This document shows, in pieces, positions 1 through 64,000 of a stretch of DNA of 64,000 nt. The notes beneath the pieces were generated by a model, which was not told the origin of the DNA, ran no database searches, and saw only the letters and a program-made list of their open reading frames with translations. Each line of letters opens with the position of its first letter. Positions within the stretch are counted from its first letter, which is position 1. The stretch spans positions 1 through 64,000 of the forward strand of contig NZ_JAHAMK010000002.1 of NCBI RefSeq assembly GCF_018383585.1, given 5' to 3'. The translations under genes and the position numbers were made by a program. The stretch comes from Microvirga sp. 3-52. GTDB lineage: Bacteria; Pseudomonadota; Alphaproteobacteria; Rhizobiales; Beijerinckiaceae.

Positions 1-173
1 GCCCGGCCCTGTTCGGCGACGCGGCGGCAGATATTGAACACGCCGGTCCGGGTCAGGCCGACCTGCACGGCAATGGCCTCGTAAGTCAGGCCGCTCTCGC
101 GCAGTCCGATCACCTGCCGCCGACGCTCTTCTTGCGCTGCTGCGGGCAGCTTGCGCATGTCCACATGTTTCAT
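1..173 (-). CDS. IS630-type transposase, N-terminal fragment (runs off window)
   Basis: The minus-strand frame starts at ATG 173 and is open to the window edge (57 codons visible). It reads MKHVDMRKLPAAAQEERRRQ and continues into a helix-turn-helix (about residues 20-50, with LRESGLTYEAIAVQVGLTRT) of the kind that opens IS630-family transposases, where it recognises the element's terminal repeats. The DDE catalytic domain would lie outside the window, so I cannot tell whether the element is complete. It sits next to a dispersed palindromic repeat and downstream of pyrG. A stand-alone HTH protein is the alternative; the tandem charged residues followed by a resolvase-like HTH favour IS630. Confidence 0.7.
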   Translation of the reverse strand, partial: MKHVDMRKLPAAAQEERRRQVIGLRESGLTYEAIAVQVGLTRTGVFNICRRVAEQGR

Positions 174-250
174 CCCGCCGACCTGGGCCGACTGGCTGCG
201 AATTTCAAGATCACTCAGGCCGGATCAATAACTGAAAAGCACTTTGCTTG

Positions 251-341
251 CCGTCATGGCCGGGCCTGTCCCGGCATCCCGATCGGAAGAGCACCGCGCT
301 TCAGTACATCGAGATCACCGGCCCAAGGCCGGTGACGACGT
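251..341 (+). repeat. Dispersed palindromic repeat, copy A
   Basis: An intergenic element of about 90 bp lies downstream of pyrG and carries two internal hairpins: a GGCCGGG/CCCGGC arm near its left end and ATCACCGGCC/GGCCGGTGA near its right end. The same layout, including the shared middle words GATCGGAAGA and GAGATCACCGGC, recurs in opposite orientation at 2644-2731. Short GC-rich palindromes built on ATGGCCGGG are common intergenic repeats in Rhizobiales; that statement is general knowledge, the pairwise match is seen here. Confidence 0.65.
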
Positions 342-355
342 GGCAGTATGGGCGC

Positions 356-1990
<1,635 letters not shown>

Positions 1991-2052
1991 CTATCCATAA
2001 ACATCGGGCGCCGATTCGCAATCGCGAACCCCGCTACCCGAAATCCATCCAC

Positions 2053-2081
2053 AAAAAGAGAGGGCCGGAACGTCCGGCCCT
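2053..2081 (-). terminator. Rho-independent terminator after secG
   Basis: On the minus strand a 9-bp perfect stem AGGGCCGGA/TCCGGCCCT with a 3-nt loop is followed closely by TCTCTTTTT. It lies immediately downstream of the secG stop codon and upstream of pyrG, so it should end the secG transcript. Confidence 0.8.
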
Positions 2082-2089
2082 GGTTTCAC

Positions 2090-2497
2090 TTACTGCTGAG
2101 GCGCTGTCGGCGCCGGAGCGCTGGGAGCCGGAGCCGCCGGCTGCTCGCCCTGGAGGCGCTGCAGCTGTTCGAGCACATTGCCGCCCTGCGGAGCGGCCGG
2201 AGCCTGCTGGCCCGGCGCGGGTGCTGCCGGCGCGGCGCCATCGAGAATCGAGCGCGGAGCCCGGGTCGAAGTCGCCATGACGGTGAGCGCGATGCTGGTC
2301 ACGAAGAAAAGGCCCGCCAGAATCGCCGTCGCGCGGGTGAGCGCATTGGCTTGGCCGCGACCGGTCATGAAGCCGGACACACCGCCGCCTCCGCTTCCAC
2401 CGAGGCCCATGCCGCCGCCTTCGGAGCGCTGAAGGAGCACTACGCCGATCAGAGCGAGCACGATGATCAGGTGGACTATGATGAGAACTGTTTGCAT
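2090..2497 (-). CDS. secG: Preprotein translocase subunit SecG
   Basis: SecG is the small accessory membrane subunit of the SecYEG export channel. The start MQTVLIIVHLIIVLALIGVV gives a first membrane helix (about 2-22). The conserved cytoplasmic turn LLQRSEGGGMGLGGSGGG follows, then a second helix (about 53-75). The product is 135 residues, longer than enterobacterial SecG (110), because of a Pro/Ala/Gln-rich tail from about residue 85 that is common in alphaproteobacteria. An upstream in-frame ATG at 2695 was rejected because the added residues show no homology-like pattern and begin inside a repeat. It follows tpiA on the same strand, but 280 bp of repeat-bearing DNA separates them. Confidence 0.93.
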   Translation of the reverse strand: MQTVLIIVHLIIVLALIGVVLLQRSEGGGMGLGGSGGGGVSGFMTGRGQANALTRATAILAGLFFVTSIALTVMATSTRAPRSILDGAAPAAPAPGQQAPAAPQGGNVLEQLQRLQGEQPAAPAPSAPAPTAPQQ

Positions 2498-2643
2498 CGT
2501 TTTCAAAAACCTCAAGCGGCTGCGCACAGGGCGACAGCCGCTCGCAATCCGTTCGTTGCGGCGGCCTGTAGCATAGGTGGGCGCAGGATCAAAGGCCTGC
2601 AAGAGCGCTTTTCCGCATGTGGGCGCTCTTGAAGCCTCTCTCA

Positions 2644-2731
2644 CGGCATCACCGGCCTTGTGCCGGTGATCTCGATCGGAAGAACGCAGCGCCACAGGGT
2701 CGGGATGGCCGGGACGAGCCCGGCCATGACG
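2644..2731 (-). repeat. Dispersed palindromic repeat, copy B (inverted relative to copy A)
   Basis: Read on the minus strand this element repeats the copy at 251-341: GTCATGGCCGGGCTCGTCCCGGCCATCCC (given here in two halves, GTCATGGCCGGGCTC and GTCCCGGCCATCCC), then TTCCGATCGAGATCACCGGC and AAGGCCGGTGATG. It retains both hairpins. It lies between tpiA and secG; with copy A it flanks pyrG and secG in inverted orientation. Confidence 0.65.
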
Positions 2732-2779
2732 TTGAAGGGCGGCTGCCAGTGATGACGTCTCAGCGCGATAAGACGCTGC

Positions 2780-3547
2780 TTACCCCAGATAAGCCCCGGC
2801 GATAGCCAGGAAATCGGCCGCGACGAGGCTTGCACCACCCACCAGGGCGCCGTTGACGTTCTCCACCGCCATCAGTTCGGTGGCATTCGAGGGTTTCACG
2901 GAGCCGCCATAGAGAATGCGGACTTTGGGCGCATCCGCCTTGCCGACGAGGCGGCGCAGCTCGTCCCGGATCAGGGCGTGAACTTCCGCCACGTCCGCGA
3001 CGGTCGGCGTCAGGCCGGTGCCGATGGCCCAAACGGGCTCGTAGGCGACCACGAGGTTGTGGCTGTTCGAATCGACCGAGATCGAGCCGCGCAGCTGCTT
3101 GCGGACGACGGACAGGGTCTTGCCGGCTTCGCGCTCCTCCCTGGTTTCACCGACGCACACGATGGCCGTGAGGCCGGCGCGATGCGCCGCCACCGCCTTG
3201 GCGCAGACATCGACGTCCTTTTCCTTGTGGTATTGACGGCGCTCGGAGTGTCCGACGATCACATAGGTGGCGCCCGCATCGGCCAGCATCTCGGCCGAAA
3301 GATCGCCTGTGAAGGCGCCCGATTCCTTGGCGTGGCAGTCCTGACCGCCGATGGCGACCCGGGACCCGACAGACGCATAGGCGAAAAGGGATACGAGGGT
3401 GGCCGGCGGGCAGACAGCCAGCTCGACCTTGGCTTTCAGTCCTGGCGTACAGCCGGCATGGATCTCGGTCAGAACCTTGGCCGAACTCTTCAGCCCGTTC
3501 ATCTTCCAATTTCCCGCCACCAGCGGGCGCGGCCTATCGACGCTCAT
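2780..3547 (-). CDS. tpiA: Triosephosphate isomerase
   Basis: TpiA interconverts glyceraldehyde-3-phosphate and dihydroxyacetone phosphate in glycolysis and gluconeogenesis. All catalytic residues are visible: Lys15 in AGNWKMNG, His100 in [10 protein letters not shown] and Glu170 in [11 protein letters not shown], with the phosphate-binding YGGSVKPSN near residue 210. The start at 3547 ([15 protein letters not shown]) gives 255 residues, the length of the E. coli enzyme, and has an AGGAG about 9 nt upstream. The in-frame ATG at 3565 would place that ribosome-binding site inside the gene, so it was not used. It is divergent from ppiD, with a shared 136-bp upstream region. Confidence 0.97.
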
Positions 3548-3683
3548 ATGAAGCACTCCTGTCACGCTTGATTATTTGGCAGTAGCAGAGGCTTGAGCCT
3601 TCTTTCAACCAGACTTGCCCTTTTCGTAGAGCGCCTGATCGTTTATCGGCAGGTTTAACGAATTTTTGGAAAACGGGTTCACG

Positions 3684-5579
3684 ATGCTTCGGAACATGCG
3701 CAAGGCTGGGCAGACGCTGGTCGGCAAAATCATCGCCACCGTCTTTTTCGGCGCCCTCATCGTAAGCTTCGCCATCTGGGGCATCGGCGACATCTTCCGG
3801 ACGACGCCTGCTTCCGCGGTGGCCGAGGTCGGCAGCACCACCATTACGGTCGACCAAGTCCGCAACGCCTACACCAACGAACTTCAGCGCCTCGGGCGGC
3901 AGTTCCGCACCGTCATCAGTCCCGAGCAGGCCCGCGCGTTCGGCCTCGACCAGCAGGTCGTCTCCAACCTCGTGACCGAGGCGGTGCTGGCCGAGCAGGC
4001 CAAGCAGATGGGCCTCTCGGTCTCAGACCAGCTCGTGGCCGCTTCGATCATGAACAATCCGACGTTCAAGGGGGCCGACGGGCAGTTCAACCGCGCCCTC
4101 TTCGATCAGGCCCTGCGCAATGCCGGTCTCTCGGAGGCGGGCTTCGTGCAGGAGCAGCGCTCGGCCATGGCCCGCCTCCATCTGGCTGAAGCCGTTGCCG
4201 GAGACATCACCGTGCCGGCTGCGGCGCGCGATGCTCTCCATCGCTATACCAGCGAGCGCCGCGCAGCTTCCTACCTCCTCCTGACCCCGACCATGGCAGG
4301 CGACATCCCGGCCCCCACGCCCGACCAGCTCCAGAGCTTCTTCAATGAGCGCAAGAGCACCTTCCGCGCGCCCGAGTACCGGGCCGTAACGGTGATGGCG
4401 CTCGATGCCGCGGCTCTTGCCAAGCCGGACGCCGTGTCCGAGGCTGACGCCCGCCAGGCTTATGAGCAGCGGAAAGCCAAGTACGGCACGCCGGAGCGCC
4501 GTACGATCCAGCAGATCACCTTCCCGTCGCAGGCCGACGCCGAGGCGGCCGCCGCCAAGATCAAGGAAGGCACCACCTTCGAGGCCGTTGCCAGCGAGCG
4601 CAACGTTTCGGCGCAAGATCTGGAACTCGGCACCTTCACCAAGACCGAAATGCTCGATCAGGCCGTGGCGGATGCCGCCTTCGCCCTTGAGCAGGGAGCC
4701 GTGAGCGCGCCGGTCGCCGGGCGCTTTGGACCGGTGCTCGTGCGGGTCACCCAGATCCAGCCCGAGGCCGTCCGCCCCTTCGAGGAGGTTGCCGCCGAGC
4801 TCCGCCAGGAGGTCGCGCAGGAGCGCGCCCAGGGGCAGATCGAGAAGATTCATGATGAGATCGAGGACCTGCGCGCCGGCGCCAAGCCGCTGGCGGACAT
4901 CGCCAAGGAGAAGGGCCTGACCCTGGTTCAGGTCCCGGCCGTCGAAGCCGGCGGTCTCGACAAGGCCGGCAGTCCGGTCACCCTTCCGGAGAGGGATGCC
5001 GTTGTGAAGGCGGCTTTCGCGTCGGATATCGGCGTCGACAACGAGGCCCTGCGCACCGCAACCGGCTATGTCTGGTACGACGTGACCGGCATCGAAGCCT
5101 CCCGCGAGAAGAACCTGGATGAGGTTCGCGATCAGGTGGCCACCCAATGGCGAGACGATCAGGTGGCTCAGCGCCTATCCGAAAAGGCCAACGAGCTCAC
5201 CGGACGCCTGGAAAAGGGCGAGGCCATCGAGGCCGTGGCGCAGGCAGCGGGAGCGCCCGTCAAGAACGTAACGGACCTGGTGCGCAACACCGCAAAGGAC
5301 GACCTTGTCACCGAGGCCGTGAATCGCATCTTCGCCGTTCCCGTCGGCAAGGCCGGCCATGCCGCCAATGGCGCGGATGCTCGCGCCGTGTTCAAGGTCA
5401 CTTCGGCCACGGTTCCGCCCCTGATTACCACGACCCAAGCGGCGCAGAACGCCGAGAACCAGCTCCGGGCCGGGTTTGGCGATGACCTGATCAGCCAGTA
5501 CATCGCCCAGGTCCGCCAGGATCTCGGGGTCACCATCAACCAGCAGGCGCTGCGTCGGGCAACGGGCGGCGAATCGTAG
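3684..5579 (+). CDS. ppiD: Periplasmic peptidyl-prolyl isomerase/foldase, PpiD type (SurA_N + parvulin)
   Basis: A membrane-anchored periplasmic folding factor for exported proteins. A single N-terminal anchor (about residues 15-37, KIIATVFFGALIVSFAIWGI) is followed by a SurA-like N-terminal chaperone region (about 40-200) and a parvulin rotamase segment (about 255-370, with RRTIQQITFPSQ and GTFTKTEMLDQAVADAAFAL). A degenerate C-terminal helper region follows. The 631-residue length fits PpiD. I chose ATG 3684; a TTG at 3666 is also in frame. Its stop lies 3 nt before the trpE start, so it heads the trp operon. A SurA-like role is possible, but the anchor argues for PpiD. Confidence 0.88.
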   Translation: MLRNMRKAGQTLVGKIIATVFFGALIVSFAIWGIGDIFRTTPASAVAEVGSTTITVDQVRNAYTNELQRLGRQFRTVISPEQARAFGLDQQVVSNLVTEAVLAEQAKQMGLSVSDQLVAASIMNNPTFKGADGQFNRALFDQALRNAGLSEAGFVQEQRSAMARLHLAEAVAGDITVPAAARDALHRYTSERRAASYLLLTPTMAGDIPAPTPDQLQSFFNERKSTFRAPEYRAVTVMALDAAALAKPDAVSEADARQAYEQRKAKYGTPERRTIQQITFPSQADAEAAAAKIKEGTTFEAVASERNVSAQDLELGTFTKTEMLDQAVADAAFALEQGAVSAPVAGRFGPVLVRVTQIQPEAVRPFEEVAAELRQEVAQERAQGQIEKIHDEIEDLRAGAKPLADIAKEKGLTLVQVPAVEAGGLDKAGSPVTLPERDAVVKAAFASDIGVDNEALRTATGYVWYDVTGIEASREKNLDEVRDQVATQWRDDQVAQRLSEKANELTGRLEKGEAIEAVAQAAGAPVKNVTDLVRNTAKDDLVTEAVNRIFAVPVGKAGHAANGADARAVFKVTSATVPPLITTTQAAQNAENQLRAGFGDDLISQYIAQVRQDLGVTINQQALRRATGGES

Positions 5580-5582
5580 TCC

Positions 5583-7103
5583 ATGACGATTACGCCCAAC
5601 TTCGAAACGTTCGCAGCAGCCTATGAAGCTGGCGAGGCCGGCGTCTTGCGCAGGACCCTCGTGGGCGATCTGCTGACTCCCGTCGCGGCTTTCATGAAGC
5701 TGCGGCATGACCGGGAGGGCCCAGCCTTCCTGCTCGAATCCGTCGAAGGCGGCGCGACCCGCGGCAGGTTCTCCATGATCGGGCTCGAGCCCGACCTCGT
5801 CTGGCGTTGCCAGGACGGGACGGCCGCCATCGACCGCCGGGCATTGAGCCGCTTGCAGGAATTCAGGGTGGAGGAGCTTCGTCCGCTGGAGAGCCTGCGC
5901 GCGCTGATTAGGGAAAGCGCCCTGCCCCTCTCGGACGACCTGCCGCCGATGGCGGCCGGTCTCTTCGGCTATCTCGGCTACGACATGGTGCGGCTGATGG
6001 AGCGGTTGCCCGAACCCAATCCCGACGTGCTGAAGGTTCCCGACGCTATTCTCATCCGGCCGACAGTGATGGTGGTGTTCGATGCGGTCAAGGACGAGAT
6101 TTCGCTCATCACCCCCGTGCGTCCGCAAGCAGGAACATCCGCCAAGGCGGCCTATGAGACGGCTCTTGCGCGTTTGGATGAGGTCACGGCCGCCCTTGAT
6201 CGCCCGCTTCCCATCGATGACCGAAGCGATCCGACGCAGATCCACTTCGAGCCACCAGTGTCGAACACGCCTCCGGGTGAGTTCGAGGCGATGGTTGGCA
6301 AGGCGAAGGAATACATCCGCGCCGGCGATATCTTCCAGGTGGTGCTGTCGCAGCGGTTCGAGTCGGCATTTCCCCTGCCTGCCTTTGCGCTCTACCGCTC
6401 CCTGCGCCGGGTCAATCCGGCCCCGTTCCTCTGCTATCTCGATTTCGAGGACTTCCAGATCGTCTGCTCCTCGCCCGAGATTCTGGTTCGGATGCGGGAC
6501 GGCAAGGTCACGATCCGTCCCATCGCAGGAACTCGGCCGCGCGGCGCGACGGCGGCCGAAGACAGGGCGCATGCGGAGAGCCTGCTCGCCGATCAGAAGG
6601 AGCGCGCCGAACATCTGATGCTGCTCGATCTCGGGCGCAACGATGTGGGCCGGGTGGCGGAGATGGGCTCCGTCGCGGTCACGGATTCGTTCTTTCTCGA
6701 ATATTACAGCCAGGTGATGCACATCGTCTCGAACGTCGAAGGCCGGCTCGATCCGTCCTTCGACGCGCTCGACGCTCTGGTGGCGGGCTTCCCGGCTGGC
6801 ACCGTCTCCGGGGCGCCGAAGGTGCGCGCCATGCAGATCATCGACGAGTTGGAGAAGGACAAGCGCGGCCCATATGCCGGCTGCATCGGGTATTTCGGCG
6901 CCAATGGCGAGATGGATACCTGCATCGTGCTGCGCACGGCCATCGTGAAGGATGGCCGCATGGCCGTCCAGGCCGGGGCGGGCATCGTCTACGATTCCGA
7001 TCCGGCTTCCGAGCAGCAGGAATGCATCAACAAGTCGAAGGCTCTCTTCCGGGCCGCGGAAGAGGCGGTTCGCTTTGCCAGCCAGGCGAGGATCGGACAA
7101 TGA
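5583..7103 (+). CDS. trpE: Anthranilate synthase component I
   Basis: TrpE makes anthranilate from chorismate using ammonia supplied by TrpG, the first committed step of tryptophan synthesis. The 506-residue protein shows the N-terminal tryptophan-feedback motif (LLESVEGG, near residues 43-50) and the chorismate-binding domain (about 230-495). That domain contains IAGTRPRGAT, DLGRNDVGRVA and GTVSGAPKVRAMQIIDELE. Many Rhizobiales carry a fused TrpE(G); here the two are separate genes. The start is 3 nt after ppiD, leaving no room for a trp leader or attenuator. The stop overlaps the ATG of a 21-codon ORF that leads to trpG. Confidence 0.97.
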   Translation: MTITPNFETFAAAYEAGEAGVLRRTLVGDLLTPVAAFMKLRHDREGPAFLLESVEGGATRGRFSMIGLEPDLVWRCQDGTAAIDRRALSRLQEFRVEELRPLESLRALIRESALPLSDDLPPMAAGLFGYLGYDMVRLMERLPEPNPDVLKVPDAILIRPTVMVVFDAVKDEISLITPVRPQAGTSAKAAYETALARLDEVTAALDRPLPIDDRSDPTQIHFEPPVSNTPPGEFEAMVGKAKEYIRAGDIFQVVLSQRFESAFPLPAFALYRSLRRVNPAPFLCYLDFEDFQIVCSSPEILVRMRDGKVTIRPIAGTRPRGATAAEDRAHAESLLADQKERAEHLMLLDLGRNDVGRVAEMGSVAVTDSFFLEYYSQVMHIVSNVEGRLDPSFDALDALVAGFPAGTVSGAPKVRAMQIIDELEKDKRGPYAGCIGYFGANGEMDTCIVLRTAIVKDGRMAVQAGAGIVYDSDPASEQQECINKSKALFRAAEEAVRFASQARIGQ

Positions 7104-7165
7104 CGCCGGCCGCAACGCTTCTCTTGACCGGGAGCTTCGCTTACGCGAACGTCGGCGCGCTATGA
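7100..7165 (+). CDS. Possible 21-codon coupling peptide between trpE and trpG
   Basis: A complete short frame, [21 protein letters not shown], begins with the ATG of an ATGA overlap with the trpE stop and ends at a TGA that overlaps the trpG ATG (CTATGA). It therefore fills the trpE-trpG gap exactly and would let ribosomes pass from TrpE to TrpG by two successive termination-reinitiation events. The peptide is hydrophobic and resembles a signal-peptide fragment, but nothing shows it is a functional product. It could be chance; the double overlap is what makes it notable. Confidence 0.4.
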   Translation: MTPAATLLLTGSFAYANVGAL

Positions 7166-7791
7166 CCCGCGTTCTCGTCATCGACAACTACGACAGCTTC
7201 ACCTGGAATCTGGTGCATCTGCTCGGCCCGCTCGCGACCTCGGTCGATGTGGTGCGCAACGATGCCATCTCCACCGACGAGGTTCTCGCCTCTCAACCCG
7301 ATGCCATCGTGCTTTCCCCCGGACCCTGCACGCCGAACGAGGCGGGCATCTGCCTCGATCTCGTGAAGCGTGCCTCGCCTGAGATCCCGACCTTCGGCGT
7401 GTGCCTGGGACTGCAGACGATCGGACAGGTCTTCGGCGGCACCGTCTCGCGGGCGCCCCTGCCCATGCACGGCAAGGTCTCCGAGGTGGAGCATGGGGGT
7501 CAGGCGGTGTTCCGCGGCATCAACGGCTCCTTCAAGGCGACCCGCTACCACTCACTTATCGTGGATCGAGCGACCTGCCCGGCCGACCTTCTGGTGACGG
7601 CGGAAACATCCGATGGCCTCGTCATGGGTCTGTCGCATCGCTCGCTGCCGATTCACGGCGTGCAGTTCCACCCTGAGAGCATCCTGTCGGAACATGGGGT
7701 GACTATCATGCGCAATTTCTTCGAACTCGCGGCGGATTGGAACGCCAAACACCGCGCCGCCGGCGGCGTAGCCGCTCCAGCAGGACATTGA
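7162..7791 (+). CDS. trpG: Anthranilate synthase component II (glutamine amidotransferase)
   Basis: TrpG releases ammonia from glutamine for TrpE. The 209-residue class I amidotransferase opens [20 protein letters not shown], has the oxyanion-hole motif [12 protein letters not shown], nucleophile Cys81 in [11 protein letters not shown] and the His/Glu pair in [11 protein letters not shown]. The start at 7162 agrees with family starts; longer in-frame starts reach back into trpE and are not credible. The stop is 5 nt before trpD. In some bacteria the same subunit also serves aminodeoxychorismate synthase (PabA); I see no second copy here, so dual use is possible but unproven. Confidence 0.96.
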
Positions 7792-7796
7792 AACCG

Positions 7797-8810
7797 ATGG
7801 AATCGTTCAAATCCTACCTCGGGAAGGTCGCCACGGGCGCATCGCTGACGCGCGACGAGGCGCGGGATGCCTTCGATGACCTGCTCTCCGGCGAAGTGAC
7901 GCCCGCCCAGGGCGGCGCTTTCCTGATGGCGCTGCGGGTCCGTGGCGAGGCCCTCGAGGAAATCGTCGGGGCCGTCACGGCGATGCGCGGCCGCATGTTG
8001 CAGGTCCAAGCTCCCGAGAAGGCCATCGACATCGTCGGCACCGGCGGAGATCACAAGGGCAGCTACAACATCTCGACGCTCGCCTCGATCATCGTGGCCT
8101 CCTGCGGCGTGCCCGTCGCCAAGCACGGCAACCGGGCAGCGTCGTCGAAATCGGGTACGGCGGATGTGCTGGCGGCGTTGGGCCTCAAGCTCGGGCTCGA
8201 CCCCGAGGGTCTGGAGCGCTGCTTGGTTGAGACAAATCTCTGCTTCATGTTCGCGCAGACCCATCATGCCGCCATGCGCCACGTGGCGCCTGTGCGTGTC
8301 GAACTCGGGACGCGCACGATCTTCAACCTGCTCGGACCGCTGGCCAATCCGGCCGGAGCCAAGCGCCAGCTTCTCGGCGTGTTTTCAGAAGCTTGGCTCG
8401 AACCCCTCACTCAGGTTCTGAAGGAGCTCGGCTCCTACAAGGTCTGGACCGTGCATGGGTCCGACGGTCTCGACGAGATGACCACCACCGGCCCCACCTT
8501 CGTGGCGGCTCTGGAGAATGGCGCGATCCGTCGGTTCACCGTAACCCCTGAGGAGATCGGCCTTCCAACCGTGTCGCTCGACGAACTCAGAGGTGGCGAT
8601 CCTGAGCACAACGCCGCCCAACTGCGTGCCGTTCTGGAAGGCGCCCGCACGCCCTATCGCGATGTTTCCCTGCTCAATGCGGCCGCCTCCCTGGTGATCG
8701 CAGACGAGGCCGAGAACCTGCGCGACGGTCTCGACCGTGCCTCGCGGGCGCTCGACAGCGGCGCCTCGAAGGCGACCCTCGAGCGTCTCGTCAAAGTCTC
8801 CAACGCTTAA
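7797..8810 (+). CDS. trpD: Anthranilate phosphoribosyltransferase
   Basis: TrpD transfers phosphoribose from PRPP to anthranilate. The 337-residue protein has the expected family length. Its signatures are [18 protein letters not shown] (PRPP pyrophosphate loop), [17 protein letters not shown] and [13 protein letters not shown]. The ATG at 7797 follows the trpG stop by 5 nt and gives [20 protein letters not shown], a typical N-terminus; an upstream in-frame start lies inside trpG. It is followed by trpC after 11 nt, so it belongs to the same transcript as ppiD-trpEG. Confidence 0.97.
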
Positions 8811-8821
8811 GTGAACCTTCC

Positions 8822-9622
8822 ATGGCCGATGTTCTCAGCAAGATCGAAGCCTATAAGCGTCAGGAGATCGCAGCGGCGAAAGCGGCTGTTCCGCCGGGTG
8901 AGATGGAGCGTCGCGCGCGTACGGCCTCTCCGCCCTGCGGCTTTGCAGAAGCGATCGAACGCCATCTCGCCGAAGGGCGCCCTGCCCTCATTGCCGAGGT
9001 GAAGAAGGCCAGTCCTTCCAAGGGCCTGATCCGCGCCGACTTCGATCCGCCGAGCCTGGCGAGGGCCTATGCGTACGGCGGCGCCACCTGCCTGTCCGTC
9101 CTGACCGACGAGCCGTCTTTCCAGGGCAGGCCCGAATACCTGGCCCAGGCCCGTGAAGCCTCCGGTCTGCCCGCCCTGCGCAAGGATTTCCTGTTCGAGC
9201 CCTATCAGGTCTACGAGGCGCGTGCCTGGGGCGCCGATTGCATTCTCGTGATCATGGCAAGCGTTTCCGACGACGAGGCCCGCGCTCTGATCGATACCGC
9301 GCATGATCTCGGCATGGATGTGCTGGTGGAGGTGCACGATCGCGCCGAGTTGGACCGCGCTCTGCCGCTAGGCACCCGGCTGGTCGGCATCAACAACCGA
9401 AACTTGCGCACCTTCGAGGTATCGCTCGGGGTCAGCGAAGAACTGGCGCCTCTGATCCCTGCGGACCGCATCGTCGTGGGCGAGAGCGGCATCGTCACGT
9501 TGTCCGACATCGAGCGGCTCTCGAAGGTCGACATCCGCACCTTCCTTGTGGGAGAGAGCCTGATGCGTCAGGCCGATGTGGCGGCGGCGACTCGCAAACT
9601 TCTGTTCGGCGAGGCTGCATGA
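8822..9622 (+). CDS. trpC: Indole-3-glycerol phosphate synthase
   Basis: TrpC closes the indole ring by decarboxylating carboxyphenylaminodeoxyribulose phosphate. The 266-residue monofunctional (beta/alpha)8 barrel shows the catalytic lysine motif [14 protein letters not shown], the [20 protein letters not shown] stretch, [11 protein letters not shown] and VGESGI. There is no fused TrpF domain. Its last codons overlap the moaC start (ATGA at 9619-9622), so moaC is translationally coupled to it although the two pathways are unrelated. Confidence 0.97.
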
Positions 9623-10095
9623 CGAAGCTCTCGCATCTCGATGCGGCCGGTCAGGCCAGCATGGTCGATGTCTCGGAGAAGAGCGTCACCAGCCGCACGG
9701 CGATCGCTGAGGGATGCGTGGTCATGCAGGCGCAGACGCTGGACCTGATCCGCCACGGCGAGGCGAAGAAGGGCGACGTTCTGGGCACGGCCCGGCTCGC
9801 CGGGATCATGGCATCCAAGCGCACGCACGAACTCATTCCGCTTTGTCATCCCCTGCTCATATCCAAGGTCAAGGTGGACTGCACCCTCGATGACAGCCTT
9901 CCCGGCGTGCGCGTGAGCGCCGAGGTCAAGGTGTCAGGCCAGACCGGCGTCGAGATGGAGGCGCTGACCGCCGTTTCCATCGCCTGCCTGACGATCTACG
10001 ACATGGTGAAGGCGGCCGATAAGGCGATGCGGATCGAGAATGTCCGCCTCCGGCGGAAGAGCGGCGGCCGCTCGGGAGATTTCGAGGCGCCATGA
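9619..10095 (+). CDS. moaC: Cyclic pyranopterin monophosphate synthase
   Basis: MoaC, with MoaA, forms cyclic pyranopterin monophosphate from GTP in molybdenum cofactor synthesis. The 158-residue protein contains [18 protein letters not shown], the active-site ELIPLCHPL segment and the conserved [20 protein letters not shown]. It overlaps trpC by 4 nt at its start and moeA by 4 nt at its end. The trpC-moaC-moeA arrangement is a familiar alphaproteobacterial neighbourhood. moaA is not in the window. Confidence 0.96.
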
Positions 10096-11348
10096 GCCTG
10101 ATCTCGGTCGAGGATGCGCTGTCCCGCGTTCTGGCAAGTGTCGAAAAGCCGGTCGGGGTCGAGCATGTCTCCCTCGTCGCCTGCGCGGGCCGGACCCTCG
10201 CCCACGACGTCGACGCCCTGCGTGACCAGCCGCCCTTTCCCGCCTCGGCCATGGACGGCTACGCAGTGCGGAGCGCCGACTGCACTCAGGTACCTGCTAC
10301 CCTCCGGATCATCGGCACCAGCGCGGCCGGCAACCGCTTCTCCGGCAGTGTCGGCGCCAAGGAGGCGGTGCGGATCTTCACCGGCGCGCCCTTTCCTGAC
10401 GGTGCCGACGCGGTGATCCTGCAGGAGGATACCGAGCGGTCCGGCGACCATGTAGTGGTGAAAGAGGCAACCCGCCCCAACCGCCACATCCGCACCGCGG
10501 GCCTCGATTTCCGCGCTGGGGACGTACTCCTGCAAGCCGGCTTGCGCTTGGATTCCCGCCACATCGCTCTCGCAGCCTCCATGGGCCACGGAGCACTTCC
10601 GGTCCACCGCAAGCCCCGGGTCGCCATTCTCGCCACTGGCGACGAGCTGGTGCGTGCGGGCGAACCTGTCGGCCCCGACCAGATTTCCGCGTCCAGCCTG
10701 CCGGCCACGATTCTGATGGTCGAGAAGGCCGGGGCCGAAGCCATCGATCTCGGCATCGCACGCGACACACTCGAATCGCTCGACGAACGCATCCAGGCGG
10801 CGAAAGATGCGGGCGCCGATATTCTCGTCACCCTGGGCGGCGCATCGGTGGGTGAGCACGACTTGGTGCAGAAGGCCCTGAGTCGCCAGGGCATGGATCT
10901 CGGCTTCTGGCGAGTAGCCTTACGGCCCGGCAAACCCCTGATGCACGGACGCCTGGGGTCGACCCTTCTCCTGGGGCTGCCTGGCAACCCGGTCTCCTCT
11001 CTCGTCTGTGCCGTCCTGTTTCTGATCCCAGCGATTCGTGCCTTGCTGGGCGACCAGAAAGCGGCCGAGGATCCGACAGAGGATGCAATCCTGGGGGCAG
11101 ATCTCCCGCCCAACAGGGATCGCCAGGACTACATGCGCGCTTCTCTCTCTCTTCAGGATGTGCCCTTAAGCCTCACCAAGCCCCCGGAGCGCCTGATGCT
11201 GCCTGTCGCAACGCCCCACCTGCTGCAGGATTCATCGATATTGAGCATCCTGGAGCGCTCCGATGCCCTGCTGGTGCGCCCGCCTCATGCTCCAGCTGCT
11301 ACGGCCGGCGAGCCCTGCCGCATCATTCGGCTGGGGCGTTTCTGCTGA
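10092..11348 (+). CDS. moeA: Molybdopterin molybdenumtransferase
   Basis: MoeA inserts molybdate into adenylylated molybdopterin. The 418-residue protein has the four-domain layout: an N-terminal linker with [11 protein letters not shown] (about 50-60), a domain with [12 protein letters not shown], a MoaB/Mog-like domain (about 175-320) with [11 protein letters not shown] and [10 protein letters not shown], and a C-terminal beta domain. The segment [20 protein letters not shown] is also typical. Its ATG lies in an ATGA overlap with moaC. lexA follows after 151 bp with its own control region, so this gene probably ends the trp-moa transcript. Confidence 0.96.
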
Positions 11349-11424
11349 AAAAGGGCACCGGTGAGGTTCATCCGCAGGCAAATTGACGAATTGTTTGGCC
11401 AATAAGCTGAGCGGCAGGCTTGCA

Positions 11425-11463
11425 GAACACAGCAAGAACGGATACCTTGTTCTCGCTTTGTTT
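11425..11463. promoter_or_regulatory. LexA operators upstream of lexA
   Basis: A perfect alphaproteobacterial SOS box in GAAC orientation, GAACACAGCAAGAAC (11425-11439, GAAC-N7-GAAC), is followed at 11449-11463 by GTTCTCGCTTTGTTT, a GTTC-N7-GTTC box with one mismatch. They lie 37-75 bp before the lexA start, consistent with autorepression by LexA. The consensus is established for Rhodobacter, Caulobacter and Rhizobiales LexA; binding here is inferred. Confidence 0.8.
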
Positions 11464-11499
11464 CAGAATCGCTCCACGTGGGAGCAGTAAGGGCCAGCC

Positions 11500-12204
11500 A
11501 TGCTGACGCGCAAACAGCACGAATTGCTCCGCTTCATTCATGAGCGGCTTCGTGAAACCGGGGTTCCGCCGTCCTTCGACGAGATGAAAGATGCGCTCGA
11601 CCTCAAGTCGAAATCCGGCATCCACCGCCTCATCACGGCGCTTGAGGAGCGAGGCTTCATCCGTCGCCTGCCGAACCGCGCCCGGGCGCTGGAGGTGATC
11701 CGCCTGCCGGAGAGCACCAGCGGCGCAGGCAGCCAGCGGCGCTTCACGCCGAGCGTGGTCGAGGGCGGATTGGCCGGCAAGGCCAAGGCTGCACCCCAGC
11801 CTGCTGCCGATCCGCGGGACCGGGAGATGTCGATTCCGGTCATGGGCCGGATCGCTGCCGGTGTGCCGATCTCGGCGATTCAGACGCGCAGCCATTCCAT
11901 CACCCTGTCTGGCGATTTCCTTGCTCAGGGCGATCACTTTGCCCTTGAGGTCCGTGGGGACTCGATGGTGGAGGCCGGCATCCTCGACGGCGATCTCGTG
12001 GTGATCCGCCGCCAGGATACGGCCAATACGGGTGACATCATCGTGGCGTTGATCGACGATGAGGAGGCGACCCTGAAGCGCTTCCGCCGTCGCGGCTCCT
12101 CGATTGCGCTCGAGGCCGCCAACCAGGCCTATGAGACCCGCGTGCTAGGCCCCGATCGGGTCAAGATCCAGGGTAAGCTCGTCAGTCTGGTTCGCCGGTA
12201 CTGA
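11500..12204 (+). CDS. lexA: LexA repressor (SOS regulator)
   Basis: LexA represses DNA-damage genes and is inactivated by RecA-stimulated self-cleavage. The 234-residue protein has a winged-helix DNA-binding domain (1-65: [20 protein letters not shown], then [20 protein letters not shown]) and a linker longer than in E. coli LexA (about 70-108). The S24 peptidase domain has the Ala120-Gly121 cleavage site in RIAAGVP, Ser155 in [10 protein letters not shown] and Lys193 in EATLKRF. Two operator sequences sit upstream. The 3' end overlaps the convergent comEC end by 23 bp. It probably also controls the peptide gene at 36588-36689. Confidence 0.97.
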
Positions 12205-14458
12205 GATCTTCCTCGGGTAAATCCTGCTCCGGGACAGGCCGCGTGCGACGCGGCTTTTCCCGGGCGATCGATGTTTCGACCTGAAGCGTTTCCGTGCGGG
12301 ACCAAGATCTGATCTCGCGCCCCTTCTTGACCGATCGTACTTCGATGGCCTCAGGACTGAAGCTGATCGCCGTTGCGCCACGTTCCTTCAGATCCTCACC
12401 ATCCACGATGAAGCGTGCCCGGCAGGTCGGCGGGGCTTTAAGCCTCGTGACGACCACCGTAGCGCGACGGCAATCCTCTTCGAATGCCGAGAAATCCTGG
12501 ACGAACGCGATCCATCGCCCGCCTGCGGCCCCAATCACGCAGCCCCCGGCATCGCACATCGTCTCCTGCCTGAGGCTCACATCGTCAGCGTTTCGTGCGT
12601 CCCCGTCGGCATGCAGCCATTGCTCGACGACGAAATCGGATGGGCGCCCCACGAGTGTCAGCCGTCCGTCTTTGCCGCGCACGGCAGCCCCTGCCCCATC
12701 CCGGTCGATGAAGATATCGTGGCGATGCGGCGTAACAGCGAAGGCCAGTCCTGCCCCGGCCGGCACGAGAGCGAGCCACCGCAGGGAGGAAGCCGGAATG
12801 GTCAGAACGATCAGGCCGATGCTCAAGAAGCCAAGGGCGACAACGCCCAGGGCCCGAACGAACATCGTCGAACCGCTGAAACCTCCGACCCAGGCCGAGA
12901 CGTCGAGAACCTGGGACACGGCCGCTCCCATGAATTGCCAGATCGGACGATCGAGTCCGAAAGGATAAGCCAGCACTCCGAGAACCGCTGACGGCATCAC
13001 GACCAATGAGACGAGCGGCAGGGCGAGTGCGTTGCCGATGAGGCCGTAAGGGTTCAAACTCTGAAAATGGTAAGCGGCGAAGGGCGCCGTAGCGACGCTG
13101 GCCACGACCGTCGTTGTGACGAGCCCTAGCATTGCCTGCCCGATCCAGAGAAATCCCCGCTCAAACAATGTGGCAGGTGCTTTCTCAATCTGTCGCCAAT
13201 GCATCAACGGCACGAGCGCCATCATGGCGGCAACGGCGCTGAACGACATCTGAAAGCTCGGCCCCAGCAACGCCTCGGGCTCTCGCGCCAACACAATGAG
13301 AGCAGCAATCGACAGGTTGCGGATGCTCAAGGCAGGACGATCGACCAGAACAGCACCGAACATCACGAGTGTCATGATGAGCGAGCGCTCGGTGGCGACA
13401 TCGGAGCCGGAGAAGATGCAGTAAACCGTCGCGCCGACGATCGCGGGAAGTGCGGCGATCTTCTTGACCGGCCAGAGCAGCGCACGGCCCGGCGCAAGCG
13501 TCAGGAGCGCACGAACCAGCCAGAAGAAGGTACCGGCTGCCAGCACCATGTGAAGCCCCGAGATCGACACGATGTGGTAAATGCCGGCTCCGCGCAGAAC
13601 GTCGTTCGTAGGCTCAGGAATGAGCCCGCGCTTGCCCGTCACCAGCGCCGCTCCGACGCCCCCGGCTGCGCCACCGATGGCTGAGGCGATGCGCTCCGTC
13701 AGCGCATTGCGCGCCTCGTCGACACGTGCTGCCAGCCACAGGGACCGATCCGGCCTCGTTGACGGGTCGACCTGGCGGACCTGACCAATCATGGAGCCTA
13801 CGGCGCCAATACCCTTGAAATGGGCATCTCGGGCAAAATCGTAGCCTCCGGGCCATGCGGCCTGGGGTGGCGGAAGCAGGCGCGTCGTACCGGCGATCAA
13901 CTGTCCGGGAGAGAGCCCCTCGCCTTTCCGCACCGAGACCCGCACCCGCGTGGGCCGCTCGGCTTCCGCAACCTCCTTCATTTCAGTCACGCGCAGGAGG
14001 AGCCGCTTTGCCCCGTCACGGTCGTCTACGGCCTCGATGAAACCCGTAACCGGTGTGATGACGATCCGCGTGAGAGCCGGCGCCGCCACGCACCGGGCGC
14101 GGATCACACCGGCCGAGAAGCCGGCGAAGAGCGCCGCGAGCGCGACCAGGGCGGAGAAGACTGCCAATCTCCCACGAAAACCGATCGCAGTCGCACTGAA
14201 AAGCGCAGAAGCTCCAATGGGTGCCCAAAGGGCCGGTTGGCCATCGGCCTGGAAGAACAGGACGATGCCGATCCCGAAGAAGACCGCGATCCAGGGGAAA
14301 AGCCGGCGCTGCTCGATCTCCCGAGCGATGTTGTTCAGAAGCCAGCCACGCCCGTCGAGGAAGCTCCATTCGACAGGACGGCTCCAGGACCGCGGCAGCG
14401 CCATGACCTGCGCGGAGCTGCGCGGGATCCGACGGGGCTTTTCACGGTTGTCTTCCAT
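12182..14458 (-). CDS. comEC: ComEC/Rec2-family DNA-uptake channel protein
   Basis: ComEC proteins form the inner-membrane channel for single-stranded DNA during transformation. The 758-residue product has a DUF4131 region with the first helices (about 50-200), then the competence membrane domain (about 250-560) with [20 protein letters not shown] and [12 protein letters not shown] and roughly ten hydrophobic segments. The C-terminal part (about 580-758) corresponds in position to the metallo-beta-lactamase-like domain, but I find no HxHxDH motif, so that part may lack nuclease-type metal binding. Competence is not demonstrated for most Rhizobiales. It is divergent from gltX and convergent with lexA (23-bp overlap). 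Confidence 0.87.
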
Positions 14459-14599
14459 TGCGGCTTAGGCTTAACGCGGGTGCGGTTGCATGCTAGACGA
14501 CCGCACGCTCCGACCCAAACCGCCCTGTGGATTGAGTCGGATGACGCTGCGGATGAGACAGGCCGCATGCCCCGGATTTTCAAGTCAAGGTTTCCCGCG

Positions 14600-16030
14600 A
14601 TGCCCGTCGTCACCCGCTTCGCCCCCTCTCCCACCGGCTTCCTGCATATCGGAGGGGGGCGCACGGCCCTGTTCAACTGGCTCTATGCCAAGCGGCATGG
14701 GGGCAAGATGCTGTTGCGCATCGAGGATACCGACCGGGAACGCTCCACGGACGCCGCCATTGCGGCGATCCTCGACGGCCTGAAGTGGCTCGGCCTCGAT
14801 TGGGACGGGGACGTGGTCTACCAGTTCTCCCGCGCCGCCCGTCACCGCGAAGTCGCCGAGAGCCTGCTGGCGCGGGGCCGCGCCTATTACTGCTATGCGA
14901 GCCAGCAAGAGCTGGAAGAGATGCGCGAAACGGCCCGCAAGGAGGGCCGCCCCCTGCGCTATGACGGTCGCTGGCGCGACCGTGATCCGTCCGAGGCTCC
15001 GGAGGGTGTGAAGCCCGTCATTCGCCTCAAGGCACCGACCGAGGGCGAGACGGTGGTCGAAGACGAGGTTCAGGGCCGTGTCGTCTGGCAGAACAAGGAT
15101 CTCGACGACCTGGTCCTCCTGCGCTCGGACGGAACGCCCACCTACATGCTCGCAGTCGTTGTGGACGATCACGATATGGATGTGACGCATGTGATCCGTG
15201 GTGACGACCATCTCACCAATGCTGCCCGCCAGACCCAGATCTATCAGGCGCTCGGCTGGGATGCGCCGAAGATGGCCCATATTCCGCTGATCCATGGCCC
15301 CGACGGTGCCAAGCTGTCCAAGCGCCATGGTGCGCTCGGTGTCGAGGCCTACCGAAGCATGGGCTACCTGCCAGAGGCCGTACGCAATTACCTCGTGCGT
15401 CTCGGCTGGAGCCATGGCGATCAGGAGATCTTCTCCACCCAGGAGATGATCGACGCCTTCGATCTCGGCAGCATCGGCCGTTCGCCGGCGCGCTTCGATT
15501 TCGCCAAGCTGGAAAACCTCAACGGGCACTACATGCGCCAAGCCGATGACGAGCAGCTGGTGCAGGCGCTTGAGGATCTGCTCCCGGAGCTGGAGAAGGA
15601 CGAGCACCACCTGGGACGGACATTCAAGCCGGCTCTGCGCCAGAAACTGATCGCCGCCATGCCGGGCCTGAAGGAGCGTGCGAAAACCCTCGTGGAACTG
15701 CTCGACAGCGCCTACTACCTCTATGCCCAGCGGCCGCTGCATCTCGACGAGAAGGCGGCAAGCCTGCTGGCGGACGGCCGTTCGCGCCTCGTCGGAGTTG
15801 CCGATAAGCTCGAAGCCGTTTCCGACTGGTCGGCCGGGAGCGTGGAGGCTGTCGTGCGTGCGCATGCGGAGGCTATCGGAGCGAAGCTCGGCCAAGTGGC
15901 CCAGCCTCTGAGAGCTGCCTTGACAGGGCGGGCGACGTCGCCCGGACTTTTCGATGTCATGGCGGTCCTCGGCAAGGACGAAACCCTGTTGCGACTGAGG
16001 GACCAAGCCGAGGATGCGCCTGCTGCATAG
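14600..16030 (+). CDS. gltX: Glutamyl-tRNA synthetase
   Basis: A class I synthetase that charges tRNA-Glu, and in many alphaproteobacteria also tRNA-Gln, whose product is then amidated by GatCAB. From ATG 14600 it encodes 476 residues: the HIGH-like [20 protein letters not shown] at the N-terminus, the KMSKS-like [13 protein letters not shown] near 240-250, and an alpha-helical anticodon-binding domain (about 310-476). The start was chosen because [14 protein letters not shown] is the family N-terminus and an AAGG lies 9 nt upstream; an ATG at 14567 is in frame. Alphaproteobacteria often have two GltX paralogues; which one this is cannot be told here. Confidence 0.96.
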
Positions 16031-16203
16031 CAGGCGATCCCGCCTTTAGACGTGCTTGCTCCGTTCCCACGGATAAGCTACCGAAGGCACCATTATCCTT
16101 ACTGACTGACCGGCAAACCTCGGTTCAGCAACCCAGGAGACCTTCTCCGTTCCACAGGTTGCTCTAGGTTCTGCCCGGCCTCCTTTTGAAAGGGCCACAA
16201 CGC

Positions 16204-17496
16204 ATGAGTTCCTCTACCAGCACCGTCACCGTTGACAACAAGTCCGTGGAACTGCCGGTCAAAGAAGGCACCATCGGCCCGAGCGTCATCGACATCTCGA
16301 AACTCTACGGTCAGACCGGGATGTTCACGTACGATCCCGGCTTCACCTCGACCGCCGCCACCGAGTCGAAGATCACCTATATCGACGGCGACAAGGGTAT
16401 CCTGCTCTATCGCGGTTATCCGATCGACCAGCTCGCCGAACACGGCGACTTCCTCGAGACATGCTATCTGCTGCTCTACGGAGAGCTGCCGACCGCAGCT
16501 CAGAAGGCCGATTTCGACTACCGCGTGACGCGCCATACCATGGTGCACGACCAGATGAACCGGTTCTTCACCGGCTTCCGTCGCGATGCGCACCCGATGG
16601 CGATCATGGTGGCCTGCGTCGGCGCCCTCTCGGCCTTCTATCACGATTCCACCGACATCTCGGATCCGCACCAGCGCATGATCGCATCCATGCGCATGAT
16701 CGCCAAAATGCCGACGCTGGCAGCGATGGCCTACAAGTACTCCATCGGCCAGCCCTTCGTGTATCCGCAGAACGAGTTGGACTACACCTCCAACTTCCTG
16801 CGCATGTGCTTTGCGGTTCCGGCGGAGGATTACAAGGTCAACCCGGTGCTCTCGCGGGCCCTCGATCGGATCTTCATCCTGCACGCCGATCACGAGCAGA
16901 ACGCCTCCACGTCGACGGTGCGTCTGGCGGGTTCCTCGGGCGCCAATCCGTTTGCCTGCATTGCGGCCGGCATCGCCTGCCTGTGGGGACCGGCCCACGG
17001 TGGCGCCAACGAAGCGGCCCTGAAGATGCTCGAAGAGATCGGCACGCCGGATCGCATTCCGGAATACATCGCCAAGGCGAAGGACAAGAACGATCCGTTC
17101 CGCCTCATGGGCTTCGGTCACCGGGTCTACAAGAACTACGACCCGCGCGCCCGCATCATGCAGAAGACCACCCACGAGGTGCTCAACGAGCTCGGCATCA
17201 AGGACGACCCGCTCCTCGACGTGGCCGTGGAACTCGAGCAGATCGCCCTGAAGGACGATTACTTCGTCGAGAAGAAGCTCTACCCGAACATCGACTTTTA
17301 TTCGGGCATCACTCTCAAGGCGATGGGCTTCCCCACCTCCATGTTCACGGTGCTGTTCGCGCTGGCCCGTACGGTCGGCTGGATCGCCCAGTGGAGCGAG
17401 ATGATCGAGGATCCGTCCCAGCGCATCGGCCGTCCGCGCCAGCTCTATACCGGCGAGACAGAGCGCGACTACGTCACGGTCGCCCAACGCGGGTGA
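16204..17496 (+). CDS. gltA: Citrate synthase, type II
   Basis: GltA condenses oxaloacetate and acetyl-CoA, the entry step of the TCA cycle. The 430-residue length and N-terminal beta domain are those of the hexameric, NADH-sensitive bacterial type. The catalytic-site segments [44 protein letters not shown] and NIDFYSGI are present. ATG 16204 follows AAAGG at a suitable distance; an in-frame TTG at 16186 would overlap that site. It is preceded by 173 bp of non-coding DNA that should hold its promoter and followed by a strong terminator, so it is probably monocistronic. Confidence 0.97.
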
Positions 17497-17522
17497 GAGA
17501 AGCGAAAAAATTTGGAAACGAG

Positions 17523-17547
17523 AAAAGGGGCCGAAAGGCCCCTTTTT
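17523..17547 (+). terminator. Rho-independent terminator after gltA
   Basis: AAAAGGGGCC-GAAA-GGCCCCTTTT forms a 10-bp stem with a GAAA tetraloop 26 bp past the gltA stop codon and runs into TTTTT. The run of A on the opposite side makes it potentially bidirectional, which would also end lpxB transcription from the right. Confidence 0.9.
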
Positions 17548-17569
17548 CATTGTGCTGCTCATCAAATGA

Positions 17570-17672
17570 GTGTCACTCCCGGCCGGAGCGTCAGCGGAGG
17601 AGAAGAGAATCCATCAGGCCCAAGCGTGCGGACAGATCCCCTTTCCCGGCCTGCGGCTGCCGAGGATGACAC
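17570..17672. repeat. Imperfect inverted repeat with GTGTCA termini
   Basis: The 103-bp element starts GTGTCACTCCCGGCCGG and ends GAGGATGACAC, so its termini are mutually inverted. The inner arms GAAGAGAATCC and GGATCCCCTTTCC-type sequence pair loosely on the two sides. It occupies most of the gltA-lpxB intergenic gap after the terminator. It looks like a miniature dispersed repeat; no other copy is evident in this window. Confidence 0.5.
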
Positions 17673-17685
17673 GCTCAAGAAACGG

Positions 17686-18864
17686 TTATGCTTTTCCGCT
17701 GGAGACCAGCACTTCTTCGACGATCCTCGCCGCGCGTTCGCTTGGCACCTCATGACCGATCTTCATGAGTTCATCGAGCCTGCTGAAGGCCTCGATCTGC
17801 CTCTGGCGCTCCGGGCTGTCGCTGAGAAGCGGAAGGAGTGACTCGGCGAGCTTCTCGGGGGTGCAATCCCACTGAATCAGCTCGGGAATGACGTTCTCGC
17901 CAAGCACCAGGTTGGTGAGCACGATGGAGGGTGCCTTGATGAGATATTTGAGCACCTCCTCGATTTTCGAGACCCGGTAGGCGACCACCATTGGAACGCC
18001 GGAGAGCCCGAGTTCCAGGGTCACGGTACCAGAGGCCGCGAGCGCTGCATCCGCCTCGCGGAAGGCAGCCCATTTTGCCCCTTCTCCCTCGACGATCCTG
18101 GGTTTCATGCTCCAAGACTCTGCCCGTGTCCTGATCTCATGCGCGAGGTGCGAGACCGCAGGAATCGTAACCTCGAACGGGCGCGGAGAGCGTTGCTGCA
18201 GGAGTGCCAAAGCCTTGCCGAATGGCTCCATGAGACGGCTCACCTCCGAGCGGCGGCTGCCGGGCAGAACCAGTAGTTTGATCGGCCCATTGTCGGCGCC
18301 TTCCCTCTCACCGGGCGCAGGCCTGATCTCCGCAAGACGCTCGATCAGCGGGTGACCGACATAGGTGGTCAGTGGACCGCCCAGTCGCTTATGGGCGGCG
18401 GGTTCGAAAGGCAGCAGGGCCAACAGGTGATCCACATAAGCCCGCATTTTTGGGGCGCGCCCGGGTCGCCAGGCCCACACTGAGGGGCTGACATAGTCGA
18501 TGATAGGGATCTGAGGCGCCCGTTGCCGAACCGCTTTGGCCACCCGATGGGTGAAATCGGGACTGTCGATGATGACCAGCATGTCCGGCTTTGCCGCCAC
18601 GACCGCATCAGCCGTGACCCGGATGCGCTTCAAGATGGAGGGCAGCCGGGCGATGACTGCGGAAAAACCCATGACGGCGATTTCCTCGAGAGGAAACAGG
18701 CTCTTCAGCCCTTCCTTCTCCATGGCGTGTCCGCCCACACCGCCGAAGCGCAGGCGCTCACCTCCAAGCCTTGCCTTCAGGGATCGTATGAGTTTCGCGC
18801 CGAGCTGATCGCCCGATTCCTCACCCGACACGATCCAGATCGTCAGGGGCTTGTCCTCAGGCAA
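17686..18864 (-). CDS. lpxB: Lipid-A-disaccharide synthase
   Basis: LpxB joins UDP-2,3-diacylglucosamine and lipid X to form the lipid A disaccharide at the inner membrane. It has family hallmarks IWIVSGEESGDQLGAKL (N-terminus), PDMLVIIDSPDFTHRVAK, DYVSPSVWAWRPGRA and PGSRRSEV. The start is uncertain. A TTG at 18864 with GGAG 7 nt upstream gives LPEDKPLTIWIVSGEESGDQ and 392 residues, overlapping lpxI by only 8 nt; an ATG at 18897 would add 11 unconvincing residues. It is the last gene of the lpxD-fabZ-lpxA-lpxI-lpxB run and faces the gltA terminator. Confidence 0.95.
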   Translation of the reverse strand: MPEDKPLTIWIVSGEESGDQLGAKLIRSLKARLGGERLRFGGVGGHAMEKEGLKSLFPLEEIAVMGFSAVIARLPSILKRIRVTADAVVAAKPDMLVIIDSPDFTHRVAKAVRQRAPQIPIIDYVSPSVWAWRPGRAPKMRAYVDHLLALLPFEPAAHKRLGGPLTTYVGHPLIERLAEIRPAPGEREGADNGPIKLLVLPGSRRSEVSRLMEPFGKALALLQQRSPRPFEVTIPAVSHLAHEIRTRAESWSMKPRIVEGEGAKWAAFREADAALAASGTVTLELGLSGVPMVVAYRVSKIEEVLKYLIKAPSIVLTNLVLGENVIPELIQWDCTPEKLAESLLPLLSDSPERQRQIEAFSRLDELMKIGHEVPSERAARIVEEVLVSSGKA

Positions 18865-19720
18865 GGGAACTCTCCATCCATGGCAGGTCGACCGCAATGA
18901 GGAACAGGCCGAGACGGTCGGCCGTGAGGAGAGTTTTTTCCTGCTCCAGCACGAAGGTCGAGCCCGCGCCGATAGCGATGCCGGAAAGCCCTGCCTTGGC
19001 CGCCTCCACGATGGTGCGGGGCCCGATGGTGGGCATGTCGACCCTGAGGTCCTGGCCGCGTTTTGCGGCCTTGATCAGCACCCCGCCCTCTTCCCGCCGG
19101 CGAAGGCCGAACCAGGACTGCCGCATCTTCATCACCCGGCGCATCATTCTGTCGGTGCCTTCCGGTCCCTCGATTGCCAGAACATGCCTGCGGGCAATGA
19201 CGGCCCCCTGGCCGATGTCGAACGCCGAGAGAGATTTGAGGAGATCGAGGCCGAGGGCGATGGCCTCGTGATCGTCGGCACCGGGTTTCCGAGTACCGCT
19301 CAAGGTCCTGGCGGCAACGAGATCCGGCGCAAGCTCATGGGCGCCGACCACCCTGTGGCCCCGCTCTTCCAACAGCATCACGGCTCCTCGCAGAACCTGA
19401 TCGTCGCCGCGGGTGATGACCTCCTTCACCTCGTGCATGTTTCGCAAGAGCGAATAGGCACTGAGGAGCGCGGAGAAGCCGGGCCGGCGTACGGCGCCGA
19501 CGAGGGAGACGGCCTGCGGCCGCCACCCTTCCAGGGTGCTCATGATGGTCTTGAGGTCGAGAAGATCGACGGTGGCATGGGCGCGGCGCTGCAGCTCCGC
19601 CTCGGCAAAGCCGCGGAAGGTCAGTACGCGCACCTCCTGTCCCGTCCGCTCGAGATGGTTCACGAGTTGGATGGGAAGCTGCCCGGCCCCGGCGAGAACC
19701 GCAATCGGGCCTGCAGGCAT
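18857..19720 (-). CDS. lpxI: UDP-2,3-diacylglucosamine pyrophosphatase, LpxI type
   Basis: LpxI hydrolyses UDP-2,3-diacylglucosamine to lipid X and UMP, replacing the unrelated LpxH of enterobacteria; this is the rule in alphaproteobacteria. The 287-residue product starts MPAGPIAVLAGAGQLPIQLV. It contains GAVRRPGFSALL, GDDQVLRGAV and the C-terminal domain with IGPRTIVEAAKAGLSGIAIG. Position between lpxA and lpxB supports the assignment. The start at 19720 was chosen over 19828 because the extra residues would be translated from a palindromic repeat. Its stop overlaps the start of lpxB. Confidence 0.94.
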   Translation of the reverse strand: MPAGPIAVLAGAGQLPIQLVNHLERTGQEVRVLTFRGFAEAELQRRAHATVDLLDLKTIMSTLEGWRPQAVSLVGAVRRPGFSALLSAYSLLRNMHEVKEVITRGDDQVLRGAVMLLEERGHRVVGAHELAPDLVAARTLSGTRKPGADDHEAIALGLDLLKSLSAFDIGQGAVIARRHVLAIEGPEGTDRMMRRVMKMRQSWFGLRRREEGGVLIKAAKRGQDLRVDMPTIGPRTIVEAAKAGLSGIAIGAGSTFVLEQEKTLLTADRLGLFLIAVDLPWMESSLA

Positions 19721-19724
19721 TAGA

Positions 19725-19827
19725 GCATCGGACCCAAAAGTGGACTTGCACTTTTGGGATCGATCCGATGCTTCCTCCTTTGGTGAGCGCATCGTTGGGT
19801 GCGGAAAACCGGGTCCACTTTTCCGCA
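19725..19827. repeat. Nested palindromes between lpxA and lpxI
   Basis: Two strong hairpins fill the gap. The left one is CCCAAAAGTG-GACTTG-CACTTTTGGG (19733-19758) inside an outer pair GCATCGGA/TCCGATGC (19725-19771). The right one is TGCGGAAAA-CCGGGTCCAC-TTTTCCGCA (19800-19827). Both contain a GTGGAC- or GTCCAC-like core near runs of A or T, so they look like two arms of one element. Related AAGTGG-type palindromes are widespread between genes in Rhizobiales (general knowledge). They could act as transcript-processing or attenuation sites inside the lpx operon. Confidence 0.7.
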
Positions 19828-19834
19828 CGATGTG

Positions 19835-20644
19835 CTAACCGACCGAATTGACGGGGTCCCGCGGCGTGCAGATCGCGCGATCCTTGCCTTCCCGGATGAA
19901 GTCGAGGATCTCGTGCACGAAGGGATGATCGTCGAACTCGCCGGCGACATCCTCGACCCGCTCGGACAGGGTGCCCTCGTCTGCGAAGAGCAGACGATAG
20001 GCGCGGCGGATGTCGTGGATCTGCTCGCGGGTGAAGCCACGGCGACGCAGGCCGATGATGTTGAGGCCCGCCAGATGCGCGCGGTTGCCCATGGCCATGC
20101 CATAGGGAATGAGATCGTTCTCAAGGCCGGACATGCCTCCCACGAAGGCATGGGAGCCCACACGGGCGAACTGGATCACGGCGGAACCACCGCCGAAGAT
20201 CACGAAATCGCCCACCGTGACATGGCCCGCCAGCATCACGTTGTTGGAAAGAATGCAGTCGTTACCAACCTTGGTGTCGTGGCCCACATGAGAATTGGCC
20301 AGGAAGGCGCAGCGGTCGCCGATGATTGTGCGCAGGCCGCCGCCCTCGGTGCCTGGGTTAATGGTCACCCCTTCGCGGATCATGCAATCCGCGCCGATCT
20401 CGAGCGTCGAGGCCTCGCCCTTGTACTTCAGATCTTGCGGGATATGGCCGATGGACGCGAAGGGAAAGATGCGCGTCCGGGGACCGATCGTCGTCCGCCC
20501 GGCCAGAGCCACATGGCTCATGAGCTGGCAACCTTCGCCCAACTCGACCTCGGGACCGATGGTGCAGAACGGTCCGACCTTCACACCCGGTCCGATCTTT
20601 GCGCCATCCTCAATGATGGCGCTCGGATGAATCACGGGTTCCAT
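19835..20644 (-). CDS. lpxA: Acyl-ACP--UDP-N-acetylglucosamine O-acyltransferase
   Basis: LpxA adds the first 3-hydroxyacyl chain to UDP-GlcNAc, starting lipid A synthesis. The 269-residue protein is a left-handed beta helix built from hexapeptide repeats ([20 protein letters not shown] and onward). It includes the catalytic-His segment NSHVGHDTKVGN and GGMSGLENDLIPYGMAMG, followed by a C-terminal helical domain (about 195-269). The ATG at 20644 shares one base with the fabZ stop codon (TAATG), so the two genes are coupled. A longer frame reading into fabZ was rejected. Confidence 0.97.
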   Translation of the reverse strand: MEPVIHPSAIIEDGAKIGPGVKVGPFCTIGPEVELGEGCQLMSHVALAGRTTIGPRTRIFPFASIGHIPQDLKYKGEASTLEIGADCMIREGVTINPGTEGGGLRTIIGDRCAFLANSHVGHDTKVGNDCILSNNVMLAGHVTVGDFVIFGGGSAVIQFARVGSHAFVGGMSGLENDLIPYGMAMGNRAHLAGLNIIGLRRRGFTREQIHDIRRAYRLLFADEGTLSERVEDVAGEFDDHPFVHEILDFIREGKDRAICTPRDPVNSVG

Positions 20645-21108
20645 TATTCGAGTACCAGCATGGCACTGACCTCGGCCTCGCAGACAAGCGTGCCGTCCAC
20701 CTTCGCCTCGCCCTTGTACCACCACATGTTGCGGCGGTTGTTCAGCTTGCGCATGTGGAACTCGACCCTGTCGCCAGGCTCCACAGGTCTGCGGAACTTC
20801 ACCTTGTCAATCGTCATAAAAAATACCTGTTTCGGCTTAGCCTGCTGTGCAATCTTCGCCTTGACGCAGATGGCACCCGCCGTCTGAGCCATCGCCTCGA
20901 TCAGGAAAACGCCGGGAAAGATCGGCCGAGAGGGGAAATGGCCCGTGAATTGTGGCTCATTGAAGGTGACATTCTTGATGCCGATGCACGAATTGTCGCC
21001 GTCGATCTCGATGATCTTATCGACCAGCAGGAATGGATACCGGTGCGGCAGCAGCTCCAGGATCTCCATGATATCGGCGGTTTGAAGCGTGGTGGGCGCT
21101 TCGGACAT
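20644..21108 (-). CDS. fabZ: 3-hydroxyacyl-ACP dehydratase FabZ
   Basis: FabZ dehydrates beta-hydroxyacyl-ACP in fatty acid elongation and shares its substrate pool with LpxA and LpxD. The 154-residue hot-dog-fold protein carries the central active-site helix with the catalytic His and Glu in [20 protein letters not shown], preceded by [14 protein letters not shown]. The ATG at 21108 gives [20 protein letters not shown], a normal N-terminus. It lies between lpxD (40 bp upstream) and lpxA (1-nt overlap), the standard arrangement. Confidence 0.97.
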
Positions 21109-21148
21109 GACGTGAACTCCAGGCGGTAGTGGATGCCTTCAACGAACC

Positions 21149-22213
21149 CTATGAAGACGCACCGTCGTCTTTGGCGGAATCGTCCTGGGATGCAAGCTTT
21201 TTCAGAGCAGTGATCTCGCGGAACCATTCCCGCATCGGGCGAGCGGGGATGCCGCCCCAGCGGGCGCCGGCGGGAACATCACCGTTGACGCCGCTGGTCG
21301 CGGCGATCTGGGCACCCATGCCGATCCGCACATGGCCCTTTACGGCGACCTGTCCGCCGAGAGCCACATAATCTTCGATCGTCGTGGATCCGGCGATGCC
21401 GACCTGGGCAACGATCACGCAATGACGCCCGATCACAACGTTATGGGCGATCTGAACGAGATTATCGATCTTCGTGCCCTCGCCGATCACGGTATCGCGG
21501 CTGGCGCCCCGGTCCACGGTCGTATTGGCGCCGATTTCCACATCGTCCTGAATGATGACGCGGCCGACCTGCGGCACCTTGAGGTGCCCCTGGGGCCCCA
21601 TGGCGAAACCGAATCCGTCCTGCCCGATGCGCACGCCCGGATGAAGAATGACCCGGTTGCCGAGGAAGGCATGGGTCACAGTCACGTTGGCGGCAATAGA
21701 GCAGTCGCGCCCGATCTTCACCTGAGGGCCGATCACCGAATGGGCCCCGATCAGGGTTCCCGCGCCGATCTCCGCATGGGGGCCGATGACGGCTCCCGGA
21801 TCAACCTTCACTCCATGCTCCAACCGAGCCGACGGATGGACGAAGGAACCCGGCGAGATACCCGTGGATGCGAAGGACGATTCCGGCCGCATGGCAGTGG
21901 GAAACAGGATCCCGAGCACCTGTGCGAAGATGCGATAGGCCTGCGGGGTCACGATGGCGGCGGTATGGGACGGCACCTTGGCGGCAAAGCGTGGCGTCAC
22001 GAGGCAGGCCCCAGCCCGCGTTGCGGTCAAAGCGGCTACATAGGCCGGATTGTCCATATAAGCGAGATCGCCTGGGCCTGCACTTTCCAGAGGAGCGACG
22101 CCCTTAAGCAAAAACTCCCCGTCGGTGCCGTCGGGGAGCGTTGCATTCGCCATCTCCGCCACCTGACGCAGATTCAGCGTCTGGCTTTGCGGAAAAAAAT
22201 TGGTTTCTGTCAT
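21149..22213 (-). CDS. lpxD: UDP-3-O-(3-hydroxyacyl)glucosamine N-acyltransferase
   Basis: LpxD adds the second, N-linked hydroxyacyl chain in lipid A synthesis. The 354-residue protein has an N-terminal uridine-binding domain (about 1-110, [20 protein letters not shown], then [19 protein letters not shown]). A hexapeptide-repeat beta helix follows (about 115-310) with the catalytic-His region [15 protein letters not shown], then a C-terminal helix with [11 protein letters not shown]. The start at 22213 follows from homologous N-termini; upstream codons in frame run into bamA. It is preceded by bamA and followed by fabZ. Confidence 0.96.
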
Positions 22214-22251
22214 GAACGATAAGTGAGGGCGCCCACCGGCGCCCTCCCCGA

Positions 22252-24645
22252 TTAGAAGCGTGTACCGCCCGAGAACCGGAAGGCCTGAGTGCGGTCTTCG
22301 CCGACTCGAACACCATCTCTCAAGACACCCTCTTCCTTGGAAAGCGCAAATGCGTAGTCGAAGCGGATCGGGCCGAGCGGCGAGGTCCACAGGATGGAGG
22401 CGCCGATAGAGGAGCGGATCTTCTTGCTGTCGAGAACGTCAATGCATTCCTGCGTAACGGTCGAGGATGCGTCGCGCACGCATGTTCCGGAATAGCCATC
22501 GATGAAGTTGTTGCCGTTCACGTCGAAGGTGGTCGGACCCTCGTAGCCGAAGAGCGTACCGGCATCGGCGAAGACAGCGCCTTTCAGGCCCAGCTCACGC
22601 GGCAGACCCCAGATCGGGAACTGCACCTCGAGCGTACCGCCGAAATAGGTGGTGCCACCGATGGCGTTCGCACGGCTGTCGAGGCTCGAGATGTCACGCG
22701 GACCGATGCCGTTCGGCGCGAAACCACGGACCAGCGACGGCCCCATGAAGAAGTGGTCGACAATGCGCAGGTCGCCGCCCTGCGCGAAGTCGTTGCCGTT
22801 GTCGCCGAAGCCCATGATGTGGCCGCCCTGGATGCGAGCGATACCGACCACGTCTTCGAACAGTTCGCGGTAGTAGCGTGCATCACCCGTCACGCGGAAG
22901 TAGTGCGAGTCGCCACCAAGACCCGCGAAGTCCGTCTTGACTTCAGTATAGAAGCCGTTGCGCGGCTCACGGATGCTGTCGAGCGTATTGTAGTTGAAGG
23001 TCAAGCCCGCAAGCGACGTCATCGTGTCGCCCTGCGATTCCTTGATTGCCAGGGAAGCTTCACCGTTGCCTTCGCAGAACTGGCGGTTCGGCGTTCCATC
23101 GGCATTCAGCTGCGTATAGCCCGGGATCGGAGCCGAGCAGTCGTTATAGGGCTGATCGGTATCGTTCGGGATGTCCAGAGACTGCTGATAGAGCGAGTAG
23201 CGTGCCGTGATCGAGAACTCTTCCGTCATCGGAAGGCCGAGGCGCAGCGTACCGCCTGTCATGCGGTTCTCGTAACGGGAGTACCGGGTCTGGTCGCTGA
23301 ACTTCGAGAACAGGTCGATACCGGCAGACATCCGGTAACCGAGGAAGTACGGCTCCGTGAACGAGAAGTCGACGCCGTGAGCGCGCTGGCCGAGCTGGCC
23401 GGCCAGACGAACGAACTGGCCACGGCCGAGGAAGTTGGTCTCTGTTACGGAGACTTCACCGATGAAGCCGTCGGCCGTCGAGTAACCGCCCGAAATGGCG
23501 AACGAGCCGGTGGACTGATCTTCCACATCCACGTTCACGACCACACGGTCGGCCGAGGAGCCGGGCTCGTTGGAGATACGGACGCGCTTGAAGTAACCAA
23601 GGTTGTTCAGGCGGCGCTCGGCGCGGTCGACGAGCACCTGATTGTAGGCATCGCCCTCGCCGAGTTCGAACTCGCGACGGATCACGTAGTCACGGGTACG
23701 GCTGTTTCCGCGCACGTTGATGCGCTCGATGTAGATCCGCGGACCTTCCTCGACCACATAGGCGAGGTTGACCGTGCGGGTCGAGGGATCGCGCGTACCG
23801 ACCGGACGCACCTGAGCGAACGGATTGCCCTGGCGGCCGACATTGGTAGTCAGCGCCTGAACCGATCTCTCAACTGCTTCGGCGTTGTAAACCGCGCCTT
23901 CAGAGGTCGTGATCCCTCTGCGCACAGCCTCTGCGTCGACGCCGGTAATTCGAGGGTCGACGCTCACGTTGCCGAACCGGTACTGCCCACCCTCTTCCAC
24001 GGCGATGGTAATGACGTAGCCGCCTGCGTTGGCGTCGAACTGAACATCGCTGGAGACGAGACGATAGTCGGCATAGCCGTTTTTCAGGTAGTAACGGCGG
24101 ATCAGGTCCAGATCGTTCGAGAGCCGGTCCGGATCATAAACGTCAGTGCTCTTGAGGAAGCTCAGGAGGTTCGTCTCGGTGGTCTGCATGATGCCACGCA
24201 GGCGGCTGGACGAAACCTGGCTGTTCCCGACGAAGCGGATTTCCTTGACGCCGGTCTTGTCACCCTCGTTGATGGTGTAGACTACGTCGACCGTGCCGTT
24301 GGGCAGATCGACCAGGCGGGGTGTCACCTGGGCAAGACCACGACCCGAGCGGCGATAGACCTCGAGAATTCGCTGGACGTCGGCGTCTACGGCAGCCTGG
24401 CTGTAAGGCGCGCGGGCCCGAGCCTGCAGTTGATCCTCGATCAGGGCCTTCTCGACCCTCTTGTTACCTTCGACCACGACCCGATTGACAACGGGGCCCT
24501 GTGCAGCCGAAGCGCGGCGATTCCCCGGGGCCACCTGCTGCGCGAAGGCGCTATCCGCGGCAGTAATCCCGGCCATCAGCGCGCTGATCGCGACAATGGC
24601 GGTGGTGGCCGGCTTTTTCCGGCGAGGAGTGGTCGTCGACATCAT
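22252..24645 (-). CDS. bamA: Outer membrane protein assembly factor BamA
   Basis: BamA is the core of the machine that folds beta-barrel proteins into the outer membrane. The ~797-residue protein has a Sec signal peptide ending near ADSAFAQ (about residue 35). Five POTRA repeats follow (about 45-390), opening [20 protein letters not shown] and including [20 protein letters not shown]. The 16-strand barrel (about 400-797) carries the conserved VRGF-type motif ([15 protein letters not shown]) and a C-terminal Phe. The ATG at 24645 was preferred to a TTG at 24648. bamE, coding another component of the same machine, starts at 63853. Confidence 0.97.
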
Positions 24646-24811
24646 CAACTGGCCCGTTCTTTATATTCTGTCACTAGCGAGGAAGGCCCCGCAGGTTGGA
24701 GACGAGTGCCCCCAACCTTATCCGTGTGGACCGCTTGTACAAACTTTCGCCGTTATTGCAAACGGCGCATCCACAACAGAGTACCAATTTTTAAATACCG
24801 TGGCGTCCTTG

Positions 24812-25975
24812 TCACGATCCCTGAGCCAGAAAACTGGTGCCAAGGTGAACAAGATCATTCCAGGTGGCGAAAAGCATGAGCATCGCCACCAGGGCAAATC
24901 CGATTCTGAAGCCGATTTCCTGGGCTTTTTCGCTCAAAGGACGCCCGCGAACCGCTTCAATGGCATAGAACAGAAGATGGCCGCCATCCAGTAACGGAAT
25001 GGGAAAAAGGTTAATGAGTCCGATCGAGACCGACATGAAGCCGATCAGACTGACCAGGCTGTAGACCCCTCCGACGTCGAAGGCGGTCCCCGAGGCCCGG
25101 GCGATTCCGATGGGACCGGAGAGTTGATCGGCCGATTCCCAACCCATCACCAAGCGGCGGATGAAGTTGAGGGTCCGGTCCACGAGGTTCCAGGTTTCGA
25201 CTACGGCAGCCTTGACGGCTCCCCAGGGGGTATAGGTCAGACGCTTGATCGCGGAGGGGTCCCGCGATGCCTCGACCCCGAGAAGTCCGATGCGCTGCTT
25301 GCCGAAGGGGCTGGTCCTTTCGACGAAGTTCGGCGTTGCCGTAAGGGCAACAGCTTGACCGTTGCGTTCGACGGTGAAGTTCAGGGGCTCGCCGGCGCTG
25401 GAGCTCACGATGAGCTGCATGTCGGCGAAGGTCTGGATCTGTCGGCCATCCACAGTCAGGATCAGATCCTTAGGCTGGAAACCAGCCTTCTCCGCGGCGC
25501 TTCCAGGTTGGACCGCTTCGATCCGCGGCTCGAGGACCTGCCGCCCGTTGAAGTAGTTGAATCCCGCGAAAATGGCGATGGCCAGGATAAAATTGGCGAT
25601 GGGACCCGCGGCGACAATAGCGGCGCGCTTGGCCACATTCTGGTGGGGAAAACTGATCGACCGCTGCTCAAGCGGCATTCGATCAAGCTGATCCTGATCG
25701 GGAACGCTGGCGGCGTTGAGGTCCCCGACGAATTTCACGTAACCGCCGAGGGGAATCGCGGAGATCTTCCAGCGAGTGCCTTTCCTGTCGGTCCAGCCGA
25801 TCAATTCGCGCCCGAAGCCGATGGAGAAGGCCGTCACGCCGACCCCACAGAGCCGTCCGACCCAGAAATGGCCGAACTCGTGAATGAACACGACAACCGT
25901 GAGAACCACAAGGAAGGAGATCAGGGTCAGGAACAGGGAACCTGTTGCACCACTGATCATCGTGAGAAAGTCCAT
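24812..25975 (-). CDS. rseP: Site-2 intramembrane zinc protease RseP
   Basis: RseP cleaves anti-sigma factors and signal-peptide remnants within the inner membrane. The 387-residue protein has the zinc motif H-E-F-G-H at residues 32-36 in the first transmembrane helix and one PDZ domain (about 125-210). The second catalytic motif NLFPIPLLDGGHLLFYAIEA lies near 320-340, with a final helix close to the C-terminus. Single-PDZ architecture contrasts with the two PDZ domains of the E. coli enzyme. It lies between dxr (20 bp) and bamA (166 bp), as in most proteobacteria. No cognate anti-sigma factor is in the window. Confidence 0.96.
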   Translation of the reverse strand: MDFLTMISGATGSLFLTLISFLVVLTVVVFIHEFGHFWVGRLCGVGVTAFSIGFGRELIGWTDRKGTRWKISAIPLGGYVKFVGDLNAASVPDQDQLDRMPLEQRSISFPHQNVAKRAAIVAAGPIANFILAIAIFAGFNYFNGRQVLEPRIEAVQPGSAAEKAGFQPKDLILTVDGRQIQTFADMQLIVSSSAGEPLNFTVERNGQAVALTATPNFVERTSPFGKQRIGLLGVEASRDPSAIKRLTYTPWGAVKAAVVETWNLVDRTLNFIRRLVMGWESADQLSGPIGIARASGTAFDVGGVYSLVSLIGFMSVSIGLINLFPIPLLDGGHLLFYAIEAVRGRPLSEKAQEIGFRIGFALVAMLMLFATWNDLVHLGTSFLAQGS

Positions 25976-25995
25976 CGTTGTCCCTTTCGCGCTCT

Positions 25996-27177
25996 TCAGA
26001 GCCGCGTCACTTCAGCATAGGCCGGAATCAGGTGTCCTGCCGCCTGTCGGGCCTCCTGATCGACGCCGAGGGCTTCAGCTACAGTTGCCGGCGCAGGAAT
26101 ATTTCTTCCCGAAAAAGTCGAGCAAACCCTCTCAACTATCTCTGATATATCATAAAACCTGATCTGGTCAGCCATAAAAGCCTCGACAGCAATCTCATTG
26201 GCGGCATTAAGAATCGTAGGCAATGCCCCTCCAGCCTTGAGCGCTGCCTTGGCCAGCGATAGGCATGGGAACCGCCCCTCGTCAGGACGCTCGAAGCTTA
26301 ATCGACCAATCGCGGCGAGATCGAGACGAGGCAGATCCATCTTCAGGCGCCTCTGATTTCTCAGGGCGTTGGCGATCGGCACCTTCATGTCGGGCAGAGC
26401 GAGACCGGACGTTACGGCACCATCGCTCCACTGAACGAGCCCATGGACGATCGCCTCTGGATGAACCAGCACACCGAGCCGTTCGGCCTCAAGGTCGAAC
26501 AGGTGATGGGCCTCGATCAGCTCGAGCCCTTTGTTCATCAGAGTGGCCGAGTCGATGTTGATCTTCGATCCCATGGACCAGACCGGATGAGCCGAAGCCT
26601 CCTTCGCACTGGCCCTTGCAATGCGCTCTCGGGACCAGGTACGGAAGGGGCCGCCGGATGCGGTTATCACCGCCTTTTCCACATCCCTGTTGAGGCCCGC
26701 CGCGAGAGCATGATCCAGAGCGTTATGCTCGGAATCCACCGGCATGATCTCGACGCCGAGACGGCGGGCATCGGCCATGAAAGCGTTGCCGGCACAAACG
26801 AGACTTTCCTTGTTGGCAAGGGCAATCCGCCTGCCGGGCTTCAGGGCCGCATGGGTCGGAGCCAAGCCAGCGGTCCCGCTGATTGCGGCAAGCACGATGT
26901 CGGCGTCACGCTCGACAGCCTCGAGAACAGCAGTGGGGCCTGCGCCGCTCTCGATCGAGGTTCCGGACAAGGCTTGCTTTAAGGCGTCGCCCTCTCGCTC
27001 ATCGGCCAGAGCGGCGAACTTGGCTCCAAGCTGCCGGGCAACCTTCGCCAGAGCAGCGGCGTCGCGCCCACCGACGACGGCTTGAACACGAAACTCATCT
27101 TGATGAGCCAGGACGACATCGGCGGTCGAGCGCCCGATCGATCCGGTTGCTCCAAGAATCGTGAGGGAACGGGTCAT
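25996..27177 (-). CDS. dxr: 1-deoxy-D-xylulose-5-phosphate reductoisomerase
   Basis: Dxr rearranges and reduces DXP to methylerythritol phosphate with NADPH, the committed step of the non-mevalonate isoprenoid pathway. The 393-residue protein shows the Rossmann motif TILGATGSIGRSTADVVLAH, the substrate-binding loop VITASGGPFRTW and metal ligands in MPVDSEHNAL. It is placed directly after cdsA (6 bp), as expected for the uppS-cdsA-dxr group. ATG 27177 is used in preference to a TTG one codon earlier. Confidence 0.96.
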   Translation of the reverse strand: MTRSLTILGATGSIGRSTADVVLAHQDEFRVQAVVGGRDAAALAKVARQLGAKFAALADEREGDALKQALSGTSIESGAGPTAVLEAVERDADIVLAAISGTAGLAPTHAALKPGRRIALANKESLVCAGNAFMADARRLGVEIMPVDSEHNALDHALAAGLNRDVEKAVITASGGPFRTWSRERIARASAKEASAHPVWSMGSKINIDSATLMNKGLELIEAHHLFDLEAERLGVLVHPEAIVHGLVQWSDGAVTSGLALPDMKVPIANALRNQRRLKMDLPRLDLAAIGRLSFERPDEGRFPCLSLAKAALKAGGALPTILNAANEIAVEAFMADQIRFYDISEIVERVCSTFSGRNIPAPATVAEALGVDQEARQAAGHLIPAYAEVTRL

Positions 27178-27183
27178 CAATGC

Positions 27184-28041
27184 CTATGCGGTGAAACGAA
27201 TGGTCAGAAGAACGGCCGCAACGATGAGGCATACGGCCCAGAAGCCATCCAGACGATCCATCACGCCGCCATGGCCTGGGATGAGATGGCTCGAATCCTT
27301 GACATTGCAATGGCGCTTGAGAGCCGACTCGCCGAGATCCCCGATCTGGCTCGCGACGGAAGCGATGATAGAGATAAGAGTTGTGCCGAGGAGACCGAAC
27401 GGCAGGCTCAGTCCATATTTCTCCCCGGCCCAGGCGACCAACACCCCGCTCAGGGCCGCCGCGACGACGCCTCCGATGAACCCGGACCAGGTCTTCTTTG
27501 GGCTGATGGGGGGACAAAGCTTAGGGCCGCCGAAGGTGCGGCCCGTGAAATAGGCGGCAATATCCGTTGCCCAAACCACAGCGAACATCCAAAGCAGGCC
27601 TAGGATACCGAGCTCGAGATGGTCGCGCACGATCGGCGGAACGAGAACGATCAGCGAAGCATAGAGGACGCCCGAAGCGGCCCATTTCTTGTTCAGCATC
27701 CCCTTCGTGGCGAGGACACCGGCTGCGAGAAAGGCGAAACCGGCCGCCGCAGACAAGCCTAAGCTCGCACCGGCCAGAAAAAGCAGCGTCAGCAAGGCAA
27801 GGCCAGCGCCCAGGATCGCCTGCACCAGCCGGCGCGGCTCAACCCCGGTCATATCAGTCCATTCCACCATGATGGCGATACCGGCCGCCAGCCAGAACAG
27901 GGCGAAAGGCCATCCGCCCCAGTAGGCCGTCAGAAGCGCTAAGGCGATCATGACAAGGCCTGACAAAATCCGTCTCGTCAGTTCCTTGGATGAGGCTGAT
28001 TTAGGGCTGGACGGCAAGGATGAACCCTGGTCTGCGACCAT
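27184..28041 (-). CDS. cdsA: Phosphatidate cytidylyltransferase (CDP-diacylglycerol synthase)
   Basis: CdsA makes CDP-diacylglycerol, the precursor of all major phospholipids, in the inner membrane. The 285-residue protein has about seven transmembrane segments and the C-terminal family signature around DIAAYFTGRTFGGPKLCPPI and SPKKTWSGFIGG. The final stretch HCNVKDSSHLIPGHGGVMDR matches the CdsA motif closely. It is separated from uppS by 2 nt and from dxr by 6 nt, so these genes form one translation unit. Confidence 0.96.
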   Translation of the reverse strand: MVADQGSSLPSSPKSASSKELTRRILSGLVMIALALLTAYWGGWPFALFWLAAGIAIMVEWTDMTGVEPRRLVQAILGAGLALLTLLFLAGASLGLSAAAGFAFLAAGVLATKGMLNKKWAASGVLYASLIVLVPPIVRDHLELGILGLLWMFAVVWATDIAAYFTGRTFGGPKLCPPISPKKTWSGFIGGVVAAALSGVLVAWAGEKYGLSLPFGLLGTTLISIIASVASQIGDLGESALKRHCNVKDSSHLIPGHGGVMDRLDGFWAVCLIVAAVLLTIRFTA

Positions 28042-28043
28042 TG

Positions 28044-28811
28044 TCAGCCTGCCCTGGCGCTCAAACCGCCGAAACGGCGATCGCGTCTGCAGTATTCGTC
28101 AATGGCGGCCTTGAAGGCCGCTTCATCGAAATCCGGCCAGAAGCAGGGCAGGAAAACGAACTCGGAATAGGCCGTCTGCCAAGTGAGAAAGTTCGACACT
28201 CGCTGTTCGCCCGAGGTTCGGATCACCAGGTCCGGGTCGGGAATGCCATGAGTGTCCAGGGCCGCCCCCACCGTATCCATATCGATATCGGCGGGATTGA
28301 GTGTCCCCTCCTGAACCTTGCGCGCAAGAGCCCGAATGGCGCTGACGATCTCCTGGCGCCCCCCATAGTTAAACGCGATGACCAGGGTCAGGCCGGTGTT
28401 GGACCGGGTAAGTTGCTCCGCCTCGTCGAGCAGCAGGCGGATGTCGGACACCAAACCTTCGCGCTCACCGATAATCCGGACGCGGATGTTGTTAGCATGG
28501 AGCTCGGCAAGGTCGTGGCGCACGAAACGCTTGAGGAGTCCCATGAGGTAGGAGACCTCATCCGCCGGTCTGCGCCAGTTTTCCGCTGAGAAGCTGTAGA
28601 CCGTGAGGTAGCGGATATCCAGTTCGGCCGCGGTTCTCACCGCCCGGCGTATCGCCTCTATCCCCTTCCGGTGCCCCTCAAACCGGGGCAGCCCTCTCTG
28701 AGCGGCCCAGCGTCCATTCCCATCCATGATGATGGCAACATGGGCCGGCATCCCCTCGCCTGCTTCCTTGCAGGCAAAGCTTGGGACCGACCTTTTGGCT
28801 TCGCCGCTCAT
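28044..28811 (-). CDS. uppS: Undecaprenyl diphosphate synthase (isoprenyl transferase)
   Basis: UppS condenses isopentenyl diphosphate onto farnesyl diphosphate to give the C55 lipid carrier for peptidoglycan and O-antigen. The 255-residue protein shows the catalytic Asp segment [17 protein letters not shown], the [12 protein letters not shown] motif and the C-terminal [19 protein letters not shown]. Start 28811 ([10 protein letters not shown]) has a GGGACGG purine-rich site just upstream; an in-frame ATG at 28829 is possible. It sits 27 bp after frr and 2 bp before cdsA. Confidence 0.96.
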
Positions 28812-28838
28812 ATTTCCGTCCCGATGCACGCCTGACGA

Positions 28839-29399
28839 TCAGACGTGCATGATTTCCTTTTCCTTGGCCACGAGAAGGCTGTCGATCTCAGCTACGAACT
28901 GGTCGGTGGCCTTCTGAACCTGATCAGCATGACGCTTGCCGTCATCCTCGCTGATAGCGCTATCCTTCTCAAGCTTCTTGAGGAGATCGAGGCCATCGCG
29001 GCGGACGTGGCGAACCGCGACACGCGCCTCCTCGGCATACTTGTGCGCGACCTTCACCATCTCCTTGCGGCGCTGCTCGTTCATCTCCGGGATGCGCAGG
29101 CGGATCACCTGGCCTTCGGTCTGGGGATTGAGACCAAGGTCCGATTCCCGAATAGCCTTCTCCACGGCAGCCACCATGCCGCGGTCCCACACCTGAACGC
29201 TCAGCAGGCGCGGTTCCGGCACATTGACCGTGGCGACCTGGGTGATCGGCATCAGGGAGCCATAGGCATCGACCTGAATGGGATCCAGCAGGTTCGGCGA
29301 AGCGCGCCCGGTCCGCAGGCTAGCCAGGTCGTTCTTGAAAGCGTTGATGGCGCCCTGCATGCGGCGCTTCACATCGGCGAGTTCGAAGGTCGTAGCCAT
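28839..29399 (-). CDS. frr: Ribosome-recycling factor
   Basis: Frr, with EF-G, splits post-termination ribosomes. The 186-residue protein has the standard length and the characteristic pattern: [20 protein letters not shown] (linker region), [20 protein letters not shown] and [20 protein letters not shown], followed by the coiled helices ending in KEIMHV. It lies 71 bp downstream of pyrH and 27 bp upstream of uppS, in the conserved rpsB-tsf-pyrH-frr order. Confidence 0.97.
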
Positions 29400-29470
29400 C
29401 AGATTCTGTCCTTACGCGAACTATTTAAACGGGCTTACGCTTCCCAAGGTCCAGCATCAAGGCCCTTGGA

Positions 29471-30184
29471 TCAAGGGGCAACGACCGTGGAAGGCACTTT
29501 CCCCTGGAGAAGAGCTGTCACCGAGCTGGGAGCGTGCACGGAGCCCACGATGATCGAGAGCCTGCTCTCACGCGCCAGGGCAAACGCCGCGGTATCCATG
29601 ACCTTCAGATCCCTAGCGATGGCCTCGTCATGGGTCAGGCGGTCGAAACGGATCGCGCTGGGGTCCTTTTTCGGATCCGCAGAGTAGACTCCATCGACCT
29701 GGGTTGCCTTCAGGACCGCATCGCATCGCAGTTCGGCAGCGCGGAGGACAGCAGCGGTGTCCGTGGTGAAGAAGGGATTGCCGGTGCCTCCGGCCAGAAC
29801 CACCACCTGACCCTTATCGAGATGATGCAGAGCCGGCTGACGGGCATAGGTTTCACAGATCGTCGGCATGGAGACTGCCGACATGGTGCGCGCCGGAACG
29901 CCGGCCGCATTGAGGGCCGTCTCGATCGCAAGCGAGTTCATCACCGTGCCGAGCATGCCCATCGAGTCGGCGGTAGGACGGTCGATCCAGCCGGCGGCGC
30001 TCATGCGGGCACCGCGGATGATGTTGCCGCCACCGATGACGAGGGCGATCTCGAACCCGGCTCGGGTAGCCTGAGCCAAGTCGGCTGCCAGGGACGACAG
30101 GATCTGAGAGTCGAGCCAGTACCCATCGGGGGCCATCAAAGCCTCACCGGAGAGCTTCACCAGGATGCGCCGGAACGTTGCCAT
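29471..30184 (-). CDS. pyrH: Uridylate kinase
   Basis: PyrH phosphorylates UMP to UDP and supplies the pathway that ends in PyrG, which is coded near the left edge of the window. The 237-residue amino-acid-kinase-fold protein shows the N-terminal lysine motif RILVKLSGEALMAPDGYWLD, the glycine loop VIGGGNIIRGARMSAAG, and VLAGGTGNPFFTTDTAAVLR. A hairpin terminator-like structure separates it from tsf, so part of its expression may come from a promoter in the 71-bp gap or from read-through. Confidence 0.97.
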   Translation of the reverse strand: MATFRRILVKLSGEALMAPDGYWLDSQILSSLAADLAQATRAGFEIALVIGGGNIIRGARMSAAGWIDRPTADSMGMLGTVMNSLAIETALNAAGVPARTMSAVSMPTICETYARQPALHHLDKGQVVVLAGGTGNPFFTTDTAAVLRAAELRCDAVLKATQVDGVYSADPKKDPSAIRFDRLTHDEAIARDLKVMDTAAFALARESRLSIIVGSVHAPSSVTALLQGKVPSTVVAP

Positions 30185-30216
30185 CGTCAGACCTTTCTAT
30201 TCGAATCCTCTCATGA

Positions 30217-30242
30217 AAACGGCGGCTGAAGAGCCGCCGTTT
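30217..30242 (-). terminator. Hairpin with short U-tract between tsf and pyrH
   Basis: AAACGGCGGCT-loop-AGCCGCCGTTT is an 11-bp perfect stem with a 4-nt loop. On the minus strand it ends in TTTTC just after tsf. It can serve as a partial terminator that sets the ratio of tsf to pyrH-frr transcripts. Confidence 0.6.
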
Positions 30243-30255
30243 GCCCGGGTTCGAT

Positions 30256-31185
30256 TTAGGCCTTGAGACCGGCCTGAGCGGCCACTTCCGCGGCGAAGTC
30301 AGGAGCCTCTTCCTTCTCGATTCCCTCGCCGAGCGCATAGCGGACGAAGGCCTTGAGGGTCACCGGCTTGCCGGCCTTGGACTCGGCTTCCTTGAGGACC
30401 TGGGTCACGGTCTTCGAAGGATCGTGAACGAAGGGCTGCTCCAGGAGGGTGACTTCCTTGAAGTAGCTCTTCAGGCCGCTTTCGATGATCTTCTGCATGA
30501 CATGGTCGGGTTTGCCGGCATTCTTGTCGCGCAGGATCGCGCTCTCGCGCTCGACAGTCGCCTGATCCACGCCGGAAGCATCGAGGGCCACCGGGTTGGT
30601 TGCAGCCACATGCATGGCTATCTGGCGGCCCAGCGTGCCGAGAACGGTCACATCGCCCTCGGACTCGAGCGCCACCAAGACGCCGATCTTGCCGAGACCG
30701 TCGGTCACCGCGTTATGGACATAGGACGCGATCACGCCCTTGGACACTTCGAGCTTCGCGATCCGGCGCAGGGTCATGTTCTCGCCGATGGTGGCGATGA
30801 GCTCCTGCAGGCGATCCTTCACGGTCGTCTGCGAACCGGGGAAATGGGTAGCTTCGAGCGACTCGATGGTGCCGTCTCCCATCAGACCGATCTTGGCGGC
30901 TTCGCGAACGAACGCCTGGAACTGGTCGTTGCGGGCCACGAAGTCCGTCTCGGAGTTGACCTCGAGGATCGTGGCAGTGTGACCGGAGGACTCGACAGCC
31001 ACGAGGCCCTCGGCTGCCACGCGGCCGGCCTTCTTGGCAGCCTTCGAGAGGCCCTTCTTGCGGAGCCAGTCGATCGCGGCCTCCATGTCGCCATTGGTTT
31101 CAGCAAGAGCAGTCTTGCAGTCCATCATGCCGGCGCTGGTCGTCTCGCGCAGTTCTTTCACCATCGCAGCGGTAATGTTCGCCAT
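30256..31185 (-). CDS. tsf: Elongation factor Ts
   Basis: EF-Ts is the nucleotide exchange factor for EF-Tu. From ATG 31185 the product has 309 residues, with the UBA-like N-terminal helix bundle and family motif [20 protein letters not shown], the core [14 protein letters not shown] near residue 75-90 and the C-terminal coiled-coil region. Homologues start at [14 protein letters not shown], so the 9-codon-longer start at 31212 was not used. It lies 105 bp after rpsB with a stable hairpin in the gap. Confidence 0.97.
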
Positions 31186-31217
31186 GGCTTTTCCTTTCAA
31201 AGGTTCACGCATAGAGG

Positions 31218-31246
31218 GAGCCCGGCGCTCGTGGAACGCCGGGCTC
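31218..31246 (-). other. Intercistronic stem-loop between rpsB and tsf
   Basis: GAGCCCGGCG and CGCCGGGCTC form a 10-bp perfect stem with a 9-nt loop in the rpsB-tsf gap. No U-run follows on the minus strand, so it is not a standard terminator. An RNA-processing or attenuation role is an inference. Confidence 0.5.
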
Positions 31247-31290
31247 GATCATTCGTTCAAGCGGCGCTGCATGTTGCGGCGCCGTGAGGC

Positions 31291-32313
31291 TTACGCAGCA
31301 GCGGCTTCGATCATCGAGCGGGCCTGGTTGATCCAGCCATCGCGCTCGAGGCGCCCGTTTAGCTTCAGGTCCTTGTCGAGCTGGGCGACATCGCCCGGCT
31401 GCATAGCGGCCAGCTGCCAGTAGTGGAAGATGCCAGCCTCGTTCAGCTTCTTCTCGAGCTGCGGGCCGACGCCGTTCAGCTTGGTCAGATCGTCGGGCGC
31501 GCCACGCGGGGCCGCCAGACGCTCGAACTGCTCGCCTTCATAGGCGGCCACAGCCGTGTCGTTCGCCGGGAGCTCCTCGGCCATCGGGTTCTCGGACTCG
31601 CCGATATCGATGCCCATCGCGCCGGCGCCGCGGGAGATGCCGTCGAGAGCGGCGCGGGCAACCAGATCGCAGTAGAGCGAGATCGCGCGGCCGGCGTCGT
31701 CGTTGGCAGGAACCGGGAAGGTGATGCCGTCCGGATCGCAGTTCGTGTCGACGATGGCAGCCACCGGGATTCCGAGGCGCTTGGCCTCCTGGATCGCCAG
31801 CTGCTCCTTGTTCGTGTCGATGACGAAGATCAGGTCCGGGGTACCGCCCATGTCCTTGATGCCGCCGAGAGCACGCTCGAGCTTCTCCTTCTCGCGGGCG
31901 AGCATGAGGCGCTCTTTCTTCGTGAGGCCCTGGCCGCCGCCGGCGAGGATCTCGTCGACCTTGCGCAGGCGCTGGATCGAGCCGGAGATCGTCTTCCAGT
32001 TGGTCAGCATGCCGCCGAGCCAGCGGGCATTAACATAGTACTGGGCCGAACGCTTGGCGGCATCGGCAACCGCATCGGCGGCCTGACGCTTGGTGCCGAC
32101 GAACAGCACGCGGCCACCCTTGGCGACCGTATCGCTGACGGCCTGGAGGGCGCGGTGCAGCATCGGAACCGACTGAGCGAGGTCGATGATGTGGATGTTG
32201 TTGCGTGTGCCGAAGATGTATTGACCCATCTTCGGGTTCCAACGATGGGCCTGGTGGCCAAAGTGAGCGCCAGCCTCAAGCAGGCTGCGCATCGAGAATT
32301 CAGGAAGCGCCAT
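31291..32313 (-). CDS. rpsB: 30S ribosomal protein S2 with C-terminal HhH-like extension
   Basis: S2 is a late-assembling protein of the small ribosomal subunit. The first ~240 residues are a normal S2: [40 protein letters not shown] and [19 protein letters not shown]. The protein is 340 residues, about 100 longer than E. coli S2. The tail is an acidic linker plus a compact domain (about 274-340) with [20 protein letters not shown], a helix-hairpin-helix-like pattern. Similar domains are known on S2 and on NuoE in alphaproteobacteria. ATG 32313 was chosen because it gives the conserved N-terminus; upstream lies a promoter and a leader hairpin. Confidence 0.97.
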
Positions 32314-32376
32314 AAGTTTTTCTCCGGTTAAGCCTCCGCGGAACAAGTGGACCGGTCGAGCCGGCCACCGGGGTTT

Positions 32377-32394
32377 CCTCATGGGCTCATGAGG
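32377..32394 (-). promoter_or_regulatory. Leader hairpin upstream of rpsB
   Basis: CCTCATG-4 nt-CATGAGG forms a 7-bp perfect stem in the ~100-nt leader between the rpsB promoter and the start codon. S2 autoregulates its operon through the mRNA leader in E. coli; this hairpin is a candidate site for the same control here, which is inference. Confidence 0.4.
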
Positions 32395-32419
32395 GGATTC
32401 CGCGTGTGGGATAGGCGCG

Positions 32420-32448
32420 CATATAGGGGTAAAGGCGCCGAAATGCAA
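32420..32448 (-). promoter_or_regulatory. Sigma-70-type promoter for rpsB-tsf
   Basis: On the minus strand TTGCAT (-35) and TATATG (-10) are separated by 17 bp, placing the start of transcription near 32413 and giving a leader of about 100 nt. Spacing and hexamers are close to consensus and the position fits the head of the operon. Confidence 0.65.
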
Positions 32449-32459
32449 GCCGGAGGATG

Positions 32460-32942
32460 TCAGCGCCGGGGAGACGCCTCAGCCGGCTTATCCGCGCATG
32501 GAAATCGCTTGCAGAGAAAGAAGCGGGCATGGCCCTGAGGCTCCTCCCCCTCCCGGTTCTTCAGCATCCCGAAGGTTTCATAGCCAAGCTTCATGTAGAA
32601 GTTTCGGGCGCGCTGACTGGACGAATCCAGCCAAGCGCCATGGCAGCCTCGGCTCGAGGCCTCCTCTTCGGCCAATCGCACCATTCTGGCACCGAGGCCC
32701 TGGCCACGGAGGCCCTCTGCAACCCAGAGCATCTTGATCAGCAGCCATCCGTAGGACGTTCCACCGATGAGCCCACCCAGAATCGCGCCTTCGCTGTCCC
32801 GGGCGAGAATTCCGAAGGGTGCATAGTCGCTAGCTGGAACGTTCTGCCTCAAGGAATCGAGAAGGCGCGTCTCGATCTCCCTCGCGAATGCGCCGGGATC
32901 GGGCTCGACCGCTATACGGATATCAGACAGCCGCCCATCCAT
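32460..32942 (-). CDS. GNAT-family N-acetyltransferase
   Basis: The 160-residue protein has the GNAT fold: the acetyl-CoA pyrophosphate-binding motif [20 protein letters not shown] (about residues 70-90, R/QxxGxG/A type), an upstream beta strand with [15 protein letters not shown], and the late motif [18 protein letters not shown]. These support acetyl transfer to an amine, but the substrate cannot be read from the sequence. It is read on the same strand as dnaE, 53 bp downstream of its stop, and ends just before the rpsB promoter, so it may be the last gene of the dnaE transcript. Confidence 0.85.
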
Positions 32943-32995
32943 TGCCTCTCCGATGGGTTTTCGATTTATGCCGCAGCATCACCGCCATGATCGGC

Positions 32996-35900
32996 TTAGT
33001 TCATGTGAACGTCCACCACCCCAGGCACGGCTCGGAGTGCTCCGGCGACCTGAGGCGTGGCCATGTACTTGCCGGGCAGCTTGACCTCGACCTCCCGGTC
33101 GCCGTCGTCGAGGATGAGAACGAGGGACACCTCTCCCTCACCTCGCCCCTTGAGCCGCTCGAACACGCTCGTGATCGGCCGCTCGTCGCGCAGAAAAATC
33201 CGCATGCTCTTCTGATGCTTGGCAAGCGCCTCATCCAGGGGCTCGGCCATGCCGATGCGCGCTCTGACCTCTTCGCCCTCAAGGCCGGCCTGCAGCATCA
33301 GGACCACGGCCGATCCGGGCTCCAGAACGTCGCGAAGGCGCTGCAGTCCCTCGGAGAAGATGATGGCCTCGAACTGCCCGGTCTGATCCGACAGGGTAAG
33401 GATGCCCATCTTGTTGCCGGTCTTAGTGCGGCGTTCCTGACGGTCGAGGATCGTGGCGGCGACCCGCCCCACGGAATTGCCCGCTTTTACCGAACGGCAG
33501 AATTCGACCCAGGTTTGCACACGCAGCTTCTTCAGGAGTTCGCCGTACTCGTCGAGCGGATGTCCTGAGAGGAAGAAGCCGACCGCGTCATACTCGCGCT
33601 GCAGCCTCTCGGCGGCAGGCCACGGATCGTAAGCTCCGATGCGCAACTGCACATCCGCCGAGGCGACGCCGCCGAACATATCCATCATACCGCCATTGGC
33701 AGCCTCGTGAGACTGCTGGGCGAGACTCATCATAGCATCGATGGAGGCACAAGCCTTGGCACGATCGGGCTCGAGCTCATCGAAGGCGCCGGCCGCAATC
33801 AGGTTTTCTAACGTACGCTTGTTGAGCATGCGCGGATTGATGCGCCGGGCGAAGTCGGCAAGATCCTTGAACGGCTGGTCAGCGCGCGCCTCGACCACAC
33901 TCTCGACGGCCTGGCGCCCGACGCCTTTAACGGCTGCAAGGGCATACAGAATCTGGCCCTTTCGCTCCCCGTCATATGTCACGTCGAAGACGACGCCTGA
34001 GCGGTTGATCGAGGGCGGGATCACCTTGAACTCGAGTCGCTGAGCCTCGCGGCGGAATTCTGCGAGTTTGTCTGTATTGTCGAGATCGAGCGTCATCGAC
34101 GCAGCCAGGAACTCGACTGGATAATTGGCCTTGAGATAGGCTGTCTGGAAGGCCACCAGCGCATAGGCTGCCGCGTGACTCTTGTTGAAGCCGTAATCCG
34201 CGAACTTGGCGAGAAGATCGAAAATCTCGTTCGCCTTCGCCTTGTCGAGACCGCCCTTGGTGGCACCTGAGACGAAGCGCTCGCGCTGGGCGTCCATCTC
34301 GGCCTTGATCTTCTTACCCATGGCGCGGCGCAGAAGATCTGCATCTCCGAGCGAGTATCCGGAGAGGACCTTCGCCACCTCCATCACCTGCTCCTGGTAG
34401 ACGATGATGCCGAAAGTCTCGCGCAGGATCGGCTCCAGCTTGTCGTGAGGGTACCAGTCCCTCTTGTTGTGCTCGTCCTTGCCGAGCTTGCGTGCGCAAT
34501 AGACCGGAATGTTCGCCATCGGGCCCGGACGGTAGAGCGCCACGAGGGCAATGATGTCCTCGAAACGGTCGGTCTCCATTTCGACGAGTGCTTTTCGCAT
34601 GCCCGCCGACTCCACCTGGAACACGCCGACCGTCTCGCCTCGCTGGAGCATCTCGTAGGTCTTGCGGTCGTCGAGCGGCAGAGCCGAGAGATCAACCTCG
34701 ATCCCTTTTCGCCGAATGAGGTCGACAGCCGTGCGCAGAACAGTGAGCGTCTTGAGGCCCAGGAAGTCGAACTTCACCAGGCCTGCCTGCTCGACCCATT
34801 TCATGTTGAACTGAGTCACCCGCATACCGGTCTTCGGATCTCTGTAAAGCGGGACCAGTTCTTGAAGCGGGCGGTCGCCGATCACGACGCCGGCGGCGTG
34901 GGTCGAGGCGTGCCGGTGAAGGCCTTCGAGTTTCTGCGCGATGTCGAGCATGCGCTTGACGACCGGCTCCTCATCGATAGCCGCCTGCAATTTCGGCTCG
35001 CCCTCGATGGCCTGCGCAAGCGTTACCGGATTGGCCGGATTCTGGGGCACCAGCTTGGTGAGCTTATCCACTTGCCCGTAGGGCATTTCGAGCACGCGAC
35101 CGACGTCGCGTATCACGCCGCGGGCGAGCAGCGTGCCAAAGGTGATGATCTGCGCGACCTGCTCCTCGCCGTAACGCTGCTGAACATACTCGATAACGCG
35201 TTCACGGCCCTCGACGCAGAAGTCGATATCGAAGTCCGGCATCGAGACACGTTCCGGATTGAGGAAGCGTTCGAAGAGCAGTGCAAATCGCAGCGGATCG
35301 AGATCAGTGATGGTGAGCGCGTAGGCGACGAGCGAGCCTGCACCCGAACCACGGCCCGGCCCGACCGGAATGTCGTGATCCTTCGCCCACTTGATGAAAT
35401 CGGATACGATCAGAAAGTATCCAGGAAACTTCATGTTCCGGATGATGCCGATCTCATAGGCGAGGCGGTCGCGATAATCCTGCTCAGTCAGGCCCGGCGC
35501 GGGGCCATGCGCAGCGAGTCGCTTCTCAAGCCCTTCTTCCGCCTGCCGCTTCAACTCCTCGCCTTCGTCCAGGGAATCAGCATCGGGACCGGTGCCGAAA
35601 TTCGGCAGGATTGGCTTGCGGGTTCTTACACGCGTGGCACAACGCATGGCGATCTCAACGCTGGCCTGCAGCGCATCCGGCAGATCCGCGAACAGCTCCA
35701 TCATCTGCCGGCGCGTCTTGAAATGATGCTCCGGCGAAAGACGACGCCGATCGGGGTTGGAGACGATCTGCCCTTCGGCAATGGCCAGAAGTGCGTCGTG
35801 CGCTTCATAATCCTTCGCCGACGAGAAGAAGGGCTCGTTCGCTGCGACGACGGGCAGCCCGTTGCGGTCCGCCATCGCGAGCAGTTCCCCTTCGATCAGG

Positions 35901-36469
35901 CGCTCATCCTCGAGACCATGGCGCTGAATTTCCACATAGAGTTGGTGGCCGAAGGCGTTTTTGAGAATGTCGAGCCGCGTCTGCGCCAGGTCCTGGCGTC
36001 CGCCGTTGCGCAGGGCGCAATCGAGTGGTCCCGAGAAGCCGCCGGTCAAAGCGATCAACCCATCGCTGTGGACCGACAAAACCGGCGCCATCACACGCGG
36101 ATCCTCCCCCAATGGCACGCCGAAATAGGCGTGGCTCACGAGGCGCATGAGGTTACGATAGCCCTCCTCCGTCTGCGCGAGCAGTACAATGTTGGATGGT
36201 TGCGGCACCACGCGGGCGACCGGGTCCGGCTCCTCGAAGCACACGGAGAGTTGGACACCGGCGATGGGCTGGATGCCGGAGCCTGCAAGCTTTTCGGAAA
36301 ATTCGAGGGCGCCGAAGAGATTGTTGGTGTCGGTGAGAGCAAGTGCCGGCTGCTTGTCGGCGGCGGCGAGTTTTGCCAGTTGCGCGACCTTTAATGCCCC
36401 CTCAAGCAATGAGTATGAGGAATGGACATGAAGATGGACAAAACCGATATCGTGAAGAATGCGCGCCAT
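32996..36469 (-). CDS. dnaE: DNA polymerase III alpha subunit
   Basis: DnaE is the replicative polymerase catalytic subunit. The 1157-residue DnaE1-type protein starts with a PHP domain (about 1-290; FVHLHVHSSYSLLEG). The palm domain holds catalytic aspartates in PDFDIDFC (near 409-414). Fingers follow with GFNKSHAAAYALVAFQTAY, then a helix-hairpin-helix region with NPRMLNKRTLENLIAAGAFD and an OB fold (about 1000-1080; GILTLSDQTGQFEAIIF). The ATG at 36469 gives the expected N-terminus. The upstream neighbour on the same strand is an SOS-boxed membrane peptide gene, with 118 bp and no obvious terminator between them. Confidence 0.97.
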   Translation of the reverse strand: MARILHDIGFVHLHVHSSYSLLEGALKVAQLAKLAAADKQPALALTDTNNLFGALEFSEKLAGSGIQPIAGVQLSVCFEEPDPVARVVPQPSNIVLLAQTEEGYRNLMRLVSHAYFGVPLGEDPRVMAPVLSVHSDGLIALTGGFSGPLDCALRNGGRQDLAQTRLDILKNAFGHQLYVEIQRHGLEDERLIEGELLAMADRNGLPVVAANEPFFSSAKDYEAHDALLAIAEGQIVSNPDRRRLSPEHHFKTRRQMMELFADLPDALQASVEIAMRCATRVRTRKPILPNFGTGPDADSLDEGEELKRQAEEGLEKRLAAHGPAPGLTEQDYRDRLAYEIGIIRNMKFPGYFLIVSDFIKWAKDHDIPVGPGRGSGAGSLVAYALTITDLDPLRFALLFERFLNPERVSMPDFDIDFCVEGRERVIEYVQQRYGEEQVAQIITFGTLLARGVIRDVGRVLEMPYGQVDKLTKLVPQNPANPVTLAQAIEGEPKLQAAIDEEPVVKRMLDIAQKLEGLHRHASTHAAGVVIGDRPLQELVPLYRDPKTGMRVTQFNMKWVEQAGLVKFDFLGLKTLTVLRTAVDLIRRKGIEVDLSALPLDDRKTYEMLQRGETVGVFQVESAGMRKALVEMETDRFEDIIALVALYRPGPMANIPVYCARKLGKDEHNKRDWYPHDKLEPILRETFGIIVYQEQVMEVAKVLSGYSLGDADLLRRAMGKKIKAEMDAQRERFVSGATKGGLDKAKANEIFDLLAKFADYGFNKSHAAAYALVAFQTAYLKANYPVEFLAASMTLDLDNTDKLAEFRREAQRLEFKVIPPSINRSGVVFDVTYDGERKGQILYALAAVKGVGRQAVESVVEARADQPFKDLADFARRINPRMLNKRTLENLIAAGAFDELEPDRAKACASIDAMMSLAQQSHEAANGGMMDMFGGVASADVQLRIGAYDPWPAAERLQREYDAVGFFLSGHPLDEYGELLKKLRVQTWVEFCRSVKAGNSVGRVAATILDRQERRTKTGNKMGILTLSDQTGQFEAIIFSEGLQRLRDVLEPGSAVVLMLQAGLEGEEVRARIGMAEPLDEALAKHQKSMRIFLRDERPITSVFERLKGRGEGEVSLVLILDDGDREVEVKLPGKYMATPQVAGALRAVPGVVDVHMN

Positions 36470-36587
36470 AAAACTCTACTCATCGAACGGCACGCATAGT
36501 GGCACGATTCTTTGCTAAGGAAGCCTAACCTCCGGTATCAAGGACTACGTTCCTGTGAATCCCGGTGGGTTGTTGTGGATCCCGGTA

Positions 36588-36689
36588 TCAAGCGATGGGA
36601 GAAAGGACCAGAGCCCAGATTGCCACGGCTGACCCAAACATTGCGAGGGAAGCGATTTCGGCGGTGGTCTCGAGGATGAAGCGAAGCAT
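36588..36689 (-). CDS. SOS-controlled 33-residue membrane peptide, SidA-like (novel candidate)
   Basis: A 33-codon gene begins MLRFILETTAEIASLAM and ends ALVLSPIA. A short amphipathic N-terminus (1-9, with Glu7 and Glu11 nearby) leads into a single hydrophobic span (about 12-30). The ATG has a GGAG ribosome-binding site with 8-nt spacing. Upstream, a TTTACA-17-AAAGAT promoter is covered by two perfect GTTC-N7-GTTC LexA boxes, the nearer one ending 14 nt before the ATG. Codon use is high-G+C like the neighbours. The size, topology and control match the idea of SidA, the 29-residue SOS-induced FtsW-binding division inhibitor of Caulobacter. I have not shown sequence homology to SidA; function is inferred from regulation and form. 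Confidence 0.75.
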   Translation of the reverse strand: MLRFILETTAEIASLAMFGSAVAIWALVLSPIA

Positions 36690-36703
36690 GGTTTGATCTC
36701 CGT

Positions 36704-36718
36704 GTTCCCAATATGTTC
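36704..36718. promoter_or_regulatory. LexA (SOS) box 1 of the membrane peptide gene
   Basis: GTTCCCAATATGTTC on the plus strand (GTTC-N7-GTTC), a perfect alphaproteobacterial SOS box. It starts directly downstream of the -10 hexamer and covers the predicted transcription start. Confidence 0.85.
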
Positions 36719-36747
36719 ATCTTTGTTCATTGGATGTTCTGTGTAAA
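36719..36747 (-). promoter_or_regulatory. Promoter of the membrane peptide gene
   Basis: Minus strand TTTACA (36747-36742) and AAAGAT (36724-36719) with 17-bp spacing. The -35 is good and the -10 is moderate. The two LexA boxes occupy the spacer and the start region, which is the expected layout for SOS repression. Confidence 0.6.
36725..36739. promoter_or_regulatory. LexA (SOS) box 2 of the membrane peptide gene
   Basis: GTTCATTGGATGTTC on the plus strand, a second perfect GTTC-N7-GTTC box, 6 bp from box 1 and offset by 21 bp (about two helical turns). It lies inside the -35/-10 spacer. Confidence 0.85.
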
Positions 36748-36862
36748 GCCTGTGCAGGCTGTCGTCTCGGGACGGAGTCAACAGAGCGTTAAGACGCAAT
36801 ACGGCACCTGTTGCCGGAGCGCGGACGCTGCGTTGATCAACTAAGTCGATAATGTCGAGGCT

Positions 36863-37558
36863 TTAGGGCAGCTGGACAATCAGTCCGTCGCGGATCGTTA
36901 CACGGCGGTCCATACGCGCTGCGAGATCCATATTGTGCGTGGCAATCAGGGCAGCGAGCTTTGAGGCGCGGACGATGGCAACGAGAGTCTGGAAGACACG
37001 GTCTGCCGTATTGGGATCGAGATTGCCTGTGGGTTCGTCCGCCAAGAGCAACCGTGGGGCGTTGGCGACGGCTCGCGCGATGGCGACGCGCTGCTGCTCG
37101 CCGCCCGAAAGTTCGCCGGGACGGTGATCGAGGCGCTTGCCGAGGCCCAGGAATGTGAGGAGCTGCGTCCCACGATCCTGGGCTTCCGTCTTCGGCAGAC
37201 CGCGGATGAGCTGCGGGATCACCACGTTCTCAAGCGCCGAAAACTCCGGCAGGAGATGGTGGAACTGGTAGACGAAGCCGAGCTCCTCGCGCCGGATGCG
37301 GGTGCGTTCCTGGTCGTTCATGGCGGCCGTCGGCTTTGAGCCCACGAAGACCTCGCCCCCATCGGGCTTTTCGAGCAGACCGGCCAGATGAAGCAGGGTC
37401 GACTTGCCTGTGCCCGAAGGCGCGATGAGAGCAACGATCTCGCCAGGCCAGATCGCGAGATCGGCACCGCGCAGCACCTCGAGAAAGCTGTCACCTTGCG
37501 GATAACGGCGCTCGACCTTGGAGAGATGCAGGGCGGGTTGTGACTGGGCTAGCGGCAT
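36863..37558 (-). CDS. lolD: Lipoprotein-releasing ABC transporter, ATPase subunit
   Basis: LolD powers release of lipoproteins from the inner membrane to the LolA carrier. The 231-residue ATPase shows Walker A ([20 protein letters not shown]), the Q-loop region with [19 protein letters not shown] (typical of the LolD/MacB subfamily), the signature [14 protein letters not shown] and Walker [14 protein letters not shown]. It is the partner of the permease gene 2 bp upstream. lolA is not in the window. The downstream intergenic region holds the SOS-controlled peptide promoter. Confidence 0.95.
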
Positions 37559-37560
37559 GC

Positions 37561-38850
37561 TTATCCGTAACGCAACGCTTCGACCGGATCGAGCTTCGCG
37601 GCCCGCCAGGAGGGATAGAGGGTCGCCAGCAGCGACAGCACCATCGCCATGATGAGAATGGTCGCCACTTCGGTCGGGTTCACCTCGGCCGGCAGACGGC
37701 TGAGGAAATAGAGCTCCGCCGGAAAAAGGTTAGTGCTCGTCAGTCGCGAGATGACATCGCGGATGGTTTCGACATTGAGCGCGAGGAGCAGCCCGAGGCC
37801 GAAGCCAGCAATCGTTCCCACGATGCCGATCGACGCACCGGTGATCAGGAAGACACGCATGACGGCGCCCCGCGTGGCCCCCATGGTACGCAGGATCGCG
37901 ATATCCTCCGACTTGTCCTTCACGAGCATGATGAGGCCCGAGATGATGTTGAGCGCCGCCACCAGCACGATGAGCGTGAGGATCAGGAACATCACGTTCC
38001 GCTCGACCTCCAGCGCACCAAAGAAGGTCCGGTTCCGCTGGCGCCAGTCCGTCATCAGAATCGGACGACCCGCTGCCTCTTCGATGGCAACGCGGGCTTG
38101 ATCCACCCTGTCAGCGTTATCGAGATAGACCTCAATGAGCTGTACGTCGTTCTGCCGATTGAAGTAGTTCTGAGCCTCAGTCAGCGGCATGAACACAAAG
38201 GTCGAATCGAACTCCGACATCCCGATCTCGAAGATCGCCTTGACCGGGTAGCCTTTGACCCGAGGTGCTGTACCGAAAGGTGTCGAGGCTCCCCGCGGCG
38301 TGATGAGCGTGAAGGTATCTCCGGCCTGGAGCGACAGTGCATCGGCCAGACGACGGCCGATGGCGACCCCCTCGCCTTCCTCGAAGTTCTCGAGCGTGCC
38401 CTGACGCAGATTGCCGGCAATATGCTCGATCTTGCGCAGATCCTCCGGGCGGATGCCGCGCACAAGGACACCGCTGCCGTTGAATTGCGAGGAACCGAAG
38501 GCCTGCCCCTCGACGAGCGGAATGGCGCGCTTGACACCCGGCACGGCGGCAATGCGCGCAGCAACCTCCGGATAATCGGTGAGAGGGCTCTCGATCGGCG
38601 CCACGAAGATGTGGCCGTTGATACCGACGATCTTGTCGAGCAGTTCCTTGCGGAAGCCGTTCATGACCGAGAGAACCACGATCAACGTGGCGACACCGAG
38701 CATGATGCCGAGGAAGGAGAAGCCGGCGATGACCGAGACGAAACCTTCCCGCCGTCGCGTGCGCAGGTAGCGCCCGGCGAGCATCCACTCGAAGAGCGAG
38801 AAGGGTTTCGTGCCTGTTGGCACCGTCTTGGCTTCTCTGTCTTTGGCCAT
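37561..38850 (-). CDS. lolC: Lipoprotein-releasing ABC transporter, permease subunit LolC/LolE
   Basis: The membrane part of the Lol transporter. The 429-residue protein has the MacB/FtsX-like fold. One transmembrane helix near the N-terminus (about 40-62, [20 protein letters not shown]) precedes a large periplasmic domain (about 65-280) and three C-terminal helices (about 290-420). The end motif [13 protein letters not shown] is diagnostic. Alphaproteobacteria usually have a single LolC/E homologue that acts as a homodimer, and only one is present here. It lies 6 bp after proS and 2 bp before lolD. Confidence 0.94.
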
Positions 38851-38856
38851 GACAGC

Positions 38857-40185
38857 TTATTTATGCATTGTGAGGCGGGCGATCACGTCCTCGAGCGCGA
38901 GATGTTCACGCTCTCCAGTGGAGCGGTGCTTCAGCTCCACCTTGCCCTCGGCAAGGCCCTTCGGCCCGATCAGAACCTGCCACGGAACTCCGATGAGATC
39001 CGCGGTCGCGAACTTGCCTCCCGGACGCTCGTCCCGATCATCGTAAAGCACGTCGCGCCCAGCAGCGCCCAACTCGCGGTAAAGACGCTCCGAGGCGGCA
39101 TCGGTCGCCGCGTCACCGGGTTTCAAATTCAGGATCGCCACGTCGAAGGGAGCAACTGCTTCCGGCCAGATGATGCCATTCTCGTCATGGCTGGCCTCGA
39201 TGATTGCGGCAATCAGGCGGCTCGGGCCGATGCCGTAGGAGCCCATATGGACCGGCCTCTCCTGCCCGTCGGGACCCATGACCTTCGCACCCATTGGCTC
39301 GGAATACTTGGTGCCGAAATAGAAGATGTGGCCGACCTCGATGCCGCGGGCAGACATCTTCTTGTCCTCCGAAACCGCGTGGAAAGCCGCAGCGTCGTGC
39401 ATTTCGGATGTCGCCGCATAGAGCGACGTCCACTTGTCGACAGTGCTCTGGAGACCGGGAATATCATCAAAATTCGTGTCGGCCGATGGAATCTCGAAGT
39501 TCAGGTAATCCGCATGGCAGAAAACCTCGCTCTCGCCCGTCGAGGCCAGGATGATGAATTCGTGGCTCAGATTTCCTCCGATGGGGCCAGTGTCGGCGCG
39601 CATCGGGATCGCCTTCAACCCCATCCTGGCGAAGGTCCGAAGGTATGCCACGAACATCTTGTTATAAGAATGCACGGCGCCCGCCTGATCCAGATCGAAG
39701 GAATAGGCATCCTTCATCAGGAACTCGCGCGAGCGCATGACACCGAAGCGCGGACGCACCTCGTCGCGGAACTTCCACTGGATGTGATACAGGTTCAGCG
39801 GCAGATCCTTGTAGGAGCGCACATAGCCCCGGAAGATCTCCGTGACCATTTCCTCGTTGGTCGGGCCGAAGAGCATATCGCGCTCGTGCCGGTCCTGGAT
39901 GCGCAACATCTCCTTGCCGTAGGCATCGTACCGGCCCGATTCCCGCCACAGGTCGGCCGATTGGATCGTCGGCATGAGAAGCTCGATGGCGCCGGAGCGG
40001 TTCTGCTCCTCGCGGACGATGGCATTGACCTTGTTCAGCACCTTCAACCCAAGCGGCAGCCAGGCATAAATTCCAGCGGCTTCCTGGCGGATCATGCCGG
40101 CGCGCAACATCAGACGGTGAGAGACGATCTCCGCCTCTTTCGGCGTCTCACGGAGAATGGGGAGGAAGTAGCGGCTCAAACGCAT
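38857..40185 (-). CDS. proS: Prolyl-tRNA synthetase, short alphaproteobacterial type
   Basis: A class II synthetase charging tRNA-Pro. From ATG 40185 it has 442 residues, starting [20 protein letters not shown]. The length shows that it lacks the ~180-residue editing insertion of E. coli ProRS, as is usual in alphaproteobacteria, so Ala-tRNA-Pro clearance would need a separate factor. Motif 2 region [20 protein letters not shown] and motif 3 region [20 protein letters not shown] are visible, followed by the anticodon-binding domain (about 350-442). It heads the proS-lolC-lolD operon. Confidence 0.96.
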
Positions 40186-40217
40186 GGGACGCCTTTGGGT
40201 CTCGATCAGAACAGGGA

Positions 40218-40245
40218 AAGGTAGCGACTCGCTTCCAGCACACAA
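40218..40245 (-). promoter_or_regulatory. Possible promoter for proS-lolCD
   Basis: Minus strand TTGTGT and TACCTT with 16-bp spacing, 33 bp upstream of the proS start codon. Position is sensible; hexamers are only partly consensus. Confidence 0.35.
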
Positions 40246-40363
40246 CACAGGCCCCAGGCAAAAGACAAGCTGTCATCGACCGGTCGGGCCTGCGGCGAGA
40301 CGGATTAGACCAAAGATCAATACAAGAAATGCCAAAAAATGCATCAGAAAGTGCCTACAAAAG

Positions 40364-40392
40364 GTGACACCGCTGGGCAAGGTGACTATAAA
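40364..40392 (+). promoter_or_regulatory. Sigma-70 promoter for the small RNA
   Basis: GTGACA (40364-40369) and TATAAA (40387-40392) on the plus strand, separated by exactly 17 bp. This is the best-looking promoter in the window and points away from proS into the 40.4-kb intergenic transcript. Confidence 0.7.
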
Positions 40393-40398
40393 CAAAAC

Positions 40399-40554
40399 CC
40401 TAACGTCTTAGACCTTCAAAGGTCAGAGGCTACGGTCCGAGTTTCGGGAGGAACAAGGTCCCCAAGCGCCCTGAGGCGCTGGTCTTAGAAAGCCAGGGAT
40501 CAAAAATTGCCAAAAGGCAGTTTAGGCAAGGCGAAAGCCTTGCTTTTCTTTTTT
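40399..40554 (+). ncRNA. Putative ~155-nt intergenic small RNA, family unknown
   Basis: A transcription unit without coding sequence lies between proS and the DUF1467 gene, running opposite to both. It has a GTGACA-17-TATAAA promoter, a start near 40399-40401 and a strong terminator at 40526-40554. The body is rich in small hairpins: GACCT-TCAA-AGGTC (40411-40424), an apical AGCGCC-CTGA-GGCGCT stem enclosed by GGTCCC/GGGATC, and TGCC-AAAA-GGCA (40508-40519). No start codon with a ribosome-binding site is present. The length is like 6S RNA and the enclosed stem is compatible with it, but I cannot confirm the family; a regulatory sRNA is the alternative. Confidence 0.65.
40526..40554 (+). terminator. 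Terminator of the small RNA
   Basis: GCAAGGC-GAAA-GCCTTGC followed by TTTTCTTTTTT on the plus strand: a 7-bp stem, tetraloop and long U-tract. It sits 22 bp beyond the DUF1467 stop codon and faces that gene. Confidence 0.92.
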
Positions 40555-40576
40555 AAGCCCTCCGCTCTTCTTTCGA

Positions 40577-40936
40577 TCAAAGGCCGGCCAGAGGAAAAAC
40601 CGCCGCGACCACTATGAGAACGACGGACGCGACAAACGTCGTCCAGATCGCCTTTTCTCGCAGTGCCGGAAGCGCCGGGGCTCCGGGCTCGCTTCCTTGG
40701 ACGACATCTCCGCTTTCCACTTGGCTGCGGACGCCGAAGGGGAGGACGGCAAAGAGCAGGATCCACCAGATCACGAAATAAAGAGCCAAGCCTCCGCTCA
40801 CCCGCAGGCCAAAAGCATTGACGGCGACAGTGATGGCGGTGCCTGACACGGCCGCGACGACGGCAATCGTGGACCAGAGCGATCCCGCAAGGGTTTTTAC
40901 AAAGCTTATCAACAGCTTGTCCTCAGGCTTGCTCAA
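40577..40936 (-). CDS. DUF1467 family membrane protein
   Basis: A small membrane protein of unknown function. The family core is clear: GGLALYFVIWWILLFAVLPF, then GVRSQVESGDVVQGSEPGAP, then a last transmembrane segment (about 95-117). The 119-residue reading uses a TTG at 40936 that overlaps the mce stop by 14 nt and includes an additional N-terminal hydrophobic segment (about 10-40). Most family members begin just before the ALYF helix, so a downstream GTG at the GLRVSGG segment is an alternative start. It ends the operon that runs from nuoA through birA, rnj and mce. Confidence 0.8.
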   Translation of the reverse strand: MSKPEDKLLISFVKTLAGSLWSTIAVVAAVSGTAITVAVNAFGLRVSGGLALYFVIWWILLFAVLPFGVRSQVESGDVVQGSEPGAPALPALREKAIWTTFVASVVLIVVAAVFPLAGL

Positions 40937-41327
40937 GTTCTATGAGCGCGCCGTTGAAGTCCTTAGGATGGAGGAAAAGCACGGGCTTTCCATGGGCCCC
41001 GGTCTTAGGCTCGCCGGAGCCAAGCACCCTCGCCCCGGAACTCACAAGCCGATTCCGCGATTCGACGATATCGTCTACCTCGTAGCACACATGATGTATC
41101 CCGCCGTCGGGATTCTTCTCCAGAAACCGGGCGATCGGCGATTCTCCGCCGAGGGGTTCAAGGAGTTCGATCTTGGTATTGGGCAGGGTGATGAAGACGA
41201 CCGTGACGCCATGTTCTTCCAGCGCCTGAGGTGCCGAGACCTCGGCTCCCAGGGTGTTACGGTAGATTTCCGAGGCGGCTGCGATATCGCGCACCACAAT
41301 GGCCACATGGTTGAGACGTCCGATCAT
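40923..41327 (-). CDS. mce: Methylmalonyl-CoA epimerase
   Basis: Mce interconverts the R and S forms of methylmalonyl-CoA in propionate/ethylmalonyl-CoA metabolism. The 134-residue VOC-fold protein has metal-ligand segments LNHVAIVVRD, DGGIHHVCYEVDD and the final LHPKDFNGALIELEQA. ATG 41327 has GGGAG 9 nt upstream; a TTG two codons earlier was rejected. It follows rnj by 23 bp and overlaps the DUF1467 gene. The mutase and carboxylase are not in the window, although birA, needed to biotinylate such carboxylases, lies two genes upstream. Confidence 0.92.
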   Translation of the reverse strand: MIGRLNHVAIVVRDIAAASEIYRNTLGAEVSAPQALEEHGVTVVFITLPNTKIELLEPLGGESPIARFLEKNPDGGIHHVCYEVDDIVESRNRLVSSGARVLGSGEPKTGAHGKPVLFLHPKDFNGALIELEQA

Positions 41328-41350
41328 CGACAATTTCTCCCTTCCTGACC

Positions 41351-43024
41351 TTACGCCTCAATGACGAGCACGTGGCAGGCGGGCTTCTTGCCCCATTCCT
41401 GATTCACAGCTGCGCGGACGGCGCGGTGAACCGCGTTCTCGACCGCCTCAGGATCCCGTCGCTTGGCTTTGGACAGGCCATCCAGGAGATCGGCCACGGT
41501 GTCAGCAATGATGTCCGTCAGGTCCCGCCCCTGCCGGTTCCGGTCCGGGAGGCCCATCACATCGATCACAGGATCGCCGACGAGTTCTCCCCGATCGTCG
41601 ATCGCTATCGCAACGGTTACGATCCCGGCGAAAGCAAGCTTGCGGCGCTCCGGCAGAGCCCGCTCGCCGGCACCGATGACAATGTTGCCGTCGCGATAGA
41701 GACGGCCGGTCGGAACATTGTCGACGATTTCGGCAGGACCGGGCGAAAGGCGCACGAGGGTTCCGTTCTTCGCTCGAACGACCTCCTGTACACCCTGAGC
41801 TCTCGCAAACTTGGCATGCTCGCTCAAATGCAACGGTTCCCCGTGAGCGGGAATGGCGATGCGCGGCCGCGTCCACTGGTACATCTGCGCCAATTCGCCC
41901 CTACGAGGATGACCGGACACGTGAACCAGCTCAGTGCGGTCTGTGATGACCTCAATGCCCTGCTCGATCAGGCTGTTGATGATCGAGCCCACACCTTTCT
42001 CGTTCCCAGGGATGGCACGCGATGAAAAGATCACCCGATCTCCGGCGGAGAGAGCGATATTAGGGTGCTCGTCCTGAGCGATACGGGCAAGAGCCGCTCG
42101 GGGCTCGCCCTGTGAGCCCGTCAGGATGGCAACGATCTTATCGCGAGGGATATAGCCGAAGTTGTCCGTGGAGCGGAATTCGGGCAGCCCTTCGAGGTAA
42201 CCGCATTCCTTTGCCACATCGACGACCCGATCCATGGCACGACCGACGACGACCACCTCGCGACCGCACTCGCGGGCCGCTTCCGCAACCGAACGGATTC
42301 GGGCAACATTGGAGGCGAAGGTGGTGACCGCCACGCGGTGCGGCGCATCCTTGATCAACTGCGCCAGATTCCTGGAGACATCCGACTCGCTGGGGCTCGT
42401 ACCTTCGCGGACCACGTTGGTAGAATCGCAGATGAGGGCAAGCACCCCCTCGTCGCCCAAGGCACGGAAAGCCTCCTCCGATGTCAGACTGCCGAGATAG
42501 GGCGTATTGTCGAGCTTCCAGTCACCCGTATGCACCACGAGACCGTGAGGCGTGCGGATCGCGAGCGCATTGGATTCCGGGATTGAGTGCGCGACCGGCA
42601 CATACTCGATATCGAAGGGACCGATCTTCAGGCGCTGACCTGGCACGATCTCCCTGAGATCGACCTTCGGAGCACCGGCCTCGGACAGGCGACGCGTTTC
42701 CAGAAGGCCGATGGCGAATTTCGTGGCATAGACCGGGGCGTTAAGGCGCGGCCACATCTCGACGAGGGCGCCAATATGGTCCTCGTGGGCATGGGTGATG
42801 AAGATGCCCAGCAGGTTGTGGCGTTCTTCCTCGATGAAGCGCAAATCCGGATAGACGACGTCGATGCCAGGCAGGTTCTCCTCACCGCCGAAACCCATCC
42901 CGCAATCGACCAGGATCCACTGCCGGTTCTCCTCCGGCCCGAAGCCGTAAAGAGCAGCGTTCATCCCGATTTCGCCGAGCCCTCCAAGGGAAAGAAAGAC
43001 CAATTCATCCTGGTGCGAAGCCAT
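41351..43024 (-). CDS. rnj: Ribonuclease J
   Basis: RNase J is a metallo-beta-lactamase/beta-CASP nuclease with 5'-3' exonuclease and endonuclease activity on RNA, acting in rRNA maturation and mRNA decay. The 557-residue protein has the zinc motif ITHAHEDHIGAL (near residue 75-86), the beta-CASP region with HVSGHPRRGELAQMYQWTRP (near 370-390) and the C-terminal domain. Starting at ATG 43024 gives MASHQDELVFLSLGGLGEIG. It is 5 bp after birA and 23 bp before mce. Alphaproteobacteria commonly have RNase J alongside RNase E. Confidence 0.94.
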   Translation of the reverse strand: MASHQDELVFLSLGGLGEIGMNAALYGFGPEENRQWILVDCGMGFGGEENLPGIDVVYPDLRFIEEERHNLLGIFITHAHEDHIGALVEMWPRLNAPVYATKFAIGLLETRRLSEAGAPKVDLREIVPGQRLKIGPFDIEYVPVAHSIPESNALAIRTPHGLVVHTGDWKLDNTPYLGSLTSEEAFRALGDEGVLALICDSTNVVREGTSPSESDVSRNLAQLIKDAPHRVAVTTFASNVARIRSVAEAARECGREVVVVGRAMDRVVDVAKECGYLEGLPEFRSTDNFGYIPRDKIVAILTGSQGEPRAALARIAQDEHPNIALSAGDRVIFSSRAIPGNEKGVGSIINSLIEQGIEVITDRTELVHVSGHPRRGELAQMYQWTRPRIAIPAHGEPLHLSEHAKFARAQGVQEVVRAKNGTLVRLSPGPAEIVDNVPTGRLYRDGNIVIGAGERALPERRKLAFAGIVTVAIAIDDRGELVGDPVIDVMGLPDRNRQGRDLTDIIADTVADLLDGLSKAKRRDPEAVENAVHRAVRAAVNQEWGKKPACHVLVIEA

Positions 43025-43029
43025 TAAAT

Positions 43030-43854
43030 TCAAGACCTTTTCGAGCCAGCGTCAGGCTTGGCTATATCGTGCAGCAAATTGGGAAAATAAAGGTCGCCGG
43101 CATCGATGAGTTCCACGTCATCGCCGCTTTTCAGCTGCAGGCGCCCGAAACGGTCCAGCCCCTCGAAGATACCCGCCTTCTCGCCGGAAGGCAGGCGAAG
43201 GGTCACCTCCTGCCCGATTCCCGCCGCTCGTTCGAGCCAAAGCCGCCGGATCGCTCCGAATGGATCTGACGCATTCATCCGGGACGACATCCGCCAAGCC
43301 GAGAACACTCGGGCGAAAGCGGAGGAAAGGGCACGGAACACTTGGTCCCTGCCGAGGCTATGCTTGACTGCACGCAATGCCGTAGCAGGGTAAGGGGTAC
43401 CTGTCGGCGAGAAAGCCACATTCACCCCGAAGCCGATGACGATGGCCAACGGTCCGGCAGGCTGAAGGCGATGCCCCTCCAGTAGGAGGCCGGACACCTT
43501 GGCGCCATCGAGAAGGAGGTCATTCGGCCACTTCAGAGAAAGACGTGGCGCGCCGATCCCTGTGACCGCCTCGACCGCCTCATGCAATGCGAGCCCGGCC
43601 ACGAAGCCGAGTTGCGGCGCAGACGGCATATCGCATGGATCGATCAAGAGCAGAGTCGCGTAGAGGTTACCGAGGGGCGACGACCATTGCCGGCCATGCC
43701 GCCCCCGCCCCGCAAGCTGCTCGGCCGCTGTGATCCAGAGTTGTCCCGGATCGCCGGACCGAGCGGCCTGGAGAGCGTCGTCGTTCGTCGAGTTCGTCGC
43801 CTCAAGCGAGAGAAGCCGATAACCCGCGGCCTCGGTCTCAGGCGACAGATTCAC
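43030..43854 (-). CDS. birA: Biotin--[acetyl-CoA-carboxylase] ligase
   Basis: BirA activates biotin with ATP and attaches it to carboxylase carrier domains. The 274-residue protein contains the catalytic loop GRGRHGRQWSSPLGNLYATL (near 48-67), the LKWPNDLLLDGAKVSGLLLE core and the C-terminal SH3-like domain (about 220-265). It has no N-terminal winged helix, so unlike E. coli BirA it should be a ligase only and not a repressor. Directly after nuoN (2 bp) and before rnj, it is co-transcribed with complex I. Confidence 0.94.
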   Translation of the reverse strand: MNLSPETEAAGYRLLSLEATNSTNDDALQAARSGDPGQLWITAAEQLAGRGRHGRQWSSPLGNLYATLLLIDPCDMPSAPQLGFVAGLALHEAVEAVTGIGAPRLSLKWPNDLLLDGAKVSGLLLEGHRLQPAGPLAIVIGFGVNVAFSPTGTPYPATALRAVKHSLGRDQVFRALSSAFARVFSAWRMSSRMNASDPFGAIRRLWLERAAGIGQEVTLRLPSGEKAGIFEGLDRFGRLQLKSGDDVELIDAGDLYFPNLLHDIAKPDAGSKRS

Positions 43855-43856
43855 GA

Positions 43857-45296
43857 TCAGAACAACGAGCGTGCGGCGGCGCCCGCTGCGTTGACGATCG
43901 GAGCGGGCACCAACCAGAACAGCAGCACCACAGCACTCGACACCATGAGAACGAAGGTCACGCCGGGTGACATGCGCTCGAACCGCTCGACCGGTTCATC
44001 GAAGTACATGACCTTGACGATGCGCAGGTAGTAATAGGCGCCGATCACGCTGGTTACGACACCGATCACCGCGAGGGTCACGAGGTTTGCCTGGATTGCA
44101 GCGGCGAAGACGTAGAATTTCGCAAAGAAGCCGGCAAGCGGCGGAATGCCGGCTAGCGAGAACATCATCATGGCCAGGCAGAACGCCAAGGCAGGATGGG
44201 TGCGCGAGAGGCCGGAAAGATCGTCGATCGACTCGAACATGACGTTGCCGCGACGCATGGCGAGGATGATCGCGAAAGTACCGAGTGTCATGGCGAGGTA
44301 GATTGCCATGTAGATGGCAACGCCCTGGACGCCATCCGGGGTGCCGGCGGCGAGACCAATCAGCGCATAGCCCACGTTGCCGATGGAGGAATAGGCCATC
44401 AGGCGCTTCAGGTTGCGCTGGCCAATGGCGGCGAATGAGCCGAGCGCCATCGAGGCAATCGAGATGAAGACGATGATCTGCTGCCACTGCACCAGGATGC
44501 CCGGGAAGGCATCAATGAACACGCGAGTGGCCATCGCCATGCCGGCCATCTTGGGGGCGGCAGCGAAGAAAGCCGTCACAGGCGTTGGCGATCCCTCATA
44601 CACATCTGGCGTCCACATGTGGAAAGGCACGGCTGAAATCTTGAACGCGATGCCGGCAGCGATGAAGACGAGGCCGACGATGGCCCCGATGCCGACATCG
44701 CCTTGAAGAACCGTGGCAATGACCGGGAAGGACACGCTGCCGGTGAACCCATAGACCAGGGATGCGCCGTAGAGCAGCATGCCGGAGGAGAGCGCACCCA
44801 GAACAAAGTACTTCAGACCGGCCTCGGTCGAGCGCACATTGTCACGGTCAAAGGCCGCGATCACGTAGGAAGACAGGCTGAGCAGCTCCAAGCCGAGGTA
44901 GAGAGCGATCAGGTCATTTGCCGAAATCACCATCATCATGCCGATGGTCGAGAGCACGATCAGGATCGGGTATTCGAAACGGTAGATCCCTTCGCGGCGC
45001 ATGTAGTCCAGGGACAGGATGATGCCGCCAGCGGAGCCGAGGAGCGTCAGCGCCTTCATGAACTTGGCGAAACCATCGACCACGAAGGAGCCGCCCATGG
45101 TTTCGACCCGCTCGGACGGGAGCATCAGCACCGCAACGAAGGTGACGGCAAGAAGCGCGAGGGCAATGATGCTCATGCCGTAGCCTGGACGTTCGCCGCG
45201 AAAAGCGCCGAACAGGACCAGGGCAAGAACTCCCGCTGCCATGAGGATCTCTGGCAGCATCGGACCGAAAGCGGGAATGGTGAGGGCGGAATTCAT
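43857..45296 (-). CDS. nuoN: NADH-quinone oxidoreductase subunit N
   Basis: One of the three antiporter-like proton-pumping subunits of complex I. The 479-residue protein has about 14 transmembrane segments. The conserved proton-channel region includes LYLGLELLSLSSYVIAAFDR (charged residues in TM5) and the AFKISAVPFHMWTPDVYEGS segment (lysine and proline break of TM7-8). It is the last nuo gene; birA follows after 2 bp. nuoM lies 7 bp upstream. Confidence 0.96.
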   Translation of the reverse strand: MNSALTIPAFGPMLPEILMAAGVLALVLFGAFRGERPGYGMSIIALALLAVTFVAVLMLPSERVETMGGSFVVDGFAKFMKALTLLGSAGGIILSLDYMRREGIYRFEYPILIVLSTIGMMMVISANDLIALYLGLELLSLSSYVIAAFDRDNVRSTEAGLKYFVLGALSSGMLLYGASLVYGFTGSVSFPVIATVLQGDVGIGAIVGLVFIAAGIAFKISAVPFHMWTPDVYEGSPTPVTAFFAAAPKMAGMAMATRVFIDAFPGILVQWQQIIVFISIASMALGSFAAIGQRNLKRLMAYSSIGNVGYALIGLAAGTPDGVQGVAIYMAIYLAMTLGTFAIILAMRRGNVMFESIDDLSGLSRTHPALAFCLAMMMFSLAGIPPLAGFFAKFYVFAAAIQANLVTLAVIGVVTSVIGAYYYLRIVKVMYFDEPVERFERMSPGVTFVLMVSSAVVLLFWLVPAPIVNAAGAAARSLF

Positions 45297-45303
45297 CGGA
45301 ACC

Positions 45304-46815
45304 TCAGTGTGCCGCGACAGCGGCCGTTTTCACGGTAGCGAGAGCGGCCTGGACGCTGTTCATGAGCGCATCCGTAGGCGCCGCGAAGGCATCCAGAATG
45401 GGACCGGGCTGCACGCCGTAATAGATGATGAGCAGGATGAGCGGCGCGAAGGTGATGATCTCGCGACGATTCAGATCCGTGATGCCCTGGAGGGCGGGCT
45501 TGTCGAGCGGTCCGTAGACCACGCGGCGGTAGAGCCAGAGCGCATAGGCGGCCGAAAGGATCACGCCGCTCGTGGCGAGAAACGCCACCCAGGTGTTGGA
45601 GCGGAATGCACCCATCAAAGTCAGGAACTCGCCGATGAAGCCCGAGGTGCCCGGCAGAGCCACGTTCGCCATCGTCAGGATGAGGAAGACCACGGCATAG
45701 AGCGGCATCCGGTTCACCAAGCCGCCATAGGCCTTGATCTCGCGGGTGTGCATCCGGTCGTAGATCACGCCAACGGACAGGAAGAGCGCGCCCGAGACGA
45801 GGCCGTGGGAGATCATGGTGAACATGGCGCCCTGGATGCCCTGCTCGTTCATGCTGAACAGGCCCATGGTGACGAAGCCCATATGCGCCACCGACGAATA
45901 GGCGATGAGCTTCTTGATGTCCTCCTGCATCAGGGCAACCAGCGAGGTGTAGATGATCGCGATGACGGAGAGAGCGTAGACCAGCGGGGCGAAATAGAGC
46001 GAGGCGTCCGGGAACATGGGAAGCGACACTCGGATGAAGCCGTAGCCGCCCATCTTCAGGAGAACGCCAGCCAGGATCACGGAGCCGGCCGTCGGCGCCT
46101 CCACGTGCGCATCTGGGAGCCAGGTATGGACCGGCCACATGGGCATCTTCACGGCGAACGAGGCGAAGAATGCAAGCCAGAGCCAGATCTGCAGGTTCGG
46201 CGCGAACTTATAGGCGAGCAGTGTCGGAATGTCGGTCGTGCCGGCGGTCCAGTACATGGCCATAATGGCCAGAAGCATCAGAACGGAGCCAAGGAGCGTG
46301 TAGAGGAAGAACTTGAAGCTCGCATAGATGCGCCGCTTGCCGCCCCAGATGCCGATGATGAGGAACATCGGAATGAGGCCCGCCTCGAAGAACAGATAGA
46401 ACAGTACGAGGTCGAGGGCGCAGAACACGCCGATCATCGTCGTCTCGAGGACGAGGAAGGCGACGAAGTATTCCTTGACCCGGCTTTCGATGGATTCCCA
46501 CGAGGCCAGGATGCAGAACGGCATCAGGAACGTTGTGAGCAGGATGAGCGGCATCGAGAAGCCGTCGACGCCGAGCTTGAACCGGATGGTATCGGTCAGC
46601 CAGACATGGCTTTCTACGAGCTGGAACGAAGCCGATGATACGTCGAAGCGCGCCCAGGCCACGAGTGAAAGCAGGAAGGTCGCGATCGTCGTGGCAAGGG
46701 CGGCCCAGCGGGCGTTCGAACGAGCGGCCTCGCTGTCGCCCCGCAGGGTCAGGATGAAGGCCGCCCCGACGAGTGGCAGGATGAGAAGGCCGGAGAGAAT
46801 GCCGAAGCCGAGCAT
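45304..46815 (-). CDS. nuoM: NADH-quinone oxidoreductase subunit M
   Basis: Second antiporter-like subunit of the membrane arm. The 503-residue protein has the family core [20 protein letters not shown] (TM5 glutamate), [20 protein letters not shown] (TM7-8) and [20 protein letters not shown]. Its start codon shares one base with the nuoL stop, so the two are tightly coupled. Length and about 14 hydrophobic segments fit NuoM. Confidence 0.96.
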
Positions 46816-48857
46816 TAGTGGGCTCCCCTGAAGAGATAGAAGGTCACGAGAGCCGCAACGCCGATCAGCATGGCGAAGGCGTAGTGGTAGACGTACCCGG
46901 TCTGAACCCGCACCACGCCCCGCGTCACATCGAGCACACGAGCGGAGATGCCGTCGGGTCCGAGCCCATCGATGATGCGCTGGTCACCCGTACGCCAGAA
47001 GAAGCGCCCGATGGCCATGGCGGGCCGCACGAAGATCGCGTCGTACAGTTCGTCGAAGTACCACTTGTTCAGGAGGAAGCGGTACAGGATCGGGTGATCG
47101 GCAGCGAGCTTCGCCGGCTGCTTGGCGTCGATGATGTACATGTAGACAGCCAGCAGGAAGCCCAGGATCATCATCAGGGTCGGCAGGAGCGGCACCCAGC
47201 CAGGGAGATGATGAATCTCTTCCAGGATGTGGTTCTCCGGACGAGTGAACAGAGCCCCCTTCCAGAACTCCTGATAGCCTTCGCCGATAAAGGCTCCGTG
47301 AAACACCACACCGGCTATAACTGCGCCGATGGCGAGCACGATGAGCGGCAGCAGCATCACGAGCGGGCTCTCATGGGGCGTGTGAGCTCCGTGGTGACCG
47401 TGTTCATGCTGGGCATGATGGGCCGCCTCGACGTCACGGCTGTGATCGTCATGCTCCACACCCTCATGGTCATGCGGAGCATGGGCTTGGTGATCATGAT
47501 GGCTATGACCCCAGCGAGCGGTCCCCTCGAAAGTGAGGAAGAACAGGCGCCAGGAGTAGAATGAGGTCATGAAGGCTGCGACGACCGTGGCAAGGAAGGC
47601 GAAAGAGCCGGCCGAGGAATGAGCCGCGTAAGCTGCCTCGATGATCGCATCCTTCGAGTAGTAGCCGGCAGTGAATGGAAAGCCGGTAAGCGCCAGCGTG
47701 CCGATGGCCATCATCGCCGTGGTCAGCGGGATGTAGCGGCGTAGGGCGCCCATGTGGCGCATATCCTGCTCATGGTGCATCGCATGGATGACCGAGCCGG
47801 CCCCTAAGAACAGCAGCGCCTTGAAGAAGGCGTGCGTGAACAGGTGAAAGACACCCGCGCCGTAGGCGCCGACGCCCAAACCGACGAACATGTAGCCGAG
47901 CTGCGAGCAGGTCGAATAAGCGATCACGCGCTTGATGTCGTTCTGAACCAGACCGATGGTCGCGGCGAAGAAGGCCGTGATGCCGCCGATGACGGTCACG
48001 ACCGTGAGGGCAGCCGGAGCATACTCGAAGATCGGCGACAGACGGGCGACCATGAACACGCCGGCGGTCACCATGGTGGCGGCATGGATGAGGGCGGAAA
48101 CTGGGGTCGGGCCTTCCATGGCGTCCGGAAGCCAAGTGTGCAGCAGGAACTGCGCCGACTTGCCCATCGCGCCCATGAAGAGCAGCAGGCAGGCGATGGT
48201 CAGGGCATGCCACTCGATCCCGAGGAAGTTGAACCGGGCATTTGCGAATTCGCCGACGCGCGGGAAAATCTGGTCGAAGGTGACGCCGTTGAACAGAACG
48301 AAGACGGTGAAAATGCCGAGCAGGAAACCGAAATCGCCGACACGGTTGACAATGAAGGCCTTCATGGCAGCCGCGTTGGCCGAGTCCTTCTGATACCAGA
48401 AGCCGATGAGCAGGTAGCTCGCGAGACCAACGCCTTCCCAGCCGAAGAACATCTGGACGAGGTTGTCCGCCGTCACCAGCATGAGCATGGTGAACGTGAA
48501 GAGCGACAGATAGGCGAAGAAGCGCGGACGGTGCGGATCCTCGTGCATGTAACCGATGGAATAGAGGTGCACGAGCGCCGACACGGTGTTGACCACCACC
48601 AGCATCATGGCGGTCAGGGTGTCGATCCGGAAGGCCCAATCGACCTGGAGATCGCCGACCGACATCCATTGAGCGACCTGAACACGGGTGGCCCCGTCGC
48701 CGAAGCCGACCTGGATGAAGGACACCCAGGACAGGACGGCCGCCACGAAGAGAAGGGCCGTGGTGATGATCTCGCTCGGCCGGGCGCCAAGGACGCGTCC
48801 GAACATGCCTGCGATGAGGAAGCCGACGAGCGGCAGGAAGACGATTGCGTGATACAT
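46815..48857 (-). CDS. nuoL: NADH-quinone oxidoreductase subunit L with histidine-rich loop
   Basis: The distal proton-pumping subunit, including the long lateral helix that clamps the membrane arm. The 680-residue protein has [20 protein letters not shown] (TM5), [20 protein letters not shown] (TM7-8), [20 protein letters not shown] and a C-terminal lateral helix with the last TM16 segment. An unusual loop at about residues 450-496 contains about 17 histidines with Asp and Glu ([16 protein letters not shown] at its start). It is absent from E. coli NuoL (613 residues). Metal binding by this loop is an inference. Confidence 0.96.
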
Positions 48858-48886
48858 GTTGGTTTACTTCGCCGGTCCGTTTGGGC

Positions 48887-49195
48887 CTAGCCCCTCATCA
48901 TGTTGACGTCTTCGACCGCGATGGAGCCGCGGTTGCGGAAGAAGACCACCAGAATGGCAAGGCCGATGGCCGCCTCCGCTGCCGCGACCGTGAGGATCAG
49001 CATGGCGAAGATCTGGCCGACGATGTCGTTCAGATGGGTCGAGAAGGCAACCATGTTGATGTTCACGGCGAGCAGGATCAGCTCGATGGACATCAGGATG
49101 ACGATGACGTTCTTCCGGTTGATGAAGATTCCGAATACCCCGAGCGTGAAGAGCACGGCGGCGACGGTGAGATAATGGCCCAGTCCGATAACCAT
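48887..49195 (-). CDS. nuoK: NADH-quinone oxidoreductase subunit K
   Basis: A three-helix subunit of the membrane arm with buried glutamates essential for proton transfer. The 102-residue protein shows [20 protein letters not shown] (Glu in TM2) and [20 protein letters not shown] (Glu in TM3), as in the E. coli protein. The start [20 protein letters not shown] is typical. It lies between nuoJ (12 bp) and nuoL (29 bp). Confidence 0.96.
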
Positions 49196-49207
49196 TGCGT
49201 GCCCTCC

Positions 49208-49822
49208 TTAGATACCCTGGCGGAAGGGAACCTTCCGCACTTCGACGGCGGTTTCCTGCGTCCGGGCGTTCTGCTTGGAAATATCCTGGCGCCGCACACC
49301 CACGCGCTCACGCAACGTCAGTACGATCGCGCCGATCATGGCCACCAGAAGGATCAAACCCGCTGCCTGGAAGAAGTAGAAGTAGCGGGTGTAGAGAACC
49401 TGGCCGAGCGCCTCGGTGTTGGTCATGACGTCGGGCGCTGGGATTGGAACCGCCGGCGAGCGCACAAGGCCGGGATCAATGGCATAGGCACCGACAACCA
49501 GGATCAGTTCGAGCAGGAAGATCACGCCGATCAGTCCGCCGATGGGCAGGTATTGCAGGAAGCCCTGGCGAAGCGCGGCGAAGTCGACGTCGAGCATCAT
49601 CACGACGAAGAGGAAGAGCACCGCGACGGCGCCCACATAGACGATGACCAGGATCATCGCCAGGAACTCGGCTCCCATCATCAGGAACAGGCCCGCCGCG
49701 TTGACGAAGGCCAGGATCAGAAAGAGCACCGACTGCACGGGATTGCGGGAGGCAATCACCATGAATCCGGACGCGATCGTGATCGTCGCGAACAGGTAGA
49801 AGAAGGCGGCGGTAACCGTCAT
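49208..49822 (-). CDS. nuoJ: NADH-quinone oxidoreductase subunit J
   Basis: A five-helix membrane subunit next to the quinone channel. The 204-residue protein contains ATITIASGFMVIASRNPVQS and FLAMILVIVYVGAVAVLFLF, where the TM3 pi-bulge tyrosine/glycine segment drives coupling. I used ATG 49822; a TTG two codons upstream is in frame. A 138-bp gap separates it from nuoI, the longest inside the operon, in which I see no convincing gene. Confidence 0.95.
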   Translation of the reverse strand: MTVTAAFFYLFATITIASGFMVIASRNPVQSVLFLILAFVNAAGLFLMMGAEFLAMILVIVYVGAVAVLFLFVVMMLDVDFAALRQGFLQYLPIGGLIGVIFLLELILVVGAYAIDPGLVRSPAVPIPAPDVMTNTEALGQVLYTRYFYFFQAAGLILLVAMIGAIVLTLRERVGVRRQDISKQNARTQETAVEVRKVPFRQGI

Positions 49823-49960
49823 GTTCAACTCAAGCCGCCCAAGGCGGCCCCTTCCGACGTGGCCCCGGAGAATCCGACGGCCTGTCTATAAAATCCGAAT
49901 CCGAGGGGCACAACCCGCCGGATCTCCTTCCCCCCTGCCCTTACCGGGCAAAAGGCGCTC

Positions 49961-50449
49961 CTATCGGTAAGGCGCGGACTTCGCGATGTTGCGCGCGATT
50001 TCCCGCTCCCAACGCTCACCGTTATCAAGAAGCTTGGCCTTGTCGTAATAGAGCTCCTCGCGGGTCTCCACGGAGAACTCGAAGTTCGGGCCTTCCACGA
50101 TGGCGTCCACCGGGCAAGCCTCCTGGCACATGCCGCAATAGATGCACTTCACCATGTCGATGTCGTAGCGCGTCGTGCGGCGGGTGCCGTCATTGCGGCG
50201 CGGACCAGCTTCGATGGTGATGGCCTGCGCAGGGCAGATGGCCTCGCAGAGCTTGCAGGCGATGCAGCGCTCTTCCCCGTTGGGGTAGCGACGCAGAGCG
50301 TGCTCACCGCGGAAGCGAGGCCCGCGATGGCCCATCTCGAAGGGATAGTTGAGGGTCGCCTTCGGCTTGAAGAAGTACTTCACCGTCAGGATGAAGCCTG
50401 AGATGAACTCCTTCAGCAGGAGGGATTGGGCAATGCGGTCGAGCTGCAT
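49961..50449 (-). CDS. nuoI: NADH-quinone oxidoreductase subunit I
   Basis: The ferredoxin-like subunit carrying clusters N6a and N6b, which pass electrons from NuoG to NuoB. The 162-residue protein has two 4Fe-4S motifs, [12 protein letters not shown] and [12 protein letters not shown], in the standard spacing, and the N-terminal membrane-associated helix ([20 protein letters not shown]). It is 12 bp downstream of nuoH. Confidence 0.97.
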
Positions 50450-50461
50450 GGCCGATCTCCT

Positions 50462-51487
50462 TTAGCGGACGCCCGGCGCATTGCCGGTCGCCATCAGGAC
50501 AGCTGCCACGATGATCACCATGGCCAGGGAAAGCGGCAGGAAGACCTTCCAGCCGAGGCGCATGAGCTGATCGTAGCGGTAGCGTGGCACCAGGGCTTTC
50601 ACCATGGCGATGAGGATGAAGAGGAAGCTCGCCTTCAGGACGAACCAGATCACACCCGGCACCCAGGTGAAGGGAGCGAACGGGATCGGAGACAGCCAGC
50701 CGCCGAGGAACAGGATCGTGCCGAGTGCGCACATGGTCATAATCGCCACGTACTCGCCGAGCATGAAGAGCAGGTACGGCGTGGAGGAATATTCCACCAT
50801 GTAGCCGGCGACCAGCTCCGATTCCGCTTCGGGCAGGTCGAAGGGCGGGCGGTTCGTCTCTGCCATGGCAGAGATGAAGAAGACCACGAACATCGGGAAG
50901 AGCGGCAGCCAGTACCAGCCCAGGATACCGAGGCGAGTGTTCTGCGATTCAACGATCTCCGAGAGATTGAGCGTTCCCGCACACATGAGCACGGTCACGA
51001 TGACGAAGCCGATGGAGACCTCGTACGACACCATCTGCGCCGCGGAGCGGAGTGCACCGAGAAACGGGTACTTCGAGTTCGAGGCCCAGCCGCCCATGAT
51101 GACCCCGTAAACGCCGAGCGATGAGATCGCGAAGATGTAGAGAATACCTACATTGATGTCGGCGATGGCCCAGCCGGCGTTCAGCGGGATGACCGCCCAG
51201 GCCGCCAGCGACAGGGTGCACATCAACAGCGGAGCGAGCAGGAACATGCCCTTGTTGGCGGGAGCCGGGATCACCGGCTCCTTCAGCACGAACTTCAGCA
51301 AGTCGGCAAATGACTGGAACAGCCCCCAGGGACCGACCACGTTCGGACCACGGCGCAGCTGAACCGCAGCCCAGACCTTGCGGTCGGCATAAAGCGCGTA
51401 GGCGATGAAGATGAGCAGTGCCACCAGCATGAGCAGGCTCTTGCCCAGCATGATCGCGACTGCGAGGAGAATATCCCCAAATTCCAT
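50462..51487 (-). CDS. nuoH: NADH-quinone oxidoreductase subunit H
   Basis: NuoH forms most of the quinone-binding cavity and the first proton path. The 341-residue protein has eight or so transmembrane segments and the conserved motifs [20 protein letters not shown] and [20 protein letters not shown] (acidic loop at the quinone site). It has 12-bp spacing to both nuoG and nuoI. Confidence 0.97.
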
Positions 51488-51499
51488 GATCCGTTCCTC

Positions 51500-53578
51500 T
51501 TACTCAGCCGCCTCGAGCTTCAGCTCACGGGCGAGCGCGGAGCACTCGGCCATGACGCCGGAGGCGCGGGCAATCGGGTTCGTCAGATAGAAGTCTTTCA
51601 CCGGGCTCACGAACGGCTCGCGACCGGGAGTGCCGCCGATGCCGGCGAGCGCCTGGACGGCGGCAAACCCATCGGCCGGCTGGACCGTGTCGATGGCCGC
51701 AAAGTGCGGATAATGCGTATAGAGCTTCGCCCGAAGAGCATTCAACGAGTCGAAGGGCAGCCGTTGACCCAGAACGTCGGAGAGAGCGCGCAGGATGGCC
51801 CAGTCCTCGCGGGCCTCGCCCGGAGCGAAGGCTGCACGGTTGGCGATTTGCACCCGTCCTTCCGTATTCACGTAAGTACCGGACTTCTCCGTATAGGTCG
51901 CGGCTGGCAGGATCACGTCGGCGCGATGAGCGCCACGGTCACCATGGGTTCCCTGGTAGATCACGAAGGCGCCGGGAGCGATGTCGATCTCGTCCGCCCC
52001 GAGGTTGAACAGCACGTCCACGTTGCCCTGTGCCATGGTCTGAGCGTTCAGGCCCCACTCGCCCGGCACGAGGCCGAGATCGAGCGCACCGACGCGGGAA
52101 GCGGCGGTGTGCAGGATAGAGAAGCCGTTCCAGCCGTCCTTGACGGCGCCCACATCGCGGGCGAGCTGCGCGAGGGCAGAGAGGACCGCCAGACCATCCG
52201 AACGAGAGAGGGCGCCCTGCCCCACGATGATCAGCGGGCGCTCGGCACCACGAAGCTTTTCGATGAAGCTGTGACGGCCCCCAACCAGCTCGGCCAGCGT
52301 CTCAGGACCGGCGCCGAGGTAGTCGTAGGGATAGGTCAGATCCGCATGCTCACCGATCATCGCGATCGGCGGCGGAGCCATGCGCCAGCGCTTGCGGATG
52401 CGCACATTGACGAGCGAAGCCTCAATGCGCGGGTTCGAACCCACGATCAGGATCGCGTCCGCGTCCTCGATACCGGAAATGGTTGTGTTGAAGAGATAGG
52501 AGCCTCGGCCATAAGCCGGCGACAGCACGGTTCCATCTTGGCGGGCGTCGATGTTGGTAACGCCGAGGCTCTCCATGAGGAGCTTCAGGGCATACATCTC
52601 CTCGACGGCGGCAAGATCGCCCACGATGGCGCCGATACGCTTGGGATCTGTACCCTTCACGCGGTTAGCAATCGTGGCGAAGGCTTCCTGCCAGGAAGCC
52701 GGACGCAGGCGGCCGTTCTCCCGCACGAAGGGGCGGTCGAGACGCTGGAGGCGCAAGCCATCCACAATCTGGCGGGTCTTGTCGGTGATCCACTCCTCGT
52801 TCAACGCCTCGTTCACGCGCGGCAGGATGCGCATGACCTCCCGGCCACGGGAATCGACACGGATCGAGGAGCCGACCGCGTCCATCACGTCGACGGAATC
52901 GGTCTTGGTGAGCTCCCAGGGACGATAATGGAACGACTCAGGCTTGTGGGTGAGCGCGCCGACCGGACAGAGGTCGGCAACGTTCGCCTGCAGCTCCGAG
53001 CCGAGGGCTCGCTCGAGATAGCTCGTGATCTCCATGTCCTCGCCGCGCCATAGGGCGCCGAGATCCGGCACGCCAGCCACTTCGGCGGAGAAACGCACGC
53101 AGCGGGTGCAGTGGATGCATCGGTTCATGGAGGTGCGCACGAGCGGGCCGAGATACTTGTCGGTCACTGCGCGCTTGTTCTCGTGATAGCGGCTGGTGTC
53201 GACGCCGTAGGCCATGGCTTGGTCCTGCAGGTCGCATTGACCGCCCTGGTCACAGATGGGGCAGTCGAGCGGGTGGTTGATGAGGAGGAACTCCATCACC
53301 CCTTCACGTGCCTTCTTCACCGTCGGCGACTTGGTCGAGATCTCCGGCGGCTCACCATTCGGACCGGGACGGCAGTCGCGCACGCCCCAGGCGCAGGATG
53401 CGACCGGCTTCGGCGCACCCTTTACCTCCACGAGGCACATGCGGCAGTTACCGGCGATCGAAAGCCGCTCATGGTAGCAGAAGCGCGGGATCTCCGCTCC
53501 CGCGGCCTCGGCGGCCTGGAGCAGGGTGTATTCCGCGGGAACGTCGACCTCGACGCCATCAACGATGATTTTCGCCAT
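51500..53578 (-). CDS. nuoG: NADH-quinone oxidoreductase subunit G
   Basis: The largest peripheral-arm subunit, carrying clusters N1b, N4 and N5. The 692-residue protein has an N-terminal 2Fe-2S domain ([20 protein letters not shown]), the His-Cys3 cluster region [18 protein letters not shown] and the 4Fe-4S motif [13 protein letters not shown] molybdopterin-oxidoreductase-like domain without cofactor follows (about 220-690). It is shorter than the E. coli form and lacks the extra N7 cluster motif as far as I can see. ATG 53578 ([14 protein letters not shown]) was preferred to 53590. Confidence 0.96.
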
Positions 53579-53586
53579 CTTCAATC

Positions 53587-54888
53587 TCACTCCGCCGCAA
53601 TCAGGACGGATTCGGAATGCGGGTTAGCCGCGTAGTCGTCGATCCGCTTCTCAATCTCATGACGGAAGTGGCGGATCAGACCCTGAACCGGCCAAGCCGC
53701 CGCGTCGCCGAGCGCGCAGATGGTGTGGCCTTCGATCTGGGTCGAAACTTCGAGCAGCATGTCGATCTCGCGTTTCTGGGCGCGGCCTTCGGCCATGCGG
53801 GTCAGCACGCGCCACATCCAGCCCGTGCCCTCACGGCAAGGCGTGCACTGGCCACAGCTCTCATGCTTGTAGAAGTACGAGATGCGGGCAATCGCGCGAA
53901 CGATGTCGGTGGACTTGTCCATGACGATCACGGCGGCAGTGCCGAGACCGGACTTGAGATTCCGCAGGGTGTCGAAATCCATGTAGGCATCGGCGATCTG
54001 CTCGGCCGGAACAATCGGCACAGACGAACCGCCGGGGATGACGCCGAGCAGGTTGTCCCAGCCGCCGCGGATACCACCACAATGGCGGTCGATCAGTTCC
54101 CGGAAAGTGAGGCCCATAGCCTCTTCCACATTGCAGGGCTTGTTCACGTGGCCCGACACGCAGAAGAGCTTGGTGCCGACGTTGTTCGGACGGCCGATGC
54201 TGGAGAACCAGGACGCCCCGCGGCGCAGGATCGTGCCGGCAACGGCAATCGACTCGACGTTGTTCACGGTGGTCGGGCAGCCATAGAGGCCCATATTGGC
54301 CGGGAACGGCGGCTTCAGACGCGGCATGCCCTTCTTGCCTTCCATGCTCTCGATGAGAGCCGTCTCTTCACCGCAGATATAGGCGCCTGCGCCGTGGTGG
54401 ACGTAGAGGTCGAAGGGATAGCCGTGGATGTTGTCCTTGCCGATGAGCTTGGCCTCATAAGCTTCGTCCACCGCCCGCTGAAGCGCGTAGCGCTCGGCCA
54501 CGTACTCGCCGCGGATGTAGATGTAGGCTGCGTGAGCCCCCATGGCGAACGACGCGATGAGGCAGCCCTCGACGAGAAGATGCGGATCGTTCCGCATGAT
54601 TTCGCGGTCTTTACAGGTGCCGGGTTCCGACTCGTCCGCATTCACGACCAGAAAGTGCGGACGGCCGTCCGACTGCTTGGGCATGAAGGACCATTTCAGG
54701 CCCGTGGGGAAGCCTGCGCCGCCTCGGCCGCGCAGGCCCGACGCCTTCATCTCGTTGACGATCCAGTCGCGGCCCTGCTCGAGCAGGAACTTCGTCCCGT
54801 CCCAGGCACCGCGCATCTTCGCGGCCTTGAGGTCCGGCGAATGGAAGCCGTAGAGGTTGGTGAAGATACGATCTTTGTCCTGAAGCAT
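53587..54888 (-). CDS. nuoF: NADH-quinone oxidoreductase subunit F
   Basis: NuoF holds the NADH site, FMN and cluster N3. The 433-residue protein shows the nucleotide-binding loop [20 protein letters not shown], the FMN region [20 protein letters not shown] and [20 protein letters not shown], and the 4Fe-4S motif [20 protein letters not shown]. It is 14 bp downstream of nuoE and 8 bp before nuoG. Confidence 0.97.
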
Positions 54889-54902
54889 TCCCGATCACTC
54901 CA

Positions 54903-55961
54903 TCAGGACGACTTGTTGTCTTTGTCGACGACCACGCCCGGCTTGCTCTCGCTGCCGTCACGACGGGTCTCGGCTTGCGAAGGCGGTGTGCCGGCAACCG
55001 GTGTCGTCGGGTTGGCAGGTGTGGCTTCGCCTTCCTTCGTTGGCGTCGCCACGTAGGATTTGCCGCTCTGTGGAGCAGGTCTCGGCTCGGCTTCCGTATG
55101 CGATTGACCCTTGGTGGCCGTCGACGGATCGGCAGCCTCCTTGCGATCGGCCGGATTGATCGGCGTCTCGCCTTCCTTGGCGCGCTTGGCCGGGGTGTCG
55201 GCAGCATCGCTCTCGATGGCGCGCCCGGCTCCAGGCTTTGCAGCCCTGGCCTCCTGCGGAACACTGGCCATGGCAGCGGCGGTCTCTCCAGTCTCGGCGA
55301 CTTTCGCCTGCTCCTCGAAGCGTTTCCGCCAAGCACCCACCACCGAACCGTCGTACAAGGCAGGATCCTGAAGAGTGTTGACGGCCTCGAAGGGCTCGGA
55401 CCGATTACGGCCAATCTGGGATCCGGCCTTCACGGGACGACCGCTGGCAAGGTCGTCGAGCAGCTTCTCGAAGTTCTCGGTCGTCAGATCCTCGTAATAG
55501 TCGTCGTTGATCTGGACCATCGGCGCATTGGAGCAGGCGCCCAGACACTCCACCTCGAGCCAGGAGAAGGTTCCGTCCGCCGTCACATGGTTTTGGTCAC
55601 CGATGCGGCGCTCCAGGACCTTCTTGATATCGCCCGCGCCTCGCAGCACGCAGGGCGTGGTGCCGCAGAACTGGATGAAATATTTTCCGACCGGTTCAAG
55701 GTTGAACATCGTGTAGAAGGTCGCCACCTCCATCACGCGGATCACCGGCATCTCAAGCCTGGCCGCAACCGCCTCGATGGCCTTGCGCGGCAGCCAGCCG
55801 CCGGCCTGCTCCTGAGCCTTGCCCAGAAGAGCGATCACAGCTGAAGCCTGTCGACCAGGCGGATACTTGGCGATTTCCTTGTCCGCGAAAGCCTCGGTCT
55901 CGGGAGAGAGAACGAAGTTCTCGGGCTGCATGTCTTCAGGCGCGAGCTTACGAACGGCCAT
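54903..55961 (-). CDS. nuoE: NADH-quinone oxidoreductase subunit E with long disordered tail
   Basis: NuoE carries cluster N1a, an off-path 2Fe-2S centre next to the FMN. The thioredoxin-like core (about 1-175) has the four ligands Cys99, Cys104, Cys139 and Cys143 in FCGTTPCVLRG and EVECLGACSNAP. The 352-residue protein is twice the E. coli length: from about residue 215 it has a Pro/Ala/Glu/Lys-rich low-complexity tail with no recognisable domain. Many Rhizobiales NuoE proteins instead end in a helix-hairpin-helix-like domain, which here is visible on S2 but not on NuoE. Confidence 0.95.
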   Translation of the reverse strand: MAVRKLAPEDMQPENFVLSPETEAFADKEIAKYPPGRQASAVIALLGKAQEQAGGWLPRKAIEAVAARLEMPVIRVMEVATFYTMFNLEPVGKYFIQFCGTTPCVLRGAGDIKKVLERRIGDQNHVTADGTFSWLEVECLGACSNAPMVQINDDYYEDLTTENFEKLLDDLASGRPVKAGSQIGRNRSEPFEAVNTLQDPALYDGSVVGAWRKRFEEQAKVAETGETAAAMASVPQEARAAKPGAGRAIESDAADTPAKRAKEGETPINPADRKEAADPSTATKGQSHTEAEPRPAPQSGKSYVATPTKEGEATPANPTTPVAGTPPSQAETRRDGSESKPGVVVDKDNKSS

Positions 55962-56076
55962 ACACTCTTCTCCTCATCGCCATGGCCGGGCATGAGGCCC
56001 GGCCACTCGCGACTTGAACTTTTCCAACACGCCTCAAGGTGCGTGGATATCCGCCCCGGAACCGGGGCAGCTCTTG

Positions 56077-57267
56077 TTAGCGGTCGACCTCGCCAAACAC
56101 GATGTCGAGGGAACCCAGAACGCCTGCCACGTCGGCCAGCATGTGGCCGCGGCACATGAAATCCATGCCCTGGAGGTGGGCGAAGCCCGGGGCGCGGATC
56201 CTGCAGCGATAAGCCTTGTTGGTGCCGTCCGACACGAGATAGACGCCGAACTCGCCCTTCGGGGCCTCCACGGCCGCATAGACCTCGCCCGCGGGAACGT
56301 GGAAGCCTTCCGTGTAGAGCTTAAAGTGGTGGATCAGCGCTTCCATGGAGCGCTTCATGTCCTTGCGCGATGGCGGGGCAACCTTGCCGTCGAGCGTCGT
56401 CACCGGTCCTTGCCCGTCCGGCGCCCGCAGCTTGCTCAGGCACTGGCGCATGATACGTACGCTTTGGCGCATCTCCTCCATGCGGATCACCTGGCGATCG
56501 TAGTTGTCGCCATTCTTTCCGACGGGGATGTCGAACTCCATCTCCTCGTAGCACTCGTAAGGCTGGGACTTGCGCAGGTCCCAGGCCACGCCGCAACTGC
56601 GGACGATCGGACCTGAGAAGCCCCAGGCGAAGCAATCGTCCAGTGTGATCGTGCCGATGTCGACGTTGCGCTGCTTGAAGATGCGGTTGCCGATCACGAG
56701 GGTGTCGAGATCGTCGAGAACCTGAAGGAACGGATCGCAGAAGGCCTCGATATCGTCGATCAGCTCCGGCTGGATGTCCATGTTCACGCCGCCGGGGCGG
56801 AAGTAATTGGCGTGCATCCGCGAGCCGGAAATCCGCTCGTAGAAGATCATCAGCTTCTCGCGCTCCTCGAAACCCCAGAGAGGCGGAGTAAGCGCGCCGA
56901 CGTCCATGGCCTGCGTCGTCACGTTGAGGAGATGCGACAGCAGGCGCCCGATCTCCGAGAACAGGACACGGATCAGCTGTGCACGACGCGGCACCTCGAT
57001 CCCCAGGAGCTTCTCGATCGCCATGCAATAGGCGTGCTCCTGGTTCATGGGCGCCACGTAGTCAAGCCGGTCGAAATAGGGATTGGCCTGAACGTAGGTC
57101 TTGTACTCGATCAGCTTCTCGGTACCGCGGTGGAGCAGGCCGATATGCGGATCGACGCGCTCGACCACTTCGCCGTCCAGCTCCAGCACGAGACGCAGAA
57201 CGCCGTGCGCAGCCGGGTGCTGCGGACCGAAGTTGATCGTGAAGTTACGGATATTATGCTCACCCAT
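56077..57267 (-). CDS. nuoD: NADH-quinone oxidoreductase subunit D
   Basis: NuoD lines the quinone-reduction site at the end of the iron-sulfur chain. The 396-residue protein belongs to the NiFe-hydrogenase large-subunit fold without metal cysteines. It shows [38 protein letters not shown] (quinone-site His and downstream Tyr), [20 protein letters not shown] and the C-terminal [20 protein letters not shown]. It is separate from nuoC, unlike the fused NuoCD of E. coli. A 115-bp gap with a GGCCGGGC palindrome separates it from nuoE. Confidence 0.97.
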
Positions 57268-57287
57268 GGGTCGCCCTCTCCGCTCCT

Positions 57288-57890
57288 TTATGCCTTGGCC
57301 TTCTCGTCGCCGGGCAGCACGTAATCCGTGCCTTCCCAGGGAGAGAGGAAGTCGAAGTTGCGGAATTCCTGATTGAGCTTCACCGGCTCGTAGACAACGC
57401 GGCCCTGACCATCGTCGTAGCGGACTTCGACATAGCCGGTCATCGGGAAGTCCTTGCGCAGAGGGTGCCCCTCGAAGCCGTAATCGGTGAGAATCCGGCG
57501 CAGGTCCGGGTGCCCCGTGAACAGGATGCCGTAGAGGTCATAGGCCTCCCGCTCATACCAGTTCGCGGCGGGCCAAATGCCTACGAGCGACGGAACCGGG
57601 GTGACCTCGTCCGTCTCCACCTTCACGCGGATGCGCCGGTTATGGTGTGGCGCAAGGAAGTGATAAACCACGTCGAAGCGCTTCTCGCGGGCCGGATAGT
57701 CCGCGCCGCAAATGTCGATGAAGCAGACGAACCGGCACTGCGGGTCGTCCCGCAGGAAGGTTGCCACCCGCACGATTTCCTCACGGTGGGCGACAATCGT
57801 CAGCTCGCCGAAGGCAATGGCCCGGTCCTCGACCGCTTCGCCGAGGGACGAGGCGATATGATCGCTCAGGGCTTGGAGCTCAGCACTCAT
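57288..57890 (-). CDS. nuoC: NADH-quinone oxidoreductase subunit C
   Basis: A structural subunit of the peripheral arm (30-kDa subunit). The 200-residue protein includes the family signature [20 protein letters not shown] followed by [20 protein letters not shown]. It lies 14 bp after nuoB and 20 bp before nuoD. Confidence 0.96.
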
Positions 57891-57904
57891 GCAACGACCT
57901 TTGC

Positions 57905-58489
57905 TCAGCGCTCGATGGTACCAGTACGACGAATCTTCTTCTGGAGGAGAAGGACTCCATAGAGAAGGGCCTCAGCCGTCGGCGGGCAGCCCGGTACATA
58001 GATGTCGACCGGCACGATCCGGTCGCAGCCACGAACCACGGAATAGGAATAATGATAATAGCCGCCGCCATTGGCGCAGGATCCCATCGAGATGACATAG
58101 CGCGGCTCCGGCATCTGGTCATAGACCTTGCGGAGGGCGGGAGCCATCTTGTTGGTGAGCGTACCGGCCACGATCATCACGTCCGACTGACGCGGCGAGG
58201 CGCGTGGCGCGAAGCCGAAGCGCTCGGCATCGTACCGCGGCATGGACATCTGCATCATCTCGACGGCACAGCAGGCGAGGCCGAAGGTCATCCACATGAG
58301 CGAACCGGTGCGCGCCCAGGTGATGAGGTCCTCGGTCGAGGTAACGAGAAAGCCCTTGTCGGACAGTTCCTCGTTGATGGAGACGAAATAAGGGTCCGTC
58401 GAACCGACCGGCTTACCGGTATTCGGGTCGACGATGCCGCGAGGGGCAGGAGCGACCAGGGTCGACTGGGTCTCGGAGATCAATCCCAT
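57905..58489 (-). CDS. nuoB: NADH-quinone oxidoreductase subunit B
   Basis: NuoB binds cluster N2, the final electron donor to quinone. The 194-residue protein has the adjacent ligands Cys73 and Cys74 in [11 protein letters not shown] and the later cysteines in [20 protein letters not shown] and [20 protein letters not shown]. Its start overlaps the nuoA stop by 10 nt. Confidence 0.97.
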
Positions 58490-58845
58490 TCAAGGGCCCC
58501 CTTCTTCCACTCGTAAATGAATCCGACCGTCAGGACACCAAGGAAGATCATCATGGAGATGAAGCCAAACCAGCCCAGATTCCCGAACGTGATGGCCCAG
58601 GGAAACAGGAATGCCACTTCCAGGTCGAAAATGATGAAAAGGATTGCGACGAGATAGAACCGCACGTCGAACTTCATGCGGGCGTCATCGAACGCGTTGA
58701 AGCCGCACTCGTAGGCGGACAGCTTCTCGGTGTCAGGACGGCTGTAGGCGACGATGAACGGCGCCACGAGCAGCGCCACCCCGATCAGGAGCGAGACGCC
58801 GATGAAGATTACGAGAGGCAGGTAGTCGGCGAGGAGATTCGTCAT
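58480..58845 (-). CDS. nuoA: NADH-quinone oxidoreductase subunit A
   Basis: A three-helix membrane subunit whose first loop closes the quinone site. The 121-residue protein has the conserved loop cysteine in [20 protein letters not shown] and the charged TM2-3 region [16 protein letters not shown]. It is the first gene of the 14-gene nuo operon; the promoter must lie in the 480-bp region upstream. Confidence 0.97.
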
Positions 58846-59327
58846 ACGACACCTAGAAGGAACTGATTCCGGCTCGAAGCCGGCAATCTGAAACGCATTT
58901 AAGCCCCAGAAAGGCCCGATAAAAGCCCCTGCGACAACACGCTGATTGCGCGGGAGGCTTAGCTGAGTTCCCCTTCCCTGACAAGTGTTTGCACTGCCGC
59001 AAAAAGAACCATTCCAAACTAGGACGTCACCTTTTCGGCAGCTTTAGCCGCCCGGCGTTTGGCTGCCGCTTCAGCCTGGCATCGTCCTCGTTCCGAATCT
59101 CGTCGAACTTCTTCCGGGTCAGGTGTTCGATACCAATAGGCACGTTCTGGGGCGCCGCACGTGCCGGATCAGCCCCTGGAACTCGGCTGAACGCATGAAG
59201 CTGTGGGGAGAATGCGCCTGCAGGGAAAAAGTGCCCGACGTCGAACCGCTCCGCGGACAGGTTCGTTCAATCCGATCCCGAGACGCCAACCTCAGGCGTG
59301 TACAGATTTGACGCTTTCGGGGGAAAG
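58846..59327. other. Intergenic region upstream of nuoA: no confident gene
   Basis: The stretch between nuoA and tRNA-Asp should hold the nuo promoter. A TTGTCA-17-TAAGCC pair on the minus strand (58984-58956) is a weak candidate, and a small CCGGCT/AGCCGG hairpin lies at 58869-58883. A 38-codon GTG-started frame (59143-59027, minus; VPIGIEHLTRKKFDEIRNED at its start) is possible. An overlapping minus frame ending at 59019 reads like the tail of a small Ala/Lys/Glu-rich protein but has no start. These may be remnants of one decayed gene; I do not call it. Confidence 0.4.
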
Positions 59328-59404
59328 TGGCGCGGGCGACGGGGCTCGAACCCGCGACCTCCGGCGTGACAGGCCGGCACTCTAACCGACTGAGCTACGC
59401 CCGC
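59328..59404 (-). tRNA. tRNA-Asp (GTC anticodon)
   Basis: A 77-nt cloverleaf on the minus strand with a 7-bp acceptor stem GCGGGCG/CGCCCGC, D-arm with AGTCGGTTAGA, anticodon stem CCGGC/GCCGG around loop CTGTCAC (anticodon GTC, Asp), T-arm GCGGG-TTCGAGC-CCCGT, and an encoded CCA end. A consensus promoter lies 30 bp upstream. Confidence 0.96.
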
Positions 59405-59433
59405 GCATCGGACCGCCAAAGCGGTGTGGGTGG

Positions 59434-59462
59434 GGTTTAAGGGCCCCCCTACCCCCTGTCAA
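59434..59462 (-). promoter_or_regulatory. Promoter of tRNA-Asp
   Basis: Minus strand TTGACA and TAAACC separated by 17 bp, with a G-rich spacer. A perfect -35 in this position, 30 bp before the mature 5' end, fits a strong stable-RNA promoter. Confidence 0.75.
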
Positions 59463-59561
59463 GAGTCCAATGCATCCATTTTCGAAAGCTTGCAGGAAAC
59501 CTGCATCGCCTGCATAGGAAAGGGGCCCGGAAGGTGGCCCGAGCATGGGCTCCTTGCCATT

Positions 59562-60065
59562 TCATTCACCTGGCGAAGCCTCACCTGGGCCCTTCAAAGA
59601 CGCGAGCACCCGGTCGCATTCGTACAGCTCGTCGAGGACAGCCTGGAGCCCGCGACGTGCGTCCGGAGACAAACCCTGCAGAAGAGGAACACAGGCCGGG
59701 GCCTCTTCCTCGTAGAGGTGACTTCCATCAGGAAGCTCGAGCTCCTCGACGCCTGCTTGCTCCACCTCAGGGTGAAGCGTCGTGACGCTCTGCTCCCCGC
59801 GCCCGATGCCCTGAACGAAGCGAACCCCTTCCTCTTTCAGGATCCGCTGAACGCCCTTGATCGTGTAGCCTTCCCCATAGAGGAGATGGCGGATGCCCTT
59901 GAGCAGGTCTACGTCGTCAGGGCGGTAGTAGCGCCGCCCGCCGCCCCGCTTGAGCGGCTTGATATGATTGAATCGGGTTTCCCAGAAGCGCAGCACATGC
60001 TGAGGGACATCGAGGTCTTCAGCGACCTCGCTGATCGTGCGGAATGCGTCGGGGCTCTTGTCCAT
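59562..60065 (-). CDS. MerR-family transcriptional regulator
   Basis: The protein has a MerR-type winged helix (about residues 8-75): [60 protein letters not shown] short C-terminal region (about 95-167) follows, with acidic residues and no metal-binding cysteine pattern. The arrangement after ihfA is a conserved Rhizobiales feature, and the regulator's ligand and targets are unknown. The start at 60065 fits homologous N-termini; 60080 and 60113 are in-frame alternatives. It overlaps none of its neighbours and lies 22 bp after ihfA. Confidence 0.88.
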
Positions 60066-60087
60066 GACGCCGCTCGCCATAGCCGGA

Positions 60088-60399
60088 TCAATCCTCGCCT
60101 TCGAAGGTCTCACCGTTGATATGCGCCTTCAAGACGTTTGAAGGCTTGAACACCATGACCCGTCGGGGATCGATGGGAACCTCAACCCCGGTCTTGGGAT
60201 TGCGGCCGACACGCTCTCCCTTGCTGCGCACGATGAACGAGCCGAAAGACGAGAGCTTCACGGTCTCGCCGGCGGCCAAGCTGTCACAGATTTCGCCCAG
60301 GACCCGCTCCACCAGTTCAGCCGATTCGGTCCTCGAGAGACCCACCTTCTGATAGACGGCCTCGCTCAGATCCGCTCTCGTTATCGTCTTGCCAGCCAT
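60088..60399 (-). CDS. ihfA: Integration host factor subunit alpha
   Basis: IHF-alpha pairs with IHF-beta to bend DNA sharply at promoters, origins and recombination sites. The 103-residue protein has [20 protein letters not shown] and the beta-arm with the intercalating proline region [20 protein letters not shown], preceded by [13 protein letters not shown]. It lies 124 bp downstream of fabH and 22 bp upstream of merR. The beta subunit is not in the window. Confidence 0.95.
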
Positions 60400-60523
60400 T
60401 GAGCTCCCCAGCGCGAATGAGTTCGTTGGTCTTGTCGTCCCGGACGACGCTATGCAGATGGCTCCCTACGGTCAACCGCCAAGGTAGAAATACCGGAAAC
60501 AACCCGAGTCGAAGGCCTCGAGG

Positions 60524-61501
60524 CTACCAGCGGATCAGGGCGCTTCCCCAGGTAAAGCCACCACCGATGGCCTCGATCATGACCAGATCACCGTCCTTGA
60601 TCCGCCCATCCTTTCGGGCGGCGTCCAAGGCGAGGGGAATCGAAGCAGCCGAGGTATTGCCGTGCTTGTTGACGGTGATGACAACCTTCTCCGGCGCGAT
60701 GCCGAGCTTATCCGCACTCGCCGTGATGATACGCTTGTTGGCCTGGTGCGGCACGAACCACTTCAGCTCCTCGGCGCTGGTACCGGTCGCCTTGAAGGCA
60801 TCCTGCACCACATCTGCCACCATGCCGACGGCGAATTTGAAGACCTCGCGGCCCTCCATTTTCAGAACGCCGGTCGTTTTGGTCGAGCCGGGGCCGCCAT
60901 CGACATAAAGTTTGTCCCGATAGCGCCCGTCGGAACGGAGGTGGGACGTCAGGACCCCACGGTCGCCGGACGTGCCCTCCCCCTCCTGGGCCTCGAGGAC
61001 GATGGCCCCTGCTCCGTCGCCGAACAGAACGCAGGTGGTGCGGTCATTCCAGTCGAGGATGCGGGAAAAGGTCTCTGCACCGATCACCAGAGCACGCTTG
61101 TGTGAGCCGGACTGCAGGAATTTGTCCGCCGTCGCCACGGCATAGACGAAGCCCGTGCAGACGGCCTGAAGATCGAAGGCCGCCCCATGCGTCATGCCGA
61201 TCCCGGTCTGAATCATCGTGGCCGTCGATGGGAACGTATAATCGGGCGTCGAGGTGGCGCAGATGACCAGATCGATGTCGTCGGCCGTGAGCCCGGCGTC
61301 CGCCAGGGCCGCTTCCGCTGCCTTGATCCCGAGAACGGACGTGGTTTCGTCATCGTCGGCGATGTGGCGCTCCTCGATGCCGGTCCGCTGCACGATCCAC
61401 TCGTGCGAGGTTTCCACGAACTTCTCGAGGTCCTGGTTTGTCAGCTTGCGCCTCGGCAGATAGGAGCCGATGCCGCGTACGACGGAACGGGTGCGTTTCA
61501 A
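60524..61501 (-). CDS. fabH: Beta-ketoacyl-ACP synthase III
   Basis: FabH starts fatty acid synthesis by condensing acetyl-CoA with malonyl-ACP. The 325-residue thiolase-fold protein has the catalytic cysteine in [20 protein letters not shown] (near 112), His in [20 protein letters not shown] and Asn in [20 protein letters not shown]. It is 12 bp downstream of plsX, the usual fatty acid cluster arrangement. An anteiso/iso precursor preference cannot be judged. Confidence 0.97.
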
Positions 61502-61513
61502 GATGCGCCTTCC

Positions 61514-62548
61514 TCAGGCCGTTTGGCCCACCGGATCATGATCCAACATGCTCCGGATCGTGTTCATCAATTCAAAGTGCGCCATGTCGTAAGCGACGTC
61601 GATGGCGCTCGCGAAGCCGAGATCGTCCGTGCCGCCATGGCTTTTGACGACCACACCTTCGAGGCCCAGGAAGACGCCGCCGTTGACCTTGCGCGGGTCC
61701 ATCTTGTCCCGGAGAGCGTTAAAGGCCTGTTTCGCGAACAGGTAGCCGATTTTAGCCATCAAGGTGCGGCTCATGGCCGAGCGCAGGTACTGGGCGATCT
61801 GCTTGGCCGTTCCCTCCGCAGTCTTCAGGGCGATGTTGCCCGTGAAGCCCTCGGTCACGACGACGTCGACGGTGCCCTTGCCGAGATCGTCGCCTTCCAC
61901 GAAGCCGCGATAATCCAGGTGCGGAAGGTTCGACTCCTTCAGGATCCGGCTGGCTTCCTTGACCGCTTCAATCCCCTTGATCTCCTCCGTGCCGACATTG
62001 AGCAGCCCCACGGTCGGGCGATCCAGGTCGAACACGATGCGCGCCATGGCAGCGCCCATGATTGCCATATCCACCAAATGTCCTGCATCAGCGCCGATGG
62101 TCGCACCGACATCGAGCACGATGCTCTCGCCCCTCATGGTCGGCCACATGCATGCGATCGCCGGGCGCTCGATATGCGCCATCGTCTTGAGGCAGACCTT
62201 GGCGGTCGCCATCAGGGCCCCGGTGTTGCCGGCTGAGACGGCAGCATCCGCTTCTCCATCACGGACGGCCTGGACGGCCCGCCACATGGAGGATTTGCCC
62301 CGCCCCATCCGGATGGCCTGGCTGGGCTTCTCGTCCATGGCGATGGCGACGTCCGTATGGCGCAGCTCGGTGGCGCCCTTCAGCCTGGGGTGAGCGTTCA
62401 GGAGAGGCGAAACAACCGTTTCATTGCCGAACATCAGGAAGCGGAGATCGGGATGACGCTCCAAGGCCAAGGCTGCGCCCGGGATCACGATGGACGGACC
62501 GTGGTCGCCCCCCATCGCATCAAGCGAAATACGCACCGGCTTCGGCAT
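61514..62548 (-). CDS. plsX: Phosphate acyltransferase PlsX
   Basis: PlsX makes acyl-phosphate from acyl-ACP as acyl donor for PlsY in phospholipid synthesis. The 344-residue protein starts [20 protein letters not shown]. It contains [20 protein letters not shown] and [20 protein letters not shown], and ends with the [15 protein letters not shown] segment. It is the first gene of plsX-fabH-ihfA-merR, with a candidate promoter 43-70 bp upstream. Confidence 0.96.
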
Positions 62549-62590
62549 GAACGATTGTTCTTTCTTTTTAAGTCATTCAACAGGGGGCGG

Positions 62591-62618
62591 AAAATAGCGG
62601 TTTGCGCTCCCGCCGCAA
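62591..62618 (-). promoter_or_regulatory. Possible promoter for plsX-fabH
   Basis: Minus strand TTGCGG and TATTTT with 16-bp spacing, 43 bp before the plsX start codon. The -10 is fair; the -35 matches the first half of consensus only. Confidence 0.35.
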
Positions 62619-62691
62619 CTGAATTCTGGAGTCCCGGGATCAGGCAGACATTGGCTGGAGATATGCCGTAAGGACCGGTTGCGCCAGCCCC

Positions 62692-63207
62692 CTACTTGCT
62701 CCCCTTCAGCTTGTTCAAGGCTGCGAAGGGCGAATCCTTCTCGTCCGAAGGATCCCGATAGTTGAAGTCGACTCCAGGCTTGCGCGGATAGGGATCGAGG
62801 CCAAGGGCGAGAAATTCGGCTGTGAGCGCGCCTAGGTCGATTTGACCGTTCACGATCTCATCCGGCGGCTCATATTCATGGATCTCGGTCGGTGGCTCCG
62901 CCGGCATGCCTGAGGGCTCCGCGAAATCCACCTCGACCTCTTCCTCGATGATGGAATCGAAGGGATCGAGGGTCGTCACGCAAATCTGGGTGATCGAGGC
63001 CTTGACCACCCCTGTCACATGGATGCCCTTGGCGGAGGCGCTCAATTGGTAGTCGCCGGAAAGCGCCTGGATCCTCGGCAAGCCGAAGTCGTGGGCCAGG
63101 GCAGCGCATTCCTCGGCCGTTGCCTCCACATGGACGTCCTGCCCACGGGGCGGGATCTTCATGACGTCGACGAGCCGCGACAAAGGTCCCACGGTTTCGG
63201 GTGTCAT
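62692..63207 (-). CDS. DUF177 domain-containing protein (YceD family)
   Basis: The 171-residue protein belongs to the YceD/DUF177 group, whose bacterial members are linked to 23S rRNA metabolism and L32/fatty-acid gene neighbourhoods. The typical pattern is present: ALSGDYQLSASAKGIHVTGV, ITQICVTTLDPFDSIIEEEV (central cysteine strand) and PDEIVNGQIDLGALTAEFLA near the C-terminus. No rpmF follows; plsX does, as is usual in Rhizobiales. It lies 12 bp after the chaperone gene and is probably co-transcribed with it. Confidence 0.88.
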   Translation of the reverse strand: MTPETVGPLSRLVDVMKIPPRGQDVHVEATAEECAALAHDFGLPRIQALSGDYQLSASAKGIHVTGVVKASITQICVTTLDPFDSIIEEEVEVDFAEPSGMPAEPPTEIHEYEPPDEIVNGQIDLGALTAEFLALGLDPYPRKPGVDFNYRDPSDEKDSPFAALNKLKGSK

Positions 63208-63219
63208 CAGATTGCCTCC

Positions 63220-63750
63220 TTAAGCAAAGGTCTCAGGCCCAGGGAAAACGGGCCCTGTTCCTAGAATGGTGTCCAGATTCAGCGTCTTGAATCCCCGATC
63301 GGCTGCGAGAGCATAACGCGCTAGGGAGGTGGCCGGTGCCTCTCTGCCGTAGACATTGCGGCCGAGAGCCAGCGCCAGACCGGCCTCGTCGCCACCGTTG
63401 AGCGGGGCATCATAGGCATGGGCTCGCCCATAAAAGGATTCGGCAACCTTCTTCATGCGCTTCGGAACGACCGTGTCGCCGACGCCCATTTCCCTCAAAG
63501 AGGCATCCATGTCCTGAAAGAATGCGTCGGTCAGGTCCTTGGCCACCTCATAGGCGGGATCCGGGAGTTCACGCAGAGCACGCAGGGCCAGAACCATGTG
63601 CAGCGACAGGGCCTCGAACCGCCCTTCCAGGGTGTCGGGAATGCCAAGTACCGCATAGAGACCAGGCGTGCGCGATGCAGTCGCGATCCTCTCGTAGAGG
63701 GTCGCAATGGTGGTTCGCCGGGGATCCTTGCGGAAGAGACTGAAGATCAC
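63220..63750 (-). CDS. Ubiquinol-cytochrome c chaperone family protein (Cbp3-like)
   Basis: The 176-residue protein matches the family of the mitochondrial assembly factor Cbp3, which helps cytochrome b assemble into the bc1 complex. Visible features are the helical core with YERIATASRTPGLYAVLGIP, FEALSLHMVLALRALRELPD, LTDAFFQDMDASLREMGVGD and FYGRAHAYDAPL. No membrane segment is seen, so it should be a cytoplasmic-side helper. It is divergent from bamE and 12 bp ahead of the DUF177 gene. Confidence 0.88.
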   Translation of the reverse strand: MIFSLFRKDPRRTTIATLYERIATASRTPGLYAVLGIPDTLEGRFEALSLHMVLALRALRELPDPAYEVAKDLTDAFFQDMDASLREMGVGDTVVPKRMKKVAESFYGRAHAYDAPLNGGDEAGLALALGRNVYGREAPATSLARYALAADRGFKTLNLDTILGTGPVFPGPETFA

Positions 63751-63852
63751 GGCTCTGCCCTTCCAAGCTTGTCAAAATCGTAGCCTCGGGTTACGCCATC
63801 ACCATCCGTAGGCGCAAGCTTATCCGCGCCGCATTTCTGGAAGAACCGTACG

Positions 63853-64000
63853 ATGCGTCGATATCATACTCTTTTGGTGCGCCTGGCTACTGCAACCGTT
63901 CTCGCCTCGTCCGTTGCCGCCTGCACGGTGGGCGAGGAATTCCAACGCGGCTACGTCGCGGACGAGCGCGCCATCGCTCAGGTGAAGAAGGGCATGAGCG
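63853..64000 (+). CDS. bamE: Outer membrane assembly lipoprotein BamE, N-terminal part (runs off window)
   Basis: The plus-strand frame from ATG 63853 gives a lipoprotein signal peptide, with LATATVLASSVAAC ending at the lipobox cysteine. The start of the SmpA/OmlA domain follows (ERAIAQVKKGMS, where the family has a V/IxxGMS motif). Forty-nine codons are visible and the frame is open at the window end. BamE stabilises the BAM complex with BamA (coded at 22252-24645) and BamD. Divergence from the bc1 chaperone gene is the conserved Rhizobiales arrangement. Confidence 0.88.
   Translation, partial: MRRYHTLLVRLATATVLASSVAACTVGEEFQRGYVADERAIAQVKKGMS

Follow-up and report, generated by a model that had tools for sequence, protein, structure and literature searches.

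What RNA would be made from the short interval at 40364-40554, and what would it do? The interval lies in a window of 64,000 nucleotides from Microvirga sp. 3-52 (the whole stretch of DNA that was analysed), where a sequence-only reading had proposed a self-contained non-coding transcription unit, complete with promoter and terminator. The features that we recognise in it are listed here; published RNAs are described throughout from extracts of the papers cited.

40364..40392, plus strand: predicted sigma-70-type promoter GTGACA-17-TATAAA, from the sequence; TGACA kept by 47 of the 48 aligned genus sequences
40399..40554, plus strand: predicted transcript of ~156 nt, its 5′ end placed from the -10 box
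40405..40430, plus strand: P1, a variable 5′ hairpin (helices 1 and 2, both-sided changes in the genus alignment)
40433..40454, plus strand: invariant core CGGTCCGAGTTTCGGGAGGAAC, a complement of the linker in αR8 (RF00519), with the co-varying base at 40443
40457..40501, plus strand: P3 domain with closing helix GGTCCC/GGGATC (helix 4, both-sided changes in 6 of 6 pairs in the genus)
40465..40480, plus strand: apical stem AGCGCC/GGCGCT, from the sequence; helix 5 of the genus alignment
40507..40520, plus strand: P4, the small hairpin TTGCC/GGCAG (helix 7 of the genus alignment)
40524..40554, plus strand: intrinsic terminator, from a terminator scan; 7 of 9 pairs invariant across 48 sequences

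The elements named in that reading are all present: GTGACA (40364-40369) and TATAAA (40387-40392) stand either side of a 17-nt spacer, the AGCGCC/GGCGCT stem occupies 40465-40480, and the terminator hairpin GCAAGGC-GAAA-GCCTTGC (40526-40543) runs into TTTTCTTTTTT, the long U-run described. A simple scan lists the terminator and passes over the promoter, since its rule calls for T as the sixth base of the second hexamer. TGAC is kept in all 48 rows of the Microvirga alignment, and RTGAC occurs at most 135 nt upstream of the core in all 96 loci that have both core and terminator, some of them, for a motif of 5 nt, by chance. Terminator-like sites are neither rarer nor commoner in the window than chance would have it (two found, 2.1 expected). 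The fold of the region has z = -4.28 on the plus strand, with none of 200 shuffles equally good, and z = -2.99 on the minus strand. By eye, an A-rich stretch with GCATCA and TGCC precedes the -35 box (upstream of 40364) and recurs in Microvirga and partly in Methylobacterium; it is a possible UP element or regulator site, and a SoxS-like site has been predicted for smrC9 of Sinorhizobium meliloti (PMC2780559). A coding gene was rejected: among open reading frames of at least 40 codons, the plus-strand frame that overlaps the body in part is 49 codons long; it starts before the predicted transcript does, where the species differ by indels.

A DNA search of 101 genomes recovered the RNA once in each of the 48 Microvirga genomes; three of the other 53 gave short matches only. 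When a structure derived from the window sequence was set against the alignment of the 48 sequences, 94.6% of cells were paired and both-sided changes were seen in 15 of 42 pairs, against 7.3 in shuffles; no shuffle out of 500 came as high on even one of five measures, subject to the caveats of that control. The covariation supports the helices within Microvirga. With promoter, core and terminator conserved in 48 of 48 genomes, the predicted transcription unit is real, more than a chance arrangement, and the proposal of an independent non-coding unit is borne out as far as sequence can carry it.

Its family was less evident. The sequence-only reading had found the RNA compatible with 6S RNA, and what favours this is its length, the one feature in which the two are alike, together with the enclosed GC stem. 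Against it, the covariance model for 6S (RF00013) has no match in the window, and the same genome has a clear, separate 6S gene at G000:C89:127321-127478 (87.5 bits). We therefore rejected 6S and give it virtually no credence. The only Rfam match over cut-off in the window is a tRNA gene at 59331-59404 on the minus strand. Still less credible is a CsrB/C-like RNA titrating CsrA through its GGA motifs: there is a weak CsrC match (16.8 bits, cut-off 61), but CsrA (PF02599) is found in none of the 101 order genomes searched, own genome included, which removes the usual reading of such motifs, and CsrA titration was rejected. A sponge of ar14/NfeR1 was likewise dropped, no ar14 over cut-off being found in this genome (best 14.9 bits, cut-off 58.8).

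Both neighbouring genes are on the minus strand, so that the RNA runs opposite to them, as had been claimed.

38857..40248, minus strand: proS, the divergent neighbour by which the αr9 locus is recognised (Pfam PF00587 and PF03129; synteny)
40577..40936, minus strand: gene for a DUF1467 protein, convergent neighbour (Pfam PF07330)

The product of 38857..40248 is a predicted class II tRNA synthetase by Pfam, taken as prolyl by its locus. In S. meliloti the sRNA sra32 lies between SMc01933 and proS (PMC2245857; also PMC2573895); it has been seen on Northern blots and has a promoter gaTGAC-n17-CTA.AT (PMC2245857). The same RNA, as SmrC9, is 149 nt long and went undetected in nodules (PMC2780559); its abundance peaks in log phase, and it co-precipitates with Hfq (PMC2848018); as SmelC289 it is described with five hairpins, a middle one of which is completely conserved (PMC3927594). 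The Microvirga gene, too, sits next to proS, and its promoter sequence and predicted length (~156 nt) fit the sigma-70 promoter and ~150-nt transcript of this family, αr9. It has the conserved core, with one substitution that is matched in αR8 (see below), the variable 5′ hairpin and the terminator hairpin.

The Rfam search that the sequence-only reading had proposed gave a divided answer: nothing for 6S, and for αr9 a match of the ar9 model (RF02343) at 23.3 bits, under the gathering cut-off of 45. A covariance model, R1, was built from the 48 genus sequences; it is biased towards the genus, so that its silence elsewhere means little. Among 149 genomes of the family R1 has matches in 56, six of which, the own genome included, are from the genus; among 199 of the order it has matches in 44, again with the own genome in the count. 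Of 20 relatives found with R1 and scanned with the Rfam model, five pass the ar9 cut-off (best 72.5), and all five adjoin proS. That only five do so indicates that the RF02343 model covers just part of the family. Among 51 family and order loci, proS lies upstream in opposite orientation in 46, DUF1467 lies downstream without proS in three more, and neither is seen within the stretch examined in two. The RNA which the earlier reading could not place in a family is, by synteny and this chain of models, the Microvirga orthologue of the proS-linked αr9 sRNA (SmrC9/sra32); with the window below the cut-off, it is an orthologue in that sense and no formal Rfam member.

What is conserved over the order is the core, roughly CGGTCYRAGTCTYGGGAGGAA, and the terminator; there is little else of αr9. 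In 65 order-level sequences the consensus structure is weak, comprising the terminator and two further pairs only; the P3 closing helix is absent from it, and a P3-like long-range helix appears in 29 of the 65 single folds. The four-pair stem within the core is incomplete in 21 of the 65, which led us to reject the core as a purely structural stem: it is the sequence of the core, not the stem, that is conserved. A terminator filter kept 96 of 131 loci; the 35 dropped comprise 14 family or order loci and 21 from a pattern scan, many of the latter from unrelated taxa and hence chance matches. One locus (L151) is titled 'MAG: Microvirga sp.', yet its core is AGUCU, the form seen outside Microvirga, and the title is probably wrong.

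A predicted partner of the core comes from another sRNA family. The invariant core of αr9, CGGUCCGAGUUUCGGGAGGAAC, is antisense to the linker of the RF00519 (suhB/αR8/MmgR) sRNAs. The genome of strain 3-52 holds five of these (G000 contigs C67, C32, C89, C14 and C35), with the linker GUUUCCUCCCUAAACUUCGGGCCG in four and GUUUCCUCCCUAAACUUUCGGGUCG in the fifth. The core is nearly the reverse complement of GUUUCCUCCCUAAACUUCGGGCCG, a linker that carries the anti-Shine-Dalgarno 10-mer UUUCCUCCCU, and so complementarity to both 10-mer and linker is found within one genome. The predicted energy of the window core with the αR8 linker is -34.9 kcal/mol; among 25,590 tiles of the window only those antisense to the RNA itself reach this value, the next best being -31.5 kcal/mol. 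For four of the five αR8 copies none of 300 shuffles of the core reaches the observed energy; for the fifth 2.7% do. Two points count against the pairing: the GGGAGGA of the core is largely within a predicted hairpin (mean unpaired 0.13), and part of the paired αR8 stretch lies in the αR8 terminator stem.

The two families also occur together. RF00519 is found in all 48 genus genomes (1-11 matches each, the linker nearly uniform in the copies read), in 89 of 101 order genomes, and in 57 of 58 and 40 of 40 genomes with an ar9 match (one of the 40 listed twice). The equation of RF00519 with αR8/MmgR rests on PMC2873474, PMC7143759 and the 10-mer UUUCCUCCCU, which is common to αR8 (PMC12559287). 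S. meliloti SmelC689, listed with RF00519 (PMC2873474), is MmgR, or αr8 (PMC7143759); since the same S. meliloti table also lists SmelC411 and SmelC412, the AbcR RNAs (AbcR1/2), with RF00519 at lower numbers (PMC2873474), the label 'αR8' rests on the 10-mer.

If the two RNAs pair, changes on one side should be met on the other. Most linkers outside Microvirga read UAGACUU, with AGUCU in the core; the Microvirga forms are UAAACUU and AGUUU (scored so in 67 of the 70 locus rows from Microvirga and in 70 of the 72 from elsewhere, the remaining five being variants that the pattern left unread). The site pair is C-G in 88 genomes of 47 groups, U-A in 47 genomes of the single genus Microvirga and G-C in two genomes of one genus; all 137 scored genomes (49 groups) are concordant at the site in at least one αR8 copy. 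Groups are genera by label, except that three Pseudovibrio species were entered apart. The number of αR8 copies read in a genome ranged from one to five, with a single copy in 92 of 127. The core was unread in 5 of 113 ar9 loci and the linker in 4 of 174 αR8 loci, with G145, G109 and G148 read later; the site was unscored in 5 of 142 locus rows. Genomes unscored for lack of core, linker or αR8 include G002, G049, G113, G153, G176, G210, G336 and G390, and G391 was dropped as having the same coordinates as G078. None of nine named loci that were checked shares its ar9 neighbourhood with another locus in the set.

The G-C state belongs to genus g60, where GGUGU in the core faces UACACUU in the linker, in the single copy read of G145 and in two of three copies of G106, both αr9 loci lying beside proS. 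The third αR8 copy of G106 (L468, G106:C1:607841-607917) keeps the old linker UAGACUU and may escape the sponge. The firm part of the co-variation is the two clean double changes, in Microvirga and in g60, natural compensatory changes in support of the predicted pairing, at a pair otherwise constant in the scored genomes; they are two events, one per lineage, not 49. Beside the site, genus g63 has an uncompensated U-to-C: the αr9 cores of L061 and L066 (G148 and G109) read AGGUCC for AGGUCU, with no matching αR8 change in the copies read, and pairing may be relaxed in this lineage.

Agreement extends past the single site. In Aurantimonas the next part matches too (core GCGGUCUAGUCU, linker AGACUAGACCGC), and its own pair has -24.1 kcal/mol, compared with -17.9 and -16.9 when the consensus partner is placed on either side. 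Over 49 groups the extension energy is -21.84 for cognate partners versus -19.98 (sd 0.29) for partners swapped between groups, and -22.28 versus -21.27 once seven derived groups are removed (42 left), each reached in 0 of 20,000 permutations; for whole core plus linker in 35 genera the figures are 0 of 20,000 and, without Microvirga, 6 of 20,000, all from permutations that treat groups as independent though they are related, the tree not being modelled. At most six genomes per group entered the whole-length test and five the extension test. Of 11 tabulated lineages, the own pair is better than both consensus swaps in four (g60, Aurantimonas, g129 and g123), better than one in four (Microvirga, Fulvimarina by 0.2, Pseudovibrio and g29) and better than neither in three (Jiella, Pseudovibrio2 and g9). 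Microvirga αr9 has -18.9 kcal/mol with the consensus αR8 and -18.2 with its own; that it pairs as well with the consensus linker is partly because G-U pairs count.

As a control for register, the linker was slid along the core: 81.3% of cells are paired at the predicted register and at most 51.4% at other slides, although slide +1 exceeds the true register in both-sided changes (9 versus 7) and in further pair types (12 versus 8). When linkers were re-dealt among 42 groups, 1 of 5000 deals reached the observed pairing and 7 of 5000 the observed number of both-sided changes. One representative stood for each of the 42 groups, seven of them added by hand with the αR8 copy chosen and the rest entered with their first αR8 copy. 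Three rows are out of register, G070 and G107 by indels and G132 by a second GGAGG, an effect that lengthens the segment of such sequences in the extension-energy test as well.

The pairing of αr9 with αR8 is thus strongly supported by sequence, and this bears on the possibility that αr9 is an ordinary trans-acting sRNA that pairs with mRNAs, its likeness to the αR8 complement being incidental. Both fliM and a cytochrome c oxidase gene have been predicted as targets of sra32 (PMC2245857). The compensatory changes in trans speak against this, as does the number of exact 12-mer core complements in the 48 genus genomes beyond the RNA's own locus: 54, versus 86 for a reversed control (101 occurrences minus one per matching genome, 47, as the own locus; counted irrespective of orthology). 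We consider it quite improbable.

Taken together, the matching G/A-rich element, the binding of the S. meliloti orthologue to Hfq and a co-varying match that goes beyond the 10-mer lead us to read αr9 as an antagonist of αR8. That the RNA at this locus is the Microvirga αr9, and that αr9 is an antisense antagonist ('sponge') of the αR8/MmgR (RF00519, suhB) sRNAs, we hold with good, if not full, confidence; across the Hyphomicrobiales αr9 is very likely the αR8 sponge. The bolder form, in which αr9 is a dedicated αR8/MmgR sponge order-wide and both RNAs have co-evolved base for base in trans, is one towards which we lean. GGGAGGA of the core would meet UCCUCCC of αR8, presumably on Hfq; the duplex would run on through AGUUU (AGUCU elsewhere) into CGGUCC and cover the αR8 seed for ribosome-binding sites. 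One or both RNAs would probably be degraded, and the targets of αR8 released; those known are genes for carbon storage and transport. Such a mechanism is published for CrfA of Caulobacter, a proven sponge of the αR8 sRNAs SisA-D (PMC12559287). MmgR limits PHB storage in S. meliloti (PMC7143759), which makes carbon storage and uptake the likely outputs.

Both the direction, αr9 lowering αR8 and not the reverse, and the physiology are what we infer. The pairing evidence is symmetric, and the roles could be exchanged: αr9 would be the effector, its other hairpins acting on mRNAs or a protein, and αR8 would pair with the core to switch αr9 off or cleave it. In keeping with this, SisA also lowers full-length CrfA in Caulobacter (PMC12559287), and the covarying P3 domain, unneeded for a sponge, is kept in the genus. 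Against it, order-wide conservation of αr9 scarcely goes beyond core and terminator. Moreover, αR8 genes frequently come in several copies (1-11 matches in each genome of the genus), and the αR8 RNAs of Caulobacter act on mRNA targets themselves (PMC12559287). We judge the exchange of roles unlikely, and retain αr9 as the antagonist.

The αr9 family is itself known: its orthologues have been in print since 2007 as SmrC9/sra32 (PMC2245857, PMC2780559), in these extracts with predicted targets only. What is new here is that its core is the antisense of the αR8 linker, with co-variation in trans. Among the matches listed from the open-licence literature, including that on CCUCCUCCC, the extracts hold no report of αr9-αR8 pairing; those on SmrC9, sra32 and SmelC289 describe no sponge role; and those on MmgR describe transcriptional control, an RNA antagonist being found only in Caulobacter. 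The pairing would link two known sRNAs and predict phenotypes in carbon storage and transporters. If true, it provides natural compensatory-mutation evidence for an sRNA-sRNA pair and, with CrfA, would establish the control of αR8 by sponges as a general layer of carbon regulation in Alphaproteobacteria. A further suggestion is that co-evolution between unlinked sRNAs of bacteria can be visible, so that partners might be found from genomes alone.

Of the systems already described, the nearest is the αr9 family (SmrC9 = sra32 = SmelC289 of S. meliloti, ReC25 of Rhizobium etli; RF02343), which the Microvirga RNA resembles in its place beside proS, its predicted sigma-70 promoter with TGAC, its predicted length of ~150 nt, its conserved middle hairpin and its intrinsic terminator. 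It differs from the known members in its sub-threshold Rfam score (23.3 against 45) and in the C-to-U change of the core base at 40443, matched by its αR8 partners. The described range, 29 relatives in Rhizobiaceae, Brucellaceae and Phyllobacteriaceae with prolyl-tRNA synthetase adjacent in all but one (PMC3927594), is here widened to Microvirga and many further genera. In proposed mechanism the closest likeness is to CrfA, the sponge of SisA-D in Caulobacter crescentus, in which a G/A-rich stem-loop pairs with the αR8 10-mer UUUCCUCCCU, as is predicted for αr9; 10 minutes after its induction CrfA has brought SisA down about five-fold, with a much smaller effect in cells without hfq, and it frees a target of SisA (all PMC12559287). 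CrfA is induced by carbon starvation, whereas SmrC9 reaches its highest level in log phase (PMC2848018). QrrX of Vibrio, a sponge of the multi-copy Qrr sRNAs (PMC12559287), is by its description a further parallel: the RNAs and the lineage are different, and there, too, one RNA antagonises a family of sibling sRNAs.
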